From Kordiimonas laminariae (GTDB lineage: Bacteria; Pseudomonadota; Alphaproteobacteria; Sphingomonadales; Kordiimonadaceae), in assembly GCF_023008165.1 (NCBI RefSeq), contig NZ_JAKQZA010000002.1, positions 310,001-374,000 of the forward strand: a DNA stretch of 64,000 bases, given 5' to 3'. Each line of letters begins with the position of its first letter. The stretch's first letter is position 1. Below are positions 1 to 64,000 of this stretch, one piece after another. The position numbers and the translations under genes were made by a program. Under the pieces are notes generated by a model. That model was not told the origin of the DNA and searched no databases. It was given only the letters and a program-made list of their open reading frames with translations.

Positions 1-73
1 GCTCGAATGCTTCCTTTGATCCGGCTTGCGCCTTCAATACCAATAATTCTTCTTTTGTGCGTGTACCTGTCAC
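1..73 (-). CDS. Probable ECF-type sigma factor, N-terminal fragment (runs off the left edge)
   Basis: Only about 24 codons are visible, reading leftwards from a GTG at 73. The predicted start is VTGTRTKEELLVLKAQAGSK followed by EAFE. The pattern E-E-L-x-x-L-x-x-A-Q-A-G-x-x-x-A-F-E is typical of the first helix of sigma-70 region 2 in ECF sigma factors. An AGGAG ribosome binding site at 85..81 lies 7 nt before the GTG, which fixes the start well. The leader and first codons hold striking nested inverted repeats (see the repeat entry). The family call rests on one short helix, so another protein opening with a similar helix is possible. Confidence 0.5.
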   Translation of the reverse strand, partial: MTGTRTKEELLVLKAQAGSKEAFE

Positions 74-119
74 AGGTAAGCTCCTCTTGCTTTACCTTAA
101 AGACGCACGCACAAAAGAA
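50..119 (-). repeat. Nested inverted repeats around the sigma-factor start codon
   Basis: A perfect 14-bp inverted repeat has arms at 50-63 and 106-119. In the leftward transcript one arm lies in the leader and the other in codons 4-8. The 42-nt loop holds the ribosome binding site and the GTG start. Inside it, TACCTGT and ACAGGTA (64-70 and 72-78) form a second perfect palindrome centred on the start codon. AGGTAA and TTACCT form a third, mutually exclusive pairing that would display the ribosome binding site in its loop. A translational switch or an autoregulatory operator are both plausible; neither is shown. Confidence 0.55.
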
Positions 120-146
120 AAGGTTCGAAAATATCTTCGATTTTTT

Positions 147-503
147 TTAAGCCTTAGCCCAGGCCTTGATCATATCTTGATCTTTCGGAGCGAAGCCAAG
201 CTGATATTCACCAGCTTTTTCCCATACTGGGCGTTTGATAATAGCATCATGGGCAACCATGAGCGCTTTTGCTGTATCGGCATCCACATCAGCTTTATCT
301 GCGTCATTCAGTTTCCGCCATGTCGTGCCACGGGTGTTAAGGAGCGCTTCCCAACCAAGGCTAGCCTCAAAGTTCTCTACCATATCCGCAGTTAAACCAT
401 CTTTGCGGAAATCGTGAAACGTATGTTCCACACCTTCTTCTTTAAGCCACTTAAGTGCTTTCTTAACTGTGTCGCAGTTTTTAATGCCATAAATAGTAAG
501 CAT
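147..503 (-). CDS. ArsC/Spx-family (YffB-like) thioredoxin-fold protein
   Basis: This 118-residue protein has the length and layout of the ArsC/Spx superfamily. It opens with a beta strand and a single active-site cysteine in YGIKNCDTVKKA, then FHDFRKDG, the N-T-R-G-x-x-W stretch, and the conserved I-K-R-P-V segment near residue 90. YffB-type members are reductase-like proteins of uncertain substrate, and true arsenate reductase activity should not be assumed. No arsenic resistance genes lie nearby. It starts 9 bp after the cation efflux gene on the same strand, so the two are probably co-transcribed. Confidence 0.8.
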   Translation of the reverse strand: MLTIYGIKNCDTVKKALKWLKEEGVEHTFHDFRKDGLTADMVENFEASLGWEALLNTRGTTWRKLNDADKADVDADTAKALMVAHDAIIKRPVWEKAGEYQLGFAPKDQDMIKAWAKA

Positions 504-512
504 AAATACCCC

Positions 513-1394
513 TTAATTTTCCGCGCTTGAAGGCGGGTCAATATGAATAAGAATTTCAGCCTGAGGATATTGAGAACTTAATGCGAGTTCAACCTGCTCA
601 GCTATAGAGTGCCCTTCCCTCACCGTAATATTACCATCAACCTCTATATGCATTTGAATAAATAGATCTCGGCCAGATGCACGCGTTTTAAGATGATGCA
701 TACCTAAGACATTCGGCACCGCTGCAACAATAGCAATGATACGTTCTTCATCCGCCATTCCCATCTCTTTATCCATCAACATATCGATGGCTGGAATTGC
801 TACATCCCATGCACCATGAAGAATATAAAAAGTAATCAAAGCGGCAAAGATGGCATCCGCATATATATAACCGTATCCAGCCGCGATAGCAGAAGCGATA
901 ACACCAATATTGAGTAGAAGATCACCCGTATAATGAAGTTGGTCACCAGCAATAGCGATGGAACCCGATTTCTTCACTACATAGGATTGAAATATTACCA
1001 AGCCAAATGATAGCACTACCGCCAATAACGAAACGCCAATAACATAATCAGGTGCTTGATATGCTTTGGGATTCAGGAAATGCTCGACTGCCTCTACCGC
1101 CAATAAAACTGATAGAACCACCATCACCGCCGCCTGAAATAGCCCCGCTAGAGCCTCTGCTTTGCCGTGGCCAAAACGGTGATCATCGTCGGCGGGGATA
1201 AGAGCTGCTTTCACAGCAAAGAGCGTAACAACTGAAGATGCCATATCTAGAAAAGAGTCAGACAATGACCCAAGCATTGCGACAGAGCCTGACATCCACC
1301 ATGCGATTGCTTTGGTAATTACCAGCACCAAAGCAACTGATACAGCGGCCCATGTGGCATAGCGCATTAGCTGGCCTGTATTCTCTCTGTCCAT
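513..1394 (-). CDS. Cation diffusion facilitator (FieF-like) metal efflux transporter
   Basis: This inner-membrane secondary transporter exports divalent metals such as Zn, Fe or Cd in exchange for protons. The CDF signature is visible in S-x-S-D-S-F-L-D-M and the following HRFGHGKAEALAGLFQA. A second metal-site segment, HYTGDLLLN, precedes the last membrane spans, and a cytoplasmic ferredoxin-like C-terminal domain contains MHHLKTR and M-H-I-E-V-D. The ATG at 1394 is chosen because AAGGA sits 8 nt before it; a second ATG three codons upstream overlaps that ribosome binding site. Only about 25 bp separate the start from the ATP synthase terminator, so transcription may depend partly on readthrough. 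The metal specificity is not readable. Confidence 0.88.
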   Translation of the reverse strand: MDRENTGQLMRYATWAAVSVALVLVITKAIAWWMSGSVAMLGSLSDSFLDMASSVVTLFAVKAALIPADDDHRFGHGKAEALAGLFQAAVMVVLSVLLAVEAVEHFLNPKAYQAPDYVIGVSLLAVVLSFGLVIFQSYVVKKSGSIAIAGDQLHYTGDLLLNIGVIASAIAAGYGYIYADAIFAALITFYILHGAWDVAIPAIDMLMDKEMGMADEERIIAIVAAVPNVLGMHHLKTRASGRDLFIQMHIEVDGNITVREGHSIAEQVELALSSQYPQAEILIHIDPPSSAEN

Positions 1395-1418
1395 ATACTG
1401 CATCCTTTTCTACATAAT

Positions 1419-1453
1419 AAAAAACGCCCTACCATTTTGGTAGAGCGTTTTTA
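1419..1453 (-). terminator. Rho-independent terminator of the ATP synthase operon
   Basis: A long stem (AAAAACGC, then CTACCA paired with TGGTAG, with one wobble) closes on a TTTT loop. It is flanked by A and T tracts, so it is bidirectional in principle. It lies directly after the last F0 gene and just before the cation efflux gene. Confidence 0.85.
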
Positions 1454-1479
1454 AATCATTACACGATGCCTATAGAAGT

Positions 1480-1968
1480 TTAGTGGAGTTTTGTTTCCAC
1501 ATCTTCGATTGCAGCGTTAGCAAGCTCTTTGCCAGCTTTGCCTTTAAGCGTATCAGCAAGAACAGCTGTTGCAGCATTTACCGCTACATCTACAGCTGTA
1601 GCCTGTACTTCCTTAACAGCAGAAGCTTCAGCCTGCGCGATCTTCTCTTCAGCAGCTTTAGTGCGGCGCTCAACCATGTTAGCGATATCGCCTTTAGCAG
1701 CTTCAGTCATGATCTTCGCATCTTCTTCAGCGCGGGCCAGGATTTCAGCAGCTTCTTTTTCTGCATCACGCTGTTTGCGCTGATAGTCATGAAGCATTTG
1801 CTCTGCTTCATCACGAAGGTTCTTTGCTTCTTCGATTTGCGAACGGATTTCCTCTGCACGCGCATCCAGCATTTCGCCAAGGAGTTTAGGAACACCTTTC
1901 CAAAGCAAAATGCCAACGAATACGAGGAAGGAGCCTGCTACCCAGAAGGTTGGATCTGAAAAGTCCAT
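1480..1968 (-). CDS. atpF: F0F1 ATP synthase subunit b
   Basis: Subunit b forms half of the peripheral stalk that holds the F1 head against rotation. The 162-residue protein has one N-terminal membrane segment (about residues 8-25, FWVAGSFLVFVGILLWKGV), then a long charged, alanine- and glutamate-rich helix suited to a right-handed coiled coil. It is the last gene of atpI-atpB-atpE-atpF'-atpF. It begins one base after the stop of the b' gene with a GGGGG motif upstream, and a strong terminator follows it. The pair of unlike b subunits is normal for alphaproteobacteria. Confidence 0.95.
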   Translation of the reverse strand: MDFSDPTFWVAGSFLVFVGILLWKGVPKLLGEMLDARAEEIRSQIEEAKNLRDEAEQMLHDYQRKQRDAEKEAAEILARAEEDAKIMTEAAKGDIANMVERRTKAAEEKIAQAEASAVKEVQATAVDVAVNAATAVLADTLKGKAGKELANAAIEDVETKLH

Positions 1969-1969
1969 G

Positions 1970-2518
1970 TTACGCCCCCTTCGCTGTATCGAGTGCAGCT
2001 TTCACCGCATCAGCAACAGTTTTCTCTTTTGCTTCAACACCAGCAAGCTTAGCAACCATTTCAGAAGCTACTTCAGCGGCAACAGTATCGATGCCTGCAA
2101 GTGCTTCATCACGTGCTTTCATAATGCGTGCTTCAGCTTCTTCTGCTTTAGCGCCAAGAGTTGCATCCAACTCTGACTGTGCTTTCGCAATATCAGCTTG
2201 AATTGTGTCTTTTGCACCCAGAACAATTTCCTGAGCTTTTTTACGGGCATCAGCAACAGCTGCTTCATAAGCTGCTTTTACTTCTTCCGCTTCATTTTTA
2301 AGACGCTCAGCAGTATCAAGATTGTTTGCTACGTTTTCTTCACGCTCTCCGAGAACTTTGGTTACACGCGGAAGAACGATGCGTGAAACAACAAAGAACA
2401 AGAAGAGGAAAGTAAGAAGCAACCAAGCGATCTGGTTGGTATAAGTACCATCCGCAATCACGTTAAGCTGCGGCAAACCACCTTGGTCCTGAGCTACTTC
2501 TGTATTGGCGTTGGCCAT
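1970..2518 (-). CDS. atpG: F0F1 ATP synthase subunit b'
   Basis: This is the second, divergent peripheral-stalk subunit, which pairs with subunit b in alphaproteobacteria and photosynthetic bacteria. The N-terminal 30 residues are soluble. One membrane helix (about 32-50, IAWLLLTFLFLFFVVSRIV) is followed by the conserved LPRVTKVLGEREE and a long coiled coil rich in A, E and K. The ATG at 2518 is preferred over an adjacent GTG because a GAGG motif lies 6 nt upstream. The gene is also called atpF2 or atpX. It is separated from atpE by an unusual string of stem-loops. Confidence 0.93.
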   Translation of the reverse strand: MANANTEVAQDQGGLPQLNVIADGTYTNQIAWLLLTFLFLFFVVSRIVLPRVTKVLGEREENVANNLDTAERLKNEAEEVKAAYEAAVADARKKAQEIVLGAKDTIQADIAKAQSELDATLGAKAEEAEARIMKARDEALAGIDTVAAEVASEMVAKLAGVEAKEKTVADAVKAALDTAKGA

Positions 2519-2550
2519 CACATGCCTCTATGGCTGAATGTTCGAACTTT

Positions 2551-2626
2551 GGAGCATGGCTCCACTGCTAGTCATATAGCAGTTAAACAGCATAGAACGC
2601 GACCAATAAGAACGGCCGCGCTATGC
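2551..2626 (-). other. Three consecutive stem-loops between atpE and atpF'
   Basis: The 127-bp spacer holds GGAGC/GCTCC (2551-2563), ACTGCTA/TAGCAGT with a 6-nt loop (2564-2583), and GCATAG..CGCG/CGCG..CTATGC with a two-base bulge (2590-2626). There is no U tract, so these are not ordinary terminators. Structured spacers after atpE are known to stabilise or process mRNA so that subunit c is made in excess. That role is inferred here. Confidence 0.55.
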
Positions 2627-2645
2627 TTTAGCAGTCAAGATCTTC

Positions 2646-2870
2646 TTAAGTGAAGAGGATCAGGAATGCGATCACAAGTGCGAACAGACCAGTCGCCTCT
2701 GTAAGAGCGAAGCCGATAAGTAGGTTTGTGAACTGCTTAGGAGCAGCAGATGGGTTGCGAAGAGCACCTGAAAGGTAGCTACCGAAGATGTTACCCAGAC
2801 CAATACCGATACCAGCAAGAGCAAGAGTAGCGATACCAGCGCCAATCATTTTTGCAGCTTCGAGTTCCAT
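2646..2870 (-). CDS. atpE: F0F1 ATP synthase subunit c
   Basis: This 74-residue, two-helix proteolipid forms the rotating c-ring. The first helix is rich in Gly and Ala. The polar loop R-N-P is at residues 38-40, and the proton-carrying carboxylate is Glu58 in LTEATGLF in the second helix. The surroundings of Glu58 give no sign of sodium use, although that cannot be excluded by eye. The start has AAGGA 7 nt upstream. The gene lies between atpB and the two b subunits, as usual. Confidence 0.97.
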   Translation of the reverse strand: MELEAAKMIGAGIATLALAGIGIGLGNIFGSYLSGALRNPSAAPKQFTNLLIGFALTEATGLFALVIAFLILFT

Positions 2871-2929
2871 GTTAATTTCCTTTTCTCATGTATAAGGTAA
2901 ATAAGTTTTAATTCAGGGCTGACTTGTTC

Positions 2930-3679
2930 TTAGTGTGAAGGATGCATCGCATCATTCAGGTAGATGCAAGTCAAAATAGTGAATACGTATGCCTGCAAGC
3001 AAGCTACGAGAATTTCGAGGCCTGTCAGCAACACATTAATCGCGAAAGGAGCAATCGCACCCAGCATGCCCGCAGCACCCGCTGCAGCCATTGATACGAT
3101 GAAGCCCGCGAATACTTTCATCATGATGTGACCTGCCAGCATGTTTGCGAACAAACGTACTGAAAGACTGATTGGGCGTGTGCAGTATGAGATTACCTCA
3201 ATCGCAACGATAAGCGGCAACAGCCAGCCTGGAACACCAGATGGTGCAAAAAGCTTAAGGTAACCAGCGCCGTTTTTAATGAAACCAATCAGGGTTACAC
3301 CAAGGAAAATGAAGATAGCCATCGCGAAGTTTACTGCGATGTGGCTTGTAACTGTGAAGCTGTATGGCAACATACCAGCAAGGTTCAGACCAAGGATGAA
3401 TACGAATAGTGTAAAGATGAATGGGAAATACTGTTTCCCTTCTTTACCAACGTTATCCTTAATCATGCCTGCGATGAAGCTGTACATTAGTTCTACCATC
3501 ACCTGCATGCGGCCAGGTACGGTAGCGTTTTTGCGTGTGCCCCAGATCAGGAAGAAGCTCATGAAAGCTACTACCAGCACCATCCACAAAGAACTGTTTG
3601 TAAAGGAAACATCGATTCCTGCGATCTCGAAATGAGCGATGGGTTTAACGTCAAATTGCTCAATAGGACTATGGGCCAC
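2930..3679 (-). CDS. atpB: F0F1 ATP synthase subunit a
   Basis: Subunit a is the integral membrane stator that carries the two proton half-channels facing the c-ring. Five to six hydrophobic helices are visible, and the essential arginine lies in SLSVRLFANMLAGH. A GTG at 3679 gives an N-terminus MAHSPIEQFDVKPI, similar to other alphaproteobacterial AtpB proteins, with AAGAG about 9 nt upstream. An upstream TTG in frame (3712) would add 11 residues but looks less likely. It sits between atpI and atpE. Confidence 0.94.
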   Translation of the reverse strand: MAHSPIEQFDVKPIAHFEIAGIDVSFTNSSLWMVLVVAFMSFFLIWGTRKNATVPGRMQVMVELMYSFIAGMIKDNVGKEGKQYFPFIFTLFVFILGLNLAGMLPYSFTVTSHIAVNFAMAIFIFLGVTLIGFIKNGAGYLKLFAPSGVPGWLLPLIVAIEVISYCTRPISLSVRLFANMLAGHIMMKVFAGFIVSMAAAGAAGMLGAIAPFAINVLLTGLEILVACLQAYVFTILTCIYLNDAMHPSH

Positions 3680-3740
3680 GTCAATAATCTCTTTTTTATG
3701 CCGCGTAATCAAACGCAGCGATCAAATTCCATATCGCTTT

Positions 3741-4067
3741 TTAGCGGCCTTGGCCTTCCTCTTCTTCAGCTTCCTGCTGCATCTGCATCGCGGTACGGAT
3801 CACATTCCGAATACCGGTTACAAAGCCCAAGATTAGCAACCCAATAAAAAACAGCGGTGCAGTACCAAACCATTTATCGAACCAGTATCCCATAAAGCCA
3901 CCAACAGCGACCGCAACAACCAGTTCTGTACCCATCTGAAAGGCTTTTCCTAGAGGAGAAACTTCGGGGCGATCAGGCCCTTCATCTTCCTTCACCTTCA
4001 TTTGGGCTTGGTTCAAACGCTCTTCAAAGGATTTTTGCTTTGGGTTTTTTTGGTCACTACCCACCAC
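3741..4067 (-). CDS. atpI: AtpI/AtpZ-family ATP synthase accessory protein
   Basis: This is the first gene of the F0 operon. The 108-residue protein has a charged N-terminal third and two membrane helices (roughly residues 48-66 and 73-92) with the sequence GGFMGYWFDKWFG between them, typical of the AtpI/AtpZ family. The acidic C-terminus ends in a run of glutamates. Family members help assemble the c-ring or supply magnesium and are not part of the finished enzyme. The start is a GTG with GAGG upstream. Confidence 0.85.
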   Translation of the reverse strand: MVGSDQKNPKQKSFEERLNQAQMKVKEDEGPDRPEVSPLGKAFQMGTELVVAVAVGGFMGYWFDKWFGTAPLFFIGLLILGFVTGIRNVIRTAMQMQQEAEEEEGQGR

Positions 4068-4139
4068 AAATCACCTCTTTTTGTGCGTCTACACCAGGGT
4101 TGCTCTAAACTGAATCAGAGCTATGCCAAAGGCGGTTGC

Positions 4140-4168
4140 AACATAGGGATTAGCCCCACCTATGTCAA
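4140..4168 (-). promoter_or_regulatory. Sigma-70 promoter of the ATP synthase operon with an embedded inverted repeat
   Basis: On the minus strand TTGACA (4168-4163), a 17-bp spacer and TATGTT (4145-4140) form a near-consensus promoter about 70 bp before atpI. The spacer and both hexamers are spanned by the perfect inverted repeat ACATAGG/CCTATGT (4141-4147 and 4159-4165), which could be an operator. No regulator can be named. Confidence 0.7.
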
Positions 4169-4226
4169 GGTCCAATAAATACCAGATAAGTCATTGAAAA
4201 ATAACGATTTTCAAAAATACTTTAAA

Positions 4227-7200
4227 CTAAACAGCTTCCTTAAGCTGTTCTGCATCTTCAAGGTCTACGGAAACGAGAGTAGAGATTCCTCTTTCCGCCA
4301 TCGTTACACCAAAGAGCCTGTTCATACGTGACATAGACACTGCGTTGTGAGTTACGATCAAGAAGCGAGTATCCGTACGTTTGATCATGCTATCCAGAAG
4401 ATTACAGAAGCGCTCGACATTCGCATCATCAAGAGGCGCATCCACCTCATCAAGCACACAAATAGGCGCTGGGTTGGTAATGAATACGGCAAAGATTAGC
4501 GAGAGGGCTGTAAGAGCCTGTTCACCACCTGACAGTAAAGAAAGTGCCTGTAGCTTCTTACCCGGTGGGCTGGCGTAAATCTCAAGCCCGGCATTAAGCG
4601 GATCATCGGATTCAGTAAGTTCCAAATGCGCTTCACCACCACCGAATAGTGTTTTAAACAATTCACCAAAATGGTTATTCACAACATCAAAAGCAGCCAG
4701 TAGGCGCTCGCGTCCCTCCCGGTTCAGATTGGCGATTGCATGCCTTAATCTTGAGATAGCTTCTTCAAGGTCACTACGCTCTTTTACCAGATGGTCCATC
4801 TGTTCGACTATATCGTTGAGTTCTTCATCCGCCCGTAGATTGACTGCCCCTAGACGGTCTCGTTCACGTTTTAACTGCTCTAGCTTGCTCTCCAGAACCA
4901 TTGCTTCTGGTAGGTTTTCACTAGATTCGACTTCTACTTTTTCAAGAAGATGTGTAGGAGCACATTCGAAACGTTCACCAATTTGAGTAGCAATTGCCTT
5001 CCGGCGGTCAGCAGCGTTTTCAACGGCGGCCTCCGCTCGAATAAGCTTTTCTCTACGCTGGTTCAGATCACCTTCAACCTCTTTAAGAGCCTTTACTTTC
5101 TCAGCAAGCTTGGCTTCAGCAACAGCCAATGTGTCGCTTGTTTTCTTTCGCTCTTCTCCAGCCTCTTCAAGCTTAGCCAGAAGTGCCAACTTCCTATTTT
5201 CCAAATCTTCAGGGCTCGCTTCTGCAGCTTCCAACTGAGCTTTAGCGGATGTTTCTCTTTCATTCAGAGATTGAACCTGTTTATCAGCACTAGATACACG
5301 CAGTTGCCATGCGCTCGATTCGGTTTCAATAGCATTCAGTCGGTCCTGACGTGTCTGAGCTTCACGGCGCAAACTGTCGTGCGTTGCTCTGGCAGCGCTT
5401 AGTGCTGTACGCACCTGCTCTACCTGAACCCGCTTTTCCGAGAGCTCGGCTTCTAGTTTCTGATTTTCTGGAAGTTCTCTGATACGCGCTTCAATATCTT
5501 TGATGCGCTCTACTACTTCACCAAATTCACGCTTCACACGTTCAAGAGTATCTTCAAGAACACGAACTCGGCTTGCACGCTTATTAGCTTCCTGTTCTGC
5601 GGCCATATGTACACGGCGAGCATCGGCAACAGCTCGTTCCGCTTGCTGACGTTCATTACGTTTGGCCTGCTCGGTCTCTCTAGCTTTTTGGTGACTTTCA
5701 AACGCAGCAGTAGCTGCTGCTTCAGCTTTTTCAGCGTTTACAGAAACTTCCAATAGCCTACTTCCCAAATCAGCCAGTCTGTTCTTTTGTTCGAGCCTAA
5801 TAGCAGCCCGTGTTGGGGCTCCTGCTTTTTGGACAAAACCATCCCATCTCCAGAAGTTACCAGTTTGGTCCACAACAATTTGCCCGGGCTTTAGATCAGC
5901 AATAACCGTATTGATATCAACTCCGCTAGATACAAGCCCTGTATAAGCAAGTCGCTTTTGAAGTACTTTCGGCACCGTAACGTAATTGTTCAGTCCTTCA
6001 ACACCTTTAGGCCACCCCGGGGCCTCACTTGCAGGAAGTTCTTGCCAATATCGGCTGGCATCCTCACTAACTCCAGCTTCAACAGCGTCACCGAGAGCTG
6101 CCCCCACCGCAACTTCATATCCTTTTTGAGCACTAAGTTGATCTGCAACAGGATTATTCTGATTATCGTCAGCATTCAACAAACGCTCAAGGCTGGAAAT
6201 TTCACCAGATAAAGCTTTTGCCTGCCCTTGCCATTCAGATTTAGCAGTGTCAGCCTCATTGCGTACAGTTCGTGCAGCAACCGTTGCCGCTTCTGCTTCT
6301 TGCAGAGCCTTTGTTGAGCCTGATAGGCTTTCTTCAGCTTCCTTGATTGCTCGCTCAGCTTCTTTCAGTGCCTTCGCAATCTCATCTTTCGCAGTTACTG
6401 ATGTAATTTCCTGAGAAATTCTGTTTTCCTCAATCCCAAGCTGATCTTTCCTGCGATTGATAGCAAGCTTATCGCTCTCTAAACTCGAACGCTGAGCACG
6501 AGCCTGTGCCGCTGTCTCACTTAGTTTATCAAACTCCGTTTCCGCAACCGTTGCAGCTTTTGCTGCGGCATCCAGCGTTTCACGAGCTTCCACTTCAGCA
6601 GACTTTTCTTTTTGCTGAGCCGTCACAAGACGTTCTTTTTCAGTAAGCAATCGATCCAGAGCAGACTTGGCATCTTTAGCAATTTCTGCTTCACGCTCTC
6701 TATCAGACGCTATCTGCTCTAGCTGAGCACGTAGCGAAAGTGCAGTCTGCTTACGGCGCTCTGTTTCCGCTTCCAGATTTTCTTTTTCAATGGTTAGACG
6801 CTGTAATTTCGCTGCGGCCTCGGCATCCCTTTCTCGAAGTGGTGGTAATAACTCTTCTGTCTCGGTTTGCTCTCCAGCGAACTTGGTTGCTTTTGCCGTT
6901 ATTTCGGTAACCTCGCGCTCGATCTCCCGCTGCTTCCGCTCGAGTTCAATCACTTCCTCGGCTGCCGTCTTCCACTTTATGAACAGAAGACTTGCTTCCG
7001 CTTGCCGAATTTCACCAGAAACAGAGCGATATCTAACAGCCTGTTTTGCCTGCCGTTTTAAGCTACCGATCTGGCCTTCCATCGCCTGCACTACGTCTTG
7101 CACACGAACGAGGTTACTTTCCGCACTACGAAGACGGCTTTCAGCTTCTTTCCTACGAGTATGAAGGCCAGAGATACCAGCAGCTTCTTCAAGTATCTGT

Positions 7201-7682
7201 CTGCGGTCCTGCGGTTTAGCGTTAATCATTGCGCCGATACGGCCCTGACTTACAAGTGCCGGAGAGTGCGCACCGGTTGCTGCATCAGCAAAAAGAAGCT
7301 GTACGTCCTTTTGCCGAACGTCCTTGCCGTTAATACGGTAGGCAGAACCACTGTCACGCTCAATACGCCGTGTTACCTCAATGGTATCTTCATCGTTATA
7401 TTCTGCTGGGGCGTTACGGTCGATGTTATCAATGACCAGTGTCACTTCGGCCATGTTACGTGCCGGCCTGCGGTCAGTACCCGCAAAAATCACATCGTCC
7501 ATACCTGAACCACGAAGTGATTTCGCCCGGTTTTCACCCATTACCCAACGGATAGCTTCAAGTAAATTGGATTTACCACATCCGTTAGGCCCAACAACAC
7601 CAGTGAGGCCACGTTCGATATGCAGCTCTGTTGGATCAACAAAGGATTTAAAACCAGATAGTCGTAACCGTGAAAAACGCAT
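4227..7682 (-). CDS. smc: Chromosome segregation ATPase SMC
   Basis: This 1151-residue protein is the core of the bacterial condensin that organises and segregates the chromosome, normally with ScpA and ScpB (not in this window). The N-terminal head has Walker A GPNGCGKSN (residues 31-39). Two long coiled coils flank a hinge at about 490-620. The C-terminal head has the LSGGEQ signature at 1050-1055 and Walker B ICVLDEVD at about 1074. The reading frame is intact. In many alphaproteobacteria smc lies beside dsbA and mutY genes, as it does here. A 158-bp spacer separates its end from the ATP synthase promoter; AT-rich repeat TTGAAAA/TTTTCAA at 4194-4214 is a weak candidate terminator. Confidence 0.97.
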   Translation of the reverse strand: MRFSRLRLSGFKSFVDPTELHIERGLTGVVGPNGCGKSNLLEAIRWVMGENRAKSLRGSGMDDVIFAGTDRRPARNMAEVTLVIDNIDRNAPAEYNDEDTIEVTRRIERDSGSAYRINGKDVRQKDVQLLFADAATGAHSPALVSQGRIGAMINAKPQDRRQILEEAAGISGLHTRRKEAESRLRSAESNLVRVQDVVQAMEGQIGSLKRQAKQAVRYRSVSGEIRQAEASLLFIKWKTAAEEVIELERKQREIEREVTEITAKATKFAGEQTETEELLPPLRERDAEAAAKLQRLTIEKENLEAETERRKQTALSLRAQLEQIASDREREAEIAKDAKSALDRLLTEKERLVTAQQKEKSAEVEARETLDAAAKAATVAETEFDKLSETAAQARAQRSSLESDKLAINRRKDQLGIEENRISQEITSVTAKDEIAKALKEAERAIKEAEESLSGSTKALQEAEAATVAARTVRNEADTAKSEWQGQAKALSGEISSLERLLNADDNQNNPVADQLSAQKGYEVAVGAALGDAVEAGVSEDASRYWQELPASEAPGWPKGVEGLNNYVTVPKVLQKRLAYTGLVSSGVDINTVIADLKPGQIVVDQTGNFWRWDGFVQKAGAPTRAAIRLEQKNRLADLGSRLLEVSVNAEKAEAAATAAFESHQKARETEQAKRNERQQAERAVADARRVHMAAEQEANKRASRVRVLEDTLERVKREFGEVVERIKDIEARIRELPENQKLEAELSEKRVQVEQVRTALSAARATHDSLRREAQTRQDRLNAIETESSAWQLRVSSADKQVQSLNERETSAKAQLEAAEASPEDLENRKLALLAKLEEAGEERKKTSDTLAVAEAKLAEKVKALKEVEGDLNQRREKLIRAEAAVENAADRRKAIATQIGERFECAPTHLLEKVEVESSENLPEAMVLESKLEQLKRERDRLGAVNLRADEELNDIVEQMDHLVKERSDLEEAISRLRHAIANLNREGRERLLAAFDVVNNHFGELFKTLFGGGEAHLELTESDDPLNAGLEIYASPPGKKLQALSLLSGGEQALTALSLIFAVFITNPAPICVLDEVDAPLDDANVERFCNLLDSMIKRTDTRFLIVTHNAVSMSRMNRLFGVTMAERGISTLVSVDLEDAEQLKEAV

Positions 7683-7709
7683 ACCTGCGCATTTCCCCCT
7701 CTATTGGAC

Positions 7710-7744
7710 AAAGCGGTAAAGCGCCCCTACGCGCCAACCGCTTT
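7710..7744 (-). other. Stem-loop in the dsbA-smc spacing
   Basis: An 8-bp perfect stem AAAGCGGT/ACCGCTTT encloses a GC-rich loop. It lies just upstream of smc and could act in the smc leader or in DNA binding. On the minus strand it precedes smc rather than following a gene in that direction only if transcription enters from the DsbA lipoprotein side, which also reads leftwards away from it. No U tract is present. Confidence 0.3.
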
Positions 7745-7783
7745 GATAAAACTTATAAAACTCGGAACCAACTAATCGACTGA

Positions 7784-8470
7784 TTAAGAAGCAGATTTAA
7801 TAGCTTCTTCCATAGCCGCATCAAGCTCTTCAAACGTTCTGAAATCTAGCTTTTTACCGTTAACAATAAAGCTTGGCGTACCCGTGACGTCATAAGATTC
7901 ATTGCCAATTTTAGTCATCTGCACCAAATTTTTCTGCATATCAGAATTAGCAAGACACTTGTCAAATTTCACTCGGCTCATATTGACAGCGCGGCGAGCC
8001 AGAGATGCCAAAGCGCTTTCCGGGCTTTCTGAGCGGAGCCATTCCCCTTGACGGTTAAAAAACAGTTTAGTTAATTTTTTAGCTTCATCTTCAGTACCAC
8101 AACGGGCAATCGCCGAAGCAACCATGTCAAGACGGCCAAGCAAATAGTTACGAAATACGAACTTGATCTGACCTGTTTCAATATATTCTTTAGAGAACTC
8201 AGGAAACACGTTATTTGCATAATTTGCACAGTAACCACATACAAGTGAGGCATATTCCACAACGGTGATTGGAGCATCGGGGTTACCATAGACAATATCG
8301 CCCCATGTACCTTCTTGTCCCTCACCATAATTTACAACTTCGATTTCTGCGCTCGAAGCCGAAGAGTTTGCTGACGTTGTATCGCCACCATCGCCGCACG
8401 CAGCTAGAGCTAATACACCTACAGCGACACTTGCTGAACGAAACCAAGATTGCAATGTTTTGTTATTCAT
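7784..8470 (-). CDS. DsbA-family thioredoxin-fold lipoprotein
   Basis: The 228-residue protein has a lipoprotein signal peptide ending LALAAC (lipidated Cys25), a Ser/Thr-rich linker, and a DsbA-like domain with the redox pair CGYC at residues 78-81. The cis-proline loop is G-T-P-S-F near residue 200. It should act on thiols or disulfides of envelope proteins while anchored to a membrane. ATG at 8470 is chosen (GAGGA about 5 nt upstream); an upstream GTG in frame would add five residues across the ribosome binding site. The segment G-D-I-V-Y-G-N-x-D-A-P-I matches the next gene, so the two are tandem paralogues. Oxidase versus isomerase activity is undetermined. Confidence 0.87.
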   Translation of the reverse strand: MNNKTLQSWFRSASVAVGVLALAACGDGGDTTSANSSASSAEIEVVNYGEGQEGTWGDIVYGNPDAPITVVEYASLVCGYCANYANNVFPEFSKEYIETGQIKFVFRNYLLGRLDMVASAIARCGTEDEAKKLTKLFFNRQGEWLRSESPESALASLARRAVNMSRVKFDKCLANSDMQKNLVQMTKIGNESYDVTGTPSFIVNGKKLDFRTFEELDAAMEEAIKSAS

Positions 8471-8550
8471 AACGTCCTCACCCACTACATGTTGTGTGTA
8501 ACCTGAATCTCGCAGAAATACGAGTCATTTTTCCCTAGTCGCTAAAACGC

Positions 8551-9180
8551 TTATTGAGCAGCTGCCATAAGCTTGAGCTTATCTTTTAGCTCTTCATAGT
8601 TAGCATATTGAACTTTTGCCCCATTCACTACGATTGTAGGAATAGATTTAATTTCATACTTTTCGTGCCCGGCCTTCATGTCATCAATAATGCGTTGCAT
8701 CATTACTTTATCGGCCTGACATTCATTTAATTCACTTGTTGGCACACCGCCAGTTAACGCGATTGATGTAATAGCAATCGGAGGGTTTTGAGCTGTCACC
8801 CATTCACGTTGACGCGTAAAAAAAGCTGTTTTGAGGCGCTTAGCTTGCTCTAAATCACTCGTACAGCGCGTGGCGAGAGCGACTGCCATATCCAGCCTAT
8901 CCCGAACAAAGTTGCGGAAAACAAACTTTACTTTCCCTGTGGAAATCAACTCTTCCCTCAGAAATGGCAATACTTCTGCTTCAAAGGATGCACAATGCGG
9001 GCAAGTGAAAGATCCATATTCTATCACTTCAATTGGGGCATCAGCATTTCCGTAAACGATATCGCCAGCGATACGATTTTCAGCTACCGGAATGGGTGTT
9101 GATTTATCCTGCGCAAATACTCCCGCTGATGCCACTGCAGCAATCGCTATAGATGTACCAACAATAAAATTTCTAACCAT
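8551..9180 (-). CDS. Periplasmic DsbA-family thiol:disulfide oxidoreductase
   Basis: The protein has about 209 residues. A cleavable signal peptide ends near AGVFAQ. The thioredoxin-fold domain carries C-P-H-C in GSFTCPHCASFE, the classical DsbA active site, and the cis-proline loop S-I-P-T-I. This points to disulfide formation in exported proteins. It sits between a DciA-like gene (14 bp upstream on the same strand) and its lipoprotein paralogue. A TTG four codons further upstream is an alternative start. No dsbB-like partner occurs in the window. Confidence 0.88.
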   Translation of the reverse strand: MVRNFIVGTSIAIAAVASAGVFAQDKSTPIPVAENRIAGDIVYGNADAPIEVIEYGSFTCPHCASFEAEVLPFLREELISTGKVKFVFRNFVRDRLDMAVALATRCTSDLEQAKRLKTAFFTRQREWVTAQNPPIAITSIALTGGVPTSELNECQADKVMMQRIIDDMKAGHEKYEIKSIPTIVVNGAKVQYANYEELKDKLKLMAAAQ

Positions 9181-9194
9181 ACCGTTTCCCAATC

Positions 9195-9722
9195 TTACTT
9201 CTTGTTTGAAAGAACTGTTTCGCCAAGGCTTTTGATAGCTTCCTGAAGCGGTGATAGTTCTTTTTTGCCAACAAGGTTATCCAGCTTTTCTTTCTGTTTA
9301 GCAGTGAGCGGCTTTTTATCAAGCGGAATTGTGCGCTTTACTTTAGGCAAAGGACCTTGTTTCACCTCCACCTTAGCCACCGCACCATACCCAAAGAAGC
9401 TATTCACCATCTGGATAATACGCTCGCTTTTATGAACCACCAGTGGCGCAAAGGCAGATTCGCACCGAATGATAAGCTTTGCCCCCATTTTTTCACCGCG
9501 CGGGAACATAAGCTTTACCGGTACAGTAGCCACTGCAAGCTCATGGCCAACAATCTGCGACCACTTGGTTATCACCTCCGCCTGAGCAAAACCCTTACGG
9601 CGAATAGCAGGCGTAACCAACGCTGAAGCCAAGCTTGAAGCCTTTGAGGCCTTAAAGCGCCTGAATGGCTTTTTCTTAGCTTCTACTGATTTCGCAGTTT
9701 TTTTATGTGGCGGCATTGCCAT
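9195..9722 (-). CDS. DUF721 (DciA-like) protein
   Basis: The 175-residue protein has a very basic N-terminus (KKTAKSVEAKKKPFRRF). A DUF721 domain follows, visible in W-S-Q-I-V-G-H-E-L-A and the later I-I-R-C-E-S-A-F-A-x-x-V-V-H. DUF721 includes DciA, the loader of the replicative helicase DnaB in bacteria that lack DnaC. Whether this alphaproteobacterial member loads helicase is inferred from the family. AGGGG lies 8 nt before the ATG. It is divergent from mutY across a 94-bp promoter region and heads a likely operon with the two DsbA-like genes. Confidence 0.75.
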   Translation of the reverse strand: MAMPPHKKTAKSVEAKKKPFRRFKASKASSLASALVTPAIRRKGFAQAEVITKWSQIVGHELAVATVPVKLMFPRGEKMGAKLIIRCESAFAPLVVHKSERIIQMVNSFFGYGAVAKVEVKQGPLPKVKRTIPLDKKPLTAKQKEKLDNLVGKKELSPLQEAIKSLGETVLSNKK

Positions 9723-9816
9723 TTAACTTGCCCCTTGCGGCATTCTCACTATGGTCTGTGCTACCTGATGCACCGTATAGGCACAAGTATTATTAGCTCT
9801 ATTTCAAAGCGATGTG

Positions 9817-10860
9817 ATGACCAGTTTTTCCGATAACATGCTCGAATGGTATGACCGTAACCGCCGCGACCTCCCTTGGAGAGCAGCACCAGGTATTACG
9901 CCAACCCCATATCATGTCTGGATGTCTGAAATTATGTTGCAACAAACAACCGTTGCAACGGTAAAGGCATATTTTGAAAAATTTCTCGATCGGTGGCCTA
10001 CCGTGCAAGATATGGCCGCGGCCCCACAAGAAGAAATTCTGAAAGAATGGGCCGGCCTTGGCTATTATGCACGAGCACGTAATCTCCATAAATGTGCAAC
10101 TGTGGTTACAAAAGAGTTTGGTGGTATTTTCCCCAAAACAGAAGCCGCCCTCAGAGCACTTCCAGGTGTGGGCGATTACACTGCCGCTGCAGTAGCCTCT
10201 ATCGCATTTGGTGAACCCGCGGCCGTAGTTGACGGTAACATAGAGCGTATCATCACTCGCGTATTCCGTATTCAGGGACAAATCCCTAAAGCACGGAAGA
10301 TAATCAAAGAACATGTAGCAGAAGTAACTCCCGCAAAACGCCCGGGTGATTTTGCTCAGGCGATGATGGATTTGGGGGCTAGCCACTGTAGCCCAAAAAA
10401 ACCAAGCTGCCTTCTTTGTCCTATCTCATCGCTATGTGCAGCTCAAAAACACGGTGACATGGAAACGTATCCACGCAAGGCACCAAAGAAGGTAAAACCA
10501 ACGAGACGAGCCTATTCTTTTTGGCTGGAGCATGATGGCCACGTACTATTGCAGCGCAGGCCGGACAGTGGCCTTTTAGGCGGCATGCCTGGTTTTTATT
10601 CTACAACATGGGAAGAACGCTCAGACTTCCCAAGGAAAGAAGAATGGCTACAGCACAGGCCGTCCGAAGATTACTGGAAGCCCTTTGAAGAGATTGCCAA
10701 ACACACGTTTACGCACTTCCACTTGGAAACAAAGCTGCTAAAGGCCAAAGCCCATGAAAAATATAACATGGAAGATGGATTTTGGCATCCGATAGACCAG
10801 TTGGCAGACATAGGCCTGCCAACCGTTTTTAAAAAAATAGCAGACTTAGCAGCTACTTAA
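9817..10860 (+). CDS. mutY: A/G-specific adenine DNA glycosylase
   Basis: MutY removes adenine mispaired with 8-oxoguanine or guanine. The helix-hairpin-helix segment is LPGVGDYTAAA with the catalytic aspartate in V-V-D-G-N-I-E-R. The 4Fe-4S cluster cysteines lie in C-x6-C-x2-C-x5-C (CSPKKPSCLLCPISSLC). The substrate-recognition motif MLQQTTVATV is near the N-terminus. A C-terminal NUDIX-like MutT domain follows. The ATG at 9817 directly follows an in-frame GTG. The gene is convergent with the downstream lipoprotein gene, and the two stop regions overlap by 8 bp. Confidence 0.96.
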   Translation: MTSFSDNMLEWYDRNRRDLPWRAAPGITPTPYHVWMSEIMLQQTTVATVKAYFEKFLDRWPTVQDMAAAPQEEILKEWAGLGYYARARNLHKCATVVTKEFGGIFPKTEAALRALPGVGDYTAAAVASIAFGEPAAVVDGNIERIITRVFRIQGQIPKARKIIKEHVAEVTPAKRPGDFAQAMMDLGASHCSPKKPSCLLCPISSLCAAQKHGDMETYPRKAPKKVKPTRRAYSFWLEHDGHVLLQRRPDSGLLGGMPGFYSTTWEERSDFPRKEEWLQHRPSEDYWKPFEEIAKHTFTHFHLETKLLKAKAHEKYNMEDGFWHPIDQLADIGLPTVFKKIADLAAT

Positions 10861-12397
10861 CTGGCAGAGGCAATATATCATCAAAGATATGACTAACCTC
10901 AACTCCCTGCTTTGCAGCAGCCTGTTTCACACTGATACTATGACACATAAAACATCCCGCATCGGCCTGTTGTGGGCTTGATGCAAATACCTGATGATAA
11001 GTTTCCATTGTCGCATTCGCCAAACCGAGCGAACCCTTCTGTGTAAATTTACCATTATCCCCAGAATCGTATGTAGGAATATTACCGTGCTGTGTCCAAA
11101 CGGCGCCAACGAGGAAATAATTTTTCCGGGTATCACCTGAAGGCAACATGCTCATCACATCGTTATTTACCGAAATGATCTGTGCATTATTGTCTGGATC
11201 CTGAATATACTTTTTACCAGCATCACTTGTTGCACTTCCCCAAGGGTTCATACGCACCGTAAGGCTCGGGGAAATAACACCATCCATGTAGGCAACTATA
11301 TCACCTGGATTACAAGTTTGCTGTTTACATACTGGTAATTTATCACTTGGTCCTGAATACACTCTCGCAGTTTCAGCATTCCACTGAATGCCTCTATCTG
11401 TTTTGCCAGAAAATTCCCAACCAGTAGAGTTCTGTGTCGGCAGATTAGTCGTTCCCCCAGTGTTATTGTTATAGGAAAACGCCGCATCAGGGGCATTGCT
11501 GATATGTTCGTAAGTAGCCCAAACCATTTCAGGGTGATCTTGTACCGTACCAACAATATGCATGCCGACAAGGGCAAGCTGCTTTGGCTCTGTTCCCGTC
11601 ACAGGCCAAACCTTATTACCTCGGCGCTCATATCTTGGTACCTCAGCATTGATTACAAGATAATCCTTAGGATTAGAGACGGTAGTGACGTCAACCCACG
11701 ATGTTTTCAATTCCATCGTAAGCGCATCAGCATCAGAAAGAGTTGTACCCTGACTTTTCGCAAAATCTACCACCGCTTTCAGCTGATCAGGCGTATTCGG
11801 GAAATCATGGAATGTAATACTGCCCGATTTAACGCCCGTTAAATAATAGGCATAAACATCATTCACATGAATACCATAATATACGATGGACCCGTTCTGC
11901 GAAATTAGCACACCGCCGCCACCAGCTTGGCCAGTTTCGCCAATCACTTCATCCATTTTTGTAGAACGAACGGCATAGGCGCCACCTTCAGTACCTGGCG
12001 TATTTGGAATAAGTTTACGAACGGTTTGACCACCCTGTTGCATCTCGGGCGACACATCAAAGAACTCAATAGAATCGAAAACATAGTTTTCTCCCTCTGG
12101 GGAGGTGAGCCAAAGGAACATCTGTGCAGACCATTTATAAAAATCACAGATACTATTATCTATCGGAAAATCCACGCTATCCGCCGCGTTCGCAGGCGCA
12201 CCAGGCGTTGTAGGCTGTTTCCCGCCAAACCAACCATTAAATGTCTGCTGATCTACAGAACATTGTGATTTATCCACATTTTGTGGGAAATATGTTTCCC
12301 CTTCAACAGCTTGCACACCATCATCCGTTGGCACACACGCTATCAACAGCGCGCTTATGGCGCCTGCGCTCAGAACGCTCGACAGAAATTTCGCCAT
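10853..12397 (-). CDS. Unidentified exported lipoprotein with a C-terminal haem-binding CxxCH motif
   Basis: The 514-residue protein starts at an ATG with AAAGGGG 8 nt upstream. The signal peptide ends in the lipobox L-L-I-A-C. The body is rich in Gly, Asn, Asp and aromatic residues, without membrane segments. About 35 residues from the end is AGCFMCH, a C-x-x-C-H c-type haem attachment site, and a downstream Met or His could be the second ligand. Other cysteines are scattered (S-Q-C-S, S-I-C-D, V-C-K-Q-Q-T-C). I do not recognise the family. It stands alone behind the ccrM terminator and overlaps mutY convergently. An extracytoplasmic electron-transfer or haem-enzyme role is a guess. Confidence 0.75.
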   Translation of the reverse strand: MAKFLSSVLSAGAISALLIACVPTDDGVQAVEGETYFPQNVDKSQCSVDQQTFNGWFGGKQPTTPGAPANAADSVDFPIDNSICDFYKWSAQMFLWLTSPEGENYVFDSIEFFDVSPEMQQGGQTVRKLIPNTPGTEGGAYAVRSTKMDEVIGETGQAGGGGVLISQNGSIVYYGIHVNDVYAYYLTGVKSGSITFHDFPNTPDQLKAVVDFAKSQGTTLSDADALTMELKTSWVDVTTVSNPKDYLVINAEVPRYERRGNKVWPVTGTEPKQLALVGMHIVGTVQDHPEMVWATYEHISNAPDAAFSYNNNTGGTTNLPTQNSTGWEFSGKTDRGIQWNAETARVYSGPSDKLPVCKQQTCNPGDIVAYMDGVISPSLTVRMNPWGSATSDAGKKYIQDPDNNAQIISVNNDVMSMLPSGDTRKNYFLVGAVWTQHGNIPTYDSGDNGKFTQKGSLGLANATMETYHQVFASSPQQADAGCFMCHSISVKQAAAKQGVEVSHIFDDILPLPVK

Positions 12398-12500
12398 GAT
12401 ATCAACCCCTTTTCCTAATACGACAATATTATCGCATAGGTAATATATCACTATTCCTATAGTTTATTTGTGATGCCCATCACGGGTATATCTCAGGCAT

Positions 12501-12529
12501 AAAAAAAGCGCCCCTACAAGGAGCGCTTA
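12501..12529 (-). terminator. Terminator after ccrM
   Basis: The stem AAGCGC..CCT/AGG..GCGCTT with one mismatch is followed on the minus strand by seven U residues. It lies 23 bp past the ccrM stop and ahead of the lipoprotein gene. Confidence 0.85.
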
Positions 12530-12551
12530 AGGTATTCAATGTATTGAAATT

Positions 12552-14464
<1,913 letters not shown>

Positions 14465-14514
14465 ACCAACCTCTTTTTACCCCATCCTTCTTAGCTGGAA
14501 GAGCGGTCAGCGCA

Positions 14515-14548
14515 ATAAAAAAGCGCCTCGCTTGGGAGAACGAGACGC
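14515..14548 (-). terminator. Terminator downstream of the 47-residue gene and its structured tail
   Basis: The stem GCG-CTCG/CGAG-CGC with one mismatch is followed by U residues on the minus strand. It lies about 200 bp past the stop of the small gene at 14752 and 50 bp before rnhB, so the transcript of the small gene has a long 3' tail. Confidence 0.7.
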
Positions 14549-14751
14549 CAGGGTTAGGGTAGTTAGTTTGGGAAAAACAGAGCTTCTGGGAAAAGCTCTA
14601 CAACTCTATACTAAAAGAGTATTTGGCCGGACCGCGTGCTGTCTTAGGGCTAATGTTCAGGGGTATTATTTAAACATCACCGGGCCGGCCTTGCCGAAGG
14701 ATTAAGTTCTTTCAGGGAACAAAGGAGCAAGTAATCCAACGGCCAAATTCT
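14549..14751 (-). other. Structured non-coding stretch, possible 3' UTR or small RNA
   Basis: These 203 bp have no convincing reading frame on either strand but hold several hairpins. They include GAGCTT/AAGCTC with a 7-nt loop (about 14580-14598), ACTCT/AGAGT (about 14603-14620), GGCCGG/CCGGCC enclosing an ATGTT/AACAT stem (about 14624-14690), and GGATTA/TAATCC with an internal GTTC/GAAC (about 14699-14737). A terminator ends the region on the minus strand. A processed or independent small RNA is possible; I cannot match it to a known family. Confidence 0.3.
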
Positions 14752-14895
14752 TTATGCCGCCAGGAGATTACCCCCGTTAGCACGCTGAGCGCGACGCATA
14801 CGGCGGCCTACACGTGTAGATGCAATTGGCCTGAAAACATCGCTATTTAGGGGAGCCTGGCGCTGGCCAGTTTTTTGCAAGATGCTTGTAAACAT
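14752..14895 (-). CDS. Small arginine-rich protein of 47 residues, unknown function
   Basis: This short gene starts at ATG 14895 with GAGGA 7 to 8 nt upstream. It encodes a protein opening MFTSILQKTGQRQAPLNSD and containing the basic stretch RVGRRMRRAQRANGG before an L-L-A-A end. The second half is strongly basic, suggesting binding to nucleic acid or acidic phospholipid. No signal peptide or membrane helix is visible. A TTGACA about 145 bp upstream on the same strand may belong to its promoter. A structured tail and a terminator follow. I do not recognise the family. The case rests on ribosome binding site, codon quality and transcript layout. Confidence 0.55.
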   Translation of the reverse strand: MFTSILQKTGQRQAPLNSDVFRPIASTRVGRRMRRAQRANGGNLLAA

Positions 14896-15088
14896 TTTTC
14901 TATCCTCGTTAGCGCCCTTATGGGCATTCTTAACTTTATTGCTTTGCTGTCATGTAGCTTGCGTAGTTCTATTTTTTTCAGTGAACTATCGTTCTCGCTA
15001 CACCCTTAATTTAGGTAAGTTTGTCAAAAGGTTCAATAGCACCCATCTCATTTTCTGCACGCTTTACCGCAAACGATGAAATAATTCT
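14896..15088 (-). other. Intergenic region upstream of the small basic gene
   Basis: No gene is supported here. On the minus strand there is a perfect -35-like TTGACA near 15027 without a convincing -10 at the right distance. A small GCCC-ATAA-GGGC hairpin lies just before the ribosome binding site of the 47-residue gene (about 14911-14922). A plus-strand frame from 14882 has no ribosome binding site and is rejected. Confidence 0.4.
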
Positions 15089-15120
15089 GAAAAAGAAAGG
15101 ACCCACATCGCTGTGAGCCC
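15089..15120 (-). terminator. Terminator after the first DUF465 gene
   Basis: A 9-bp stem GGGCTCACA/TGTGGGTCC (two wobble pairs) with a GCGA loop is followed by CCTTTCTTTTT on the minus strand, 7 bp past the stop codon. Confidence 0.8.
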
Positions 15121-15126
15121 CAATCT

Positions 15127-15366
15127 TCAATCGTCTTTAAGCAGACCGTATATCTCATCCTTGAGCAACATCCTGCGTTTTCTTAAATCCTCCTCATCAA
15201 GGCTTGAAAGATGGTCCTCCCCAATCTCGGCTCGGTGGATTTGGCGGTTAATGGTGTGATATTCCTCTGAGATACGGTGAAAATGTGCATCCGACACTTT
15301 CAGCTCATGAATACGATCAACAAACTCCGGGAACTCTTCTCTCAACTCGTGTGGTGTATGGCTCAT
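15127..15366 (-). CDS. YdcH/DUF465 family protein
   Basis: This small soluble helical protein of 79 residues has the DUF465 pattern. It opens M-S-H-x-P-x-E-L, then has E-F-P-E-F-V-D-R-I-H-E-L-K and D-A-H-F-H-R-I-S-E-E-Y-H-x-I-N-R-x-I-H-R, and ends with D-L-R-K-R-R-M-L-L-K-D-E-I-Y. The predicted structure is an antiparallel helical hairpin. The function of the family is unknown. AGGAG lies 8 nt upstream of the start. A terminator follows directly, and a divergent paralogue lies just upstream on the same strand. Confidence 0.85.
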   Translation of the reverse strand: MSHTPHELREEFPEFVDRIHELKVSDAHFHRISEEYHTINRQIHRAEIGEDHLSSLDEEDLRKRRMLLKDEIYGLLKDD

Positions 15367-15451
15367 ATACTGCTCTCCTTGCTTGCTGAAATCAGCTTTT
15401 CACAGCAAACAGAGGCAGCAATTGATAATCATCAAAAAATTGTATGTTCTA

Positions 15452-15479
15452 TACAAAAAAGGGAAGCCTAAACTTCCCT
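15452..15479 (-). terminator. Terminator after the second DUF465-like gene
   Basis: A perfect GGGAAG/CTTCCC stem with a 6-nt loop is followed by six U residues on the minus strand, 5 bp past the stop at 15485. Confidence 0.88.
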
Positions 15480-15484
15480 CACTA

Positions 15485-15706
15485 CTATGCAACTTCTACT
15501 ATCTGACAAATTCGATTACGTAACCAAACGCGTTCCCGTTTCAGATCGATACTAGAAAACAAACATTCAGGATGCTCCAGCGTTTCGCCGATAGTTTCAT
15601 ATGCTTTAAGCAAACGTGTAATTTCATGGTTCGTAGAAGCAAGCTCCTCCAGCTTATGCTGTGCTCCAAAACACTCTTCTACAAGATCCGATGGTATATG
15701 ACTCAT
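15485..15706 (-). CDS. Divergent DUF465-like paralogue
   Basis: The 73-residue protein starts at ATG 15706, with GGAGG 5 nt upstream. It lines up along its length with the neighbouring DUF465 protein: both open M-S-H-x-P-x-x-L-x-E-E, and both end with S-S-[IL]-D-x-x-x-x-R-x-x-L-[RK]-x-x-I. It has two cysteines near the middle and end that the neighbour lacks, and it is less charged. The separate terminators suggest independent transcripts after a local duplication. The function is unknown. Confidence 0.7.
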   Translation of the reverse strand: MSHIPSDLVEECFGAQHKLEELASTNHEITRLLKAYETIGETLEHPECLFSSIDLKRERVWLRNRICQIVEVA

Positions 15707-15793
15707 AACTACCTCCAATTCGTGCATCTATAAACATACCCTCCTGAAGAATGCCCGCATTGACATTGATCAAACTACTTTAGGGGCTTACCC

Positions 15794-17140
15794 CTAGCCT
15801 TCTATCAATTTATCCGCTGCTTCTTCATCAATCTCTTCCACAGTTTTAAGTGCACGCATCATCATGTTCTTACGTGTCTCAAGCTTTTCGATATGCTTTT
15901 CCATAGCGCCAACATTCTTGCTCATTGCAGTGATCTGTTCACCATAACGGGTAAATTCTTTCTTCACTGCACCAAGCACTTTCCAAACCTCCGCGGCCTG
16001 CTCTTGCATTACCGCCTGCTGGTATCCCATACGGAAAGTACTCAGGAGAACTTGAAAATTCGTAGGCCCAGTTACTGTAACTGAAAAATCGCGCTGCAAA
16101 CTTTCAATCAGCCCTGGCGTACGTAGCACCTCGGCATAAAGCCCCTCTGTTGGCACAAAAAGAAGCGCCTCTGATGTTGTATGAGGCGGATTGATATATT
16201 TCTGTGAGATATCTTTGGCAAAACTTTTGATCCGGCGCACAAGTGCATCGCTCGCTGTACTCATCGCTTCTTTATCGCCAGCCTCTACCGCAAGCAGAAG
16301 GCGTTCATAATCTTCTGTCGGGAACTTTGCATCAACTGGCAAATAGCGTTCTTCACCACCCGGCATACGGATACCAAACTCCACACGTTTCGTGCCTGCC
16401 TTATGCCCACAATCATAGTTTGCTATATACTGATCAGCTGTAAGAAAATCATCGATCAACAGCTCAAGCTGCACTTCACCAAAGGTACCGCGAGATTTCA
16501 CGTTAGTAAGAACCCGCTTCAGGTCCCCTACTCCAGATGCAAGGTTTTGCATTTCACCAAGGCCCTTTTGCACAGCCTCCAAACGCTCAGACACAGTTTT
16601 AAAACTTTCAGACAAACGCTTTTCCAATGTGGACTGTAGTTTTTCATCCACGGTCTTCCGCATTTCGTCCAGTTTTTGGCTGTTTTCGTCCCGAAGCTCT
16701 TTCATTTTTTCATCAAGCTTATCGCGGAACTGCTGCTGTTGATTAGATTGGTCGGCTCCAAGCTTGCGTACTGTTTCATTCAGGTATTTGAGCGCTTCAC
16801 CAATTTCATCTCTAAACTTGTTCTGCTCGGCGGTTTGATCAACTCCAATCTTACGCACTGTTTCCCCTAGTGCACCCACAGATTTTGCTGTTTCTTCCCG
16901 GTTTGCTCTGAACTCATCCCGCATTGCAGTCTCGCGCTGCAACGCCTGCTGGGCCACATCTGTCACCCGCGCGCCAATCTGGTGCAGTAGCGCTTGTTCA
17001 TCATCAGCGGCTACTTGGCTTTTCAAATCACCAATCTGTTTGAAAAGAAATATGACCAGCAAAATAAGAAGTGCTATGCCGCCAAGGGCAATCAAACCAA
17101 TAAGGTCCACAGGCTTTTCCTCCGAGAGCAAGTTCACCAT
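15794..17140 (-). CDS. rmuC: DNA recombination protein RmuC homologue
   Basis: RmuC-family proteins limit rearrangement at DNA inverted repeats and resemble nucleases. An N-terminal membrane helix (LIGLIALGGIALLILLVIFL) is followed by a long coiled coil to about residue 200. The RmuC core follows, with R-G-T-F-G-E-V-Q-L-E, L-P-V-D-A-K-F-P-T-E-D-Y and the F-V-P-T-E-G-L-Y-A-E motif. The ATG at 17140 gives a natural N-terminus; an upstream ATG at 17194 would add 18 residues, and neither has a strong ribosome binding site. It is divergent from the PhyH gene across about 145 bp. Confidence 0.92.
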   Translation of the reverse strand: MVNLLSEEKPVDLIGLIALGGIALLILLVIFLFKQIGDLKSQVAADDEQALLHQIGARVTDVAQQALQRETAMRDEFRANREETAKSVGALGETVRKIGVDQTAEQNKFRDEIGEALKYLNETVRKLGADQSNQQQQFRDKLDEKMKELRDENSQKLDEMRKTVDEKLQSTLEKRLSESFKTVSERLEAVQKGLGEMQNLASGVGDLKRVLTNVKSRGTFGEVQLELLIDDFLTADQYIANYDCGHKAGTKRVEFGIRMPGGEERYLPVDAKFPTEDYERLLLAVEAGDKEAMSTASDALVRRIKSFAKDISQKYINPPHTTSEALLFVPTEGLYAEVLRTPGLIESLQRDFSVTVTGPTNFQVLLSTFRMGYQQAVMQEQAAEVWKVLGAVKKEFTRYGEQITAMSKNVGAMEKHIEKLETRKNMMMRALKTVEEIDEEAADKLIEG

Positions 17141-17284
17141 TAGCCCTACAGGAGGAAAAACACCCACGCAAGGCTTGACGGCATATAGTTGCATATGATT
17201 GTCTCTCGCCTGCGGTGATGGCCTAAATTAACCTCCGTGAGACAGGTGTCTAATCGGCGGGCCAAAGCCACATAGGAGCTTAAA

Positions 17285-18160
17285 ATGATACCTCGCTTTG
17301 AGGCACGTGAGTTTTCCGGTATTACACCACAAATGCAGGAAGCTTATGAACGCGACGGCGTTCTGGTACTTGATAACCTTATCAGCAGTGAAGACTGCGA
17401 CCTTCTTAAAAAGCGTATGGAAGAAATGATCGATGGCTTCGATGTTGAAGCCCATACATCTGTTTTTTCTTCTAAAAATAAAACCCATGACCAAGATGAT
17501 TATTTTATCGAATCTGGCCATGAAACGCGTTTCTTTTTTGAAGAAGAAGCATTCAGTGAAGGTGGTAAGCTAACAAAACCATTACCTCTCGCTATTAATA
17601 AGGTTGGGCATGCAATGCATGATCTGGATGATACGTTTGATACGTTCTCCAGAAGAAAAGCTTTTGAGCAAATCACCAAAGGTCTAGGGCATAAAAACCC
17701 ACTCCTCCTGCAGACTATGTATATCTTCAAGCAACCCCATATTGGTGGCGAAGTTATCTGCCACCAGGATGCAACATACCTGCGCACCGAACCAGAAACC
17801 TGTATGGGCATTTGGGTTGCGCTTGAAGATGCAACAGAAGAAAATGGCTGTCTGTTCGGCATTCCAGGCGGTCATAAAACAAGTGGTCTAAAAATGGTGA
17901 TGCGCCGCGACCTTGATGGTGACGGCACGGTAACAGAGACACTCGATGACACACCATTCGAAGAAGAGAAAAAGGTACCGCTTGCAGCACCTAAAGGCAC
18001 TGTGTTGGTGTTCGGTGGTTTGTTCCCGCATATGTCATGCGCCAACCGTTCGAACAAATCCCGACACGCCTTCACACTACATGTAATTGACGGTGCTGCA
18101 CACTATCCGGCGGATAACTGGCTCAGACGTCCAGACCACCTACCACTTAAAGGATTTTAA
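17285..18160 (+). CDS. Phytanoyl-CoA dioxygenase (PhyH) family Fe(II)/2-oxoglutarate oxygenase
   Basis: This 291-residue double-stranded beta-helix oxygenase has iron ligands His160 and Asp162 in CHQDATYL and His249 in G-L-F-P-H-M. Arg260 is the likely 2-oxoglutarate anchor. The substrate is probably an acyl-CoA or a small hydrophobic compound and cannot be read. An insert at about residues 209-221 reads D-L-D-G-D-G-T-V, like the start of an EF-hand loop, though position 12 is Leu. AGGAG lies 6 nt before the start. The reductase gene begins one base after its stop, so the two are translationally coupled. Confidence 0.85.
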   Translation: MIPRFEAREFSGITPQMQEAYERDGVLVLDNLISSEDCDLLKKRMEEMIDGFDVEAHTSVFSSKNKTHDQDDYFIESGHETRFFFEEEAFSEGGKLTKPLPLAINKVGHAMHDLDDTFDTFSRRKAFEQITKGLGHKNPLLLQTMYIFKQPHIGGEVICHQDATYLRTEPETCMGIWVALEDATEENGCLFGIPGGHKTSGLKMVMRRDLDGDGTVTETLDDTPFEEEKKVPLAAPKGTVLVFGGLFPHMSCANRSNKSRHAFTLHVIDGAAHYPADNWLRRPDHLPLKGF

Positions 18161-18161
18161 T

Positions 18162-19391
18162 ATGACCCGTATCGTTATCATTGGTGGCGGCCATGCGGCT
18201 GCACAAGCCGTTACCTCGCTTAGGCAGAAGAAGTTTGACGGCGAGGTCACCTTGATAACGGATGAGGGTATGATCCCTTATCAGCGCCCACCGCTCTCAA
18301 AAATGTATCTATCTGGTGAGATAACAGCTGACCGCCTGCCTATTCTCCGGGATAGCGCATATGAAGGCATGGGTGTTGATGTGAAGCTCAATACAAGAGC
18401 AACACAAGTGGACAAAAAAGCTAAAACTGTTTCCCTCAATAACGGGGAAACAGTGCCTTATGACAAATTGGTTTTGGCAACTGGCGGGCGTGCACGAAAG
18501 CTGACATGCGAGGGCTCTGATCTAGCCGGCATTCATTATGTACGCACCATTGCGGATACAGATAAACTCAAACCTGAATTTGAAGCAGCCCAGAACATAC
18601 TAGTGATCGGGGGCGGATATATCGGCCTTGAAGCAGCTGCAGTTGCCCGTAAATTTGGCAAGACAGTAACAGTGCTGGAAGCTGAAGACCGTATTCTTCA
18701 GCGCGTGGTTGCTCCTGAAGTTTCAGCTTTCTATACCCAGATACACACAGAAGAAGGCGCGCAAATTCTAACTAACCAAATGGTTACTTCTATTGAAGGT
18801 ACAGATCGCGTTTCTGCGGTCCATACAAAAGATGGTAGCCGTTTTGAGTGTGACCTGATTATCGCGGGCATCGGCCTCATCGCAAATTCCGAAATTGCGG
18901 AGGAGGCAGGACTTGAAACACATCCAGCAGGCATCTGCATTAATGAATTCTGCCAAACATCTGATGAGGATATTTATGCGGTCGGCGATGTAGCCTGGTT
19001 TGAACACTCCTTATATCAGCGTAATATGAGGATTGAATCAGTTCAAAACGCAGTTGATCAGGCGAAAACTGCTATCCTTCATATCCTCGGCGAAGAAAAA
19101 CCATATGCGGAACTACCTTGGTTCTGGTCGGATCAATATGGCCTAAAACTACAGATCGCAGGGCTCTCTGAAGGGTATGATAAACTTGTAGTTCGCGGTG
19201 CCCCTTCCGAGCGCTCAGCGGCTTTCTTCTACATGAAAGAAGGTAAAATCATCGCGGTAGATTGTGTTGGGCGTATCGCTGAGTTCATGCAATCAAAAAA
19301 ACTGATACCTGCTGGCATCTCAGTAGACCGTGCAGTGCTGGAAGATGACAGCAAACCTTTTAAAGAGATCGCCGCAGAACTGCTCGCGTAA
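18162..19391 (+). CDS. FAD-dependent ferredoxin/rubredoxin reductase-like oxidoreductase
   Basis: The 409-residue flavoprotein has an FAD-binding Rossmann motif IIGGGHAAAQA at the start, a second NAD(P)-binding VIGGGYIGLEAAA in the middle, and the FAD motif Y-A-V-G-D-V-A. A C-terminal reductase domain contains WFWSDQYGLKLQIAG. Relatives pass electrons from NADH to 2Fe-2S ferredoxins or rubredoxins, often for oxygenases. The start at 18162 has AAAGGA 7 nt upstream and follows the PhyH stop by one base. A longer frame from 18087 overlaps PhyH and is rejected. No ferredoxin gene is adjacent, and a 2-oxoglutarate oxygenase does not normally need a reductase. Confidence 0.9.
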   Translation: MTRIVIIGGGHAAAQAVTSLRQKKFDGEVTLITDEGMIPYQRPPLSKMYLSGEITADRLPILRDSAYEGMGVDVKLNTRATQVDKKAKTVSLNNGETVPYDKLVLATGGRARKLTCEGSDLAGIHYVRTIADTDKLKPEFEAAQNILVIGGGYIGLEAAAVARKFGKTVTVLEAEDRILQRVVAPEVSAFYTQIHTEEGAQILTNQMVTSIEGTDRVSAVHTKDGSRFECDLIIAGIGLIANSEIAEEAGLETHPAGICINEFCQTSDEDIYAVGDVAWFEHSLYQRNMRIESVQNAVDQAKTAILHILGEEKPYAELPWFWSDQYGLKLQIAGLSEGYDKLVVRGAPSERSAAFFYMKEGKIIAVDCVGRIAEFMQSKKLIPAGISVDRAVLEDDSKPFKEIAAELLA

Positions 19392-19400
19392 CATATGAAT

Positions 19401-19431
19401 AAAAAAGGCGGCGCAAATGGCACCGCCTTTT
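19401..19431. terminator. Bidirectional terminator between convergent genes
   Basis: The stem AAAAGGCGG/CCGCCTTTT is extended by a further G-C pair past one mismatch. It is flanked by A and T tracts and can end both the reductase transcript (plus) and the glutathione peroxidase transcript (minus). Confidence 0.88.
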
Positions 19432-19450
19432 CCTGTAAACTATCTTAGAT

Positions 19451-19999
19451 TTACTCAGACAGTGTTTTCTCAACCGCATCGATAAGCGTGTCAGAGTCTG
19501 GTGTTACGTCACTTTTAAAGTAAGCAACCGGCTGACCTTCTGGTGAAATCAAATACTTATGGAAATTCCATTTCGGGCGGCTTTCATCACCCATTTTTGC
19601 CGCAAGCCAGTTGTATAGTTCAGAATTCTTTTCCCCACCTTTAACAACCATTTTTTTGGTCATCGGGAAATCAACCTGGAAATTCACCTGACAGAATTTC
19701 TTAATATTGCCTTCGTCGCCAGGCTCCTGATCACCAAAATCATTGGCCGGAACACCAAGAACAACAAGGCCTTTATCTTTATAGTCTGACCACAACTTCT
19801 GCAGGCCTTCATATTGTGGTGTGTAGCCGCAGAAAGATGCTGTGTTTACCAGAAGAACCGCCTTACCTTTATATTGGCTAAGCGGCATTTCCGTATAATC
19901 GATAGATTTCACTGTAAAATCATGCAGGGATTCTTTTTCACCCGCAAACGCACCAGCAGAGATAAACAACAATGCTACTGCAAAAAATTTCTGAAACAT
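19451..19999 (-). CDS. Exported glutathione peroxidase family protein
   Basis: The 182-residue protein starts at ATG 19999 with AGGAG 7 nt upstream. It has a signal peptide (FFAVALLFISAGAFA), so the peroxidase should work in the periplasm, where glutathione is scarce; thioredoxin-fold or Dsb-type donors are more likely. The peroxidatic cysteine is Cys57 in NTASFCGYTPQY. The tetrad glutamine and tryptophan lie in A-N-D-F-G-D-Q-E-P-G and K-W-N-F-H-K-Y. Cys in place of selenocysteine is usual for bacteria. A second cysteine in K-K-F-C-Q-V-N may be the resolving one. Confidence 0.9.
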   Translation of the reverse strand: MFQKFFAVALLFISAGAFAGEKESLHDFTVKSIDYTEMPLSQYKGKAVLLVNTASFCGYTPQYEGLQKLWSDYKDKGLVVLGVPANDFGDQEPGDEGNIKKFCQVNFQVDFPMTKKMVVKGGEKNSELYNWLAAKMGDESRPKWNFHKYLISPEGQPVAYFKSDVTPDSDTLIDAVEKTLSE

Positions 20000-20182
20000 G
20001 CCCAAGCTCCTTAATTCAGTGATCACAAACTACGCTCGCCTTATCGGTCTAGCAACCCGCCTTACAAAAACTTGATAATTACCAAGCAGCTTGATTTCCG
20101 TTACGCCTGCACTACTTCTACTCACTAACCAATCATTTGGATGATAAAAGGCGCAGTTTCGGCGCAAAAGTAAGGATACATG

Positions 20183-21286
20183 ATGAGCAACAGCATTTTG
20201 TTCAAACCTTTTGAAAGTGAAAATCTTTCTCTCGATAACCGTATCGTAATGGCGCCTATGACACGGTCCTTCTCCCCGGGCAATGTGCCAAATGATCTGA
20301 ACGTGGAATATTACCGCAAACGCGCAGCGGGCGGTGTTGGCTTGATTATCACAGAAGGTACATGTGTTGGACATAAAGCCGCGAACGGCTATCCGAACAT
20401 TCCTTTCATTCACGGCGACGAAGCGCTTGCAGGCTGGAAAAAAGTGGTTGATGCGGTGCACGCTGAAGGCGGCAAAATCATGCCTCAGCTTTGGCATGTT
20501 GGCTCTGTACGCCGTCCGGGCACGGAGCCAGATGAAACTGTGCCAGGCTACGGCCCTTCAGGCATGGTGATGCCAGGCAAACAAAAATGCCATGTAATGA
20601 CAGAAGAAGACATCGCAGATGTGATCACTGCCTTTGCTAAAGCAGCAGCAGATGCAAAAGCAATCGGCTTCGATGGCGTAGAAGTCCACGGTGCTCATGG
20701 TTATCTCGTTGACCAATTCTTCTGGGGCGGCGTAAATGTTCGTGATGACCAGTGGGGCGGTGATCTTGTAAAACGCACACGTTTTGCTGCCGAGATTATC
20801 AAAGCTATCCGCGCTGAAGTTGGCCCAGATTACCCAGTGATCCTTCGCTGGTCACAGTGGAAGCAGCAAGATTACAGCGTAAAATTGGTAGATAACTCGT
20901 CTGAGATGGAGCAGTTCCTCGCGCCACTTACTGATGCTGGTGTGGATATCTTCCACTGTTCTACCCGTCGTTTCTGGGAACCAGAGTTTGAAGGAAGTGA
21001 CCTCAATCTAGCTGGTTGGACTCGTAAAATCACGGGCAAGCCAACAATCACCGTTGGCAGCGTTGGCCTTGATAGCGCCTTCACCGAAGAAGGTCAGAAA
21101 ACATTCTCAGAAGGTAACATTGTAAACCTTGATAAACTCACTGAACGTATGGAACGCGATGAGTTTGATCTGGCGGCAGTTGGCCGGGCTCTTATCGCCA
21201 ATCCAGATTGGGTGGAAAAAGTACGCAGTGACGCTATGGGGGATTTGTCCCCATACACAAAAGAGATGCTGATGAAACTGGCATAA
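20183..21286 (+). CDS. NADH:flavin oxidoreductase, old yellow enzyme family alkene reductase
   Basis: This FMN-dependent TIM-barrel ene-reductase has about 367 residues. The N-terminal family segment is L-D-N-R-I-V-M-A-P-M-T-R-S. The substrate-binding pair is His/His in VEVHGAHGYLVDQF, and the late phosphate-binding part is T-V-G-S-V-G-L and V-G-R-A-L-I-A-N-P-D-W. Family members reduce activated C=C bonds in enones, maleimides or nitro-esters. The second of two adjacent ATGs is chosen because AAGGA is 6 nt upstream. It is divergent from the glutathione peroxidase gene across 183 bp. Confidence 0.9.
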   Translation: MSNSILFKPFESENLSLDNRIVMAPMTRSFSPGNVPNDLNVEYYRKRAAGGVGLIITEGTCVGHKAANGYPNIPFIHGDEALAGWKKVVDAVHAEGGKIMPQLWHVGSVRRPGTEPDETVPGYGPSGMVMPGKQKCHVMTEEDIADVITAFAKAAADAKAIGFDGVEVHGAHGYLVDQFFWGGVNVRDDQWGGDLVKRTRFAAEIIKAIRAEVGPDYPVILRWSQWKQQDYSVKLVDNSSEMEQFLAPLTDAGVDIFHCSTRRFWEPEFEGSDLNLAGWTRKITGKPTITVGSVGLDSAFTEEGQKTFSEGNIVNLDKLTERMERDEFDLAAVGRALIANPDWVEKVRSDAMGDLSPYTKEMLMKLA

Positions 21287-21298
21287 GCAATTTCAAAA

Positions 21299-21325
21299 GG
21301 GGTGGCGTTATGTCACCCCATTCTC
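21299..21325 (+). terminator. Possible terminator after the alkene reductase gene
   Basis: GGGGTG/CACCCC with a 9-nt loop lies 12 bp past the stop, followed by a short pyrimidine run (ATTCTCTCT) that is a poor U tract. Confidence 0.45.
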
Positions 21326-21558
21326 TCTAGTTCCCGACTCACAAAAAATCCCACCTCAAATCTACCGTTCCCCTAACGGTATTTGGCATAATCTTGTGAA
21401 AAACTGCTGTAAAAAAGCTTTTAATTTCAAAGTAAGCCAAACTTATTCATCCGAAATACGAATCTGTCTTTTCAGCCGCTATAATTAAGTTTAAGGGGGA
21501 TTTAACTCTGCATAAAATAACGCAGGGAAATGGGTAACCTGAAGGGGAAGGGACAATA
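21326..21558 (+). promoter_or_regulatory. putA upstream region
   Basis: The region holds TACCGTT/AACGGTA with a 5-nt loop (21363-21381). A perfect TATAAT lies at 21480-21485, about 74 bp before the start. There is no clear -35 at the standard distance, but a GANTC site (21460-21464) sits just upstream of the -10. No Lrp-type putR gene is adjacent, unlike in many alphaproteobacteria. Confidence 0.4.
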
Positions 21559-24500
21559 ATGACAAACCTTCGGATTTCGCCAGCAGCTGCCCCGAATAAA
21601 GCCTCGGCTTTAGCTGCCATGCGCGAAGCATATGAGTTGGACGAAACAAAAGCCGTTCAGCGCATTTTGGAAAATTTCCCGCTTGATGATTCAAGCCGTA
21701 AAGATATTGCCGTAAGTGCTGCTGCAATTGTCGCACAGTCACGCGCTATGAAAGAACAACAAGGCAGCTTAGATGCTTTCCTTGCTGAATTCGGCCTTTC
21801 AAATCAGGAAGGTGTAGCGCTGATGTGTTTGGCGGAGGCCCTCCTCCGTGTGCCAGACACTGCAACACAAGATAAATTGATTGCGGAAAAGATCCAATCT
21901 GGTGACTGGTCTTCCCACAAAGGGCAATCTGACAGCACCTTTGTGAATGCCTCCACCTGGGCGCTTATGCTGACAGGCGGTGTGATTGATCTTGATAAAT
22001 CCATCACGAAGAACCCGGGTTCATGGGTAAAATCCCTTATCGGCCGTACAGGTGAGCCGGTAATCCGCGCCGCTGTTAACCAAGCCATGAAAATCATGGG
22101 CAAACAGTTTGTGTTTGGCCGCACCATCGGCGAAGGCCTGACACGTCAGGGCAAACAAGCGCCCGAACATAAAATGATGAGCTTTGACATGCTGGGTGAA
22201 GGTGCCCGTACCATGGAAACAGCCCAACGTTATTATGAACTATATAAAGCATCAATTGATGCTGTTGGTTCAGCAACAAAAGCTGATGGCAACAATCCGC
22301 ATGACCGCTCTAGCGTTTCCATCAAGCTTTCAGCACTTCATCCTTGTTATAACGAAGCTAACGAAGGTCGTGTAATGGCTGAAATGCTGCCAATGGTGAA
22401 AGACCTGGCAGTAAAAGCAAAATCCTACGACATTCAGATGACAATTGATGCCGAAGAAGCAGATCGTCTGGATATCTCCTTGCGCCTGTTCGAAAAACTT
22501 GCCCAAGACCCTGACCTCGCCGGTTGGGAAGGCCTTGGTCTTGCCGTTCAAGCTTACCAGAAGCGCGCGCCATATGTGATTGACTGGTTAATCCACCTTG
22601 CCCGCGAGAATGGCCGTAAGTTTGCCGTACGCCTTGTTAAGGGCGCATACTGGGATACGGAAATCAAACACGCGCAGGAACTTGGGCTTGATGATTATCC
22701 TGTATTCACGCGTAAGCCTTCAACAGATTGCTGCTATCTCTATACAGCTGCACGTATGCTTGATGCGCAGGATGCTATTTATCCGCAGTTTGCAACGCAT
22801 AACGCGCACACTATTGCAGCGATTGCAGCGATGGCTGAAAGCAAATATTATGAGTTCCAGCGCCTCCACGGCATGGGTGAACTCCTCTATACAGCAGCAG
22901 GCAAGGTAGTTGGCCGCACCATCCGTACACGCACATACGCGCCAGTAGGCCTTCATGAAGACCTGTTGCCCTATCTGGTACGTCGCCTTCTTGAAAATGG
23001 CGCCAACTCAAGCTTCGTAAATCGTTTCATGGATGCTGAAGTACCAGTTGAAGAAGTTGCTGGTGACCCAATTGAATCACTGAAGGAAGCACCTGCACTT
23101 CGCCATACACTTATTCCTACACCGCTCGGCATTTACGGCGAAGAGCGTTTAAATTCCAAAGGATGTAACCTTATGGACCGCAATCATTTTGAACCGCTTC
23201 TCAAAGCACTGGATGAGCGCAAAAGCCACACATACGCCGCGATGAATATCGTTGGCGGTATGGAAGTTGGCGGCAAAACAACTGACGTACGAAGCCCTGT
23301 AAACACTAATGAAATTGTTGGAACGTTCGCAGAAGCACGTATTGAAGATATCGAAACAGCTGCTCACCGCGCAGCAGAAGCTCAGCATGATTGGGACGCA
23401 CTTGGCGGCAAGGCTCGCGCAGATATCCTCCGCAAAGCTGCTGATCTTCTTGAAGAAGATCGTGATATCGTTGCAGATATGCTTGTCCGTGAAGCTGGCA
23501 AAACACTGGGGGATATCATCGCTGAAGTGCGTGAAGCTGTTGATTTCTTCCGCTATTATGCTGTGCAAGCCGAAAAACAGTTTGGTGAACCTATTCGACT
23601 ACCTGGTCCAACCGGTGAGCAAAATGAACTTCACATGGGTGGCCGCGGTACATTCCTGTGTATTGCTCCGTGGAACTTCCCACTTGCAATTTTCGTTGGC
23701 CAGATTGCAGCTGCTCTTGCGGCTGGTAACTCTGTTATCGCTAAACCAGCTGAGCAAACACCAATTATTGCGTGGCATGCTGTGAAACTGATGCACAAAG
23801 CTGGTGTGCCTGCTGATGTGCTGCACCTTCTTCTGGGTGATGGCGCAACCGTTGGTGCGAAACTTGTTGCTGATGAACGCATCGCTGGTGTTGCCTTCAC
23901 GGGCTCCACTGAAACTGCGAAAATCATCAACCGCACACTAGCTGACCGTGACGGCGCCATTGTACCGCTGATCGCAGAAACTGGCGGCCAGAACGCAATG
24001 ATTGTTGATTCGACAGCCCTGCCTGAACAGGTTGCGGATGATGTAATCCTCTCCGCATTTGGTTCTGCAGGCCAGCGCTGCTCAGCTCTTCGTGTTCTCT
24101 TTGTTCAGGATAGTGTCGCGGACAAGGTGATTGATATGATCAAAGGCGCGCTCAAAGAGCGCGTGATTGGTAATCCTGCTAATCTGGATACTGATATCGG
24201 CCCAATCATTGATGAAGAAGCCCGAGCTAATCTCGCTAAACATTGCGCCAAGATGGAAAAAGAAGCCACACTTGTTGCGAAAGCAGAGATGGCAGATGGC
24301 ACTAAGGGTGGCACATTCTTCGCGCCGCATATCTTCGAGCTTTCTGGCCTTGACCAGCTGGAGCGTGAAGTGTTTGGCCCAGTTCTGCATATCATTCGTT
24401 TCAAGTCATCAGAGATGGAGGATGTGCTGAAACAAATTCTTGATACAGGATATGGCCTTACATTCGGTGTACATTCACGCCTTGAAGGCCGCTGGCAGGA

Positions 24501-24723
24501 ACTGTTCGCCAAAACTCGTGTTGGCAACACCTACATCAACCGCAACATGACTGGTGCTGTTGTTGGCGTGCAGCCATTTGGTGGCGAAGGTCTATCAGGT
24601 ACCGGCCCTAAAGCAGGCGGCCCGAACTATCTGATCCGTTTTGCAGCTGAGCGTACGCTTACAATTAATACCGCTGCTGTCGGCGGTAATGCTGAGCTTT
24701 TCAGCATGGATGAAGGCGCTTAG
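21559..24723 (+). CDS. putA: Bifunctional proline dehydrogenase / L-glutamate gamma-semialdehyde dehydrogenase
   Basis: PutA oxidises proline to glutamate in two channelled steps. The FAD-dependent proline dehydrogenase barrel covers about residues 70-490, with AVRLVKGAYWD and RRLLENGANSSFVNR. The NAD-dependent aldehyde dehydrogenase covers about 530-1030, with Glu807 in A-E-T-G-G-Q and catalytic Cys841 in GSAGQRCSALR. At 1054 residues, and without an N-terminal ribbon-helix-helix, it is the short form that does not act as its own repressor. GGGA lies upstream of the start. A clear terminator follows. Confidence 0.97.
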   Translation: MTNLRISPAAAPNKASALAAMREAYELDETKAVQRILENFPLDDSSRKDIAVSAAAIVAQSRAMKEQQGSLDAFLAEFGLSNQEGVALMCLAEALLRVPDTATQDKLIAEKIQSGDWSSHKGQSDSTFVNASTWALMLTGGVIDLDKSITKNPGSWVKSLIGRTGEPVIRAAVNQAMKIMGKQFVFGRTIGEGLTRQGKQAPEHKMMSFDMLGEGARTMETAQRYYELYKASIDAVGSATKADGNNPHDRSSVSIKLSALHPCYNEANEGRVMAEMLPMVKDLAVKAKSYDIQMTIDAEEADRLDISLRLFEKLAQDPDLAGWEGLGLAVQAYQKRAPYVIDWLIHLARENGRKFAVRLVKGAYWDTEIKHAQELGLDDYPVFTRKPSTDCCYLYTAARMLDAQDAIYPQFATHNAHTIAAIAAMAESKYYEFQRLHGMGELLYTAAGKVVGRTIRTRTYAPVGLHEDLLPYLVRRLLENGANSSFVNRFMDAEVPVEEVAGDPIESLKEAPALRHTLIPTPLGIYGEERLNSKGCNLMDRNHFEPLLKALDERKSHTYAAMNIVGGMEVGGKTTDVRSPVNTNEIVGTFAEARIEDIETAAHRAAEAQHDWDALGGKARADILRKAADLLEEDRDIVADMLVREAGKTLGDIIAEVREAVDFFRYYAVQAEKQFGEPIRLPGPTGEQNELHMGGRGTFLCIAPWNFPLAIFVGQIAAALAAGNSVIAKPAEQTPIIAWHAVKLMHKAGVPADVLHLLLGDGATVGAKLVADERIAGVAFTGSTETAKIINRTLADRDGAIVPLIAETGGQNAMIVDSTALPEQVADDVILSAFGSAGQRCSALRVLFVQDSVADKVIDMIKGALKERVIGNPANLDTDIGPIIDEEARANLAKHCAKMEKEATLVAKAEMADGTKGGTFFAPHIFELSGLDQLEREVFGPVLHIIRFKSSEMEDVLKQILDTGYGLTFGVHSRLEGRWQELFAKTRVGNTYINRNMTGAVVGVQPFGGEGLSGTGPKAGGPNYLIRFAAERTLTINTAAVGGNAELFSMDEGA

Positions 24724-24746
24724 AAACTTATCCGATAGAAACTCAG

Positions 24747-24776
24747 AAGGCTGGGATTTATTCCCGGCCTTTTTTA
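24747..24776 (+). terminator. Terminator after putA
   Basis: A 10-bp stem AAGGCTGGGA/TCCCGGCCTT (one wobble) with a TTTAT loop is followed by TTTTTT. Confidence 0.93.
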
Positions 24777-24793
24777 TACGTACCTGAATAATA

Positions 24794-24843
24794 ATCTATT
24801 AAATCGATTACTAAATAAGCTATTATCAATTTAGATCGATTAC
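24794..24843. promoter_or_regulatory. Direct repeats upstream of katG
   Basis: ATCGATTAC occurs at 24803-24811 and again at 24835-24843, exactly 32 bp apart (about three helical turns), both preceded by TA. A related ATCTATTA lies at 24794-24801. The segment is very AT-rich. A regulator binding one DNA face ahead of katG would fit. It does not match the canonical OxyR pattern by eye. Confidence 0.45.
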
Positions 24844-24911
24844 AACTCTGCCATATCATTTTCTCAGTAACGTTTTGATTGCTGTCTGATCAACACTTAG
24901 GAGAATAGGGT

Positions 24912-27155
24912 ATGTTTCGTAATACAGTTTCTGCAGTAGCCCTCGCCGCTGTTTTAAGCCTTGTCCCAAATACCACTGCATTTGCAGAGGGCCACGGCAA
25001 ACCACACGCAAAATATAACAAAGAGCAAAAGGTAGAGATCAACAATGATTATTGGTGGCCAAACCGCCTTGATCTATCTGCCCTCCGCCTTAACGCAGCT
25101 AAATCAGACCCAATGGACGCGGGTTTCAACTATGCTGCCGAATTCGCCAAACTGGACCTTGAAGAACTTAGAAAAGATGTTGTTGAAGCCATGACAACGT
25201 CCCAAGACTGGTGGCCAGCAGATTACGGGCACTATGGTCCATTTTTCATCCGTATGGCATGGCACAGCGCTGGTACATACCGCACAACGGATGGCCGCGG
25301 TGGTTCTGATGGCGGCATGCAGCGTTTCGCACCACTAAACAGCTGGCCTGATAACGTAAACCTCGATAAAGCACGCCGTCTTCTTTGGCCAATCAAACAA
25401 AAGTACGGTAAAAAAATCTCATGGGGCGATCTCATGGTATTCGCTGGTACAATCGCCATGGAAGACATGGGCTTTAAAACTCTTGGTTTTGCCGGTGGTC
25501 GTATCGATGGTTGGCAACCAGAAGAAGTTTACTGGGGCTCTGAAGGTGAATGGCTTGGTCGTGACCGCGACACACCAAATGGTCTTGAAAACCCACTTGC
25601 AGCGGTTCGTATGGGACTTATCTACGTAAACCCTGAAGGTCCGAACGGTGTTCCGGAGCCACTTCTTGCCGCAAAAGAAATCCGTGAAACTTTTGCACGC
25701 ATGGCAATGAATGATGAAGAAACAGCAGCTCTTATTGCTGGTGGTCACACATTTGGTAAAGCACACGGTGCTCGCAGTCCTGAAAAATGCGTAGGCCCGG
25801 ACGCTGAAGCCGCCCCAATTGAAAACCAAGGCCTTGGCTGGAAAAACAAATGCGGTACAGGTAAAGGCGCGGATACGATCACAAGTGGCCTTGAAGGCGC
25901 CTGGACCGCCGCTCCAACCCAGTGGACAACCCTTTTCCTTCAAAACCTGTATCAGTATGATTGGAAAAAAACTAAAAGTCCTGCAGGTGCCACACAGTGG
26001 ACACCAACAGACGAAAGCGCTTCTGAAACAGTTCCTGATGCTCACATCGAAGGAAAATTCCACGCACCAATCATGTTCACAACTGATTTGGCACTTCGTT
26101 TTGACCCTGAATACCAAAAGATCACAACACGCTGGCTTGAAAATCCAGAAGAGTTCGAGCAAGCATTCGCTCGCGCCTGGTTTAAGCTAACTCACCGCGA
26201 TCTTGGTCCGCGTTCTCGTTACCTTGGCGCCTTTGCCCCGAAAGATGAAATGATCTGGCAGGACCCAATTCCTGCGGTTGATTACGATATGATCAGTGCA
26301 AGAGACGCCGCGAAACTGAAGAAGCAGATTCTAGATTCTGGTCTTTCTGTTTCCGAACTTGTGCGTACTGCATGGTCATCAGCTTCATCATTCCGCAACA
26401 CGGATATGCGTGGTGGTGCAAATGGTGCACGTATTCGTCTTGCCCCGCAAAAAGACTGGGCAGCAAACACACCTGTTGAACTTGATAAGGTGATCACCAA
26501 GCTTGAAGCCATTCAAACATCATTCAACTCCAAGAACCGCAAAAAGCAAGTTTCTCTTGCTGACCTTGTGGTACTTGGCGGTGCGGCGGCGCTAGAGAAA
26601 GCTGCGGCAGATGCTGGTGTTGAAGTTTCTGTACCGTTCACACCGGGCCGTGCTGATGCAACACAGGCAAAAACTGATGTTCACTCTTTCAGTTTCCTTA
26701 AGCCTAAAGCAGACGGTTTCCGCAACTACTTCGCAGAAGGCAACAAACGTTCACCTGCAGAAATGCTTGTAGAAAAATCAGCGGTACTGAACCTCTCTGT
26801 TCCAGAGATGACAGTTCTTGTGGGCGGTATGCGTGCTCTTGATGCAAACACAAACGGTGCTAAGCACGGTGTGTTTACAGATCAGCCAGGTACGCTGAAT
26901 AATGATTTCTTCGTAAATCTTCTCAGCATGGATACAGAGTGGAAAAAAGCCAAAGGCAAAGACGGCATTTTCAATGGTTATGACCGTGCCAGCGGCCAGA
27001 TGAAATGGACAGCTACACCAGTTGACCTGATCTTCGGTTCCAATTCTGAACTACGTGCTATCGCTGAAGTATATGCGTTTGATGAAAACAAAGAAAAGTT
27101 TGTCAACGATTTCATCAAAGCATGGGTGAAAGTGATGAACAACGACCGCAGCTAA
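24912..27155 (+). CDS. katG: Catalase-peroxidase KatG with an export signal
   Basis: KatG destroys hydrogen peroxide as a catalase and broad peroxidase using haem b. The distal site is RMAWHS with Arg114, Trp117 and His118. The Met-Tyr-Trp adduct residues are Trp117, Tyr238 (GLIYVNPEG) and Met264 (ARMAMND); their spacing equals that of the E. coli enzyme. The proximal histidine lies in [14 protein letters not shown]. The duplicated C-terminal domain is complete, giving 747 residues. The N-terminus is a clear signal peptide ([20 protein letters not shown], then TTAFAEG), placing it in the periplasm, unlike most KatG proteins. GGAG precedes the ATG. Confidence 0.96.
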
Positions 27156-27176
27156 CAGGTGGTTTACAAGACAAAG

Positions 27177-27205
27177 AAATGGCGGCCCATACGGTCGCCA
27201 TTTTT
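27177..27205. terminator. Bidirectional terminator after katG and the radical SAM gene
   Basis: The stem AAATGGCGgCC/GGtCGCCATTT closes on a short loop and is followed by TTTTTATTT on the plus strand. On the other strand it overlaps the end of the radical SAM gene. Confidence 0.85.
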
Positions 27206-28319
27206 ATTTGAGCGCATCCAGTAAGCTATACTGGCTTCCTTTGAGAATAGGCCGCTGGAAAGCTTCTGTTACCAACCTGAAAGTATCTTCTCGCTTATTG
27301 AGTTTATGCTTTCTGCAAAGAGCCGCAAATCTCACACGCATCAGATCAGCTTCCGCTCCCTTCCCCGTCATACGGTGTTTAAAACGTGGATCATTGGTTT
27401 TACCACCCCGCATTGCTTTCAAACGGTTCATTACCCGTTCTTTCCTGTTCGGAAAATTGGCGTCCAGCCATTCTTCAAACAAGCTAGTTAATTCAAGTGG
27501 TAGCCGCATTAATATATAACCCACATCCTTAGTTCCTGCATGCGCGACAGCCGCAATCACTTGTTCCATCTCATGATCATTAAGGGCCGGGATAACAGGC
27601 GCAAACATAGCAATAGTTGGCACACCCGCATCTGAAAGTAGCCTTATCGCATCAAGCCGGCGCTGCGGCATCGAAGCACGTGGTTCCATTGTGCGAGAGA
27701 GTTTCCGGTCGAGCGTGGTGACCGATAAGCCAGCCTTCACAAGGCCTTTTTCTGCCATAGGAGCGAGAATATCCAAATCCCTCACAATAAGTCTCGATTT
27801 AGTAAGGATGGTACATGGATGGTTATATTTGTTGAGCACCTCAAGAATGCTTCGGGTAATTTCTCTCTCGCGCTCAATTGGTTGGTACGGATCAGTATTC
27901 GTGCCCATGGCTATGGGTTTCGGTTCATAACCTTCCCGAGCAATCTCTTTTTCCAATAATTCGGCAGCATTTGGTTTCGCAAATAGCTTACTTTCAAAAT
28001 CTAACCCGGCTGATAACCCCATATAAGTATGAGTTGGCCGCGCAAAACAGTAAATGCAGCCGTGCTCGCACCCCCTGTAAGCATTAATTGACCGGTCGAA
28101 AGGTACATCGGGCGAAGTATTTTTCGTGATGATATGACGGGCATTTTCCTCAAACACCTCTGTTTTCAGTGGTGTTTCATCCTCAGCAATATCCCAGCCG
28201 TCATCATGGCGTTCATAGCCATACTGTTCAAAGCGGCCCGAACCGTTTGAAGTAGCCGCGCGACCGCGGACATTTAATGCACCTTTCAAGGTCGCTGATT
28301 TCACTCCATGCTCATTCAT
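27204..28319 (-). CDS. PA0069-family radical SAM protein
   Basis: The 371-residue protein carries the 4Fe-4S radical SAM motif C-x3-C-x2-C in YRGCEHGCIYCFARPTH. It has the PA0069-like features NTSPDVPFDRSINAYRG, GTNTDPYQPIER, I-L-T-K-S and L-S-V-T-T-L-D. The family is related to spore photoproduct lyase-like enzymes, but its reaction is unknown. ATG at 28319 gives the natural N-terminus MNEHGVKSATLKG; an 18-residue upstream extension is hydrophobic and unsupported. It is divergent from the aminotransferase operon and convergent with katG. Confidence 0.85.
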   Translation of the reverse strand: MNEHGVKSATLKGALNVRGRAATSNGSGRFEQYGYERHDDGWDIAEDETPLKTEVFEENARHIITKNTSPDVPFDRSINAYRGCEHGCIYCFARPTHTYMGLSAGLDFESKLFAKPNAAELLEKEIAREGYEPKPIAMGTNTDPYQPIEREREITRSILEVLNKYNHPCTILTKSRLIVRDLDILAPMAEKGLVKAGLSVTTLDRKLSRTMEPRASMPQRRLDAIRLLSDAGVPTIAMFAPVIPALNDHEMEQVIAAVAHAGTKDVGYILMRLPLELTSLFEEWLDANFPNRKERVMNRLKAMRGGKTNDPRFKHRMTGKGAEADLMRVRFAALCRKHKLNKREDTFRLVTEAFQRPILKGSQYSLLDALK

Positions 28320-28340
28320 AGATCTATCATAACAAAAATA

Positions 28341-28389
28341 GAACAAATAGTGAACAAAAGAAATATTAGACAAAATTCCAAAATTAGAC
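28341..28389. repeat. Short direct repeats between the radical SAM gene and the aminotransferase operon
   Basis: GAACAAA occurs at 28341-28347 and 28352-28358. ATTAGAC occurs at 28365-28371 and 28383-28389, 18 bp apart. They lie in the divergent promoter region and could bind the DauR-like regulator encoded downstream. This is weak evidence in AT-rich DNA. Confidence 0.3.
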
Positions 28390-28430
28390 TAATAATCCAC
28401 ATATAGATTCTTTGTATAAGGAGTAGGCAG

Positions 28431-29543
28431 ATGCAAATCGAAGAATTCACACTGGAACGTATTCAGTCTCTTTATGAAAACACAGTAGACTTTAATCTGT
28501 CTGACAGTGGTGTACATCCATACACCCTAAAAGAACTCCTTACACCTGAGCAAAACGCCAAGCTACTTGAACTGGAAATCGGCTACGGCTGGACTAACGG
28601 CGCTACCGAACTCAGGCAATCTGTAGCAAACCTTTACAAAAACCGTACACCGGACGAAGTGATCATCACTAATGGCTCAGCGGAAGCAAATTTCCTGATG
28701 GTGATGTCATTGCTTAATCCCGGTGATGAGCTGATTGTCTTTGTACCCAACTATCTGCAAATCTGGGGATGGGCACGCGCACTTGGCATCAAGGTAAAAG
28801 AAGTCGCTCTTAAGGAAGAGTTAGGCTGGCAGCCTGATCTGGATGATCTTAAATCACTAGTATCTGACAAGACCAAGATGATCACTATCTGCCACCCGAA
28901 TAACCCGACAGGCAGCACACTTCCGCTCGATAGTATGAACCAGCTTGTAGAATTCGCACGTGAACGCGGCTTATATCTGCATGCTGATGAGGTTTACAAA
29001 GGATCAGAGCTTAACGGCGAAGAAAGCCCAAGCTTCGCCGATCTATACGAAAAGGCAATCATCACATCTGGTCTCTCGAAAGCAATGGCGCTTCCAGGCC
29101 TCCGTATCGGTTGGCTCATTGGACCGGAAGCAGATATTTACAAAGCTTGGCAGCGCAAAGATTATACATCCATCACCACAAGTGCTGTGAGCGAATATGT
29201 CGCCGACATCGTGGTTCAGCCAACCAAGCGCGCTGAAATCCTTGAACGAAGTCGCCGCATTCTCCGTGAAAACGTAGCGCTTCTCTCAGGCTGGCTTGAT
29301 AACAATGCCAATATTTTCTCAAGTATTCTACCGCAAGCAGGCGGCATGGCATTTGTGCGCTATAATATGGATATAAACTCCACTAAACTTGTTCATAAGC
29401 TCCGAGAAGAACGCAGCATTATGCTTCTACCTGGCGATGTGTACGGCATGGACCAATATATCCGCTTAGGGATTGGAGCACCAAAACACCATATAGAAGA
29501 AGGCCTCAAACACCTGGCTGATTACGCACGAACCAATTTCTAG
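28431..29543 (+). CDS. PLP-dependent class I/II aminotransferase
   Basis: The 370-residue fold-type I PLP enzyme has N-x-S-A-E-A-N-F near residue 84, the C-H-P-N-N-P-T-G-S segment, D-E-V-Y for the cofactor ring, and the Schiff-base lysine in SGLSKAMALPGLRIGW. The N-terminal LSDSGVHPYTLKEL is not typical of aspartate aminotransferase, so the substrate is uncertain. AAGGAG lies upstream of the start. It heads a three-gene operon with a DauR-like regulator and an ornithine-cyclodeaminase-like dehydrogenase, which points to catabolism of a basic or unusual amino acid. Confidence 0.85.
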   Translation: MQIEEFTLERIQSLYENTVDFNLSDSGVHPYTLKELLTPEQNAKLLELEIGYGWTNGATELRQSVANLYKNRTPDEVIITNGSAEANFLMVMSLLNPGDELIVFVPNYLQIWGWARALGIKVKEVALKEELGWQPDLDDLKSLVSDKTKMITICHPNNPTGSTLPLDSMNQLVEFARERGLYLHADEVYKGSELNGEESPSFADLYEKAIITSGLSKAMALPGLRIGWLIGPEADIYKAWQRKDYTSITTSAVSEYVADIVVQPTKRAEILERSRRILRENVALLSGWLDNNANIFSSILPQAGGMAFVRYNMDINSTKLVHKLREERSIMLLPGDVYGMDQYIRLGIGAPKHHIEEGLKHLADYARTNF

Positions 29544-29554
29544 GTAACGAGTTT

Positions 29555-30157
29555 ATGCTGAACAAATATCATGACATTGCAGATGGTATCGCCCTCCTGT
29601 TTCATCCGTATGTAGAAGTTGTTATCCATGATCTGGCAACGGAGCAGGTTGCCTACATTGCTAATAACTTCTCACAACGAGAAATAGGCGAGCCTTCGCT
29701 TTTGCATGAGATTGATTTCAAACCCAGTGACCGCCTCATCGGCCCCTACGAAAAAACAAACTGGGATGGTAAGCGCATAAAATCCATCAGCAGCGTGATC
29801 CGCGATGATAGTGAAAAAGCCATTGGAATTCTGTGTATTAACGCCGACATGTCCCACTTCCATATGGCGCAACAGGCTTTATCCGCCCTGCTCTCTATAC
29901 CGCAAGAAACGGAAAAGCCTGAGGCACTGTTCAAAGAGGATTGGCACGAGAAGATCAATCAGTTTGTGACTGACTGGACCAACAAGCACGGCACCCCAGT
30001 TGCTCAACTTTCCCAGAAGCAAAAAAAAGCACTAATCTTCGACCTAGCAGAAAGCGGCGGCTTTGAAGGCAAGCAGGCGGCGGCCTATGTATGCCGCATT
30101 CTAGGTGTTGCCCGCGCTACTCTTTATAACTACCTCAAACAACAACGTGGTGAGTAA
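29555..30157 (+). CDS. YheO/DauR-like PAS and HTH transcriptional regulator
   Basis: The 200-residue protein has a YheO-type PAS-like domain, with LLFHPYVEVVIHDL, the I-G-E-P-S-L-L-H segment and V-I-R-D-D-x-x-K-A-I-G-I-L-C-I-N. A C-terminal helix-turn-helix follows, with K-K-A-L-I-F-D-L and ILGVARATLYNYLK. DauR represses D-arginine catabolism in Pseudomonas by sensing arginine-related ligands. Here it lies between an aminotransferase and an ornithine-cyclodeaminase-like gene and probably controls that operon. Its stop overlaps the next start as TAATG. Confidence 0.85.
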   Translation: MLNKYHDIADGIALLFHPYVEVVIHDLATEQVAYIANNFSQREIGEPSLLHEIDFKPSDRLIGPYEKTNWDGKRIKSISSVIRDDSEKAIGILCINADMSHFHMAQQALSALLSIPQETEKPEALFKEDWHEKINQFVTDWTNKHGTPVAQLSQKQKKALIFDLAESGGFEGKQAAAYVCRILGVARATLYNYLKQQRGE

Positions 30158-31098
30158 TGCGTATTGTTAAAAAAGCCGAAATCGAAGAAGCCCTGAAATC
30201 AGCAGATGTGTTTAGTGCAATCAAAAACGCCTTCATTCAGTTTTCAGTCGGAGACGTTACTACACCACCTGTAGGGTACCTATCCTTCCCGGAAGCAAAT
30301 GGCGATTTGCACATCAAGTTCGGTCATACCAAAGGGGACGAAGTATTTGTTATAAAACTGTCCACAGGTTTCTACGACAACCTCTCGAAAGGTCTACCTA
30401 GCAGTAACGGTTTGATGATGATCCTATCGGCAATCACAGGAGAACCACTCGCGCTCTTAGAAGACGGCGGCATGCTTACAGATATTCGTACTGCGGTCGC
30501 TGGTGCCCTTGCCTCAGATTTACTAAAACCTAACTCCTCCCCAAGAGTTGGTGTCATCGGCACAGGTATTCAGGCGCGCCTGCAAGTTCAGTATCTTTCC
30601 AAACTGCTGCCCGAAGCCACTTACAGTGTTTGGGGCAGAGATAAAGATAAAACAGCTACTTATATCGCTGATATGGCAAAAGCCGGATTGTATGTTGAAA
30701 TAATGTCTTCACCGGAAGATTTATGTCGAAGTGCAAACATCATCATTTCAACAACTCCCAGCACCTCACCTATCATCAAAGCTGAGTGGATTAAGGCAGG
30801 CACACATATCACAGCTGTGGGGGCAGATGCTCCGGGTAAACAAGAACTGGAAGCTAATTTGTTTCAGAAGGCTACCTTTGTTGCTTTTGATTCAAAAGAA
30901 CAATGCTTACATCATGGAGAAGCATCTCACAGCCCGGTAGAGTTTAAGAAACGAAACTCTGCCGAACTAGGAACAGTTTTCAAAGAACCGGATATTTTCA
31001 CCAGGAAAAAAAGTGACATAACTATTGCGGATTTAACAGGAATCGCTGCCCAGGATATCGCAATTGCAAAAGCGGTCTGGAGCCGACTAGCTCCTTAA
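30157..31098 (+). CDS. Ornithine cyclodeaminase/mu-crystallin family NAD(P)-dependent enzyme
   Basis: The 313-residue protein has the family marks L-L-E-D-G-G-M-L-T-D-I-R-T-A-V-A, the dinucleotide-binding V-G-V-I-G-T-G-I-Q-A-R, the A-V-G-A-D-A-P-G-K-Q-E-L loop, and A-D-L-T-G-I-A-A-Q-D. Members include ornithine cyclodeaminase, imino-acid reductases, alanine dehydrogenase and DauB (arginine dehydrogenase). The operon with a DauR-like regulator favours an arginine- or imino-acid-related role, but the substrate is not proven. It overlaps the regulator gene by one base and its 3' end overlaps the REC-EAL gene by 4 bp. Confidence 0.87.
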   Translation: MRIVKKAEIEEALKSADVFSAIKNAFIQFSVGDVTTPPVGYLSFPEANGDLHIKFGHTKGDEVFVIKLSTGFYDNLSKGLPSSNGLMMILSAITGEPLALLEDGGMLTDIRTAVAGALASDLLKPNSSPRVGVIGTGIQARLQVQYLSKLLPEATYSVWGRDKDKTATYIADMAKAGLYVEIMSSPEDLCRSANIIISTTPSTSPIIKAEWIKAGTHITAVGADAPGKQELEANLFQKATFVAFDSKEQCLHHGEASHSPVEFKKRNSAELGTVFKEPDIFTRKKSDITIADLTGIAAQDIAIAKAVWSRLAP

Positions 31099-32291
31099 TT
31101 CAGGCCTTCAATCTTCTCGACACCATCTTTATAATCTTCAATCCAGATAAGGAATTCATCTGGAGCCATCGGCTTGGCAATATGGTATCCCTGCCCCACA
31201 TCAGCCTTAAGACTTTTCACCATCTCAAGCTGGGCCAAGTCTTCAATACCTTCGCAAGAACAACGAAGTTCCAGCTTATGAGAGAGGTCAATCGCAGATT
31301 CGAGAATGGTGCGAGCGATTTTATCTTCAGCGGCACGGCCAATGAACTCCCGGTCCACAACAAGTTCATCAAAGGGGATTGAGTGTAGCCTGATAAGAGA
31401 GGCAAAGCCTGTACCGAAATCATCAAGTGTTAGGCCAAAACCTCTAAGGTGAAGCCGAGAAAGCACTTCAAGCGGCACACGTTCATCTACCTGAAACTCT
31501 GACTCAGCAAGTTCAAGGCGTACCTTCTTAGGATCAACGCCAAACTGGTCCGCAAGGCCTGAAACTACATCAGCAAAATCCTCTTTACGGAGGTTTTCAC
31601 TGGAAACATTGATGGACAATTGGATGTCCTGCCCCTCTCTGGCCCACTTGCCTTGCTGCTCCATTGCAAGCTCTAGCATACGGTATGTAAGCACATCCAT
31701 ATACCCCTTTTCACGAGCAACACGTACAACAGCATTCGCTCCTAACAGACCTCCGCCTGGGGCACGCCAGCGAGCAAACACTTCAGCACCTTCAACCTCA
31801 CCAGTGGCAAGATTAACTTTCGGCTGGAAAACAGGTGCAAGACCATCAGTCATCAAACCGCGCATAAACTCTGTTTCAGCAAGTACTGTCTCTGTTCCCT
31901 GCCGCGCGGAGGAACGAGTCTTTGCTACATCATTTAAGGTAAGAAGGAGCTGCTCTTTATCAATTGGTTTCGTGAGCGTACCCAGAAGGTTCACGCTATA
32001 AGCCATTGCAAGTTCACGCGCACTATGAAGCGTTCGCTGATCATGCTGTGTAAAGAGAATAACCGCAGGGTCCCAATCTAGTTCCGAAATTGAGCGAATA
32101 AGTGCAAAACCATCAAGTTCCGGCATTTCAAGATCGGTTACGATCACATCAAATCGTTCAGTTTTAAGGATATCAAGAGCTTGTGCGCCGCTTGTTGCAC
32201 AGGCGACCAGATAGTCACCCGCCTGCAAATATTGGGAAAGCATGTCCCGCATTGTAGCAGAATCATCAACGACCAATATACGTTTGCTCAC
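31095..32291 (-). CDS. Response regulator with REC and degenerate EAL domains
   Basis: The 398-residue protein starts at GTG 32291 with AGGAGG about 5 nt upstream. The receiver domain has acidic pair D9-D10, phospho-acceptor Asp53 in V-T-D-L-E-M-P, Thr81 and Lys108. The EAL domain keeps Asn228, Glu260, Glu263, Asp290-Asp291, Glu347 and Gln367. Its namesake motif is E-V-F (170-172), and the catalytic lysine of L-K-I-D is Val311 in L-V-V-D. It resembles RocR-type REC-EAL regulators. Loss of that lysine suggests weak or no cyclic di-GMP hydrolysis and perhaps a binding or adaptor role. No histidine kinase is adjacent. Confidence 0.9.
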   Translation of the reverse strand: MSKRILVVDDSATMRDMLSQYLQAGDYLVACATSGAQALDILKTERFDVIVTDLEMPELDGFALIRSISELDWDPAVILFTQHDQRTLHSARELAMAYSVNLLGTLTKPIDKEQLLLTLNDVAKTRSSARQGTETVLAETEFMRGLMTDGLAPVFQPKVNLATGEVEGAEVFARWRAPGGGLLGANAVVRVAREKGYMDVLTYRMLELAMEQQGKWAREGQDIQLSINVSSENLRKEDFADVVSGLADQFGVDPKKVRLELAESEFQVDERVPLEVLSRLHLRGFGLTLDDFGTGFASLIRLHSIPFDELVVDREFIGRAAEDKIARTILESAIDLSHKLELRCSCEGIEDLAQLEMVKSLKADVGQGYHIAKPMAPDEFLIWIEDYKDGVEKIEGLN

Positions 32292-32328
32292 AACCCCTCC
32301 TCTAGCTTGGTCTGGCCAAACTAGCACT

Positions 32329-32363
32329 ACAGGCGTAAAGGTTAAAGTCCTCTTTACGCCTGT
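32329..32363 (-). terminator. Long stem-loop after the glycine cleavage operon
   Basis: A perfect 12-bp stem ACAGGCGTAAAG/CTTTACGCCTGT with an 11-nt loop lies 19 bp past the gcvPB stop. On the minus strand no U tract follows, so it may be an mRNA end-stabiliser or a poor terminator ahead of the REC-EAL gene. On the plus strand it is followed by ATAATTTTTG. Confidence 0.6.
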
Positions 32364-32381
32364 ATAATTTTTGTTACTTCC

Positions 32382-33935
32382 TTAAGCGGAAGGTGGGGTG
32401 TAACGAAGTACAGGCTTACGCGCTGCCTGCGTTTCATCCAAGCGTTTACGTGGTGCATAATAAGGTGCACCTTCAAAGCGTTTCGTTTCACCTGCTTTCG
32501 CTGCTTCTGCAAGGCCGCGCATAGAGCGAATGAACTGATCAAGATTGAACTTGGATTCAGTTTCTGTTGGTTCAACAAGCATCGCGCCGTGCACTACCAG
32601 CGGGAAATACATCGTCATTGGATGATAGCCCTCATCGATCATTGCTTTTGCAAAATCAAGGGTGGTTACACCTGTATCCTTAAGGAAACGGTCATCAAAC
32701 AGCGCTTCATGCATGCATGGTCCTTCATAAGAAGCACTCATTACATCCTCAAGCGATGCCAGAATATAGTTCGCATTCAGCACTGCATCTTCTGACGCCT
32801 GTTTAAGACCATCACCGCCGTGGCTGAGCATATAAGATAGCGCCCGTACATACATGCCCATCTGACCATGGAAAGCAGTTAGACGACCAAGAGACTTATC
32901 ACCTTCACCATCTTTCCATTCGTGCAGTTTCAAGTTGCCATCAGCTTCTTTCACGACATATGGAAGTGGGGCGAAATCTTTAAGTGCATCGGAAAGAACA
33001 ACAGGGCCAGAACCTGGGCCACCACCGCCGTGTGGCGTGGAGAATGTTTTATGCAGGTTAAAGTGCATAGCATCTACACCAAGATCACCAGGACACGCTT
33101 TACCCATAATGGCGTTGAAGTTCGCACCATCACAGTAGAAGAAAGCACCAGCTGCATGAACGGCATCAGCAATTTCACGCACTTCCTGCTCGAACAGACC
33201 ACATGTGTTCGGGTTTGTGATCATTACAGCAGCAACTGTATCGTCTAGCGCTTCCTTAAGCGCCTCAACATCAACTCGGCCATTATTTTTACCCGGGATG
33301 GATTTCACTTTGTAACCACAGAAAGCAGCGGTTGCAGGGTTTGTACCGTGCGCACTTTCAGGGCACAGAATGACCTCACGTGCATCGCCGCGTGCTTCAA
33401 GTGCCGCGCGAATAGCCATCACACCACAAAGCTCACCATGCGCACCAGCCTTCGGAGAAAGCGCCACCGCAGGCATGTTTGTGATAGTCATAAGCCAATG
33501 TGATAGCTCTTCCATCAACTCTAACGCACCTTGCACTGTGGATTGAGGCTGAAGTGGATGAATATCACCAATACCCGGCAAACGTGCCATTTTTTCATTC
33601 AGACGCGGGTTATGCTTCATTGTGCATGAACCAAGCGGGAACACACCCATATCGATACCGTAATTCAAGCGGCTAAGGCGTGTATAGTGACGAACAACAT
33701 CTGGCTCTGCCAGACCTGCACAACCGATTTCCGCAGTGCGTTCAAGCCCTGCGATTTCCATATCGAAATCATCGAAATCTTCAATATCAACTCCTGTCGT
33801 CTGAGTATTGCCTAACTCATAAATCAAAGGCTCAGCAAGACGAAGACCCTTATGGCCTGAGAAGCTTTCAAACATTTCTACTGGCGTTTTCACGTCAGTT
33901 GCAGCAGTTGGACGTCCTTGGTTATTCATGCTCAT
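32382..33935 (-). CDS. gcvPB: Glycine dehydrogenase (decarboxylating) subunit 2
   Basis: This is one half of the split P-protein of the glycine cleavage system, which decarboxylates glycine and passes aminomethyl to the H-protein. The PLP-binding lysine lies in [17 protein letters not shown]. Other P-protein stretches are [25 protein letters not shown] and E-S-A-H-G-T-N-P-A. At 517 residues it is normal for the two-subunit form. GGAG lies 7 nt before the ATG, which overlaps the gcvPA stop as ATGA. It is the last gene of gcvT-H-PA-PB. Confidence 0.96.
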
Positions 33936-35284
33936 GCTACTGCTCCTTTAAGTGCAGAAACCAGTTCTTCGATATCACCATCAGTCACTGTTTCAGTGGC
34001 TGCAATAAGCAGCACATCATCATGCCCAGCATTTGGATCAAGACGACTGAAAGGAACGCCTGCTAGAACACCATCAGACGCAAGCTTTTCAACAACGTCG
34101 GCAGCATTCTTCGGAAGCTTCACGGCAAACTCGTTAAAGAAAGACGAGCTAAGCACTTCCACGCCATCAACCGCAGCAACTGCATTTTTCACATCCACTG
34201 CTTTCTTGTGATTAAGCTTCGAAAGCTTACGAAGGCCTTTTTCACCAAGCAATGACATGTGAATTGTAAACGCAAGTGAGCAAAGGCCAGAGTTGGTACA
34301 AATGTTCGATGTCGCTTTTTCGCGGCGGATATGCTGTTCACGTGTAGAAAGCGTAAGCACAAAACCACGAGTACCATCACTATCAACCGTTTCCCCACAC
34401 AAACGGCCCGGCATCTGGCGAACATACTTCTGATTGGTTGCAAACATACCAAGGTATGGGCCACCAAAATTCAGACCATTACCAATAGACTGCGCTTCAC
34501 CAACAACGATATCAGCGCCCATTTCACCAGGACTTGTGATAAGACCAAGTGACATAACCTCAGTTACAACAACAATGAGAAGCGCTTTATTCGCATGTGC
34601 CTTTTCAGCAAGCGGCGTCAAGTCAAGCACGTTGCCGCAAACACCTGGGTTTTGGAAAACAACACAACTTGTTGTTTCGTCAATCGCATCAATAGCTGCC
34701 TGCAGTTCTGCCTGTGCATCAGCTGGTTGAGCATCCAGAGCCACAACCTCATCATCCGTATACTGTGTGGTTGTTTCTACCACCGCACGATAATGTGGGT
34801 GCACACAGCCAGCGATAACAGCGCGTTTCTTACGTGTTACACGGCGTGCCATCATCACAGCTTCCGCTGTTGCCGTTGAACCATCATACATGCTGGCGTT
34901 TGCCACATCCATGCCAGTCAACTGGGCAATCTGTGTCTGAAACTCAAAGATATACTGAAGCGTGCCTTGCGCGATTTCCGGCTGATACGGTGTATAAGCC
35001 GTTAAGAATTCACCGCGCTGGATAATATGATCCACTGTAGCTGGTACATGGTGTTTATAAGCACCTGCGCCAACGAAAAATGGAACACTACCGGCAGCCG
35101 TGTTTTTTGATGCCATACGAGAGAGATGGCGTTCCACCTCAAGCTCTGTTTTATGGCGCGGCAGGTCGATTTCAGGGTTTAGAAATTCACCAGGAATATC
35201 TTTGAAAAGATCATCAACATGACGAACACCAATTTTCCCAAGCATTGCTTGGCGATCATCACTGGTTAATGGCAAGTAGCGCAT
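33932..35284 (-). CDS. gcvPA: Glycine dehydrogenase (decarboxylating) subunit 1
   Basis: This is the other half of the split P-protein. The 450-residue protein opens [11 protein letters not shown], as the family does; an upstream in-frame start adding six residues is less likely, because GAGGAG sits 7 to 8 nt before the ATG at 35284. Characteristic segments are [33 protein letters not shown] and [11 protein letters not shown]. It forms an alpha2-beta2 enzyme with GcvPB. A hairpin lies between it and gcvH. Confidence 0.96.
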
Positions 35285-35336
35285 GCGCTTACTCCTCAAC
35301 AAAAAGCAAAAGCTTAAAACTCAGGCCTAAATGAAA

Positions 35337-35359
35337 AGCGCCAGCCAAAGGCCAGCGCT
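35337..35359 (-). terminator. Intra-operon hairpin with a short U run between gcvH and gcvPA
   Basis: A 10-bp stem AGCGCTGGCC/GGCTGGCGCT (two wobbles) with a TTT loop is followed by TTTTC on the minus strand, 8 bp past the gcvH stop. It could be a partial terminator giving more H- and T-protein than P-protein. Confidence 0.65.
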
Positions 35360-35367
35360 CAATCGTT

Positions 35368-35739
35368 TTATTCTAGGCCAGCAAGAAATTCTTTGTAAGC
35401 CGCTTCATCCATTGCAGCTTCAACTTCAGACATATCAGCAGGTTTCATTTTGAAGAACCAGCCACCATCCATTGGTGCGCTGTTCACTGTGCCCGGCTCG
35501 CCTTCTAGATCTTCGTTCACTGCAACGATCTCGCCAGCGATTGGCGCATATACTTCACTCGCTGCTTTCACAGATTCAACAACAGCCGCATCATCGCCTT
35601 TTTCAAAGGTTGCGCCTACTTCTGGCAGCTCAACAAATACGATATCGCCAAGCGCTTCCTGAGCGTGGTCTGTAATACCAACAGTTACTGTATCGCCCTC
35701 AACGAGCATCCATTCGTGGTCTTCAGTAAATTTAAGCAT
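35368..35739 (-). CDS. gcvH: Glycine cleavage system H protein
   Basis: The lipoyl carrier shuttles the aminomethyl group between P-, T- and L-proteins. The 123-residue protein has the lipoylation site Lys58 in [17 protein letters not shown] and the typical start F-T-E-D-H-E-W. GGGGAG lies 7 nt before the ATG. It sits 21 bp after gcvT in the operon. The L-protein (dihydrolipoamide dehydrogenase) is not in the window. Confidence 0.97.
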
Positions 35740-35760
35740 CTGATTTCTCCCCTACCTGAC

Positions 35761-36894
35761 TTAGGAAACTTTTTTGCGCTTATAGCGCTGTTCGATAAAT
35801 GGTGTTTGTGCAACTTTCGCCGCAAGCATCTTGCCGCGAACGATTAACTGAATATCTGTACCTGCCTCGGCAAGTTCAGCAGGAACGTAGCCCATCGCAA
35901 CCGGGCCACCCACTGTTGGGCCAAAACCGCCAGAGGTAACTTGACCAATTACGTTACCGTCCATATCAGCGATTTCCACGCCCTCACGCGCTGGTGCACG
36001 GCCTGATGGCAAAATACCTACCAAGCGCTTCGACGTACCTTCAGCAAGTTCTTTAAGAATGCGTTCGCCGCCAATGAAATCACCTTCTTCACGGCGTTTT
36101 TTACCCAGTGCGAAATTAAGGCTCGCTTCAACCGGGCTAGTTTCATCATTAAAATCATGACCTGAAAGGCAGAGACCACTTTCAAGACGCAGGCTATCAC
36201 GTGCACCAAGGCCAATCCATTCCACATCATCGCTCTTCAACAGGCGTGCTGCCAACGCTGGCGCTTCCTCTTTCGGAACAGAAATTTCAAAACCATCTTC
36301 ACCTGTGTAGCCACAGCGGGCTACCCAGCACACAACGCCTTCAAGCGTTACCATTGTGCCTTCCATGAACACCATATCGCGTACTCTAGGATCAAGTTCC
36401 GCAAGAACATCTTCAGCCTTTGGTCCTTGAAGGGCAAGTAGTGCGTGATCTTCAAGCGGCTCTAGCGCTAGGCGACCTGCGAAGCGTTCTTCCAAAATGC
36501 CGTAGTCTTTTTCTTTACATGCAGCGTTTACAACAATGTAAAGTGATCCTTCCGGGTCAAACGTGCGAGTAACCATAAGGTCATCTTCAATACCGCCGTT
36601 ATCATTTAGAAGAAGTGTGTAACGCATCTTGCCCGGCTTCAACACAGCCAGTGCAGAAGGCATAATTTCTTCAAGTACTTTCGCTGGGTCACTACCATCC
36701 ACAGAACGCACATAAGCCTGCCCCATGTGCGACACATCAAACAGACCAGCTTTATCACGAGTATGAAGGTGTTCCTTCATAATACCCAGTGGATACTGAA
36801 CAGGCATGGAATACCCAGCAAACGGTACCATTTTACCGCCCGCTTCAACGTGCAAGTCATACAAAGGGGTTTTTAGAAGATTTTCGTCGGCCAT
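35761..36894 (-). CDS. gcvT: Aminomethyltransferase (glycine cleavage T protein)
   Basis: T-protein releases ammonia from the H-protein-bound intermediate and makes methylene-tetrahydrofolate. The 377-residue protein starts at ATG 36894 with GGAGAG about 6 nt upstream. Segments typical of the family are MVPFAGYSMPVQYP, F-D-V-S-H-M-G-Q, A-L-Q-G-P-K-A and R-C-G-Y-T-G-E-D-G-F-E-I. A longer frame reaching 37011 reads through the riboswitch and is rejected. It is the first gene of the operon, preceded by a tandem glycine riboswitch. Confidence 0.96.
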   Translation of the reverse strand: MADENLLKTPLYDLHVEAGGKMVPFAGYSMPVQYPLGIMKEHLHTRDKAGLFDVSHMGQAYVRSVDGSDPAKVLEEIMPSALAVLKPGKMRYTLLLNDNGGIEDDLMVTRTFDPEGSLYIVVNAACKEKDYGILEERFAGRLALEPLEDHALLALQGPKAEDVLAELDPRVRDMVFMEGTMVTLEGVVCWVARCGYTGEDGFEISVPKEEAPALAARLLKSDDVEWIGLGARDSLRLESGLCLSGHDFNDETSPVEASLNFALGKKRREEGDFIGGERILKELAEGTSKRLVGILPSGRAPAREGVEIADMDGNVIGQVTSGGFGPTVGGPVAMGYVPAELAEAGTDIQLIVRGKMLAAKVAQTPFIEQRYKRKKVS

Positions 36895-36934
36895 CTGACA
36901 CTCTCCGCGCGCAAAGCAATTTCCCGGTATAACC

Positions 36935-37121
36935 GGATGAATGCCTCCTCTGTCACGGAACCTGAGAGATTTGACCTCGATATCAAGGCTTACCCCGTCG
37001 GTGAGGAACAAATGCTCCTGCTTTCCAGAGTGTCACTATTCGCGCGGTCCTTTTGCCTGAGAGTTTCCGAGGCGGTTGCTCCTTCGGCGTCAGCATGTTG
37101 GCTGAGCTCTCCCGCACGAAC
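36935..37121 (-). ncRNA. Tandem glycine riboswitch of the gcv operon
   Basis: Two glycine aptamers lie in series on the minus strand. The first (about 37121-37040) has CGGGAGAGC, GCCGAAGGAGCAA and CTCTCAGGCAAAAGGACCG. The second (about 37030-36937) has TCTGGAAAGC, GACGGGGTAAGCC, AATCTCTCAGGT and a closing CAGAGG. The short linker is typical. The downstream platform has a small CCGG-TTATA-CCGG stem but no strong terminator, and the gcvT ribosome binding site GGAGAGT can pair with ACTCTC of aptamer I. Translational ON control by glycine is therefore a reasonable inference. Confidence 0.93.
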
Positions 37122-37162
37122 ATTGTAAAAGTTACCTTTTACCTGACGTGATCGTGGGCAGG

Positions 37163-37190
37163 ATCATAGGCAGAAACGCCTAAGAGTCAA
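37163..37190 (-). promoter_or_regulatory. Sigma-70 promoter of the gcv operon
   Basis: TTGACT (37190-37185), a 16-bp spacer and TATGAT (37168-37163) on the minus strand place the transcript start about 40 bp before the riboswitch. A GANTC site (37184-37188) overlaps the -35 hexamer, so CcrM methylation could touch this promoter. Confidence 0.75.
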
Positions 37191-37328
37191 TTAAAGAAAC
37201 ACGTTTCCAAGCAGGTAATATTATTGCGCAAAATATATCGAATTTTTGCTTATTTTCTGAGAACTTGTATGGGCGAGATATTCATAGCCCGCCCAGTAAA
37301 TTTCAAAAACAAGATTATTACACGTATT
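37191..37328. other. Spacer between the gcv promoter and the secreted hydrolase gene
   Basis: No gene is supported. GAAAC-AC-GTTTC lies at 37196-37207. TGGGCG/CGCCCA with a 14-nt loop lies near 37270-37295 and is a weak candidate terminator for the hydrolase transcript. The rest is AT-rich. Confidence 0.4.
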
Positions 37329-38378
37329 TTATTGTTTTTGCTTTATTATCCATTCAGCCATCACGGCCATTGCATCCTCAGACATATCCTCAGGCAACGT
37401 AGCATATTCGGATATTTGGCCAGTAACAGCTGTCTGAAATAGATGATTCATTTTAGGTAACACCCTAACGGCAACTTGATCATTATTTACAGCATCTGTA
37501 ACTTTCTGAGCCACATCGAAGTTTAGCTCATCGGAAACCTGCATATCTAACTCTCCATAAAGCATCAAAAAAGGGATGTTTATATTCTTCAGATATTCAG
37601 CAGGATCAATTCGAAGAAAAGTATGCATCCAATTTGATGTCAACTCTCCCGCCTTTGCCATCGCCGCTGATGCTGGTATTCCCACACCTTCCAGGATTTT
37701 AGCTGCCTCCTTTTGAGCTACTAAAGGGTCATCGTGCTCTACCGCTTTGGCAACAAGCTGTTTTTGGATGGTAAGAGCAGTTTCAATTTGTGCAGGCGCA
37801 GCTCCTTGTGCCTGCATGATGGAAGTAATTTGGTCCAGAACCAGCTCACCATACCTTATCGCCGGGCTACCCAGCAGAATAGCGTGATCAATACATTGAC
37901 ACTCATTAGCGACAATAGACGTTACAATCCCGCCTTCACTATGGCCAATCATTCCAACAGACGAAAACCCGTTTAGCGTACGTGCATATTTCACAGCTCC
38001 CAATGCATCCTTGGAGAAATCAAATGTGGAGGCAGCAGAAAAATCACCTGTAGAGGAAGCGACACCACGATCATCATACCTCAGTGTGGCAATGCCGCGC
38101 CTTCCCAGATATTCCGCTAAGGCTTTGAAGGGTTTTTTACCGAGAAGCTGCTCATCCCGATCTTGTGGCCCAGAACCTGTAACCAGTACATAGAGTGGTG
38201 GCTTAGTAACATTCACCGGCTTCAGCAGTGTAGCTGCAAGCTTCACTCCCGGGCTTACACTATCGAATTCAACCTCTTGGGATACAAACACTTTATCATC
38301 TGCAGCTATTAAACCATTTGTCAGCATCAGGCCTATTCCCAACATCCCCACTTTAAAAAAAGTATTCAGTCGCATCAT
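37329..38378 (-). CDS. Secreted alpha/beta hydrolase (serine aminopeptidase S33-like)
   Basis: The protein has about 349 residues. A signal peptide ends near N-G-L-I-A-A. The hydrolase core has V-T-G-S-G-P-Q-D-R-D-E (oxyanion region), R-Y-D-D-R-G-V, the nucleophile elbow GHSEGG, the acid in Y-G-E-L-D-M-Q and the histidine in M-N-H-L-F-Q. Such exported esterases or peptidases are common in marine bacteria; the substrate is unknown. Three adjacent start codons exist, and ATG 38378 has GGA 5 nt upstream. A perfect 14-bp inverted repeat sits immediately before the ribosome binding site. Confidence 0.88.
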   Translation of the reverse strand: MMRLNTFFKVGMLGIGLMLTNGLIAADDKVFVSQEVEFDSVSPGVKLAATLLKPVNVTKPPLYVLVTGSGPQDRDEQLLGKKPFKALAEYLGRRGIATLRYDDRGVASSTGDFSAASTFDFSKDALGAVKYARTLNGFSSVGMIGHSEGGIVTSIVANECQCIDHAILLGSPAIRYGELVLDQITSIMQAQGAAPAQIETALTIQKQLVAKAVEHDDPLVAQKEAAKILEGVGIPASAAMAKAGELTSNWMHTFLRIDPAEYLKNINIPFLMLYGELDMQVSDELNFDVAQKVTDAVNNDQVAVRVLPKMNHLFQTAVTGQISEYATLPEDMSEDAMAVMAEWIIKQKQ

Positions 38379-38385
38379 CACTATC

Positions 38386-38433
38386 CATATCTATTATTTC
38401 GTTATTTCGGAAAATACCAAAATAATAGATATG
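38386..38433. promoter_or_regulatory. Perfect 14-bp inverted repeat before the secreted hydrolase
   Basis: CATATCTATTATTT (38386-38399) and its exact complement (38420-38433) flank a 20-bp spacer that itself holds an imperfect TATTT-CGG-AAAATA symmetry. It abuts the hydrolase ribosome binding site. As DNA it looks like an operator for a dimeric repressor; as RNA it would form a long AU-rich hairpin. Confidence 0.6.
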
Positions 38434-38464
38434 CGTTATATGAAACCTTTGCAAGTCGAGAATC

Positions 38465-38500
38465 AAAAATCGCCCTTCCCTGAACAGGAAAGAGCGATTT
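38465..38500 (-). terminator. Terminator after the small lipoprotein gene
   Basis: AAATCGC/GCGATTT extended by TTCC/GGAA, followed by TTTTT on the minus strand, 38 bp past the stop at 38538. Confidence 0.8.
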
Positions 38501-38537
38501 AAATACACTCAAAATGGTACCTAAGTTAGCGCAACGT

Positions 38538-39044
38538 TTAACGCACTATATTGAATACAGCGTCTTTTGGGTCTAGCTGGAAGCCAAGCAGAAGTTCATA
38601 GTTATAACGGCGCGCCTGCTCAATTGTAGGAACAAGCTGAGTAAGAACTTCATTCGATACTGCATTCCCTTCAGAATCGAAACGAAGAGTTACGTCATAA
38701 ATTCGCTTAGTTACAATCTGACTGTTATCTTTCAGCACGGCTGCAAAGTACGGTACTGTAACAACAGAATCAGCCAACGCCGGCCCGCCTTGAGCACCAA
38801 TAGTGAACGTCACTTCTGATTCTACGCTGTTCCCTTCTTCACAGCTAGACTGAACGTCGCGGATAGAAGCGGTAAATTCCACATCATCTGTTGTGCGCCC
38901 AGAACCGCTAAACTTTGTCAGCGTTCCAACATCGCCAACTACAGCAACAGCCAAACAGCGGGAAATAGTTACCTCAAGCGGGTTTCTATTACAGGCTGCT
39001 ACAAAAAGCATCAAAGCCGAAGCTAACACAAGACGGACGGACAT
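38538..39044 (-). CDS. Small lipoprotein of unknown function
   Basis: The 168-residue protein starts at ATG 39044, with AAGGG 5 nt upstream. The signal peptide has lipobox F-V-A-A-C. The mature part contains two more cysteines (S-R-C-L and S-S-C-E-E), alternating beta-type segments such as EVTFTIGAQGGPALADSVVT, and a last helix. I do not recognise the family; membrane anchoring is the only firm prediction. A longer frame to 39182 has no supporting signal. It is divergent from ispH across about 210 bp. Confidence 0.75.
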   Translation of the reverse strand: MSVRLVLASALMLFVAACNRNPLEVTISRCLAVAVVGDVGTLTKFSGSGRTTDDVEFTASIRDVQSSCEEGNSVESEVTFTIGAQGGPALADSVVTVPYFAAVLKDNSQIVTKRIYDVTLRFDSEGNAVSNEVLTQLVPTIEQARRYNYELLLGFQLDPKDAVFNIVR

Positions 39045-39255
39045 AAGTACCCTTTCACCATTCAACATATCAGCAACGCTGATTTGGCGGCGATCATAAA
39101 AAGAACACCATAAAAGCGCAACCCAAGTTGCAGCAATATTTTCATTAGGCTTTATTAGTGGACCATGACAAAAGTATGGCACCTTTCTTGTTCGCCTTGA
39201 CCCGCCGCCAGTCTAGGGGTAGCAAAGGGCTTATATATTCTTTGGAGGCACCCCC

Positions 39256-40212
39256 ATGGCATCTTCTGATACACCTCAATTACGTATCTTACTCGCGAAC
39301 CCTCGAGGTTTCTGCGCAGGCGTTGATAGAGCTATCAAGATTGTTGAACTTGCGATCAAAAAATTTGGCGCGCCAGTATATGTACGCCATGAGATCGTTC
39401 ACAACCGCTATGTTGTTGAAGGACTGGAAGCCAAAGGCGCTGTATTTGTAGACGAACTTGATGAAGTTCCTGAAGGCGTGCCTGTCGTATTTTCTGCACA
39501 CGGTGTACCTAAATCCGTACCTGCTGAGGCGGAACGCCGGGAAATGATCTATGTAGATGCTACATGTCCACTTGTATCCAAAGTTCACCGGCAGGTGGAA
39601 CGCCATAAGGATCGCGGCAATCACATTCTTATGATTGGACATGAAGGCCACCCCGAGGTGATTGGCACGATGGGCCAAGTCAATGAAGGCTCCATGACGT
39701 TGATCGAAACTGTTGAGGACGTGGATAATCTATCCCCTGAAAATCCGGCTAAGCTTTCCTACGTTACACAAACCACTCTTTCAGTAGATGACACCTCAGA
39801 CATTGTGGAACGTCTGGAAGAGCGCTTCCCAGAACTTAAAAGCCCAAAGAAAGAAGATATCTGCTACGCGACGACCAACAGACAAATTGCTGTTAAAGCA
39901 ATTGCAAAGGAAAGTGACCGCGTTGTTGTGATTGGCGCCCCCAATTCTTCCAATAGCCGAAGACTTGTTGAAGTAAGCGAAAAATCTGGTTGCCCGGCCG
40001 TTCTGGTACAGCGGGCCACTGATCTAGATTTTGAATGGCTGAAAGGCGCAAAAACCATTGGTATTTCAGCAGGCGCCAGTGCTCCAGAAATTTTGGTGGA
40101 AGAGGTTATCAGCGCTATCTTTGCACGGTATGAAGGTTATCTCGAAATTTTCACCACGGCAGAAGAAGATGTAACCTTCAAAGTTCCTCCTATCCTGAAA
40201 GATATTGCTTAA
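39256..40212 (+). CDS. ispH: 4-hydroxy-3-methylbut-2-enyl diphosphate reductase
   Basis: IspH performs the last step of the MEP isoprenoid pathway, making IPP and DMAPP with an iron-sulfur cluster. The three cluster cysteines are Cys20 in [13 protein letters not shown], Cys104 in V-D-A-T-C-P-L-V, and one in I-C-Y-A-T-T-N-R-Q. The length of 318 residues is normal. GGAGG lies 7 nt before the start. It overlaps thrB by one base (TAATG) and leads the conserved ispH-thrB-rnhA operon. Confidence 0.97.
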
Positions 40213-41180
40213 TGGCTGTCTACACTAAGGTTGATGACCAGACACTAAATCAGTTTCTGGATAGGTATGATGCCGGGAAAGCGACAAGTTTCAAAGGCAT
40301 TGCTGAAGGTGTGGAAAATTCCAACTACCTGCTTTCGACAACCAAAGCCCAATATATTCTTACACTTTATGAAAAACGCGCAAACCCGGAAGACCTGCCG
40401 TACTTCCTGAATATGATGGAACATATTGCTGATAACGGCCTTCCTTCCCCTAGGCCAATCAGGGATAATGAAGGTAAGGCGCTTCAAACCCTTTCAGGAA
40501 AGCCAGCCTGCCTTATCAGCTTCCTTTCAGGGGTAAGCGTTGATGAAACAAGTGATGCTCACTGTGCTGCTGTTGGAGAAGCTCTTGCGTTGATGCATAA
40601 TGCTTTGGCAGACTTCAAAGAAAATCGGCCTAACGACTTGTCTCTTGATGGCTGGGAAAAACTAATCGCTGATACAGCAGATAACGCAGATAACGCAGAT
40701 AGCATAAGCAGCGGATTATCTTCTTTCATCACAGAAGAGTTTGAATTTCTCAAAGCCCATTGGCCAACAAATCTACCAAGCGGCACTATTCATGCCGACC
40801 TGTTCCCGGACAATGTTCTTTTTACCGGACACAAAGTAACCGGGATTATTGACTTTTATTTTGGCTGCACTGATGCACTCGCATACGATCTGGCTATATG
40901 CATCAACGCTTGGTGTTTTGATGGAAACCATGAATTTGTGCCAAGCCGAGCGAAGCGTCTTATAGAGATGTACGATACACACCGTAGTCTCAGCCCAACT
41001 GAGCTTGAAGTATTCCCAATTCTATGCCGAGGCGCCGCACTAAGGTTTCTACTCACGCGCCTCTATGACTGGCTAAACCCGGTTGAAGGGGCTGTTGTGA
41101 ATCCCAAAAACCCGCTCGATTATAAAAAACGCATCGAATTCCATCGTTCAGTGAAAGATACCGCTTCCTATGTCGTCTAA
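40212..41180 (+). CDS. thrB: Homoserine kinase (aminoglycoside phosphotransferase-like ThrB)
   Basis: This enzyme phosphorylates homoserine for threonine synthesis. The 322-residue protein belongs to the kinase-like APH fold, not the GHMP family, as usual in alphaproteobacteria. It shows G-V-E-N-S-N-Y-L for nucleotide binding, the Brenner motif [11 protein letters not shown] and the magnesium-binding I-I-D-F-Y-F-G-C. A short near-repeat A-D-N-A-D-N-A-D lies in the middle. Threonine synthase (thrC) lies 11 kb away on the other strand. It overlaps ispH by 1 bp and rnhA by 11 bp. Confidence 0.93.
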
Positions 41181-41622
41181 CGATCAAATTGTTTTAATTT
41201 ATACTGATGGTGCTTGTTCAGGGAATCCTGGTCCAGGTGGTTGGGGCGCACTGTTAATCTACGGCGAAAATGAAAAAGAAATCACCGGTGGTGAATTCAA
41301 TACAACTAACAACCGCATGGAGCTAACGGCCGCGATTGAGGCCCTGAGGTTACTGAAACGTCGCTGCAAGGTAGAACTCTACACTGATAGTACTTACGTG
41401 CGCGACGGCATTACCAAATGGATTGACGGCTGGAAGGCCAAGGGTTGGAAAACGGCTGCAAAAAAACCTGTAAAGAATGAAGACCTATGGCGTGCCTTGG
41501 ATGAAACCAGTAATCAGCATGATATTGTTTGGAAATGGGTTAAAGGTCATGCAGGTCATCCAGAAAACGAACGGGCAGATGCCTTAGCTAATCAAGGAAT
41601 GGCTCTTTATAAAGGTGATTAA
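41170..41622 (+). CDS. rnhA: Ribonuclease HI
   Basis: RNase HI degrades the RNA strand of RNA-DNA hybrids. The catalytic carboxylates appear in [34 protein letters not shown] and N-E-R-A-D-A-L-A, with the mobile histidine in K-G-H-A-G-H. The length of 150 residues is typical. It overlaps thrB by 11 bp and the convergent solute-binding gene by 4 bp. RNase HII (rnhB) is also in the window. Confidence 0.97.
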
Positions 41623-42392
41623 TTATATTTCTTATAAATAGCCTCTAGTTGACCACTTCTTCTCATTTCAGAGATAATGCGATCAACTTCGGGCATTAAG
41701 GAAATATATGGAGACCTTTTTCCCATTAAAATATGGGCGCTAATACTTTCGAGGTTGACGCCCGTATCGAAAATATCTTTTTCAATAGCTTCCGTATCCA
41801 TAACATTTTTATAAACTGACGGTGCAGTAATCACCAAGTCGGTCCTGCGGTCTGATAATAACCTGAAAGAATTCCGAGGATCAGGTACCAGATTTGCGTC
41901 GACCCCTCTAGAGAGTAGTTTCTCTTTGAACCATCCATCACCAATGACTGCTGCCATTTTCAGGCGCGCATCTATAACATCCTGAACACTTCTCATTGTG
42001 AGTATTTCATCAAGGCGAGGATGACCAGGATAAGTATATAGACGTCGTTGTAACTGATAAACTGGCAAAACACTAGGCACGACATAACGTAGCCGTTCAG
42101 TTGTTGGTACAGTCACAATGATATCGGCCCTACCCATTTTTACATCGATTTGGGCTCGCTTCCACGGGCGGTTTTCAAACTTAAGCTGTATTCCCAGCTC
42201 GTCCTCAAACACTGCACGCAAAACCTCTGCATAAACCCCTTGGGCTCGCTGGTTTTCTGGATAAATAAGAGGTTTGTTGGTTGCGTAAGAGACCGTGAGA
42301 CTCTTTTCTGTTTCCAATCCGCTGATAGCGTTCGACAAAAAAAGAACACACAACAAAAAGAAACAAACAGAATGTTTAAATTTCAAAATCAT
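41619..42392 (-). CDS. Periplasmic solute-binding protein, family 3-like (orphan)
   Basis: The protein has about 257 residues. A signal peptide ([15 protein letters not shown]) precedes a bilobal binding domain with [36 protein letters not shown] and the hinge-type R-R-T-D-L-V-I-T. The variant resembles extracytoplasmic binding proteins of amino acids. No permease or ATPase is adjacent, so it may serve a distant transporter or a sensor. ATG 42392 is chosen over a GTG five codons upstream. Confidence 0.8.
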
Positions 42393-42487
42393 GTACTCTT
42401 CAACCACACAAAAGGAACGTGGATTATATTAAAACAATTACTTATCAAAGCAATCTTTGATTTTATATTTCAGATATCTTTGAACAT

Positions 42488-42517
42488 AAAAAAAGGGATG
42501 CAAAACTGCATCCCTTT
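42488..42517 (-). terminator. Strong terminator after the M28 peptidase gene
   Basis: A perfect 11-bp stem AAAGGGATGCA/TGCATCCCTTT with an AAAC loop is followed by a run of U residues on the minus strand. Confidence 0.95.
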
Positions 42518-42537
42518 ATTACTTTATAGTCTAGATA

Positions 42538-44208
42538 TTACTTACCGAATGTTTCACCGAAGAAGTCGCCTTCATTCCATTTAGGGCGCTCATTTTCATT
42601 CGCAATCGCTTTAATGATTAGATAATTTACATGTGCAAACTTAGCACCTGCATCATAATCGATATCAAGCGTGATCTGATCTGCTGGAGAATGATACTCA
42701 TGACCTAAGAAATTCCTGAAGATCTCACCACCAACTTTACCAGATGGATCCGTTTCAAAACCTGTCACAAGAAATACAGAAGGAATACCTTGCTGAACAA
42801 AACGGTAGTGGTCACTACGCGTAAACAGACCTTGTTCAGGCATCGGGTCAGGACTTAATTTCAGGCCAATTTCAGCTACAGCTTTTTCAGTAATTGGACC
42901 AAGTGTTGAACGTTCTGCACCAAACGCAATCACATCTTGAAAATCATAAAGAATAAGCGGCATATCAAGGTTTACATTCGCAACCATTGTTGGCTTATCC
43001 ACTGTTGGAAAGTTTGCAAAATAGCCCGCTCCAAGTAGGCCTTTTTCTTCCGCCGTTACAGCTGTGAACAGAATAGAACGACGTGGCTTTTCACCATTCG
43101 CATAGGCACGAGCTACTTCAAGCATAGTGGAAACACCTGCAGCATTATCTAGCGCACCGTTATTGATCTTATCTTCGCCTTCAGCATTTTCAGAAACCCC
43201 AATATGATCAAGGTGTGCAGAAATCACTACATATTCGTTCTTTAGTTTCGGGTCAGACCCTTCGATAACACCAACAACGTTAGGGCTTGTGAATTCGCCG
43301 GAAAGAACACTATCTTTCACAAGAGATGCAGAAGCTTTCAACTCCACAGGCTTTGCATTACCTTCAAGTGTTGCTTTTAGAGCATCTTCAAAAGAAGTAG
43401 CCGCGCCTGCAAAAAGTTCCTTAGCAACAGCGTGACTGACAGCAGCACTCGCTCCTACGGTTTTACCGCCCACTTCTTTACCGTCGGGGGTTTGCCAATC
43501 CATACGATCACGGTCAATAAAGCGCTTATAGAAAGTAAATGGACGCTGTTCTTCACTTGCAAATACGCTAATCACACCAGTAGCACCAAGCTCCGCGGCG
43601 GCACGTGATTTAGTTGCAGTTGAACGGTAATGCGCTCGCACTTCTGTATTCATATCTGAAGGAGCACCGCTTACAAGAACAACGACTTTACCCTTCACAT
43701 CAAGACCAGCATAGTCGTCATGACCAGCTTCTGGGGCGTGGATACCATAACCCACAAAAACAAGATCGCCAGCAGCATTGCCTTTACTGTCACGCACACT
43801 ACCAGACATCAAATATTCATCACCGAACGCCAATTCTTTGGTTTCGCCATTAACTGTAACAGCAACCTTTGACACATCTTTATTGATGCGAGCGTTCTGG
43901 AAAGGAACTTCCTGGAAGTAAGTTCCGTTATCCCCCATTGGTTTCACACCCAGGCGAGCAAACTCCGCAGCTACATATTTCGCAGCGACACGGTGCCCTT
44001 CACTACCTGTATCGCGACCCTTTAAAAGGTCATCCGACAGAAAAGCAATATCCGCCTTGATGCGCTCAGCACTAAATTCAGGAGCCTTATTTGTTGAACC
44101 AGCACGGTCGTTTGTTGAAACGGTCGCACATGCAGAAACAGCCAGCATCGCTGCAGCTGAAATACCAAGCTTCATAAACTTGGTAGAAATTACAGATGTT
44201 TTCCCCAT
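42538..44208 (-). CDS. M28-family zinc aminopeptidase lipoprotein
   Basis: The 556-residue protein has a lipoprotein-type signal (MLAVSAC). A protease-associated insert lies at about 130-310. The M28 catalytic core has H-L-D-H-I-G, D-N-A-A-G-V-S, the catalytic Glu pair in A-V-T-A-E-E-K-G-L-L-G, Asp in N-V-N-L-D-M and a late His in E-Y-H-S-P-A-D. It should release N-terminal amino acids from peptides outside the cytoplasm. GAGGA lies about 4 nt before the ATG; a later in-frame Met at residue 12 is possible. A clear terminator follows. Confidence 0.92.
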   Translation of the reverse strand: MGKTSVISTKFMKLGISAAAMLAVSACATVSTNDRAGSTNKAPEFSAERIKADIAFLSDDLLKGRDTGSEGHRVAAKYVAAEFARLGVKPMGDNGTYFQEVPFQNARINKDVSKVAVTVNGETKELAFGDEYLMSGSVRDSKGNAAGDLVFVGYGIHAPEAGHDDYAGLDVKGKVVVLVSGAPSDMNTEVRAHYRSTATKSRAAAELGATGVISVFASEEQRPFTFYKRFIDRDRMDWQTPDGKEVGGKTVGASAAVSHAVAKELFAGAATSFEDALKATLEGNAKPVELKASASLVKDSVLSGEFTSPNVVGVIEGSDPKLKNEYVVISAHLDHIGVSENAEGEDKINNGALDNAAGVSTMLEVARAYANGEKPRRSILFTAVTAEEKGLLGAGYFANFPTVDKPTMVANVNLDMPLILYDFQDVIAFGAERSTLGPITEKAVAEIGLKLSPDPMPEQGLFTRSDHYRFVQQGIPSVFLVTGFETDPSGKVGGEIFRNFLGHEYHSPADQITLDIDYDAGAKFAHVNYLIIKAIANENERPKWNEGDFFGETFGK

Positions 44209-44336
44209 GATGTCCTCAGGTTATGTTTATCTTTGTTACAGTGCACACTCAGTGATCTAGCCAACTTTACATCTTTCGTAAAGCTAAGATAAACCAAAGA
44301 TATAGATCAGTTCAAAAGCTTAAGACCGCCAAACTA

Positions 44337-45620
44337 TCATTCATTTTTTAGGATTTCTGCGATAGCCCACAAACGATCTTGTCCCCACAGGGTTTCATTT
44401 GCCACCCTGAATGTTGGCACACCCCAACTGCCATAAACCAACATCTCGTTCATATTTTTTTCTGCCTTTTCAAACCATTCTTCTTCGGGCAAGGCTTGCC
44501 CTAATGTATCGGCAGGTAGCCCCGCGTTTGCAATGATTTTCAACAGGCCTTCGTCTGTAGCCCCATCAATACCTTCTGCCCATACACCACGGGTGAAAGC
44601 GCTGAAAAATCTCAACATGCTTTCGTCATCAGGCAATGAAAAGCCAATAGCCATTGCTCGCTTCACTGCAAGACCAAGTGGGTCAACAATCTTACCAAAC
44701 GGAATATCTTCAAGCCGAGCTTCTCTTGCAGCATCAGCAAGAATGTAACGCCCCTTGATGGGAGGTACCTTCATTCCGCGCATCAACATAGGCATGACAG
44801 GCTTGAGTTTCAGCTTAACACCCGAAAGCTCGGCAAATTCACCAACTTGTTGCAAAGACAAATGGCTGTATGGGCTTCGAACAGAAAAGAAAAACTCTAC
44901 TGTTCTTCCTGCAACGGACTTGTCCAACGTTTCCAATCTGTGCCGCCAGATACGCGTCAGATCGAAATGGCATTCACCATCACCTAACCCCAGCCTGTTC
45001 AAGCGACGTTCAAGGTGATCTATACGGTCCACACCCACATAAAACTCCCCCTCATAATATAGGGATGCACTGGAATATTGACCGAGTTCACGTAGCCGCG
45101 TTTCATTATTGGCCAGCATCTGCTCATCAATGTCAGCAACGACACAGAGCTTCCTGACTGTTAGGAGATCTTCCCGCCATAAAGCAGCGCCAACTTCCTG
45201 TGCGATTGAGAAAAACTTTGGGTCATCCTGTATGCTGGCAAGATAACGGTTAGCCATCCCCACGCTAAGGCGATCCGGCACACTAGCGGATGCTGGAAAC
45301 CCCAACCCGTATAGCTTGGCGAGACGAGCAGCATCAATAATGCTATACCCTTCAAAGCGTGCTGGATCTGGGTACATATTAGCTGGAAGCTTTTCCACAA
45401 CGAGCGGTGTGATTTGCACATCAAACCGATATGCAATTTCAGGCAAAACCTGAACCATCAACTGACAATATGGATCATCTGCCCGGTGGAAGTATAGAAT
45501 TTCATGAGGTCGTCGAACCAAACGCCGCGCAAACTCTGCACGACGTCTTTTTCCATTTAATCTGGCTTCACTTGTTAACCACGCAGCAACACGTGATCTC
45601 AATATCGCTTTAAAGTTCAT
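44337..45620 (-). CDS. Two-domain DsbA/HCCA-isomerase-like protein
   Basis: The 427-residue protein has two thioredoxin-fold domains of the DsbA / 2-hydroxychromene-2-carboxylate isomerase type. The first has Y-F-H-R-A-D-D-P-Y-C-Q-L-M with a single cysteine. The second has FFFSVRSPYSHLSLQQ with serine, as in glutathione-dependent kappa-class isomerases, and ends with the usual Y-G-S-W-G-V-P-T-F-R-V cis-proline segment. There is no signal peptide; the N-terminus is basic. The start at 45620 avoids overlap with nfeD. Such tandem forms exist in other proteobacteria without an assigned reaction. Confidence 0.82.
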   Translation of the reverse strand: MNFKAILRSRVAAWLTSEARLNGKRRRAEFARRLVRRPHEILYFHRADDPYCQLMVQVLPEIAYRFDVQITPLVVEKLPANMYPDPARFEGYSIIDAARLAKLYGLGFPASASVPDRLSVGMANRYLASIQDDPKFFSIAQEVGAALWREDLLTVRKLCVVADIDEQMLANNETRLRELGQYSSASLYYEGEFYVGVDRIDHLERRLNRLGLGDGECHFDLTRIWRHRLETLDKSVAGRTVEFFFSVRSPYSHLSLQQVGEFAELSGVKLKLKPVMPMLMRGMKVPPIKGRYILADAAREARLEDIPFGKIVDPLGLAVKRAMAIGFSLPDDESMLRFFSAFTRGVWAEGIDGATDEGLLKIIANAGLPADTLGQALPEEEWFEKAEKNMNEMLVYGSWGVPTFRVANETLWGQDRLWAIAEILKNE

Positions 45621-45636
45621 ATGGCTATCTTTGCTG

Positions 45637-46095
45637 CTATTCGGCAGCAGGTTCAACCATTAAAACCGTTCCTTCCACAGAAATTACACGAACTTTATCA
45701 CCAATTGCCGCATCTGATCCTTCCGCAAGCCATAAGCTATCCCGAACAGAAACCTGGCCACGGCCGTTCTCAATCGCCTTAGCGACAGTGTAAATATTAC
45801 CAACATGGTCTTTACCTGCCGTATTTACTTCCTGATCAGGCTGCTGTTCACCTGCGGAATAAAAATACTTATTCCCAACATATATAGAAATGGCACCAAC
45901 AGCTGCAAAGAACAGTCCATGTCCTTCAAAACCTAAATCAGGCATCAGCCATGCAACCATGCCAGTAGCCAATCCTGCAAGACCTATCCAGAGCAAATAA
46001 ACACCTGGGATTAACATCTCGCCTACCAGCAGTAGTACCCCCGCAGATAACCACAGCCAATAGGCATTTTCATTCATCCATGCAAAATCAAACAT
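45637..46095 (-). CDS. NfeD-family membrane protein
   Basis: The 152-residue protein has three to four membrane helices, starting with WLWLSAGVLLLVGEMLIPGVY. A small C-terminal OB-fold (NfeD) domain follows, containing G-R-G-Q-V-S-V-R-D-S-L-W-L-A and ending V-L-M-V-E-P-A. NfeD proteins partner with SPFH proteins in membrane microdomains and quality control. GGAG precedes the ATG, which lies 3 bp after the SPFH gene, so the two form an operon. Confidence 0.9.
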   Translation of the reverse strand: MFDFAWMNENAYWLWLSAGVLLLVGEMLIPGVYLLWIGLAGLATGMVAWLMPDLGFEGHGLFFAAVGAISIYVGNKYFYSAGEQQPDQEVNTAGKDHVGNIYTVAKAIENGRGQVSVRDSLWLAEGSDAAIGDKVRVISVEGTVLMVEPAAE

Positions 46096-46098
46096 AGC

Positions 46099-47052
46099 TT
46101 ACTCCACGTTAGGGATACCGCTCGCGCTCGTTGGTTTGGTTTTCTTCACTTCACTGAAAAGTTCAGAAATACCACCGATTGAGCCAATCACACTTGAAGC
46201 TTCCATTGGCATAAAGACTAGCTTTTCATTTGGTGAATTTGCAAAACTACCAAGCGCTTCAACATATTTTTGCGCCACAAAATAGTTGATCGCCTGTTTA
46301 TCACCAGCCGCAATCGCATTAGATACCATTTCCGTAGCTTTCGCCTCAGCTTCCGCTTCACGCTCACGGGCTTCAGCGTCTCTAAAGGCTGCTTCTTTAC
46401 GCCCTTCTGCCTCTAGCACGGCAGCTTTCTTTTCACCTTCTGCGCGAAGGATTTCTGCCTCTCTTAAGCCCTGAGCTTCAAGAATAGACGCACGTTTATC
46501 ACGCTCTGCCTTCATCTGGCGCGCCATCGCATCAACAATATCTCTTGGTGGTGCGATATCCTTGATTTCGATACGTGTGATTTTCACGCCCCAAGGCTGC
46601 GTTGCTTCATCCACCACATTCATCAGGCGTGCATTAATATCATCACGCTTGGAAAGCAATTCATCAAGATCCATCGACCCCATCACTGTACGAAGATTGG
46701 TCATCGTAAGGTTCAAAATGGCTAGTGTCAGATTGTTTACTTCATAGCTTGAGCGTGCAGCGTCCAGAACTTGAAAGAACACTACGCCATCAGCAGCTAC
46801 CATCGCATTATCTTTGGTAATCACTTCCTGTGTAGGAATATCAAGCACCTGTTCCATCATATTCATCTTGCTACCGATACGTTCAATAAACGGTACAATG
46901 ATATGAAGGCCCGGCCTTAAGGTTTTGGTGTATTTCCCTAGTCTTTCAACAGTATATTCAAAGCCCTGCCCCACTGTCACAACCGCGGAAAAGACAAAAA
47001 TAACCGCCAGCAAACCTACTAGCCCGACAACGATTTCCGACATCTCAAACAT
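46099..47052 (-). CDS. SPFH/Band 7 (stomatin/paraslipin, QmcA-like) protein
   Basis: The 317-residue protein has one N-terminal membrane helix (VVGLVGLLAVIFVFSAVVTV). The Band 7 domain follows, with ERLGKYTKTLRPGLHIIVPF, Q-E-V-I-T-K-D-N and L-R-x-V-M-G. A charged A/E/R-rich coiled coil ends with the ESxxxA-like region E-K-L-V-F-M-P. Such proteins form membrane scaffolds. The ATG at 47052 has GGGGG 6 nt upstream; a longer frame to 47148 would run over the terminator region and is rejected. Confidence 0.92.
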   Translation of the reverse strand: MFEMSEIVVGLVGLLAVIFVFSAVVTVGQGFEYTVERLGKYTKTLRPGLHIIVPFIERIGSKMNMMEQVLDIPTQEVITKDNAMVAADGVVFFQVLDAARSSYEVNNLTLAILNLTMTNLRTVMGSMDLDELLSKRDDINARLMNVVDEATQPWGVKITRIEIKDIAPPRDIVDAMARQMKAERDKRASILEAQGLREAEILRAEGEKKAAVLEAEGRKEAAFRDAEAREREAEAEAKATEMVSNAIAAGDKQAINYFVAQKYVEALGSFANSPNEKLVFMPMEASSVIGSIGGISELFSEVKKTKPTSASGIPNVE

Positions 47053-47115
47053 ATAATTCCCCCTAATTGGAAGGTTATCCCTAAAACCTATATATGTATT
47101 TTCAAGGCAAATAAA

Positions 47116-47139
47116 AAGGGGCAGCCAAAGCCACCCCTT
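47116..47139 (-). terminator. Terminator after the peroxiredoxin gene
   Basis: AAGGGG/CCCCTT with a partly paired upper stem is followed by T-rich sequence on the minus strand, 25 bp past the peroxiredoxin stop. Confidence 0.65.
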
Positions 47140-47163
47140 AAAAAACAATTATTTTATAACAAC

Positions 47164-47646
47164 TTACAGCTGCCCAAGCGCATGCTCCGCACTAGATACT
47201 TGGAATGCGCCAGGTTCTTCCACATTCAACTCCGTCACGGTACCGTTTTCAACAATCATGGAGAAACGAACCGACCGAAGTCCCATACCGAAACCAGAAG
47301 CATCCATCTCAAGACCGATAGCTTTAGTAAAATCGCCATTCCCGTCTGCGAGCATTGTCACTTTATCACCAGCGCCTGTGTTTTCGCCCCATGCATGCAT
47401 TACAAATACGTCATTCACAGCATAACAGGCAATTTCATCAACACCTTTTGCCTTGATCGCATCTGCTTGTTCAATAAAACCGGGTAGGTGCTTAGCAGAA
47501 CATGTTGGTGTAAACGCGCCCGGCACAGAAAAGATCACAACCTTCTTGCCTGCAAAATATTCTTCTGTCGCGATTGGCGCTGGTCCATCTGCTGTCATTG
47601 TTGTTAGCATTGCTGCAGGAATTTTATCGCCAACTTGAATAGTCAT
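47164..47646 (-). CDS. Peroxiredoxin of the Prx5 group
   Basis: The 160-residue thiol peroxidase has the peroxidatic Cys49 in F-S-V-P-G-A-F-T-P-T-C-S, followed by K-H-L-P-G-F, as in Prx5/AhpE-like redoxins. The late Arg lies in G-L-R-S-V-R-F-S. It likely uses glutathione or glutaredoxin; a separate cysteine in I-A-C-Y-A-V-N-D may resolve the disulfide. No export signal is present. The ATG at 47646 has AGGGG 5 nt upstream. Confidence 0.92.
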   Translation of the reverse strand: MTIQVGDKIPAAMLTTMTADGPAPIATEEYFAGKKVVIFSVPGAFTPTCSAKHLPGFIEQADAIKAKGVDEIACYAVNDVFVMHAWGENTGAGDKVTMLADGNGDFTKAIGLEMDASGFGMGLRSVRFSMIVENGTVTELNVEEPGAFQVSSAEHALGQL

Positions 47647-47726
47647 AATCACCCCTTACCGTTTCAGGATTAAAATTTCAGGGGACAGAGTAAAAGATTA
47701 TTCCCCTGATGAACATAATTAAGATG

Positions 47727-48527
47727 TTACAGATCAATAAACCGTTCGATGGATGCACCACGACCGTTAGTAAAACTCAAACGAACTTGCTTACCTTTGA
47801 GATCAATCTTCTTATTTCCCGTTTGAGCTGAGAGAACAAAACGAACCGTCTTTCCATCAGGCAGCATACGTTTCTTCGGCTTCCCAAAGTGAGCAACTGT
47901 GCCTATTTCCGCAAGCACATCTGCGTTTGTTAGGTTACCGGAACCTGTCGCATCGACGATAACTTTTTGATGCCCCATTTTACCGACCAATTTAGCAGAT
48001 AAAACTTCTAGGCCTGCACCATCATCACCTGCGCGCGCTGGTACTTTATCCATCCAACTGGATACACGAATATCATGAATAGAGTCGTCCGCACCGGATG
48101 TATCAACCATATAGTCTATATTAAACGGCACACAGATATCCTTGCAGACCATAAAGTCTACCTTCACAGGTACCTCAGCAGATTGTGCATCAACATAGAA
48201 CGGCATAATAACTTGTTTGCCGTATCCATATGTCTCAAGTCCAAAAAGTTCGAAGCGTTCTGGGAATGGATATAATACTTCAATCTGTTCACCACCCGAA
48301 GATATCTTCACAGGTAAGCCTGCTTCACCCGGAGAACGCCAATAAGTTTTCCAGCCCGGGGCTAACTTCGCTTCCCATGCCAGCAACTTCTTACCCGCAT
48401 CATCAGACATACTTGTCACCACGACGCGTGTTTGAAGCATTCCGTCATGATCATGCCATTTGGTTTCCGAGGCATAACTCTTCACTGATAGAATTGCACT
48501 TACCAATAATACTACAAACAATCGCAC
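47727..48527 (-). CDS. Exported DsbD-alpha (thiol:disulfide interchange N-domain) protein
   Basis: The 266-residue protein starts at a GTG with GGAG 7 nt upstream. A signal peptide (VVLLVSAILSVKSYA) precedes an Ig-like DsbD/ScsB N-terminal domain, with WKTYWRSPGEAGLP, Y-P-F-P-E-R-F-E and the redox pair in F-M-V-C-K-D-I-C-V-P-F. The membrane and thioredoxin domains of a full DsbD are absent, so it is a stand-alone periplasmic thiol protein that needs an electron donor elsewhere. It lies next to the peroxiredoxin gene on the same strand. Confidence 0.88.
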   Translation of the reverse strand: MRLFVVLLVSAILSVKSYASETKWHDHDGMLQTRVVVTSMSDDAGKKLLAWEAKLAPGWKTYWRSPGEAGLPVKISSGGEQIEVLYPFPERFELFGLETYGYGKQVIMPFYVDAQSAEVPVKVDFMVCKDICVPFNIDYMVDTSGADDSIHDIRVSSWMDKVPARAGDDGAGLEVLSAKLVGKMGHQKVIVDATGSGNLTNADVLAEIGTVAHFGKPKKRMLPDGKTVRFVLSAQTGNKKIDLKGKQVRLSFTNGRGASIERFIDL

Positions 48528-48704
48528 ATTTATTCTCCGGCAAATTTTCCTTTTATATAAGCGAGCACCCTTACATTCTCCAATCGCCTTTTATCACAAA
48601 CTCGTCAGATTGCAGGAACTAAACAGAATAAACACCTCATTTGCTTCATTGCTTCACCTACCTTGAGAGAGTAAACTATACATAAATAACAAAAGGACAC
48701 GACC

Positions 48705-49268
48705 TTGACGTCAGCGAATTTTTTAGACAGTAAACTTCTTCTTGCAATGCCAAGCATGACCGATGAAAGGTTCGACAGAACAGTCATTTATTTATGCACT
48801 CATGACGAATCTGGCGCTATGGGACTGGTTATTAACCAGCAGGCAGAAAACCTTAACTTCGAAGAACTACTCACACAGTTAAACATTGAAACCCACCCTA
48901 ATACACCGGACATTCCAGTTCATCGTGGGGGCCCTGTGGAACCAGGTAGAGGGTTTGTTCTACATTCCGCAGATTTCGTACAGGACAGCACGCTTGTTGT
49001 TAGTGAAACATTGGCGCTTACTGCAACCGTCGATATCTTGAGTGCTATGGCCGAAGGCAAGGGACCAATACATAATCTGTTAGCTCTTGGCTATGCAGGT
49101 TGGGGACCCGGCCAGTTGGAAGACGAAATCATTGCTAACAGCTGGCTTACGGCAGAAGCTGATGAAGAGATTATTTTCAATACCGACTTTGAACAAAAAT
49201 GGCCTCGGGCCATGGCAAAATTAGGCGTGAATATATCTATGCTTTCCACAGATGCAGGACATGCCTGA
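48705..49268 (+). CDS. YqgE/AlgH family protein
   Basis: The 187-residue protein has the family signature: L-D-S-K-L-L-L-A-M-P-S-M near the start, GAMGLVINQ, H-R-G-G-P-V-E-P, and A-L-G-Y-A-G-W-G-P-G-Q-L-E-D-E. Its biochemical function is unknown. The start is TTG with AAGGA 7 nt upstream. Its stop abuts the stop of the convergent PAS gene, with no base between. Confidence 0.92.
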   Translation: MTSANFLDSKLLLAMPSMTDERFDRTVIYLCTHDESGAMGLVINQQAENLNFEELLTQLNIETHPNTPDIPVHRGGPVEPGRGFVLHSADFVQDSTLVVSETLALTATVDILSAMAEGKGPIHNLLALGYAGWGPGQLEDEIIANSWLTAEADEEIIFNTDFEQKWPRAMAKLGVNISMLSTDAGHA

Positions 49269-49958
49269 TTAATGATGCTGAAAACTTGTATCAATATTAG
49301 CTAAACTTAGTGATGGGATTGCAGTGTAAAGCTGATGCTGGCCTTTACGGTCAATCTCAATCACTTTAGGCAAATCTATTGCCCTTAAAGTTACCTTCAG
49401 GCTATCCAGCAAATCTTTTACACGTTTAGATAAATGCTCTTCCATAAGCGCTCTAGGTGACGGCACCACAAGTAGCTGTTGCAAGCTCTGTTCGAACCCG
49501 CCCCATTTATCAATAAAGCCCTGATTATTCACCTCAAATGGGCGAACTACACCAACCATAATAACACCGCCCATCGCTCGTTCTTCAATAAAAGGGAGTG
49601 ATAGAACTTCCAAATCAAAATTGGAGTCAGCTTCAATTTGGAAGGTACCAGTTCTGAGAATACCGCACCCTTGGACAAGCGCTGTTGCGTACATCTCTTC
49701 CATAACAGAACCCTGTTCTGTTTCAGAGAAAACACTACTGTAGGTTCTACCCGCCATACCGCGCCCCATAGCACTTTCCAGAGCCGAACCTGCAAGGCGG
49801 TATCTAAGTGCACCATCTGGTGCCATTTCTAAAATAAACATCCAAGGTAAGATACTTGTAAGTTCCCGCAGGTCTAATTGTCCTCTTTGCGGAACGCTGT
49901 TACCTTTACACAAGGAATACCAATAGCCTAAAAACAGGCATATCTCAGGACACAACAA
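49269..49958 (-). CDS. PAS_5-type (DUF1457-like) PAS domain protein
   Basis: The 229-residue protein has the alphaproteobacterial PAS_5 layout: Y-W-Y-S-L-C-K-G-N-S-V-P-Q-R-G, then L-T-S-I-L-P-W-M-F-I-L-E, R-Y-R-L-A-G-S-A-L and a C-terminal extension. These domains are soluble sensors or adaptors with unknown ligands; there is no attached output domain. The start is a TTG at 49958 with GGAG 8 nt upstream, as no ATG exists near the N-terminus. It is related to the two tandem PAS genes near 61 kb. Confidence 0.75.
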   Translation of the reverse strand: MLCPEICLFLGYWYSLCKGNSVPQRGQLDLRELTSILPWMFILEMAPDGALRYRLAGSALESAMGRGMAGRTYSSVFSETEQGSVMEEMYATALVQGCGILRTGTFQIEADSNFDLEVLSLPFIEERAMGGVIMVGVVRPFEVNNQGFIDKWGGFEQSLQQLLVVPSPRALMEEHLSKRVKDLLDSLKVTLRAIDLPKVIEIDRKGQHQLYTAIPSLSLANIDTSFQHH

Positions 49959-50085
49959 TTAATTTTCTCCCCAAACGTTGTGGGGATACTACCACTTGCG
50001 CCAACCCTGAGCAATCAGGGAAACCTCGTACAGTTATTAATTCAACTGATTAAATGTTCAGAAAAAGCAAATGTAAAAGAAACAA
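49959..50085 (-). other. Spacer with a GNRA-capped hairpin after the M16 protease gene
   Basis: CCCTGA-GCAA-TCAGGG (50005-50020) is a perfect stem. On the plus strand its loop is a GNRA tetraloop. No U tract follows on the minus strand. The rest shows no gene. Confidence 0.45.
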
Positions 50086-51324
50086 TTAAAAACTAATTGT
50101 ATCAAAGTTTCCGTTACCTACCACTGCAATAGAAGTTTGGTTCTGATCAATGATTGTTGTGCCAATATTTCTTACTTGCTCTACAGACACAGATTCTACG
50201 TTTGCAATCATTTCTTCAACAGGGATTACGCGATCAAAAACAAGTAATTGCCGCCCAAGTTGTTCCATTCTTGATGTTGTCGATTCGAGCGCCATCATCA
50301 AACTTGCCTTCAATTGCGCGATTGCGACATTAAATTCCTGCTCTTCAGGCCCATCAGCTAGCGCCGCCATTTCAGCCTGAATTACAGGGATCATTTCATC
50401 AACCATATCAGGGCCTGTACCTGCATAAAGGCCAAACAACCCTGTATCCTGATGACTGCTTGTAAAACTGTAAACTGAATAGGCCAGGCCTCTTCGCTCT
50501 CGCACTTCCTGGAACAAACGAGAGGACATGCCCCCACCTAGGATTGTGGAATAAACCTGTGCAGCATAATAATTTTCGTCATGGAACGAGGTACCAGGCC
50601 AAGCGGCAGCAATGTGAACTTGTTCAAGGTCACGTTTTTCTATTTTCCGACCACCAGTATAAACCGCCTGCTCTGCGCGTTGCTTTACGCCAGATGGCAT
50701 ACGGCCCATTTTCTCTTCAACTGCTTTAACAACCGCATCATGGTCCAAATATCCAACAGCTGAAACAACAGTGTTGGCGCCAACATAATTTGTTGAAAGA
50801 TAGCTTAACAAATCATTTTGCGTGAAAGAGCGAATTGTTTGTTCTGTGCCCAGTATCGGACGCCCGATTGCCTGATTACCGTATGAAATACCTTGGAGAT
50901 GATCAAAGATTACATCATCTGGAGTATCAAGGGATTGCCCTACTTCCTGCAAGATTACTTCTTTTTCTCTATCCAGCTCTTTCTGGTCACACACACTGTT
51001 CATAACAATGTCGGATAGCACATCAAGTGCCATAGAAAGGTCGTCTTTCAAAACACGGGCGTAGTAGGTGGTATTATCGCGAGTGGTATATGCATTAATA
51101 TGACCACCCAAACTTTCGATCCCCAATACAATATCTTTAGCAGACCGGGTCTTCGTGCCTTTAAACAGCATATGTTCGAGACAATGCGTAATACCATTCA
51201 GAGCCTCAGGCTCATGCCTTGCTCCAACATCTGTCCAGATACCAATAGATACGGTTTCCAAACTTGCACGGTGTTCTGTAATAACCCGAAGGCCGTTTGA
51301 TAAGGTGGTAACCTGAACGGTCAA
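50086..51324 (-). CDS. M16-family zinc metalloprotease (processing-peptidase-like)
   Basis: The 412-residue protease has the inverted zinc motif HxxEH as H-C-L-E-H (residues 47-51), with a further glutamate in D-R-E-K-E-V-I-L-Q-E-V. It has a second, glycine-rich lobe with G-G-G-M-S-S-R-L-F-Q-E-V-R-E-R-R-G-L-A-Y. The family is closest to mitochondrial processing peptidase beta, and pairing with thrC is classical in alphaproteobacteria. The start is TTG overlapping the thrC stop by 4 bp, with AAGGA 8 nt upstream. The substrate is unknown. Confidence 0.93.
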   Translation of the reverse strand: MTVQVTTLSNGLRVITEHRASLETVSIGIWTDVGARHEPEALNGITHCLEHMLFKGTKTRSAKDIVLGIESLGGHINAYTTRDNTTYYARVLKDDLSMALDVLSDIVMNSVCDQKELDREKEVILQEVGQSLDTPDDVIFDHLQGISYGNQAIGRPILGTEQTIRSFTQNDLLSYLSTNYVGANTVVSAVGYLDHDAVVKAVEEKMGRMPSGVKQRAEQAVYTGGRKIEKRDLEQVHIAAAWPGTSFHDENYYAAQVYSTILGGGMSSRLFQEVRERRGLAYSVYSFTSSHQDTGLFGLYAGTGPDMVDEMIPVIQAEMAALADGPEEQEFNVAIAQLKASLMMALESTTSRMEQLGRQLLVFDRVIPVEEMIANVESVSVEQVRNIGTTIIDQNQTSIAVVGNGNFDTISF

Positions 51325-52718
51325 GAGCCGTTTCCTTCCAAGATTCTTCGCTGCAACATCTTTTTATCATTTGGCAGCACTTCGAAGCGTTCTTCACGCT
51401 CATAAAGATCGGCCATATGCTGAGGAAGATTTGGAATTACTCCACACGCCTCCTCTACCGCAGCACCGAACTTAACAGGGTGCGCAGTGGAGAGTGTTAT
51501 ATTCGGAACTGCAGAAGAATCAAGGCTTGTACGCGCCACTTCAATGCCTACAGCGGTGTGAGGGTCTGAAATATAACCATTTTCTTCAAAAATACGCTTC
51601 ATAACCGCTTTTGTCGTAGCGTCGTCTACCCGGTCTGCAACAAAGTTATCTTTAAGAATCGCATGATGGTCAGGTGACAAACTGAAGAATTTATCCGTCG
51701 CAAAGCTATCCATATAACTCTGCACCATATCGCCATCACGTCCGGTAAGATCAAAAATCAGGCGTTCAAAGTTGCTTGAAACCTGAATATCCATGCTCGG
51801 AGAAAGCGTAGCGTGCGTTTCACCAGAAGCATATGTACCGGTATTAAGCGTACGAGCGAGAATATCATTGCTGTTTGTAGCAATCGCCAATGTTTCAATC
51901 GGCAGGCCCATGCTCTTTGCTATGTAACCCGCGAAAATATCCCCAAAGTTCCCGGTAGGAACACTGTAAGAAACTTTTCTATCTGGCGCACCTAACGCCA
52001 CAGCGGATGTAAAATAATATACGATCTGGGCCATCACCCGGGCCCAGTTAATCGAATTCACTGCCGTCAGGCCAACCTTATCACGGAATGCAAGATCATT
52101 AAAACACGCTTTCACAAGTGCCTGACAGTCATCAAAGGTACCCTCAACAGCAATATTCACCACATTCGGTTCAAGCACTGTTGTCATTTGCTTGCGCTGC
52201 ACATCAGAAACGCGATCTTTGGGATGAAGCATATATATGCGCACGTTGTCACGCCCACGACAGCCTTCAATCGCTGCAGAGCCCGTATCCCCAGATGTTG
52301 CACCGAGAATTGTGAGCTTCTCTTTACGCTTTTCCGTAAAGTGGTCGAAAAAACGCCCTAGAAGCTGTAGCGCGAAATCCTTGAACGCCAACGTCGGCCC
52401 ATGGAACAGCTCTAAAAGCCAATCATTGGGGGAAAGCTGCACCATCGGGGCAACAGCATTATGCTGAAATGCATCGCCGTATGTTGCATCAAGCATTTTT
52501 TTCAGGTCAACATCAGAAACGGAACCCGCAACAAACGGCTGAATTACCTTGAAAGCGACATCAGCATAAGAAAGGCCTCGCATCGATCGAATATCTTCTG
52601 CGGTAAAGCTGGGAATTTCCTCAGGCACATAGAGACCGCCATCACGGGCAAGACCTGTGAGTGTTACACCTTCAAAATCTAAAACATCGGCCTTGCCACG
52701 CGTGGAAATATATTTCAC
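51321..52718 (-). CDS. thrC: Threonine synthase
   Basis: ThrC converts O-phosphohomoserine to threonine with PLP. The 465-residue protein opens M-K-Y-I-S-T-R-G-K, as the family does, from a GTG at 52718 with GAGAG 8 nt upstream; a TTG two codons earlier is less likely. The PLP lysine lies in GPTLAFKDFALQLLG. The phosphate-binding segment is G-A-T-S-G-D-T-G-S-A-A, and V-P-T-G-N-F-G-D is also present. It is coupled to the M16 protease gene. Confidence 0.95.
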   Translation of the reverse strand: MKYISTRGKADVLDFEGVTLTGLARDGGLYVPEEIPSFTAEDIRSMRGLSYADVAFKVIQPFVAGSVSDVDLKKMLDATYGDAFQHNAVAPMVQLSPNDWLLELFHGPTLAFKDFALQLLGRFFDHFTEKRKEKLTILGATSGDTGSAAIEGCRGRDNVRIYMLHPKDRVSDVQRKQMTTVLEPNVVNIAVEGTFDDCQALVKACFNDLAFRDKVGLTAVNSINWARVMAQIVYYFTSAVALGAPDRKVSYSVPTGNFGDIFAGYIAKSMGLPIETLAIATNSNDILARTLNTGTYASGETHATLSPSMDIQVSSNFERLIFDLTGRDGDMVQSYMDSFATDKFFSLSPDHHAILKDNFVADRVDDATTKAVMKRIFEENGYISDPHTAVGIEVARTSLDSSAVPNITLSTAHPVKFGAAVEEACGVIPNLPQHMADLYEREERFEVLPNDKKMLQRRILEGNGS

Positions 52719-52789
52719 GATCAATACTCTCAGCTTTACAATTATTGCGCAGAGCTAGTCATAATTTGTGATGCGTCAAAGCGCAAGCC

Positions 52790-53503
52790 TCAACTATTCT
52801 CGCGACCTCTTTTCAGGCCAAAAAGTATGTAAATAGCAAGAAGTGTAGCAGCTAGACCAAACCAGGTGATCGTATATTGAAGATGATTGTTAGGGATATC
52901 TACACGCACCTGTCCGCCAAGAGGCAGGCTTCCCTTACCACCTACCTGATCTGAAAACACCCGGAAGTGATAATACTCTTTGGTACGCAAACCAAAAGCC
53001 TCTGCCATTTCGTGTACGTTGGCTACATACCATGTATTACCAGTTGGATCATTTGCAGGAGTAAAACTTGAAGCTTCGGCACTTGTCCGCAGCACACCTG
53101 TGATACTCACATCTCCTGCAGGCAACTCTGGTAGCGTATCTTCGGTCATGGGTATCCACCCCCAGTTAACCAGCACTGCCATTCCGAACGTAGTTTTGAC
53201 CGGGCTATATAGGTAGTAACCCGGCTTTCCATCAACATTGGTGCCGAATAGCTTAAGCGGTTCTGAGGTACCATGTGTACCAGAGAAGTAAACTTTGCGG
53301 TAATTTAGTTGGGCTGGGTCATCCACATGCACGGGCAGCTTGATTGGTTCAGCAGTTAACCCTTCTTCAATCTGTGCAAGCATAGCTGTTTTCGGGCCAA
53401 CTTTACGCGCCTGCCATGTACCAAGACTGCTTAGGATAACAAGCGAGATAACGGTTGCAATAGTAAGACCTGTACCCGGCTGAAAACGTTTCTTCTCTGC
53501 CAT
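52790..53503 (-). CDS. SURF1-family cytochrome oxidase assembly protein
   Basis: The 237-residue protein has one membrane helix near each end (VISLVILSSLGTWQ and FGLAATLLAIYILFGLKRG) and a periplasmic middle. Family marks are L-G-T-W-Q-x-R-K, V-L-V-N-W-G-W-I-P and the late L-Q-Y-T-I-T-W-F-G-L. SURF1 helps insert haem a into subunit I. It lies 5 bp from the DUF983 gene in the oxidase operon. Confidence 0.93.
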   Translation of the reverse strand: MAEKKRFQPGTGLTIATVISLVILSSLGTWQARKVGPKTAMLAQIEEGLTAEPIKLPVHVDDPAQLNYRKVYFSGTHGTSEPLKLFGTNVDGKPGYYLYSPVKTTFGMAVLVNWGWIPMTEDTLPELPAGDVSITGVLRTSAEASSFTPANDPTGNTWYVANVHEMAEAFGLRTKEYYHFRVFSDQVGGKGSLPLGGQVRVDIPNNHLQYTITWFGLAATLLAIYILFGLKRGRENS

Positions 53504-53508
53504 AACTC

Positions 53509-53922
53509 TTAACCTTCGTCTGTTAACTGGCCTTCATGAGCATCATGATGGAATTGCAGCGCTACTAAAGTTGCTTTGATAACTCGAAGAAGCCAGATGG
53601 TACCACCAATGATCATAGCAATCAGAAAGATCATAATAGCCCACATGGGTAACCCGATTGCTGCATAGAGATATGCACCGATAATAGCACAGAGCGCCCC
53701 AAGGATCATGATCACGAATATCTGGGCCCCATCACCCGCATCTGCTTTACTTAGATCAAATCCGCAATTCTCGCAGACACCTCGAAGTTCCAACAGGCCG
53801 TTATAGATAGGTGCGTCACCACAGTTCGGGCATTTGCAGGAAAGTCCGGCCTTATACGGAGAAACCGACCGAGATTGCTCTCGATCGGTTTCTTCAACTT
53901 GATCTGATTGTTGGTCAGCCAC
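53509..53922 (-). CDS. DUF983 zinc-ribbon membrane protein
   Basis: The 137-residue protein has a cytoplasmic zinc ribbon, C-K-C-P-N-C-G followed by C-E-N-C-G-F-D. Two membrane helices follow (FVIMILGALCAIIGAYLYAA and WAIMIFLIAMIIGGTIWLL). DUF983 genes commonly sit in alphaproteobacterial cytochrome c oxidase operons, between subunit III and SURF1, and are presumed to aid assembly. The start is a GTG, 3 bp after ctaE. Confidence 0.88.
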   Translation of the reverse strand: MADQQSDQVEETDREQSRSVSPYKAGLSCKCPNCGDAPIYNGLLELRGVCENCGFDLSKADAGDGAQIFVIMILGALCAIIGAYLYAAIGLPMWAIMIFLIAMIIGGTIWLLRVIKATLVALQFHHDAHEGQLTDEG

Positions 53923-53925
53923 GGA

Positions 53926-54774
53926 TTATTGGCCGCCCCAGATGTATACGCAGATGAACAGGAACAGCCATACAACGTCTACAAAGTGCCAGTACCAAGC
54001 AGCTGCTTCAAAACCGAAGTGGTGATCAGTCTTGAAGTGACCTTTGTATAGACGGCCCAAGCATACTGCTAGGAAGATTGTACCAACGAATACGTGGAAG
54101 CCGTGGAAACCTGTCGCCATATAGAATGTAGCGCCGTAAATGTTGCCAGAGAAACCAAACGCAGCGTGGCTATATTCATAACCCTGAACTACAGAGAAGA
54201 TCAGGCCAAGAGCAACTGTCAGCCAAAGCGCTTGTTTCGCCGCTTCACGGTTACCTTCAACAATAGCATGGTGCGCCCATGTTACTGTTGTACCAGATAA
54301 TAGAAGAATGAGTGTGTTGATCAAAGGCAGGTGGAATGGATCAAATGTCTCAATACCTTTTGGAGGCCATACAGCTTCCTGACCAAGGGATGAGAATAGA
54401 TCAGCCGGATCAACAGGCAGTGCCGGGTATAGAGACGCATTAAAGAACGCCCAAAACCATGCAACGAAGAACATTACCTCAGAAGCAATGAAGAGGATCA
54501 TGCCGTAGCGCAGACCAATTTGAACTACAGGTGTATGATCACCTGTTTCACCTTCGTGAATTACGTCTTTCCACCAAGCGATAGAACCGTAAACCGTACC
54601 TAGAAAGCCGATAATTAGAGCATAACTACCCCAACCGCTTGCACCAAAAAGCTCAGCTTCTGGCTTCATTGCGAACACAGCACCCACCATCATGATCAAT
54701 ACAAAGAATGATACAAATGCAGGCCATGGGCTTGGGTTTACCAGATGGTAGTCGTGTTTAACTTCGCCCGCCAT
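53926..54774 (-). CDS. ctaE: Cytochrome c oxidase subunit III
   Basis: This is the third core subunit of the aa3 oxidase. The 282-residue protein has seven membrane helices and family marks H-D-Y-H-L-V-N-P-S-P-W-P, W-W-K-D-V-I-H-E-G, SEVMFFVAWFWAFF, and F-Y-M-A-T-G-F-H-G-F-H-V. The last segment, H-F-V-D-V-V-W-L-F-L-F, is typical. It stabilises proton uptake in subunit I. AGGAG lies 7 nt before the start. Confidence 0.97.
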   Translation of the reverse strand: MAGEVKHDYHLVNPSPWPAFVSFFVLIMMVGAVFAMKPEAELFGASGWGSYALIIGFLGTVYGSIAWWKDVIHEGETGDHTPVVQIGLRYGMILFIASEVMFFVAWFWAFFNASLYPALPVDPADLFSSLGQEAVWPPKGIETFDPFHLPLINTLILLLSGTTVTWAHHAIVEGNREAAKQALWLTVALGLIFSVVQGYEYSHAAFGFSGNIYGATFYMATGFHGFHVFVGTIFLAVCLGRLYKGHFKTDHHFGFEAAAWYWHFVDVVWLFLFICVYIWGGQ

Positions 54775-54830
54775 AAAATTTCTCCTGACAAAATACCGGA
54801 AAATCCGGCATTCCTAGTTCCCTAAATCAA

Positions 54831-55394
54831 TCAGCGACCAGCAAGCACTTCCGCCATTTCTTCGTCATCCAGTACGAAGAATGTATATGAAAGTGTTACT
54901 TCGGTAACTTCATCCAAATTCAGATCCTCATCAATCGAAGGATCAATATAATAGACTACAGGCATCTGTACCCGTTCGCCTGGTTTCAAAATCTGCTCGG
55001 TAAAGCAGAAACAATCTACTTTCGCAAAATAACTGCCAGCTTTATGTGGTGCCACATTATATGTAGCACGCCCAACTAGTGTTTTATCAGTTGGGTTATA
55101 AGCTTCATAATAAGCAAGCCCCTGCTCGCCTACCTTCAGTGTTTGCGAAATCTGCATTGGGGCAAAATCCCAAGGCATATCTCTGTGAGTGTTTGCGATA
55201 AAACGAACACGCATATCCCGATTAATGGTATTTACAGATGCCAGTTCTTCAGACCTTTGCGTCGTACCGCCATAACCTGTTACTTTACAGAACAGATCAT
55301 AAAGCGGCACAGCGGCATAAGCCATACCCAGCATTGCAACCACAACACCACCAGCCATCAGAGCTACTTTTTTATTTTTGCTCTCAGCGCTCAT
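54831..55394 (-). CDS. ctaG: Cytochrome c oxidase assembly protein CtaG (Cox11)
   Basis: CtaG delivers copper to the Cu(B) site of subunit I. The 187-residue protein has one N-terminal membrane helix (VALMAGGVVVAMLGMAYAAV), then a periplasmic Ig-like domain with the copper cysteines in K-V-D-C-F-C-F-T-E-Q. An additional Cys lies in Y-D-L-F-C-K-V-T-G-Y-G-G-T. The start overlaps the stop of the small CoxF-like gene as TAATG. Confidence 0.96.
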   Translation of the reverse strand: MSAESKNKKVALMAGGVVVAMLGMAYAAVPLYDLFCKVTGYGGTTQRSEELASVNTINRDMRVRFIANTHRDMPWDFAPMQISQTLKVGEQGLAYYEAYNPTDKTLVGRATYNVAPHKAGSYFAKVDCFCFTEQILKPGERVQMPVVYYIDPSIDEDLNLDEVTEVTLSYTFFVLDDEEMAEVLAGR

Positions 55395-55531
55395 TATGGT
55401 GTCAGGCCCTTAATACGGAAATAGCTGATCACAGCCAAAGAGATAACAAAGATAAACAGGCTTGCACCGAGAACGCGGTTACGCTTTTTCATCTTGGTGT
55501 GAAGTTCTGAATATTTATCATCGCCTGACAT
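55394..55531 (-). CDS. Small CoxF-like membrane protein of 45 residues
   Basis: This short gene lies exactly between ctaB and ctaG, with TAATG overlaps at both ends. The protein starts [18 protein letters not shown], has one membrane helix (about residues 20-37, VLGASLFIFVIS and on) and ends F-R-I-K-G-L-T-P. Its size, topology and position match the small CoxF-type proteins found in alphaproteobacterial oxidase operons. The role is presumed to be in oxidase assembly. It is easily missed because of its length. Confidence 0.82.
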   Translation of the reverse strand: MSGDDKYSELHTKMKKRNRVLGASLFIFVISLAVISYFRIKGLTP

Positions 55532-56448
55532 TAGATCAGCCCCATAACAACACGTTCTGCAGCAAGTACTGCAAAAGCAGTAAACAAATATAAAATCGAA
55601 AACAGGAACAGCTTTTTGTACGCTTTTTCATTGCCGCGCCATACATAGAAGGCGAGCACAAGGAACCAAGCGCTAAGTGCCGATGTAACCACACCGTATA
55701 CAGGGCCAGCAAAGCCCATAAAGTAAGGCGCGATAGCACAAGGCACCATCAAAAGACTGTATAGAAGAATTTGCTTTCTGGTTTCCTTTTCTCCAGCCAC
55801 AACCGGCAACATAGGTACACCCACCTTCTCATAATCCTTATGGATAAAGAGAGAGAGCGCCCAGAAGTGAGGCGGTGTCCAGAGGAAAATAATACCGAAA
55901 AGCACAATACTTTCGATTGTTACACTATCAGTTACAGCAGCCCAACCAATCATCGGAGGGAATGCACCTGCAGCACCACCAATCACAATATTCTGTGGGG
56001 TACGGCGCTTCAGCCACATTGTGTAAATAACAGCATAAAAGAAAATCGTAAGAGCAAGAAGAATAGCAGATGTTACATTAACAAGCAGCCCCAGAAGAAT
56101 TACTGAAGCCACCGAAAGCGTAAGACCAAACCCAAGGGCATCGCCTGGGGTTACTCTTCCAGCAGGGATCGGACGCTTAGCTGTCCTATCCATTACCGCA
56201 TCGATATCGGCATCATACCACATATTAAGGGCGCCAGAGGCTCCCGCACCAATGGCAATCAGCACAATAGCAGCGATTGCGATAACCGGGTTCATAGAAC
56301 CTGGAGCCGCAATCAATCCTACAAATGCAGTGAAGATCACAAGTGACATAACACGAGGCTTCAACAGTGCGATGAAGTCCCCTGCTTCCGCTTCCTGCCC
56401 TGAGGCAGGAAGATCACTTTTAATCGTGGATGTCAGACTATCAGCCAA
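55531..56448 (-). CDS. ctaB: Protoheme IX farnesyltransferase (haem O synthase)
   Basis: CtaB adds a farnesyl chain to haem b to make haem O, the precursor of haem a. The 305-residue protein has about eight to nine membrane helices and the UbiA-type motif [21 protein letters not shown] second motif, [13 protein letters not shown], follows. The start appears to be a TTG with AGGA 9 nt upstream. It is coupled to the CoxF-like gene. Haem A synthase (ctaA) is not in the window. Confidence 0.96.
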
Positions 56449-56468
56449 CGTTCCAATTCCTACTCAAC

Positions 56469-58082
<1,614 letters not shown>

Positions 58083-58973
58083 TTAGCGACCAAGCTGTGT
58101 AGTAGCAGCGTCAGCATAATTTAGCTTCGCTAGCTCTACCCACTTGGCAAAATCTTCTTTTGAAACAACTTCTACTGCGATCGGCATATAAGCGTGGTCT
58201 TTACCACATAGCTCTGAACACTGACCGTAGTATGTACCAACATGGTCTACTTCGAACCAAGTTTCATTCAAACGGCCTGGTACAGCATCAAGCTTCACAC
58301 CAAACGCTGGAACAGTCCAAGCGTGGATCACATCAGAACCAGTAAGCTGAACTTTGATCTTCGTATTAACAGGAACAACCAAACGGTTATCTGTATCAAG
58401 AAGACGCGCGTTCAGTTTTGCTGGACGACCTAGGAATGCAGAAAGATCTCTTTCGTATGTTGCGCGCTCATCAGCATTTTTAAATGCACTGTCAGGCACA
58501 AGCAGAGATGTGAACTCAATATCGCCATGATCCGGGTAAGAATAAGTCCAGTTCCACTGGTTACCTGTCACCTTGATCGCAAACTCTGTCTCAGGAACAA
58601 CGTCCTGATAATAAAGAAGCGGTAGTGAAGTTGCACCGATCACCGCAAGGATAATGATTGGAACACCAGTCCAAATAATTTCAATCACTGTGTTGTGACT
58701 TACTTTAGATGGATTTGGGTTCGCTTTCGCGCGGTAACGGAACATTACATAGAACATCAGCGCAAACACAAAGATTGTGATTACAGTGATGATCCAAAGA
58801 AGTTCCATGTTAAACGCACCAACCTTAGCGGCCTGCTCGTTTGCAGCTTCCTGAAGCCACAGCCCCTTCTCGTGAGGTTGACCAAGTGGCCCCTCAGCCA
58901 AGGCGCTAACCGTAAAACCGATCATAGCTGTGAATGCAGCCATCAAACCGGCGGTAAGCCTTTTAACGCTCAT
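58083..58973 (-). CDS. ctaC: Cytochrome c oxidase subunit II
   Basis: Subunit II accepts electrons from cytochrome c at its Cu(A) centre. The 296-residue protein has a signal peptide and two membrane helices. The periplasmic cupredoxin domain has the aromatic patch Q-W-N-W-T-Y-S-Y-P-D and Cu(A) ligands in V-I-H-A-W and Y-G-Q-C-S-E-L-C-G-K-D-H-A-Y-M. There is no C-terminal haem domain. It is the first gene of the operon, behind an unusual palindromic promoter. Confidence 0.97.
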   Translation of the reverse strand: MSVKRLTAGLMAAFTAMIGFTVSALAEGPLGQPHEKGLWLQEAANEQAAKVGAFNMELLWIITVITIFVFALMFYVMFRYRAKANPNPSKVSHNTVIEIIWTGVPIIILAVIGATSLPLLYYQDVVPETEFAIKVTGNQWNWTYSYPDHGDIEFTSLLVPDSAFKNADERATYERDLSAFLGRPAKLNARLLDTDNRLVVPVNTKIKVQLTGSDVIHAWTVPAFGVKLDAVPGRLNETWFEVDHVGTYYGQCSELCGKDHAYMPIAVEVVSKEDFAKWVELAKLNYADAATTQLGR

Positions 58974-59295
58974 AGTTCTGCTTTCCTTTTATTTCCTACC
59001 CCTAACACGGGCACCCTGCAGACAACCTACCCTGAAGTCTACCGGGGACCAGCCGCTCTGACAAAACCCCTAAAGGTCCTAACAGCTGGCATAATGAACC
59101 GTCGTTATAACGACACGTTGTCGCAGGCTCAAGCCTGAGAGCACTGTTACGGACATTTTTCTGCCAAAAATGTTAAAATTTCTATTCAAACGCTTGTTTT
59201 GTATGCGCAAGAGTACCATGCTTACGTATAGATAACAGCTTGGTTTGCGTCTTTTTGTCGCACAAAGGCTTGTAAAAAGATCACGGAGTACAGCC
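58974..59295. promoter_or_regulatory. Divergent control region between ctaC and tldD
   Basis: About 320 bp without a gene. It holds the ctaC promoter near 59104-59132 and a leader of roughly 120 nt. The tldD side is AT-rich (59155-59215), and no confident promoter is visible there. Reading frames across it lack ribosome binding sites. Confidence 0.6.
59101..59137 (-). promoter_or_regulatory. ctaC promoter built on two perfect palindromes
   Basis: On the minus strand TTGAGC (59132-59127), a 17-bp spacer and TATAAC (59109-59104) form a good sigma-70 promoter. The -10 lies inside the perfect 14-bp palindrome GTCGTTATAACGAC (59101-59114). The -35 lies inside the repeat CAGGCT-CA-AGCCTG (59124-59137). 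Binding at either would block or shape RNA polymerase entry. Confidence 0.7.
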
Positions 59296-60729
59296 ATGAC
59301 CGATGCCCCTGCATCGCTTAATTTCTTTTTTGAGCAATCAGAACTTGATGAAAAACGTACAGAATCTCTGGTTTCTGAAGCTTTATCCGGTATGGATGAC
59401 GGGGAAATTTATCTCGAATCCACTCAATCAGAATCATTTTCATACGATGATGGGCGCCTGAAGGCAGCTTCTTTTGATTCGAGTCAAGGATTTGGGCTTA
59501 GGGCTGTAGCAGACGAATCAACTGGCTATGCGCATTCAAATGAACTTTCTGAAGCTGCCATCAAACGTGCGGCAGATACTGTTCGTGCAGTAAAAAGTGG
59601 CCATGACGGTAGCATGAGCCTCGCGCCAGCACGAACCAACAAACAACTTTACACGGACGAAAACCCGCTTGGCGGCATTTCGTTTGACCGTAAAGTAAAA
59701 CTTCTTGAAGAAATTGATGAATATGCTCGCGCGCAAGATGACCGGATCAGACAAGTAAGCGCCTCTATTCTTGGTAGCTGGCAAGCTGTAGAAATCATCC
59801 GCGCTGATGGTCATCGCGTCAGAGACATCCGTCCACTGGTACGGCTGAACGTTTCTGTAGTGCTTGGTGAAGGCGATAGGCAAGAAGCGGGCAATGAAGG
59901 TGCTGGCGGCAGGCAATCCTACGATTTCCTTTTTGATGAAGCACACTGGCAGGCACAAGTGAATGAAGCTATTCGCCAAGCTAATGTAAACCTTGAAAGC
60001 GTTGATGCACCTGCGGGCGAAATGACCGTTGTTCTTGGCCCAGGTTGGCCCGGCGTGCTTCTTCATGAAGCTGTAGGCCACGGTCTTGAAGGTGATTTCA
60101 ATAGAAAGAAGACATCCGCATTCGCTGGGCTTATGGGTGAACGTGTTGCAGCCCCCGGCATCACAGTTGTGGATGACGGTACTATTGATAGCCGCAGAGG
60201 TTCACTGTCAGTTGACGATGAAGGCACACCAACGGAACGTACTGTTCTAATCGAAGACGGCATTCTAAAAGGCTACATGCAAGACCGCCTGAATGCACGC
60301 CTTATGGGTATGACGCCAACTGGTAATGGTCGCAGGCAGAGTTTCGCCCATGCGCCAATGCCTCGTATGACGAACACCTTCATGATGGCAGGCGATAAAG
60401 ACCCAGCTGAAATTTTGGCTAGTGTGGATGACGGTCTTTACGCCGTGAATTTTGGTGGCGGCCAAGTTGATATCACATCAGGTAAGTTTGTATTCAGTTG
60501 TACAGAAGCATACCGCGTACGCGGCGGCAAAATTGCCGAACCTGTAAAAGGTGCCACGCTTATTGGCAGTGGCCCTGAGGTACTAAAACATGTTTCCATG
60601 ATCGGTAATGACCTGAAACTGGATAATGGCGTTGGTACTTGCGGCAAGGGCGGACAAACAGTTCCGGCTGGTGTGGGGCAACCTACACTGAAAATTGACG
60701 GCCTGACTGTAGGCGGCACTGCAGGTTAA
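59296..60729 (+). CDS. tldD: Metalloprotease TldD
   Basis: TldD, normally with TldE/PmbA, degrades unfolded peptides and matures some microcins and antitoxins. The 477-residue protein has the zinc-binding HExxxH-type motif in G-V-L-L-H-E-A-V-G-H-G-L-E-G-D. It has the N-terminal S-x-S-x-S-Y-D-D-G-R-L segment and the late F-S-C-T-E-A-Y-R-V-R-G-G-K-I. The start at 59296 has GGAG 7 nt upstream; an upstream extension to 59245 is rejected. TldE is not in the window. Confidence 0.96.
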   Translation: MTDAPASLNFFFEQSELDEKRTESLVSEALSGMDDGEIYLESTQSESFSYDDGRLKAASFDSSQGFGLRAVADESTGYAHSNELSEAAIKRAADTVRAVKSGHDGSMSLAPARTNKQLYTDENPLGGISFDRKVKLLEEIDEYARAQDDRIRQVSASILGSWQAVEIIRADGHRVRDIRPLVRLNVSVVLGEGDRQEAGNEGAGGRQSYDFLFDEAHWQAQVNEAIRQANVNLESVDAPAGEMTVVLGPGWPGVLLHEAVGHGLEGDFNRKKTSAFAGLMGERVAAPGITVVDDGTIDSRRGSLSVDDEGTPTERTVLIEDGILKGYMQDRLNARLMGMTPTGNGRRQSFAHAPMPRMTNTFMMAGDKDPAEILASVDDGLYAVNFGGGQVDITSGKFVFSCTEAYRVRGGKIAEPVKGATLIGSGPEVLKHVSMIGNDLKLDNGVGTCGKGGQTVPAGVGQPTLKIDGLTVGGTAG

Positions 60730-60737
60730 CAAAAACT

Positions 60738-60768
60738 AAGCCTGATGTGCTTCTCCCGTACATCAGGC
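60738..60768 (-). terminator. Terminator between tldD and the PAS gene
   Basis: A perfect 8-bp stem CCTGATGT/ACATCAGG with an 11-nt loop is followed by CTTAGTTTTTG on the minus strand. It can serve the PAS gene and perhaps tldD, although there is no U tract on the plus side. Confidence 0.7.
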
Positions 60769-60785
60769 CCCTCCCGCCAACTATT

Positions 60786-61364
60786 TCAATCCGGTTGCGG
60801 CACCCCTGCACCGATATCCACATATTCATGTAAGTTCGCAAGCGCAACGGTGTGCTTGGGCTGTTCGAAAAAGGCAGGCCTCTGCCCCATAGCGGGGGTA
60901 ACGCATATTGTCATCACCTGCATTGGCTTCGATCCGTCTTCACTTGCCATGATGGGAAGTGAGATACCAATAGCATAGTCCTGAACTGTATTTTGCTTGC
61001 GGTTAGTCCACAGCTGCACATCTTGAGTAGTCCAAACTGCAGCACAAGGCTTATTAGCGATATTCATGAAACGTTTAGCACGCAATTCTCTTAGCTTGCC
61101 TTCTGTTACATCAAGGTAATTTTGCCCTGTATAATCAGCGCCAAGAAAATCCATGTATAAACTGGGGAAATATCTAATACGAACTTCTTCATAAGAAATA
61201 ACATCAAGCAATAGAAGACAATCAAGATACCGGCTGATATCTCTTAAGTTCACGTTTTTTCTCAGCGGCAGCAACTCATTACCTGCCCACTTTCTCCAAG
61301 TAGACAAGATATAGCGAAGTTCTGTACTTTCTGCGAACGCAGGTAATCCTATCTGAAGTTCCAT
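60786..61364 (-). CDS. PAS_5-type PAS domain protein, tandem copy 1
   Basis: The 192-residue single-domain protein has L-R-Y-I-L-S-T-W-R-K-W-A-G, V-N-L-R-D-I-S-R-Y-L-D-C-L, I-R-Y-F-P-S-L-Y-M-D, and G-A-D-Y-T-G-Q-N-Y-L-D-V-T-E. It ends Y-V-D-I-G-A-G-V-P-Q. The next gene upstream shares nearly all these blocks, so they are recent tandem paralogues. No kinase, cyclase or HTH is attached, suggesting a ligand sensor or an adaptor that meets partners in trans. The ligand is unknown. Confidence 0.78.
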   Translation of the reverse strand: MELQIGLPAFAESTELRYILSTWRKWAGNELLPLRKNVNLRDISRYLDCLLLLDVISYEEVRIRYFPSLYMDFLGADYTGQNYLDVTEGKLRELRAKRFMNIANKPCAAVWTTQDVQLWTNRKQNTVQDYAIGISLPIMASEDGSKPMQVMTICVTPAMGQRPAFFEQPKHTVALANLHEYVDIGAGVPQPD

Positions 61365-61439
61365 TGCAATACGCTCACCGCTTTTGTCTTTAAAGTGTAA
61401 AAATCAAATCTCTTTTAAGCGTGCCTTATCTTTCATCAC

Positions 61440-62003
61440 TCAAGATACTGTCTGGGGCACACCAGCGCCAATATCTACATACATATGATTATTTGCTACC
61501 GTAACATTTGCAATCGGCTGATCAGAAAAAGATGGTCGTTCACGACCAGCAAGAGGAAAGCAAACCTGCAACATTTGCATAGGCTTCAATCCCTTTTCAC
61601 AAGCAATGATTGGAACCGATAGGCCTACCGTATATTCCTGCATCTTTCCTTCGTGCTTACCAAGAGTAGTCCACACAGCAGCACATGGGTGTGACACAAC
61701 ATTCATCATACGCGCTGCACGCATTTCCCTTAGAGCTGGTTCGGTTACTTCCAGATAATTTCTGCCCGTATAATCGGCACCGAAATAATCCATATATAAG
61801 CTGGCAAAATACCGAATATTAATCTCGGCATGGGAAATCACGTCAAACAACATGACACAATCAAGATACTTACTAATATCCCTGAGGTTCATCTGCTCCC
61901 GGTTGGGAACAGTTTTTCCGTCTGCCCACTTATACCAAATAGCGAGCAATTCTCTGATTTCATCTCTATCTGCAAATGCTGGTAGGTCTGCCTGAAACCC
62001 CAT
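61440..62003 (-). CDS. PAS_5-type PAS domain protein, tandem copy 2
   Basis: The 187-residue paralogue of the preceding protein shares the blocks W-Y-K-W-A-D-G, M-N-L-R-D-I-S-K-Y-L-D-C, Y-F-A-S-L-Y-M-D-Y-F-G-A-D-Y-T-G-R-N-Y-L and the ending Y-V-D-I-G-A-G-V-P-Q. ATG 62003 is chosen because GGGGGAG lies 8 nt upstream and the two proteins then align from the first residue; a GTG three codons earlier overlaps that site. About 75 bp separate the copies. Confidence 0.78.
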   Translation of the reverse strand: MGFQADLPAFADRDEIRELLAIWYKWADGKTVPNREQMNLRDISKYLDCVMLFDVISHAEINIRYFASLYMDYFGADYTGRNYLEVTEPALREMRAARMMNVVSHPCAAVWTTLGKHEGKMQEYTVGLSVPIIACEKGLKPMQMLQVCFPLAGRERPSFSDQPIANVTVANNHMYVDIGAGVPQTVS

Positions 62004-62087
62004 TGCCTGCACTCCCCCTGACGCAACGTCTTAAACCGTACAAAAAGCTAAGTAAGGCATCAAAGGAATTTTGCAAACTTTGTTAAT

Positions 62088-62112
62088 AAAAAAGCAGCCC
62101 GAAGGCTGCTTT
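62088..62112 (-). terminator. Terminator after the CoA-transferase operon
   Basis: AAAGCAGCC/GGCTGCTTT with a CGAA loop, followed by U residues on the minus strand, 25 bp past the scoB stop. Confidence 0.93.
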
Positions 62113-62137
62113 CTTCATTCAGAAACATATTACAAAG

Positions 62138-62764
62138 TTAAATGATAGTCGCTTCGGTCGCGGCTTTAACTTCATCCAGCGTTACTTCTGGAGCAAGCTC
62201 AACAACTTTAAGGCCACCTTCAACCACATCAAAGACACCAAAGTTTGTAATAATACGGTCTACAACACCTGTACCTGTGAGCGGCAGTGAACATGCCTTC
62301 AGCAGTTTGGTTTCACCTTTTTTGTTGGTGTGATCCATAATCACAACAACACGCTTCACACCGGCAACAAGATCCATGGCACCACCCATGCCCTTCACCA
62401 TTTTGCCAGGGATCATCCAATTTGCGAGATCGCCATTTTCAGCAACTTCCATCGCACCAAGGATAGAAAGGTCGATATGGCCACCGCGGATCATTGCAAA
62501 ACTATCCGCAGATGAAAAATAACTGGACGTATCAAGCTCGGTAATTGTTTGCTTCCCTGCGTTAATCAGGTCGGCATCCACTTCATCTTCATATGGGAAT
62601 GGCCCCATACCCAGCATACCGTTTTCCGACTGAAGCGTTACATTCACACCTTCGGGAATATAGTTCGCTACGAGCGTTGGAATACCAATACCGAGGTTCA
62701 CATAATAGCCGTCCTGCAGTTCCAGTGCAGCCCGAGCAGCCATTTGGTTACGATCCCAAGCCAT
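62138..62764 (-). CDS. scoB: 3-oxoacid CoA-transferase subunit B
   Basis: This is the subunit with the catalytic glutamate, in [12 protein letters not shown]. The 208-residue protein has [25 protein letters not shown] and [11 protein letters not shown]. With subunit A it moves CoA between succinyl-CoA and acetoacetate or a similar oxoacid, for ketone body or short-chain acid use. Its start overlaps the subunit A stop by one base. Confidence 0.93.
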
Positions 62765-63468
62765 TATGCTGTCTCCCTCTCGCGAACGGTACGCTGTTCA
62801 ATACGCTTTTCGTGGTTCCCCTTGATAAGACGCTGCACGTAAATACCCGGCGTGTGGATATGATCCGGGTCAAGTTCACCAGCTTCCACAATCTCTTCCA
62901 CTTCCACCACCGTGATTTTACCAGCTGTTGCCATCATCGGGTTAAAGTTACGCGCCGTTTTACGGTAAACAAGGTTACCTTCAGTATCTGCTTTCCAGGC
63001 CTTCACAATAGAAACATCGGCAACAAGGCCTGTTTCCATGATGAATGTTTCGCCATCAAAATCCCGGTGATCTTTGCCTTCAGCAATCACAGTACCGACA
63101 CCCGTTTTTGTATAAAAACCAGGGATGCCTGCACCGCCAGCACGAATACGTTCTGCAAGCGTACCTTGCGGGTTAAACTCAAGCTCAAGTTCACCTTCCA
63201 GATACTGGCGTTCAAACTCTTTGTTTTCGCCCACATACGAACTGATCATTTTTTTGATCTGCTTGGCATCAAGCAACACGCCAAGACCAAAACCATCCAC
63301 ACCACAGTTGTTTGAAATAACTGTAAGATCTTTGGCACCATCATTATGAATTGCCGTTATCAGGTTTTCCGGAATACCGCACAGGCCAAAACCACCTGCC
63401 ATTATAGTCATGTCATCAAAAAGCAGACCTTCAAGTGCACTTTCTGCACTATCGTAAATCTTCCGCAT
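62764..63468 (-). CDS. scoA: 3-oxoacid CoA-transferase subunit A
   Basis: The 234-residue CoA-transferase alpha subunit opens [12 protein letters not shown] and has the CoA-binding [15 protein letters not shown]. It also has [14 protein letters not shown] and the [15 protein letters not shown] stretch. GGGAG lies 6 nt before the ATG. The pair shares a promoter region with the divergent small membrane-protein gene, where an 18-bp near-palindrome sits. Confidence 0.93.
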
Positions 63469-63536
63469 TGGTGTCTCCCAATCAAATGAGCCGAAAACAC
63501 ACGCTCACACGCGCTGAAGGTTGAAATATCGATTAA

Positions 63537-63554
63537 TAGTTACATATGCAACTA
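63537..63554. promoter_or_regulatory. 18-bp near-perfect palindrome upstream of scoA
   Basis: TAGTTaCATATGcAACTA is symmetrical in eight of nine base pairs. It lies 69 bp before scoA and 115 bp before the divergent gene at 63669, in an otherwise gene-free 200 bp. It looks like an operator for a dimeric regulator. Confidence 0.5.
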
Positions 63555-63668
63555 ATATTTCTGTGTTCGATATAGATTACCTTTTATGTTGCCCTGTTGA
63601 AGCCACAATATGTGCATACTATATATAGAAGATATCTATAATAAAATGACTGCGACAGGAGAAACCTC

Positions 63669-63938
63669 ATGATGCGCATTATATGCCGAATAATCGGTGG
63701 AGCGCTCTGCTTTTTCGGTGTGATTGGTATGTTAACACCAATCCCGTTTGGTTTGATTTTATTTGTTATCGGTCTGATGTTCCTGATCCCGAGCACCCCC
63801 TCTGCTGCACGCGGTGTTCGCTGGGCACGCACAAAAGTGGGCATCTTTGACCGCGCGATGACTGCGATCACTAATCGAGCGCCTATGCCGTATCGCCGGG
63901 TTCTTCGCCAAACAGAAATCAATAGCTACGATTGGTAG
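63669..63938 (+). CDS. Small inner-membrane protein, PGPGW-like, unknown function
   Basis: The 89-residue protein has two adjacent hydrophobic segments, IICRIIGGALCFFGVIGML and F-G-L-I-L-F-V-I-G-L-M-F-L-I, joined by T-P-I-P. A basic cytoplasmic tail follows with G-V-R-W-A-R-T-K and Y-R-R-V-L-R-Q-T-E. The pattern resembles the small PGPGW-type transmembrane family, but the match is uncertain. AGGAG lies 7 nt before the first of two adjacent ATGs. Confidence 0.7.
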   Translation: MMRIICRIIGGALCFFGVIGMLTPIPFGLILFVIGLMFLIPSTPSAARGVRWARTKVGIFDRAMTAITNRAPMPYRRVLRQTEINSYDW

Positions 63939-63960
63939 CCCAATTCCGGACTACCAGAAT

Positions 63961-64000
63961 TTACTTAAGAGCTGCCAGCTTTTCTTGCAGTTCGTTTAAA
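63961..64000 (-). CDS. C-terminal end of an unidentified gene (runs off the right edge)
   Basis: On the minus strand a frame enters from beyond the window and ends at TAA (63963-63961) with the helical tail L-N-E-L-Q-E-K-L-A-A-L-K. Twelve codons are too few to name the protein. The coding case rests on the amphipathic pattern and on the lack of another use for this DNA. Confidence 0.4.
   Translation of the reverse strand, partial: LNELQEKLAALK

Follow-up and report, generated by a model that had tools for sequence, protein, structure and literature searches.

In Rhodobacter sphaeroides, the small RNAs CcsR1-4 originate in the 3' UTR of the gene for a small RNA-binding DUF1127 protein that aids their maturation, and the parts of the reports cited here describe the protein of this locus, CIN1, as helping RNase E processing (PMC10253847, PMC8625941). 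In Caulobacter, the C-rich loop of GsrN is reported to pair with a G-tract in katG mRNA (PMC5869019). For NfeR1, a C-rich sRNA that is independent of Hfq, the cited portion of its authors' report leaves the chaperone as an open question (PMC10746234). Within a 64,000-nt stretch of the 3.65-Mb genome of Kordiimonas laminariae (here called the window), we analyzed a locus that almost certainly comprises a protein gene and a conserved structured 3' RNA on one transcript. A search of the open-licence full-text literature on Kordiimonas small RNAs, on small proteins of the Kordiimonadaceae or Kordiimonadales, and on arginine-rich small proteins found no description of this gene.

The small open reading frame (ORF) lies on the reverse strand at 14895 to 14752, with its ATG at 14895, its last coding base at 14755, and its stop codon at 14754 to 14752. 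It is preceded by a GAGGA Shine-Dalgarno sequence at 14907 to 14903 and encodes a basic protein of 47 amino acids (MFT...RRMRRAQR) containing eight arginines and one lysine. When 59 relatives were searched at the DNA level, whole-length similarity was found only in G013, a genome near-identical to the window, and this gave an early impression of no conservation that protein and synteny searches overturned. An ORF with the conserved Shine-Dalgarno sequence and MFT start is present in 25 of 29 family genomes, a count built from a profile of nine members, a start-context pattern, and direct reading of 27 stretches. Divergent candidates stand in place of the standard form in G002, G019, G025, and G026, the last two of which have two candidates each. 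Protein length across the family ranges from 37 to 51 amino acids, and M1, F2, T3, and four arginines are invariant among 23 aligned members. Reading 1.5 kb in 29 loci revealed 10 positional homologs upstream of rnhB, the window and its near-twin counted.

A profile of the 23 members matched 27 of the 29 family genomes at an E value of 0.1, weak matches counted, and yielded no convincing match outside the family among 289 genomes of the class, where six nonfamily genomes reached an E value of 0.001 through partial Arg-rich matches. In a named collection, the start-region pattern matched 16 times, with about 11 matches roughly expected by chance; 9 matches were unrelated and 7 were alphaproteobacterial, the latter including Kordiimonas marina, an uncultured Kordiimonas, and Pseudokordiimonas caeni.

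The original prediction of a small protein gene is borne out by these counts and by selection on the coding sequence. The dN/dS ratio of the small ORF was 0.11 to 0.36 in 12 of 13 intended pairs, G001/G012 having been omitted for unequal length. Over all pairs, differences at third codon positions numbered 8139, compared to 5850 and 4588 at the other positions. Frameshifts, which the prediction had named as evidence against the gene, were absent among the aligned relatives. By the usual selection criterion, and as judged from sequence, the small ORF is a real translated gene.

Searches of the small protein against Pfam, NCBIfam, and PDB sequences returned nothing relevant. None of 23 family members matched DUF1127 of Pfam at E values up to 5, and no DUF1127 match was found among the members in NCBIfam. 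The AlphaFold2 model of the 47-residue protein is weak as a whole (mean pLDDT, 67.9; pTM, 0.31) and contains an isolated Arg-rich helix toward the C terminus at residues 27 to 41, within which residues 31 to 40 have a mean pLDDT of 87. As modeled, this helix would fit an RNA-binding role.

A promoter-like site, TTGAAC-17-TAAATT, is located upstream of the ORF on the same strand at 15036 to 15008 (hexamers at 15036 to 15031 and 15013 to 15008) and is conserved in relatives. Of 25 family loci, 24 have the pattern TTG[AT]A-16..19-TANRT ahead of the small ORF, G024 being the one that lacks it, and [CT]GACAG occurs no more than 140 nt upstream in 23 of the 25; both counts exclude G034 and a small ORF beside a GntR gene in G023 (G023b). 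In the window this motif lies at 14952 to 14946, within a predicted 5' leader of about 105 nt (15001 to 14896) whose span is set from the promoter position. In the leader alignment, DNA conservation is highest between the ribosome binding site and the start codon. Since a terminator-like site at 15121 to 15098 closes the upstream gene and the promoter-like site follows it, the small gene appears to form its own transcription unit of about 490 nt. Its transcript is expected to begin near 15001 and end at 14515, beyond the ORF-plus-tail span first proposed, and we infer that the ORF and tail are cotranscribed.

Upstream of the small gene lie DUF465-type genes and rmuC, as identified with Pfam. 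Two adjacent short ORFs on the reverse strand, at 15485 to 15727 and 15127 to 15366, form one BLAST cluster; of the two, the second has a DUF465 match in Pfam and the first does not. Downstream is rnhB, followed by a methylase gene with the Pfam domains N6_N4_Mtase and RAMA, which we take to be CcrM-like. The rnhB and methylase genes overlap by 4 nt (13799 to 13802), provided that the methylase does begin at its listed TTG. Elsewhere in the window, a glycine riboswitch aptamer was found on the reverse strand at 37035 to 37124 (71.7 bits).

The tail that follows the ORF, also on the reverse strand, folds into four hairpins and an intrinsic terminator. P1 (14743 to 14693) and P2 (14690 to 14625), the latter with a C-rich apical loop at 14671 to 14645, were found in the window fold and as covarying helices in relatives. 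P3 (14620 to 14603), whose sequence is not conserved, and P4 (14600 to 14578), with the loop CCC, appear in the window fold and in individual folds of relatives. The terminator occupies 14549 to 14515, with a hairpin at 14549 to 14522 whose loop contains CUCCC and then a U-run. Because the scan of 3.5 kb gave 7 terminator-like sites where 3.6 were expected, this match is weak by itself, and its support comes from conservation in the relatives' folds. The minimum free energy of the 237-nt tail was -70.8 kcal/mol, versus -54.4 ± 4.1 kcal/mol for dinucleotide shuffles (z, -4.03), and none of 200 shuffles was as stable. Across 20 of the 25 family tails, the mean z was -5.4 (range, -3.2 to -7.9), with 20 of 20 far below their shuffles; this set leaves out the near-identical G013 as well as G017, G020, G022, and G024, for which scripting located no terminator. 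Tail ends were taken from the individual folds, that of G014 being set by eye. Searches of Rfam at the gathering threshold found nothing at the locus, where the best subthreshold hit reached 19.1 bits against a threshold of 46 (E values up to 5), and gave no matches in any of the stretches from relatives that were submitted, 20 of 27.

Plain alignment fails for the tails of some genomes, which are too divergent. The alignments drop G013 (near-identical), G024 (which has no promoter, loop motif, or similar tail), and G034, and covariation was assessed in the 15 best-aligning of 23 sequences, all of which aligned well and to which the following counts refer. RNAalifold returned a consensus of two long stems, P1 and P2. 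With this structure fixed, 91.5% of 445 cells were paired, and 15 of 30 pairs had changed on both sides (9 of 13 in P1 and 6 of 17 in P2). None of 500 shuffles reached the observed value in any of five measures. When the structure was slid by one column, pairing fell to 46 to 51% and the covariation score fell from 0.379 to about 0.11, part of this excess being expected, since the fixed structure was derived from the same sequences.

A covariance model, R1, built without the window, provided a check independent of the fixed-structure count. At an E value of 0.01 or better, R1 matched five loci outside the model, namely, the window (30 bits), G013 (33.6 bits), G020 (56 bits), G027 (54.8 bits), and G023 (22.8 bits), and every one of these matches lies directly 3' of the small ORF. 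The window match spans 14758 to 14625 and has a low score and a variant loop. In 192 genomes of the order, searched with stricter filters that missed the window's own genome, R1 matched 17 genomes once each, all of them Kordiimonadaceae and all at the small gene. At an E value of 0.01, the tails of G008, G021, G022, G024, and G028 were not matched though the ORF is present; the loop motif C[CT]TAG[CT]CC occurs in all of these except G024. On this comparative evidence, the tail is under selection as RNA structure. The original prediction had placed the ORF and tail at 14515 to 14895, and these coordinates were right; the ORF, start context, fold, and loop are conserved across the family, more than chance would give. 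The succession of hairpins and then a terminator that it described is seen in the folds of the window and relatives, with the terminator end assigned at 20 of 25 loci, and a covariance model from relatives' tails, the test it had proposed, recovers the window tail beside the ORF.

Among the unpaired stretches of the tail, conservation is highest in the C-rich P2 loop, which reads CCCCUGACCCUAGCCCC in most relatives and ACCCCUGAACAUUAGCCCUA in the window. Of 25 tails, 22 contain C[CT]TAG[CT]CC, with a variant of it in the window and G013, and CTCCC and CCTCC occur in 15 and 13 of the 25, respectively. Among unpaired bases in 20 tails, the fraction of C was 0.28 to 0.49 and that of G was 0.03 to 0.11, and no tail contained an unpaired GGG. 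Compared to dinucleotide shuffles, unpaired CCC was in clear excess in G008, G010, G023, and G027 (equaled by at most 1 of 60 shuffles) and not in most others. Because the excess is clear in some genomes only, the C-richness of the tail is partly a matter of base composition.

The explanation that we prefer overall, at a nearly even chance of being right, is a free-standing Kordiimonadaceae unit that makes two products from one RNA. The corresponding mechanism, with a basic RNA-binding protein and a C-rich-loop sRNA in the 3' UTR as for CcaF1-CcsR, is put forward tentatively, by analogy, as having somewhat less than an even chance. The 3' part of the transcript would be released, or would act where it lies, and would regulate other mRNAs by base pairing of its C-rich loops with G-rich segments in them. 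The Arg-rich protein would bind RNA, most likely its own tail, and might help the processing, stability, or pairing of that tail, a role like that of CcaF1 toward the CcsR RNAs. A base-pairing role is suited to an RNA with variable stems and conserved C-rich loops.

Target searches gave no corresponding signal. The loop complement GGGGYTAGGG occurred near ATG codons 47 times in 19 genomes, compared to 36 times for the reversed control, which is no enrichment; the 47 include three matches antisense of the gene itself and some that overlap. Duplex energies of five window loop segments were slightly better with 57 start regions than with 285 interior windows, but reversed loops behaved alike; of the five loop segments, that of P2 had the least start-region preference. 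The earlier suggestion of a dual-function RNA or 3'-UTR-derived sRNA thus stands in part, favored by purifying selection on the ORF and covariation in the tail and unsupported by the loop-target searches.

A more specific proposal, which we regard as rather doubtful, is a one-RNA ribonucleoprotein. Here the MFT-family microprotein would bind hairpins in the 3' UTR of its own transcript, and the C-rich loop would guide it to G-rich mRNA sites with no general chaperone, while a sister microprotein family, with the same leader and located upstream of a GntR-ABC operon, would exist in the same genomes. If true, a single 490-nt transcript would supply a protein-plus-guide pair.

Other readings assign the tail no role in trans. 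The Arg-rich peptide might recognize its own P1 and P2 in cis and thereby control its own transcript at the level of decay, translation, or termination. Phage N peptides recognize boxB, and the small protein may resemble N-peptide motifs; the isolated helix at residues 27 to 41 of the AlphaFold2 model agrees with such binding, as does the finding that the ORF and structured tail are always adjacent and conserved together. However, conservation within P2 peaks in an unpaired C-rich loop and not in a stem or bulge motif, which better suits base pairing, and model confidence is low outside the helix. We consider cis recognition rather unlikely. That the transcript is an ordinary mRNA for a ribosome- or nucleoid-associated small basic protein, with hairpins that only guard against 3' exonucleases, is unlikely. 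Such an mRNA would account for purifying selection on the protein, and structured 3' UTRs are common, but one stable hairpin is enough for protection, whereas here the loop sequence is kept while the stems drift with compensation.

The position of the unit, directly upstream of rnhB and in the same direction in the window and several relatives, is what a leader peptide and attenuator for rnhB and ccrM would call for, and two other families also have small basic ORFs ahead of rnhB. The terminator, however, lies about 200 nt past the stop codon, and no conserved antiterminator was seen. An opposite-strand gene (328 to 376 amino acids) separates the unit from rnhB in 11 of 25 loci, and the small gene occupies another neighborhood in G020 and G027, rnhB of G020 being on a different contig. 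Because of these arrangements, attenuation of rnhB is very improbable. A chance ORF followed by chance hairpins in an intergenic region might be suspected from the restriction of whole-length DNA similarity to one near-identical genome and from the weakness of the terminator scan alone, but all of the conservation results are against it, and dN/dS together with covariation refutes it, leaving it next to no probability.

The leader has a distribution wider than that of the small gene. In the 29 family genomes, ACGACAG followed by a Shine-Dalgarno sequence and ATG matched 69 times, compared to 12 times for the reversed pattern. Such leaders precede ordinary genes too and so are not specific to microproteins, and several stand before small Arg-rich ORFs of a second family, which lie just upstream of a GntR regulator gene in several family genomes. 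An example is contig 25 of the window's own genome, G000 (L289:1365-1496, reverse strand), where a 43-amino-acid Arg-rich ORF with an ACGACAG-hairpin-Shine-Dalgarno leader is followed by a GntR regulator gene and then the gene for an ABC transporter ATPase. Families f2 (G036, G042, and G047) and f7 (G034 and G040) also have small basic ORFs with an MFS, MFT, or MYT start within about 600 nt on the upstream side of rnhB, and some of these ORFs carry GACAG motifs and C-rich terminator loops. Profile support for them is uneven, with shuffles scoring as high in 0 of 200 cases for G042, G047, and G040, 5 of 200 for G036, and 159 of 200 for G034. These ORFs are candidate homologs, not proven ones. 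With the same filter, a small basic ORF close to rnhB was found in 0 of 16 loci of family f8.

The unit brings together, in a single gene, a protein family and an RNA family that are both absent from the profile libraries searched. If the Rhodobacter model applies, the pairing of a microprotein with a C-rich-loop sRNA would have arisen more than once in the Alphaproteobacteria with unrelated proteins, and if it arose repeatedly, the pairing itself would be the thing selected. A protein encoded in cis would also be a testable kind of answer to the chaperone question raised by NfeR1-type sRNAs.

Like the uORF-controlled DUF1127 gene of Sinorhizobium meliloti, as presented in the excerpt cited, the Kordiimonas unit joins an Arg-rich small protein to RNA-based control in an alphaproteobacterium; there the uORF attenuates the DUF1127 gene (PMC12218461), whereas here the conserved RNA follows the ORF, and profiles show no relation of its protein to DUF1127. 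Like GsrN, the unit has a family-restricted RNA in which conservation is highest at a C-rich loop, but the Kordiimonas unit has a small ORF, none being reported for GsrN in the cited part of that work (PMC5869019), and our loop-complement search found no target. The rhizobial sRNAs alpha-r14/NfeR1 and SmelA075 likewise have several hairpins with variable stems and C-rich unpaired loops, while the cited sections report no coding part, in contrast to the ORF present here (PMC10746234, PMC3927594). According to the same sections, alpha-r14 and cuckoo RNAs have at least three hairpins with the identical aSD loop CCUCCUCCC, whereas the Kordiimonas loops differ from one another and lack it (PMC10746234, PMC3927594).

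The closest likeness is to ccaF1-CcsR1-4 (CIN1 locus, cuckoo RNAs), which in the portions of the reports cited also consists of a small basic protein gene and, downstream on one transcript, hairpin sRNAs and a Rho-independent terminator, the whole unit having its own promoter (PMC10253847, PMC8625941). Unlike its counterpart, the Kordiimonas protein is not DUF1127 by any profile, CCUCCUCCC occurs in 0 of 25 Kordiimonas tails, and the tail has a single large hairpin, P2, whose C-rich motif differs, in place of the repeated CcsR modules described there (PMC10253847, PMC8625941). The CIN1 promoter is described as RpoHI/RpoHII dependent (PMC10253847, PMC8625941); the Kordiimonas unit has a conserved promoter-like TTGAA-17-TAMATT. 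Since the protein family and the loop motif both differ, the Kordiimonas unit is not a member of CIN1, and, by analogy, it most likely works like the CcaF1-CcsR locus.
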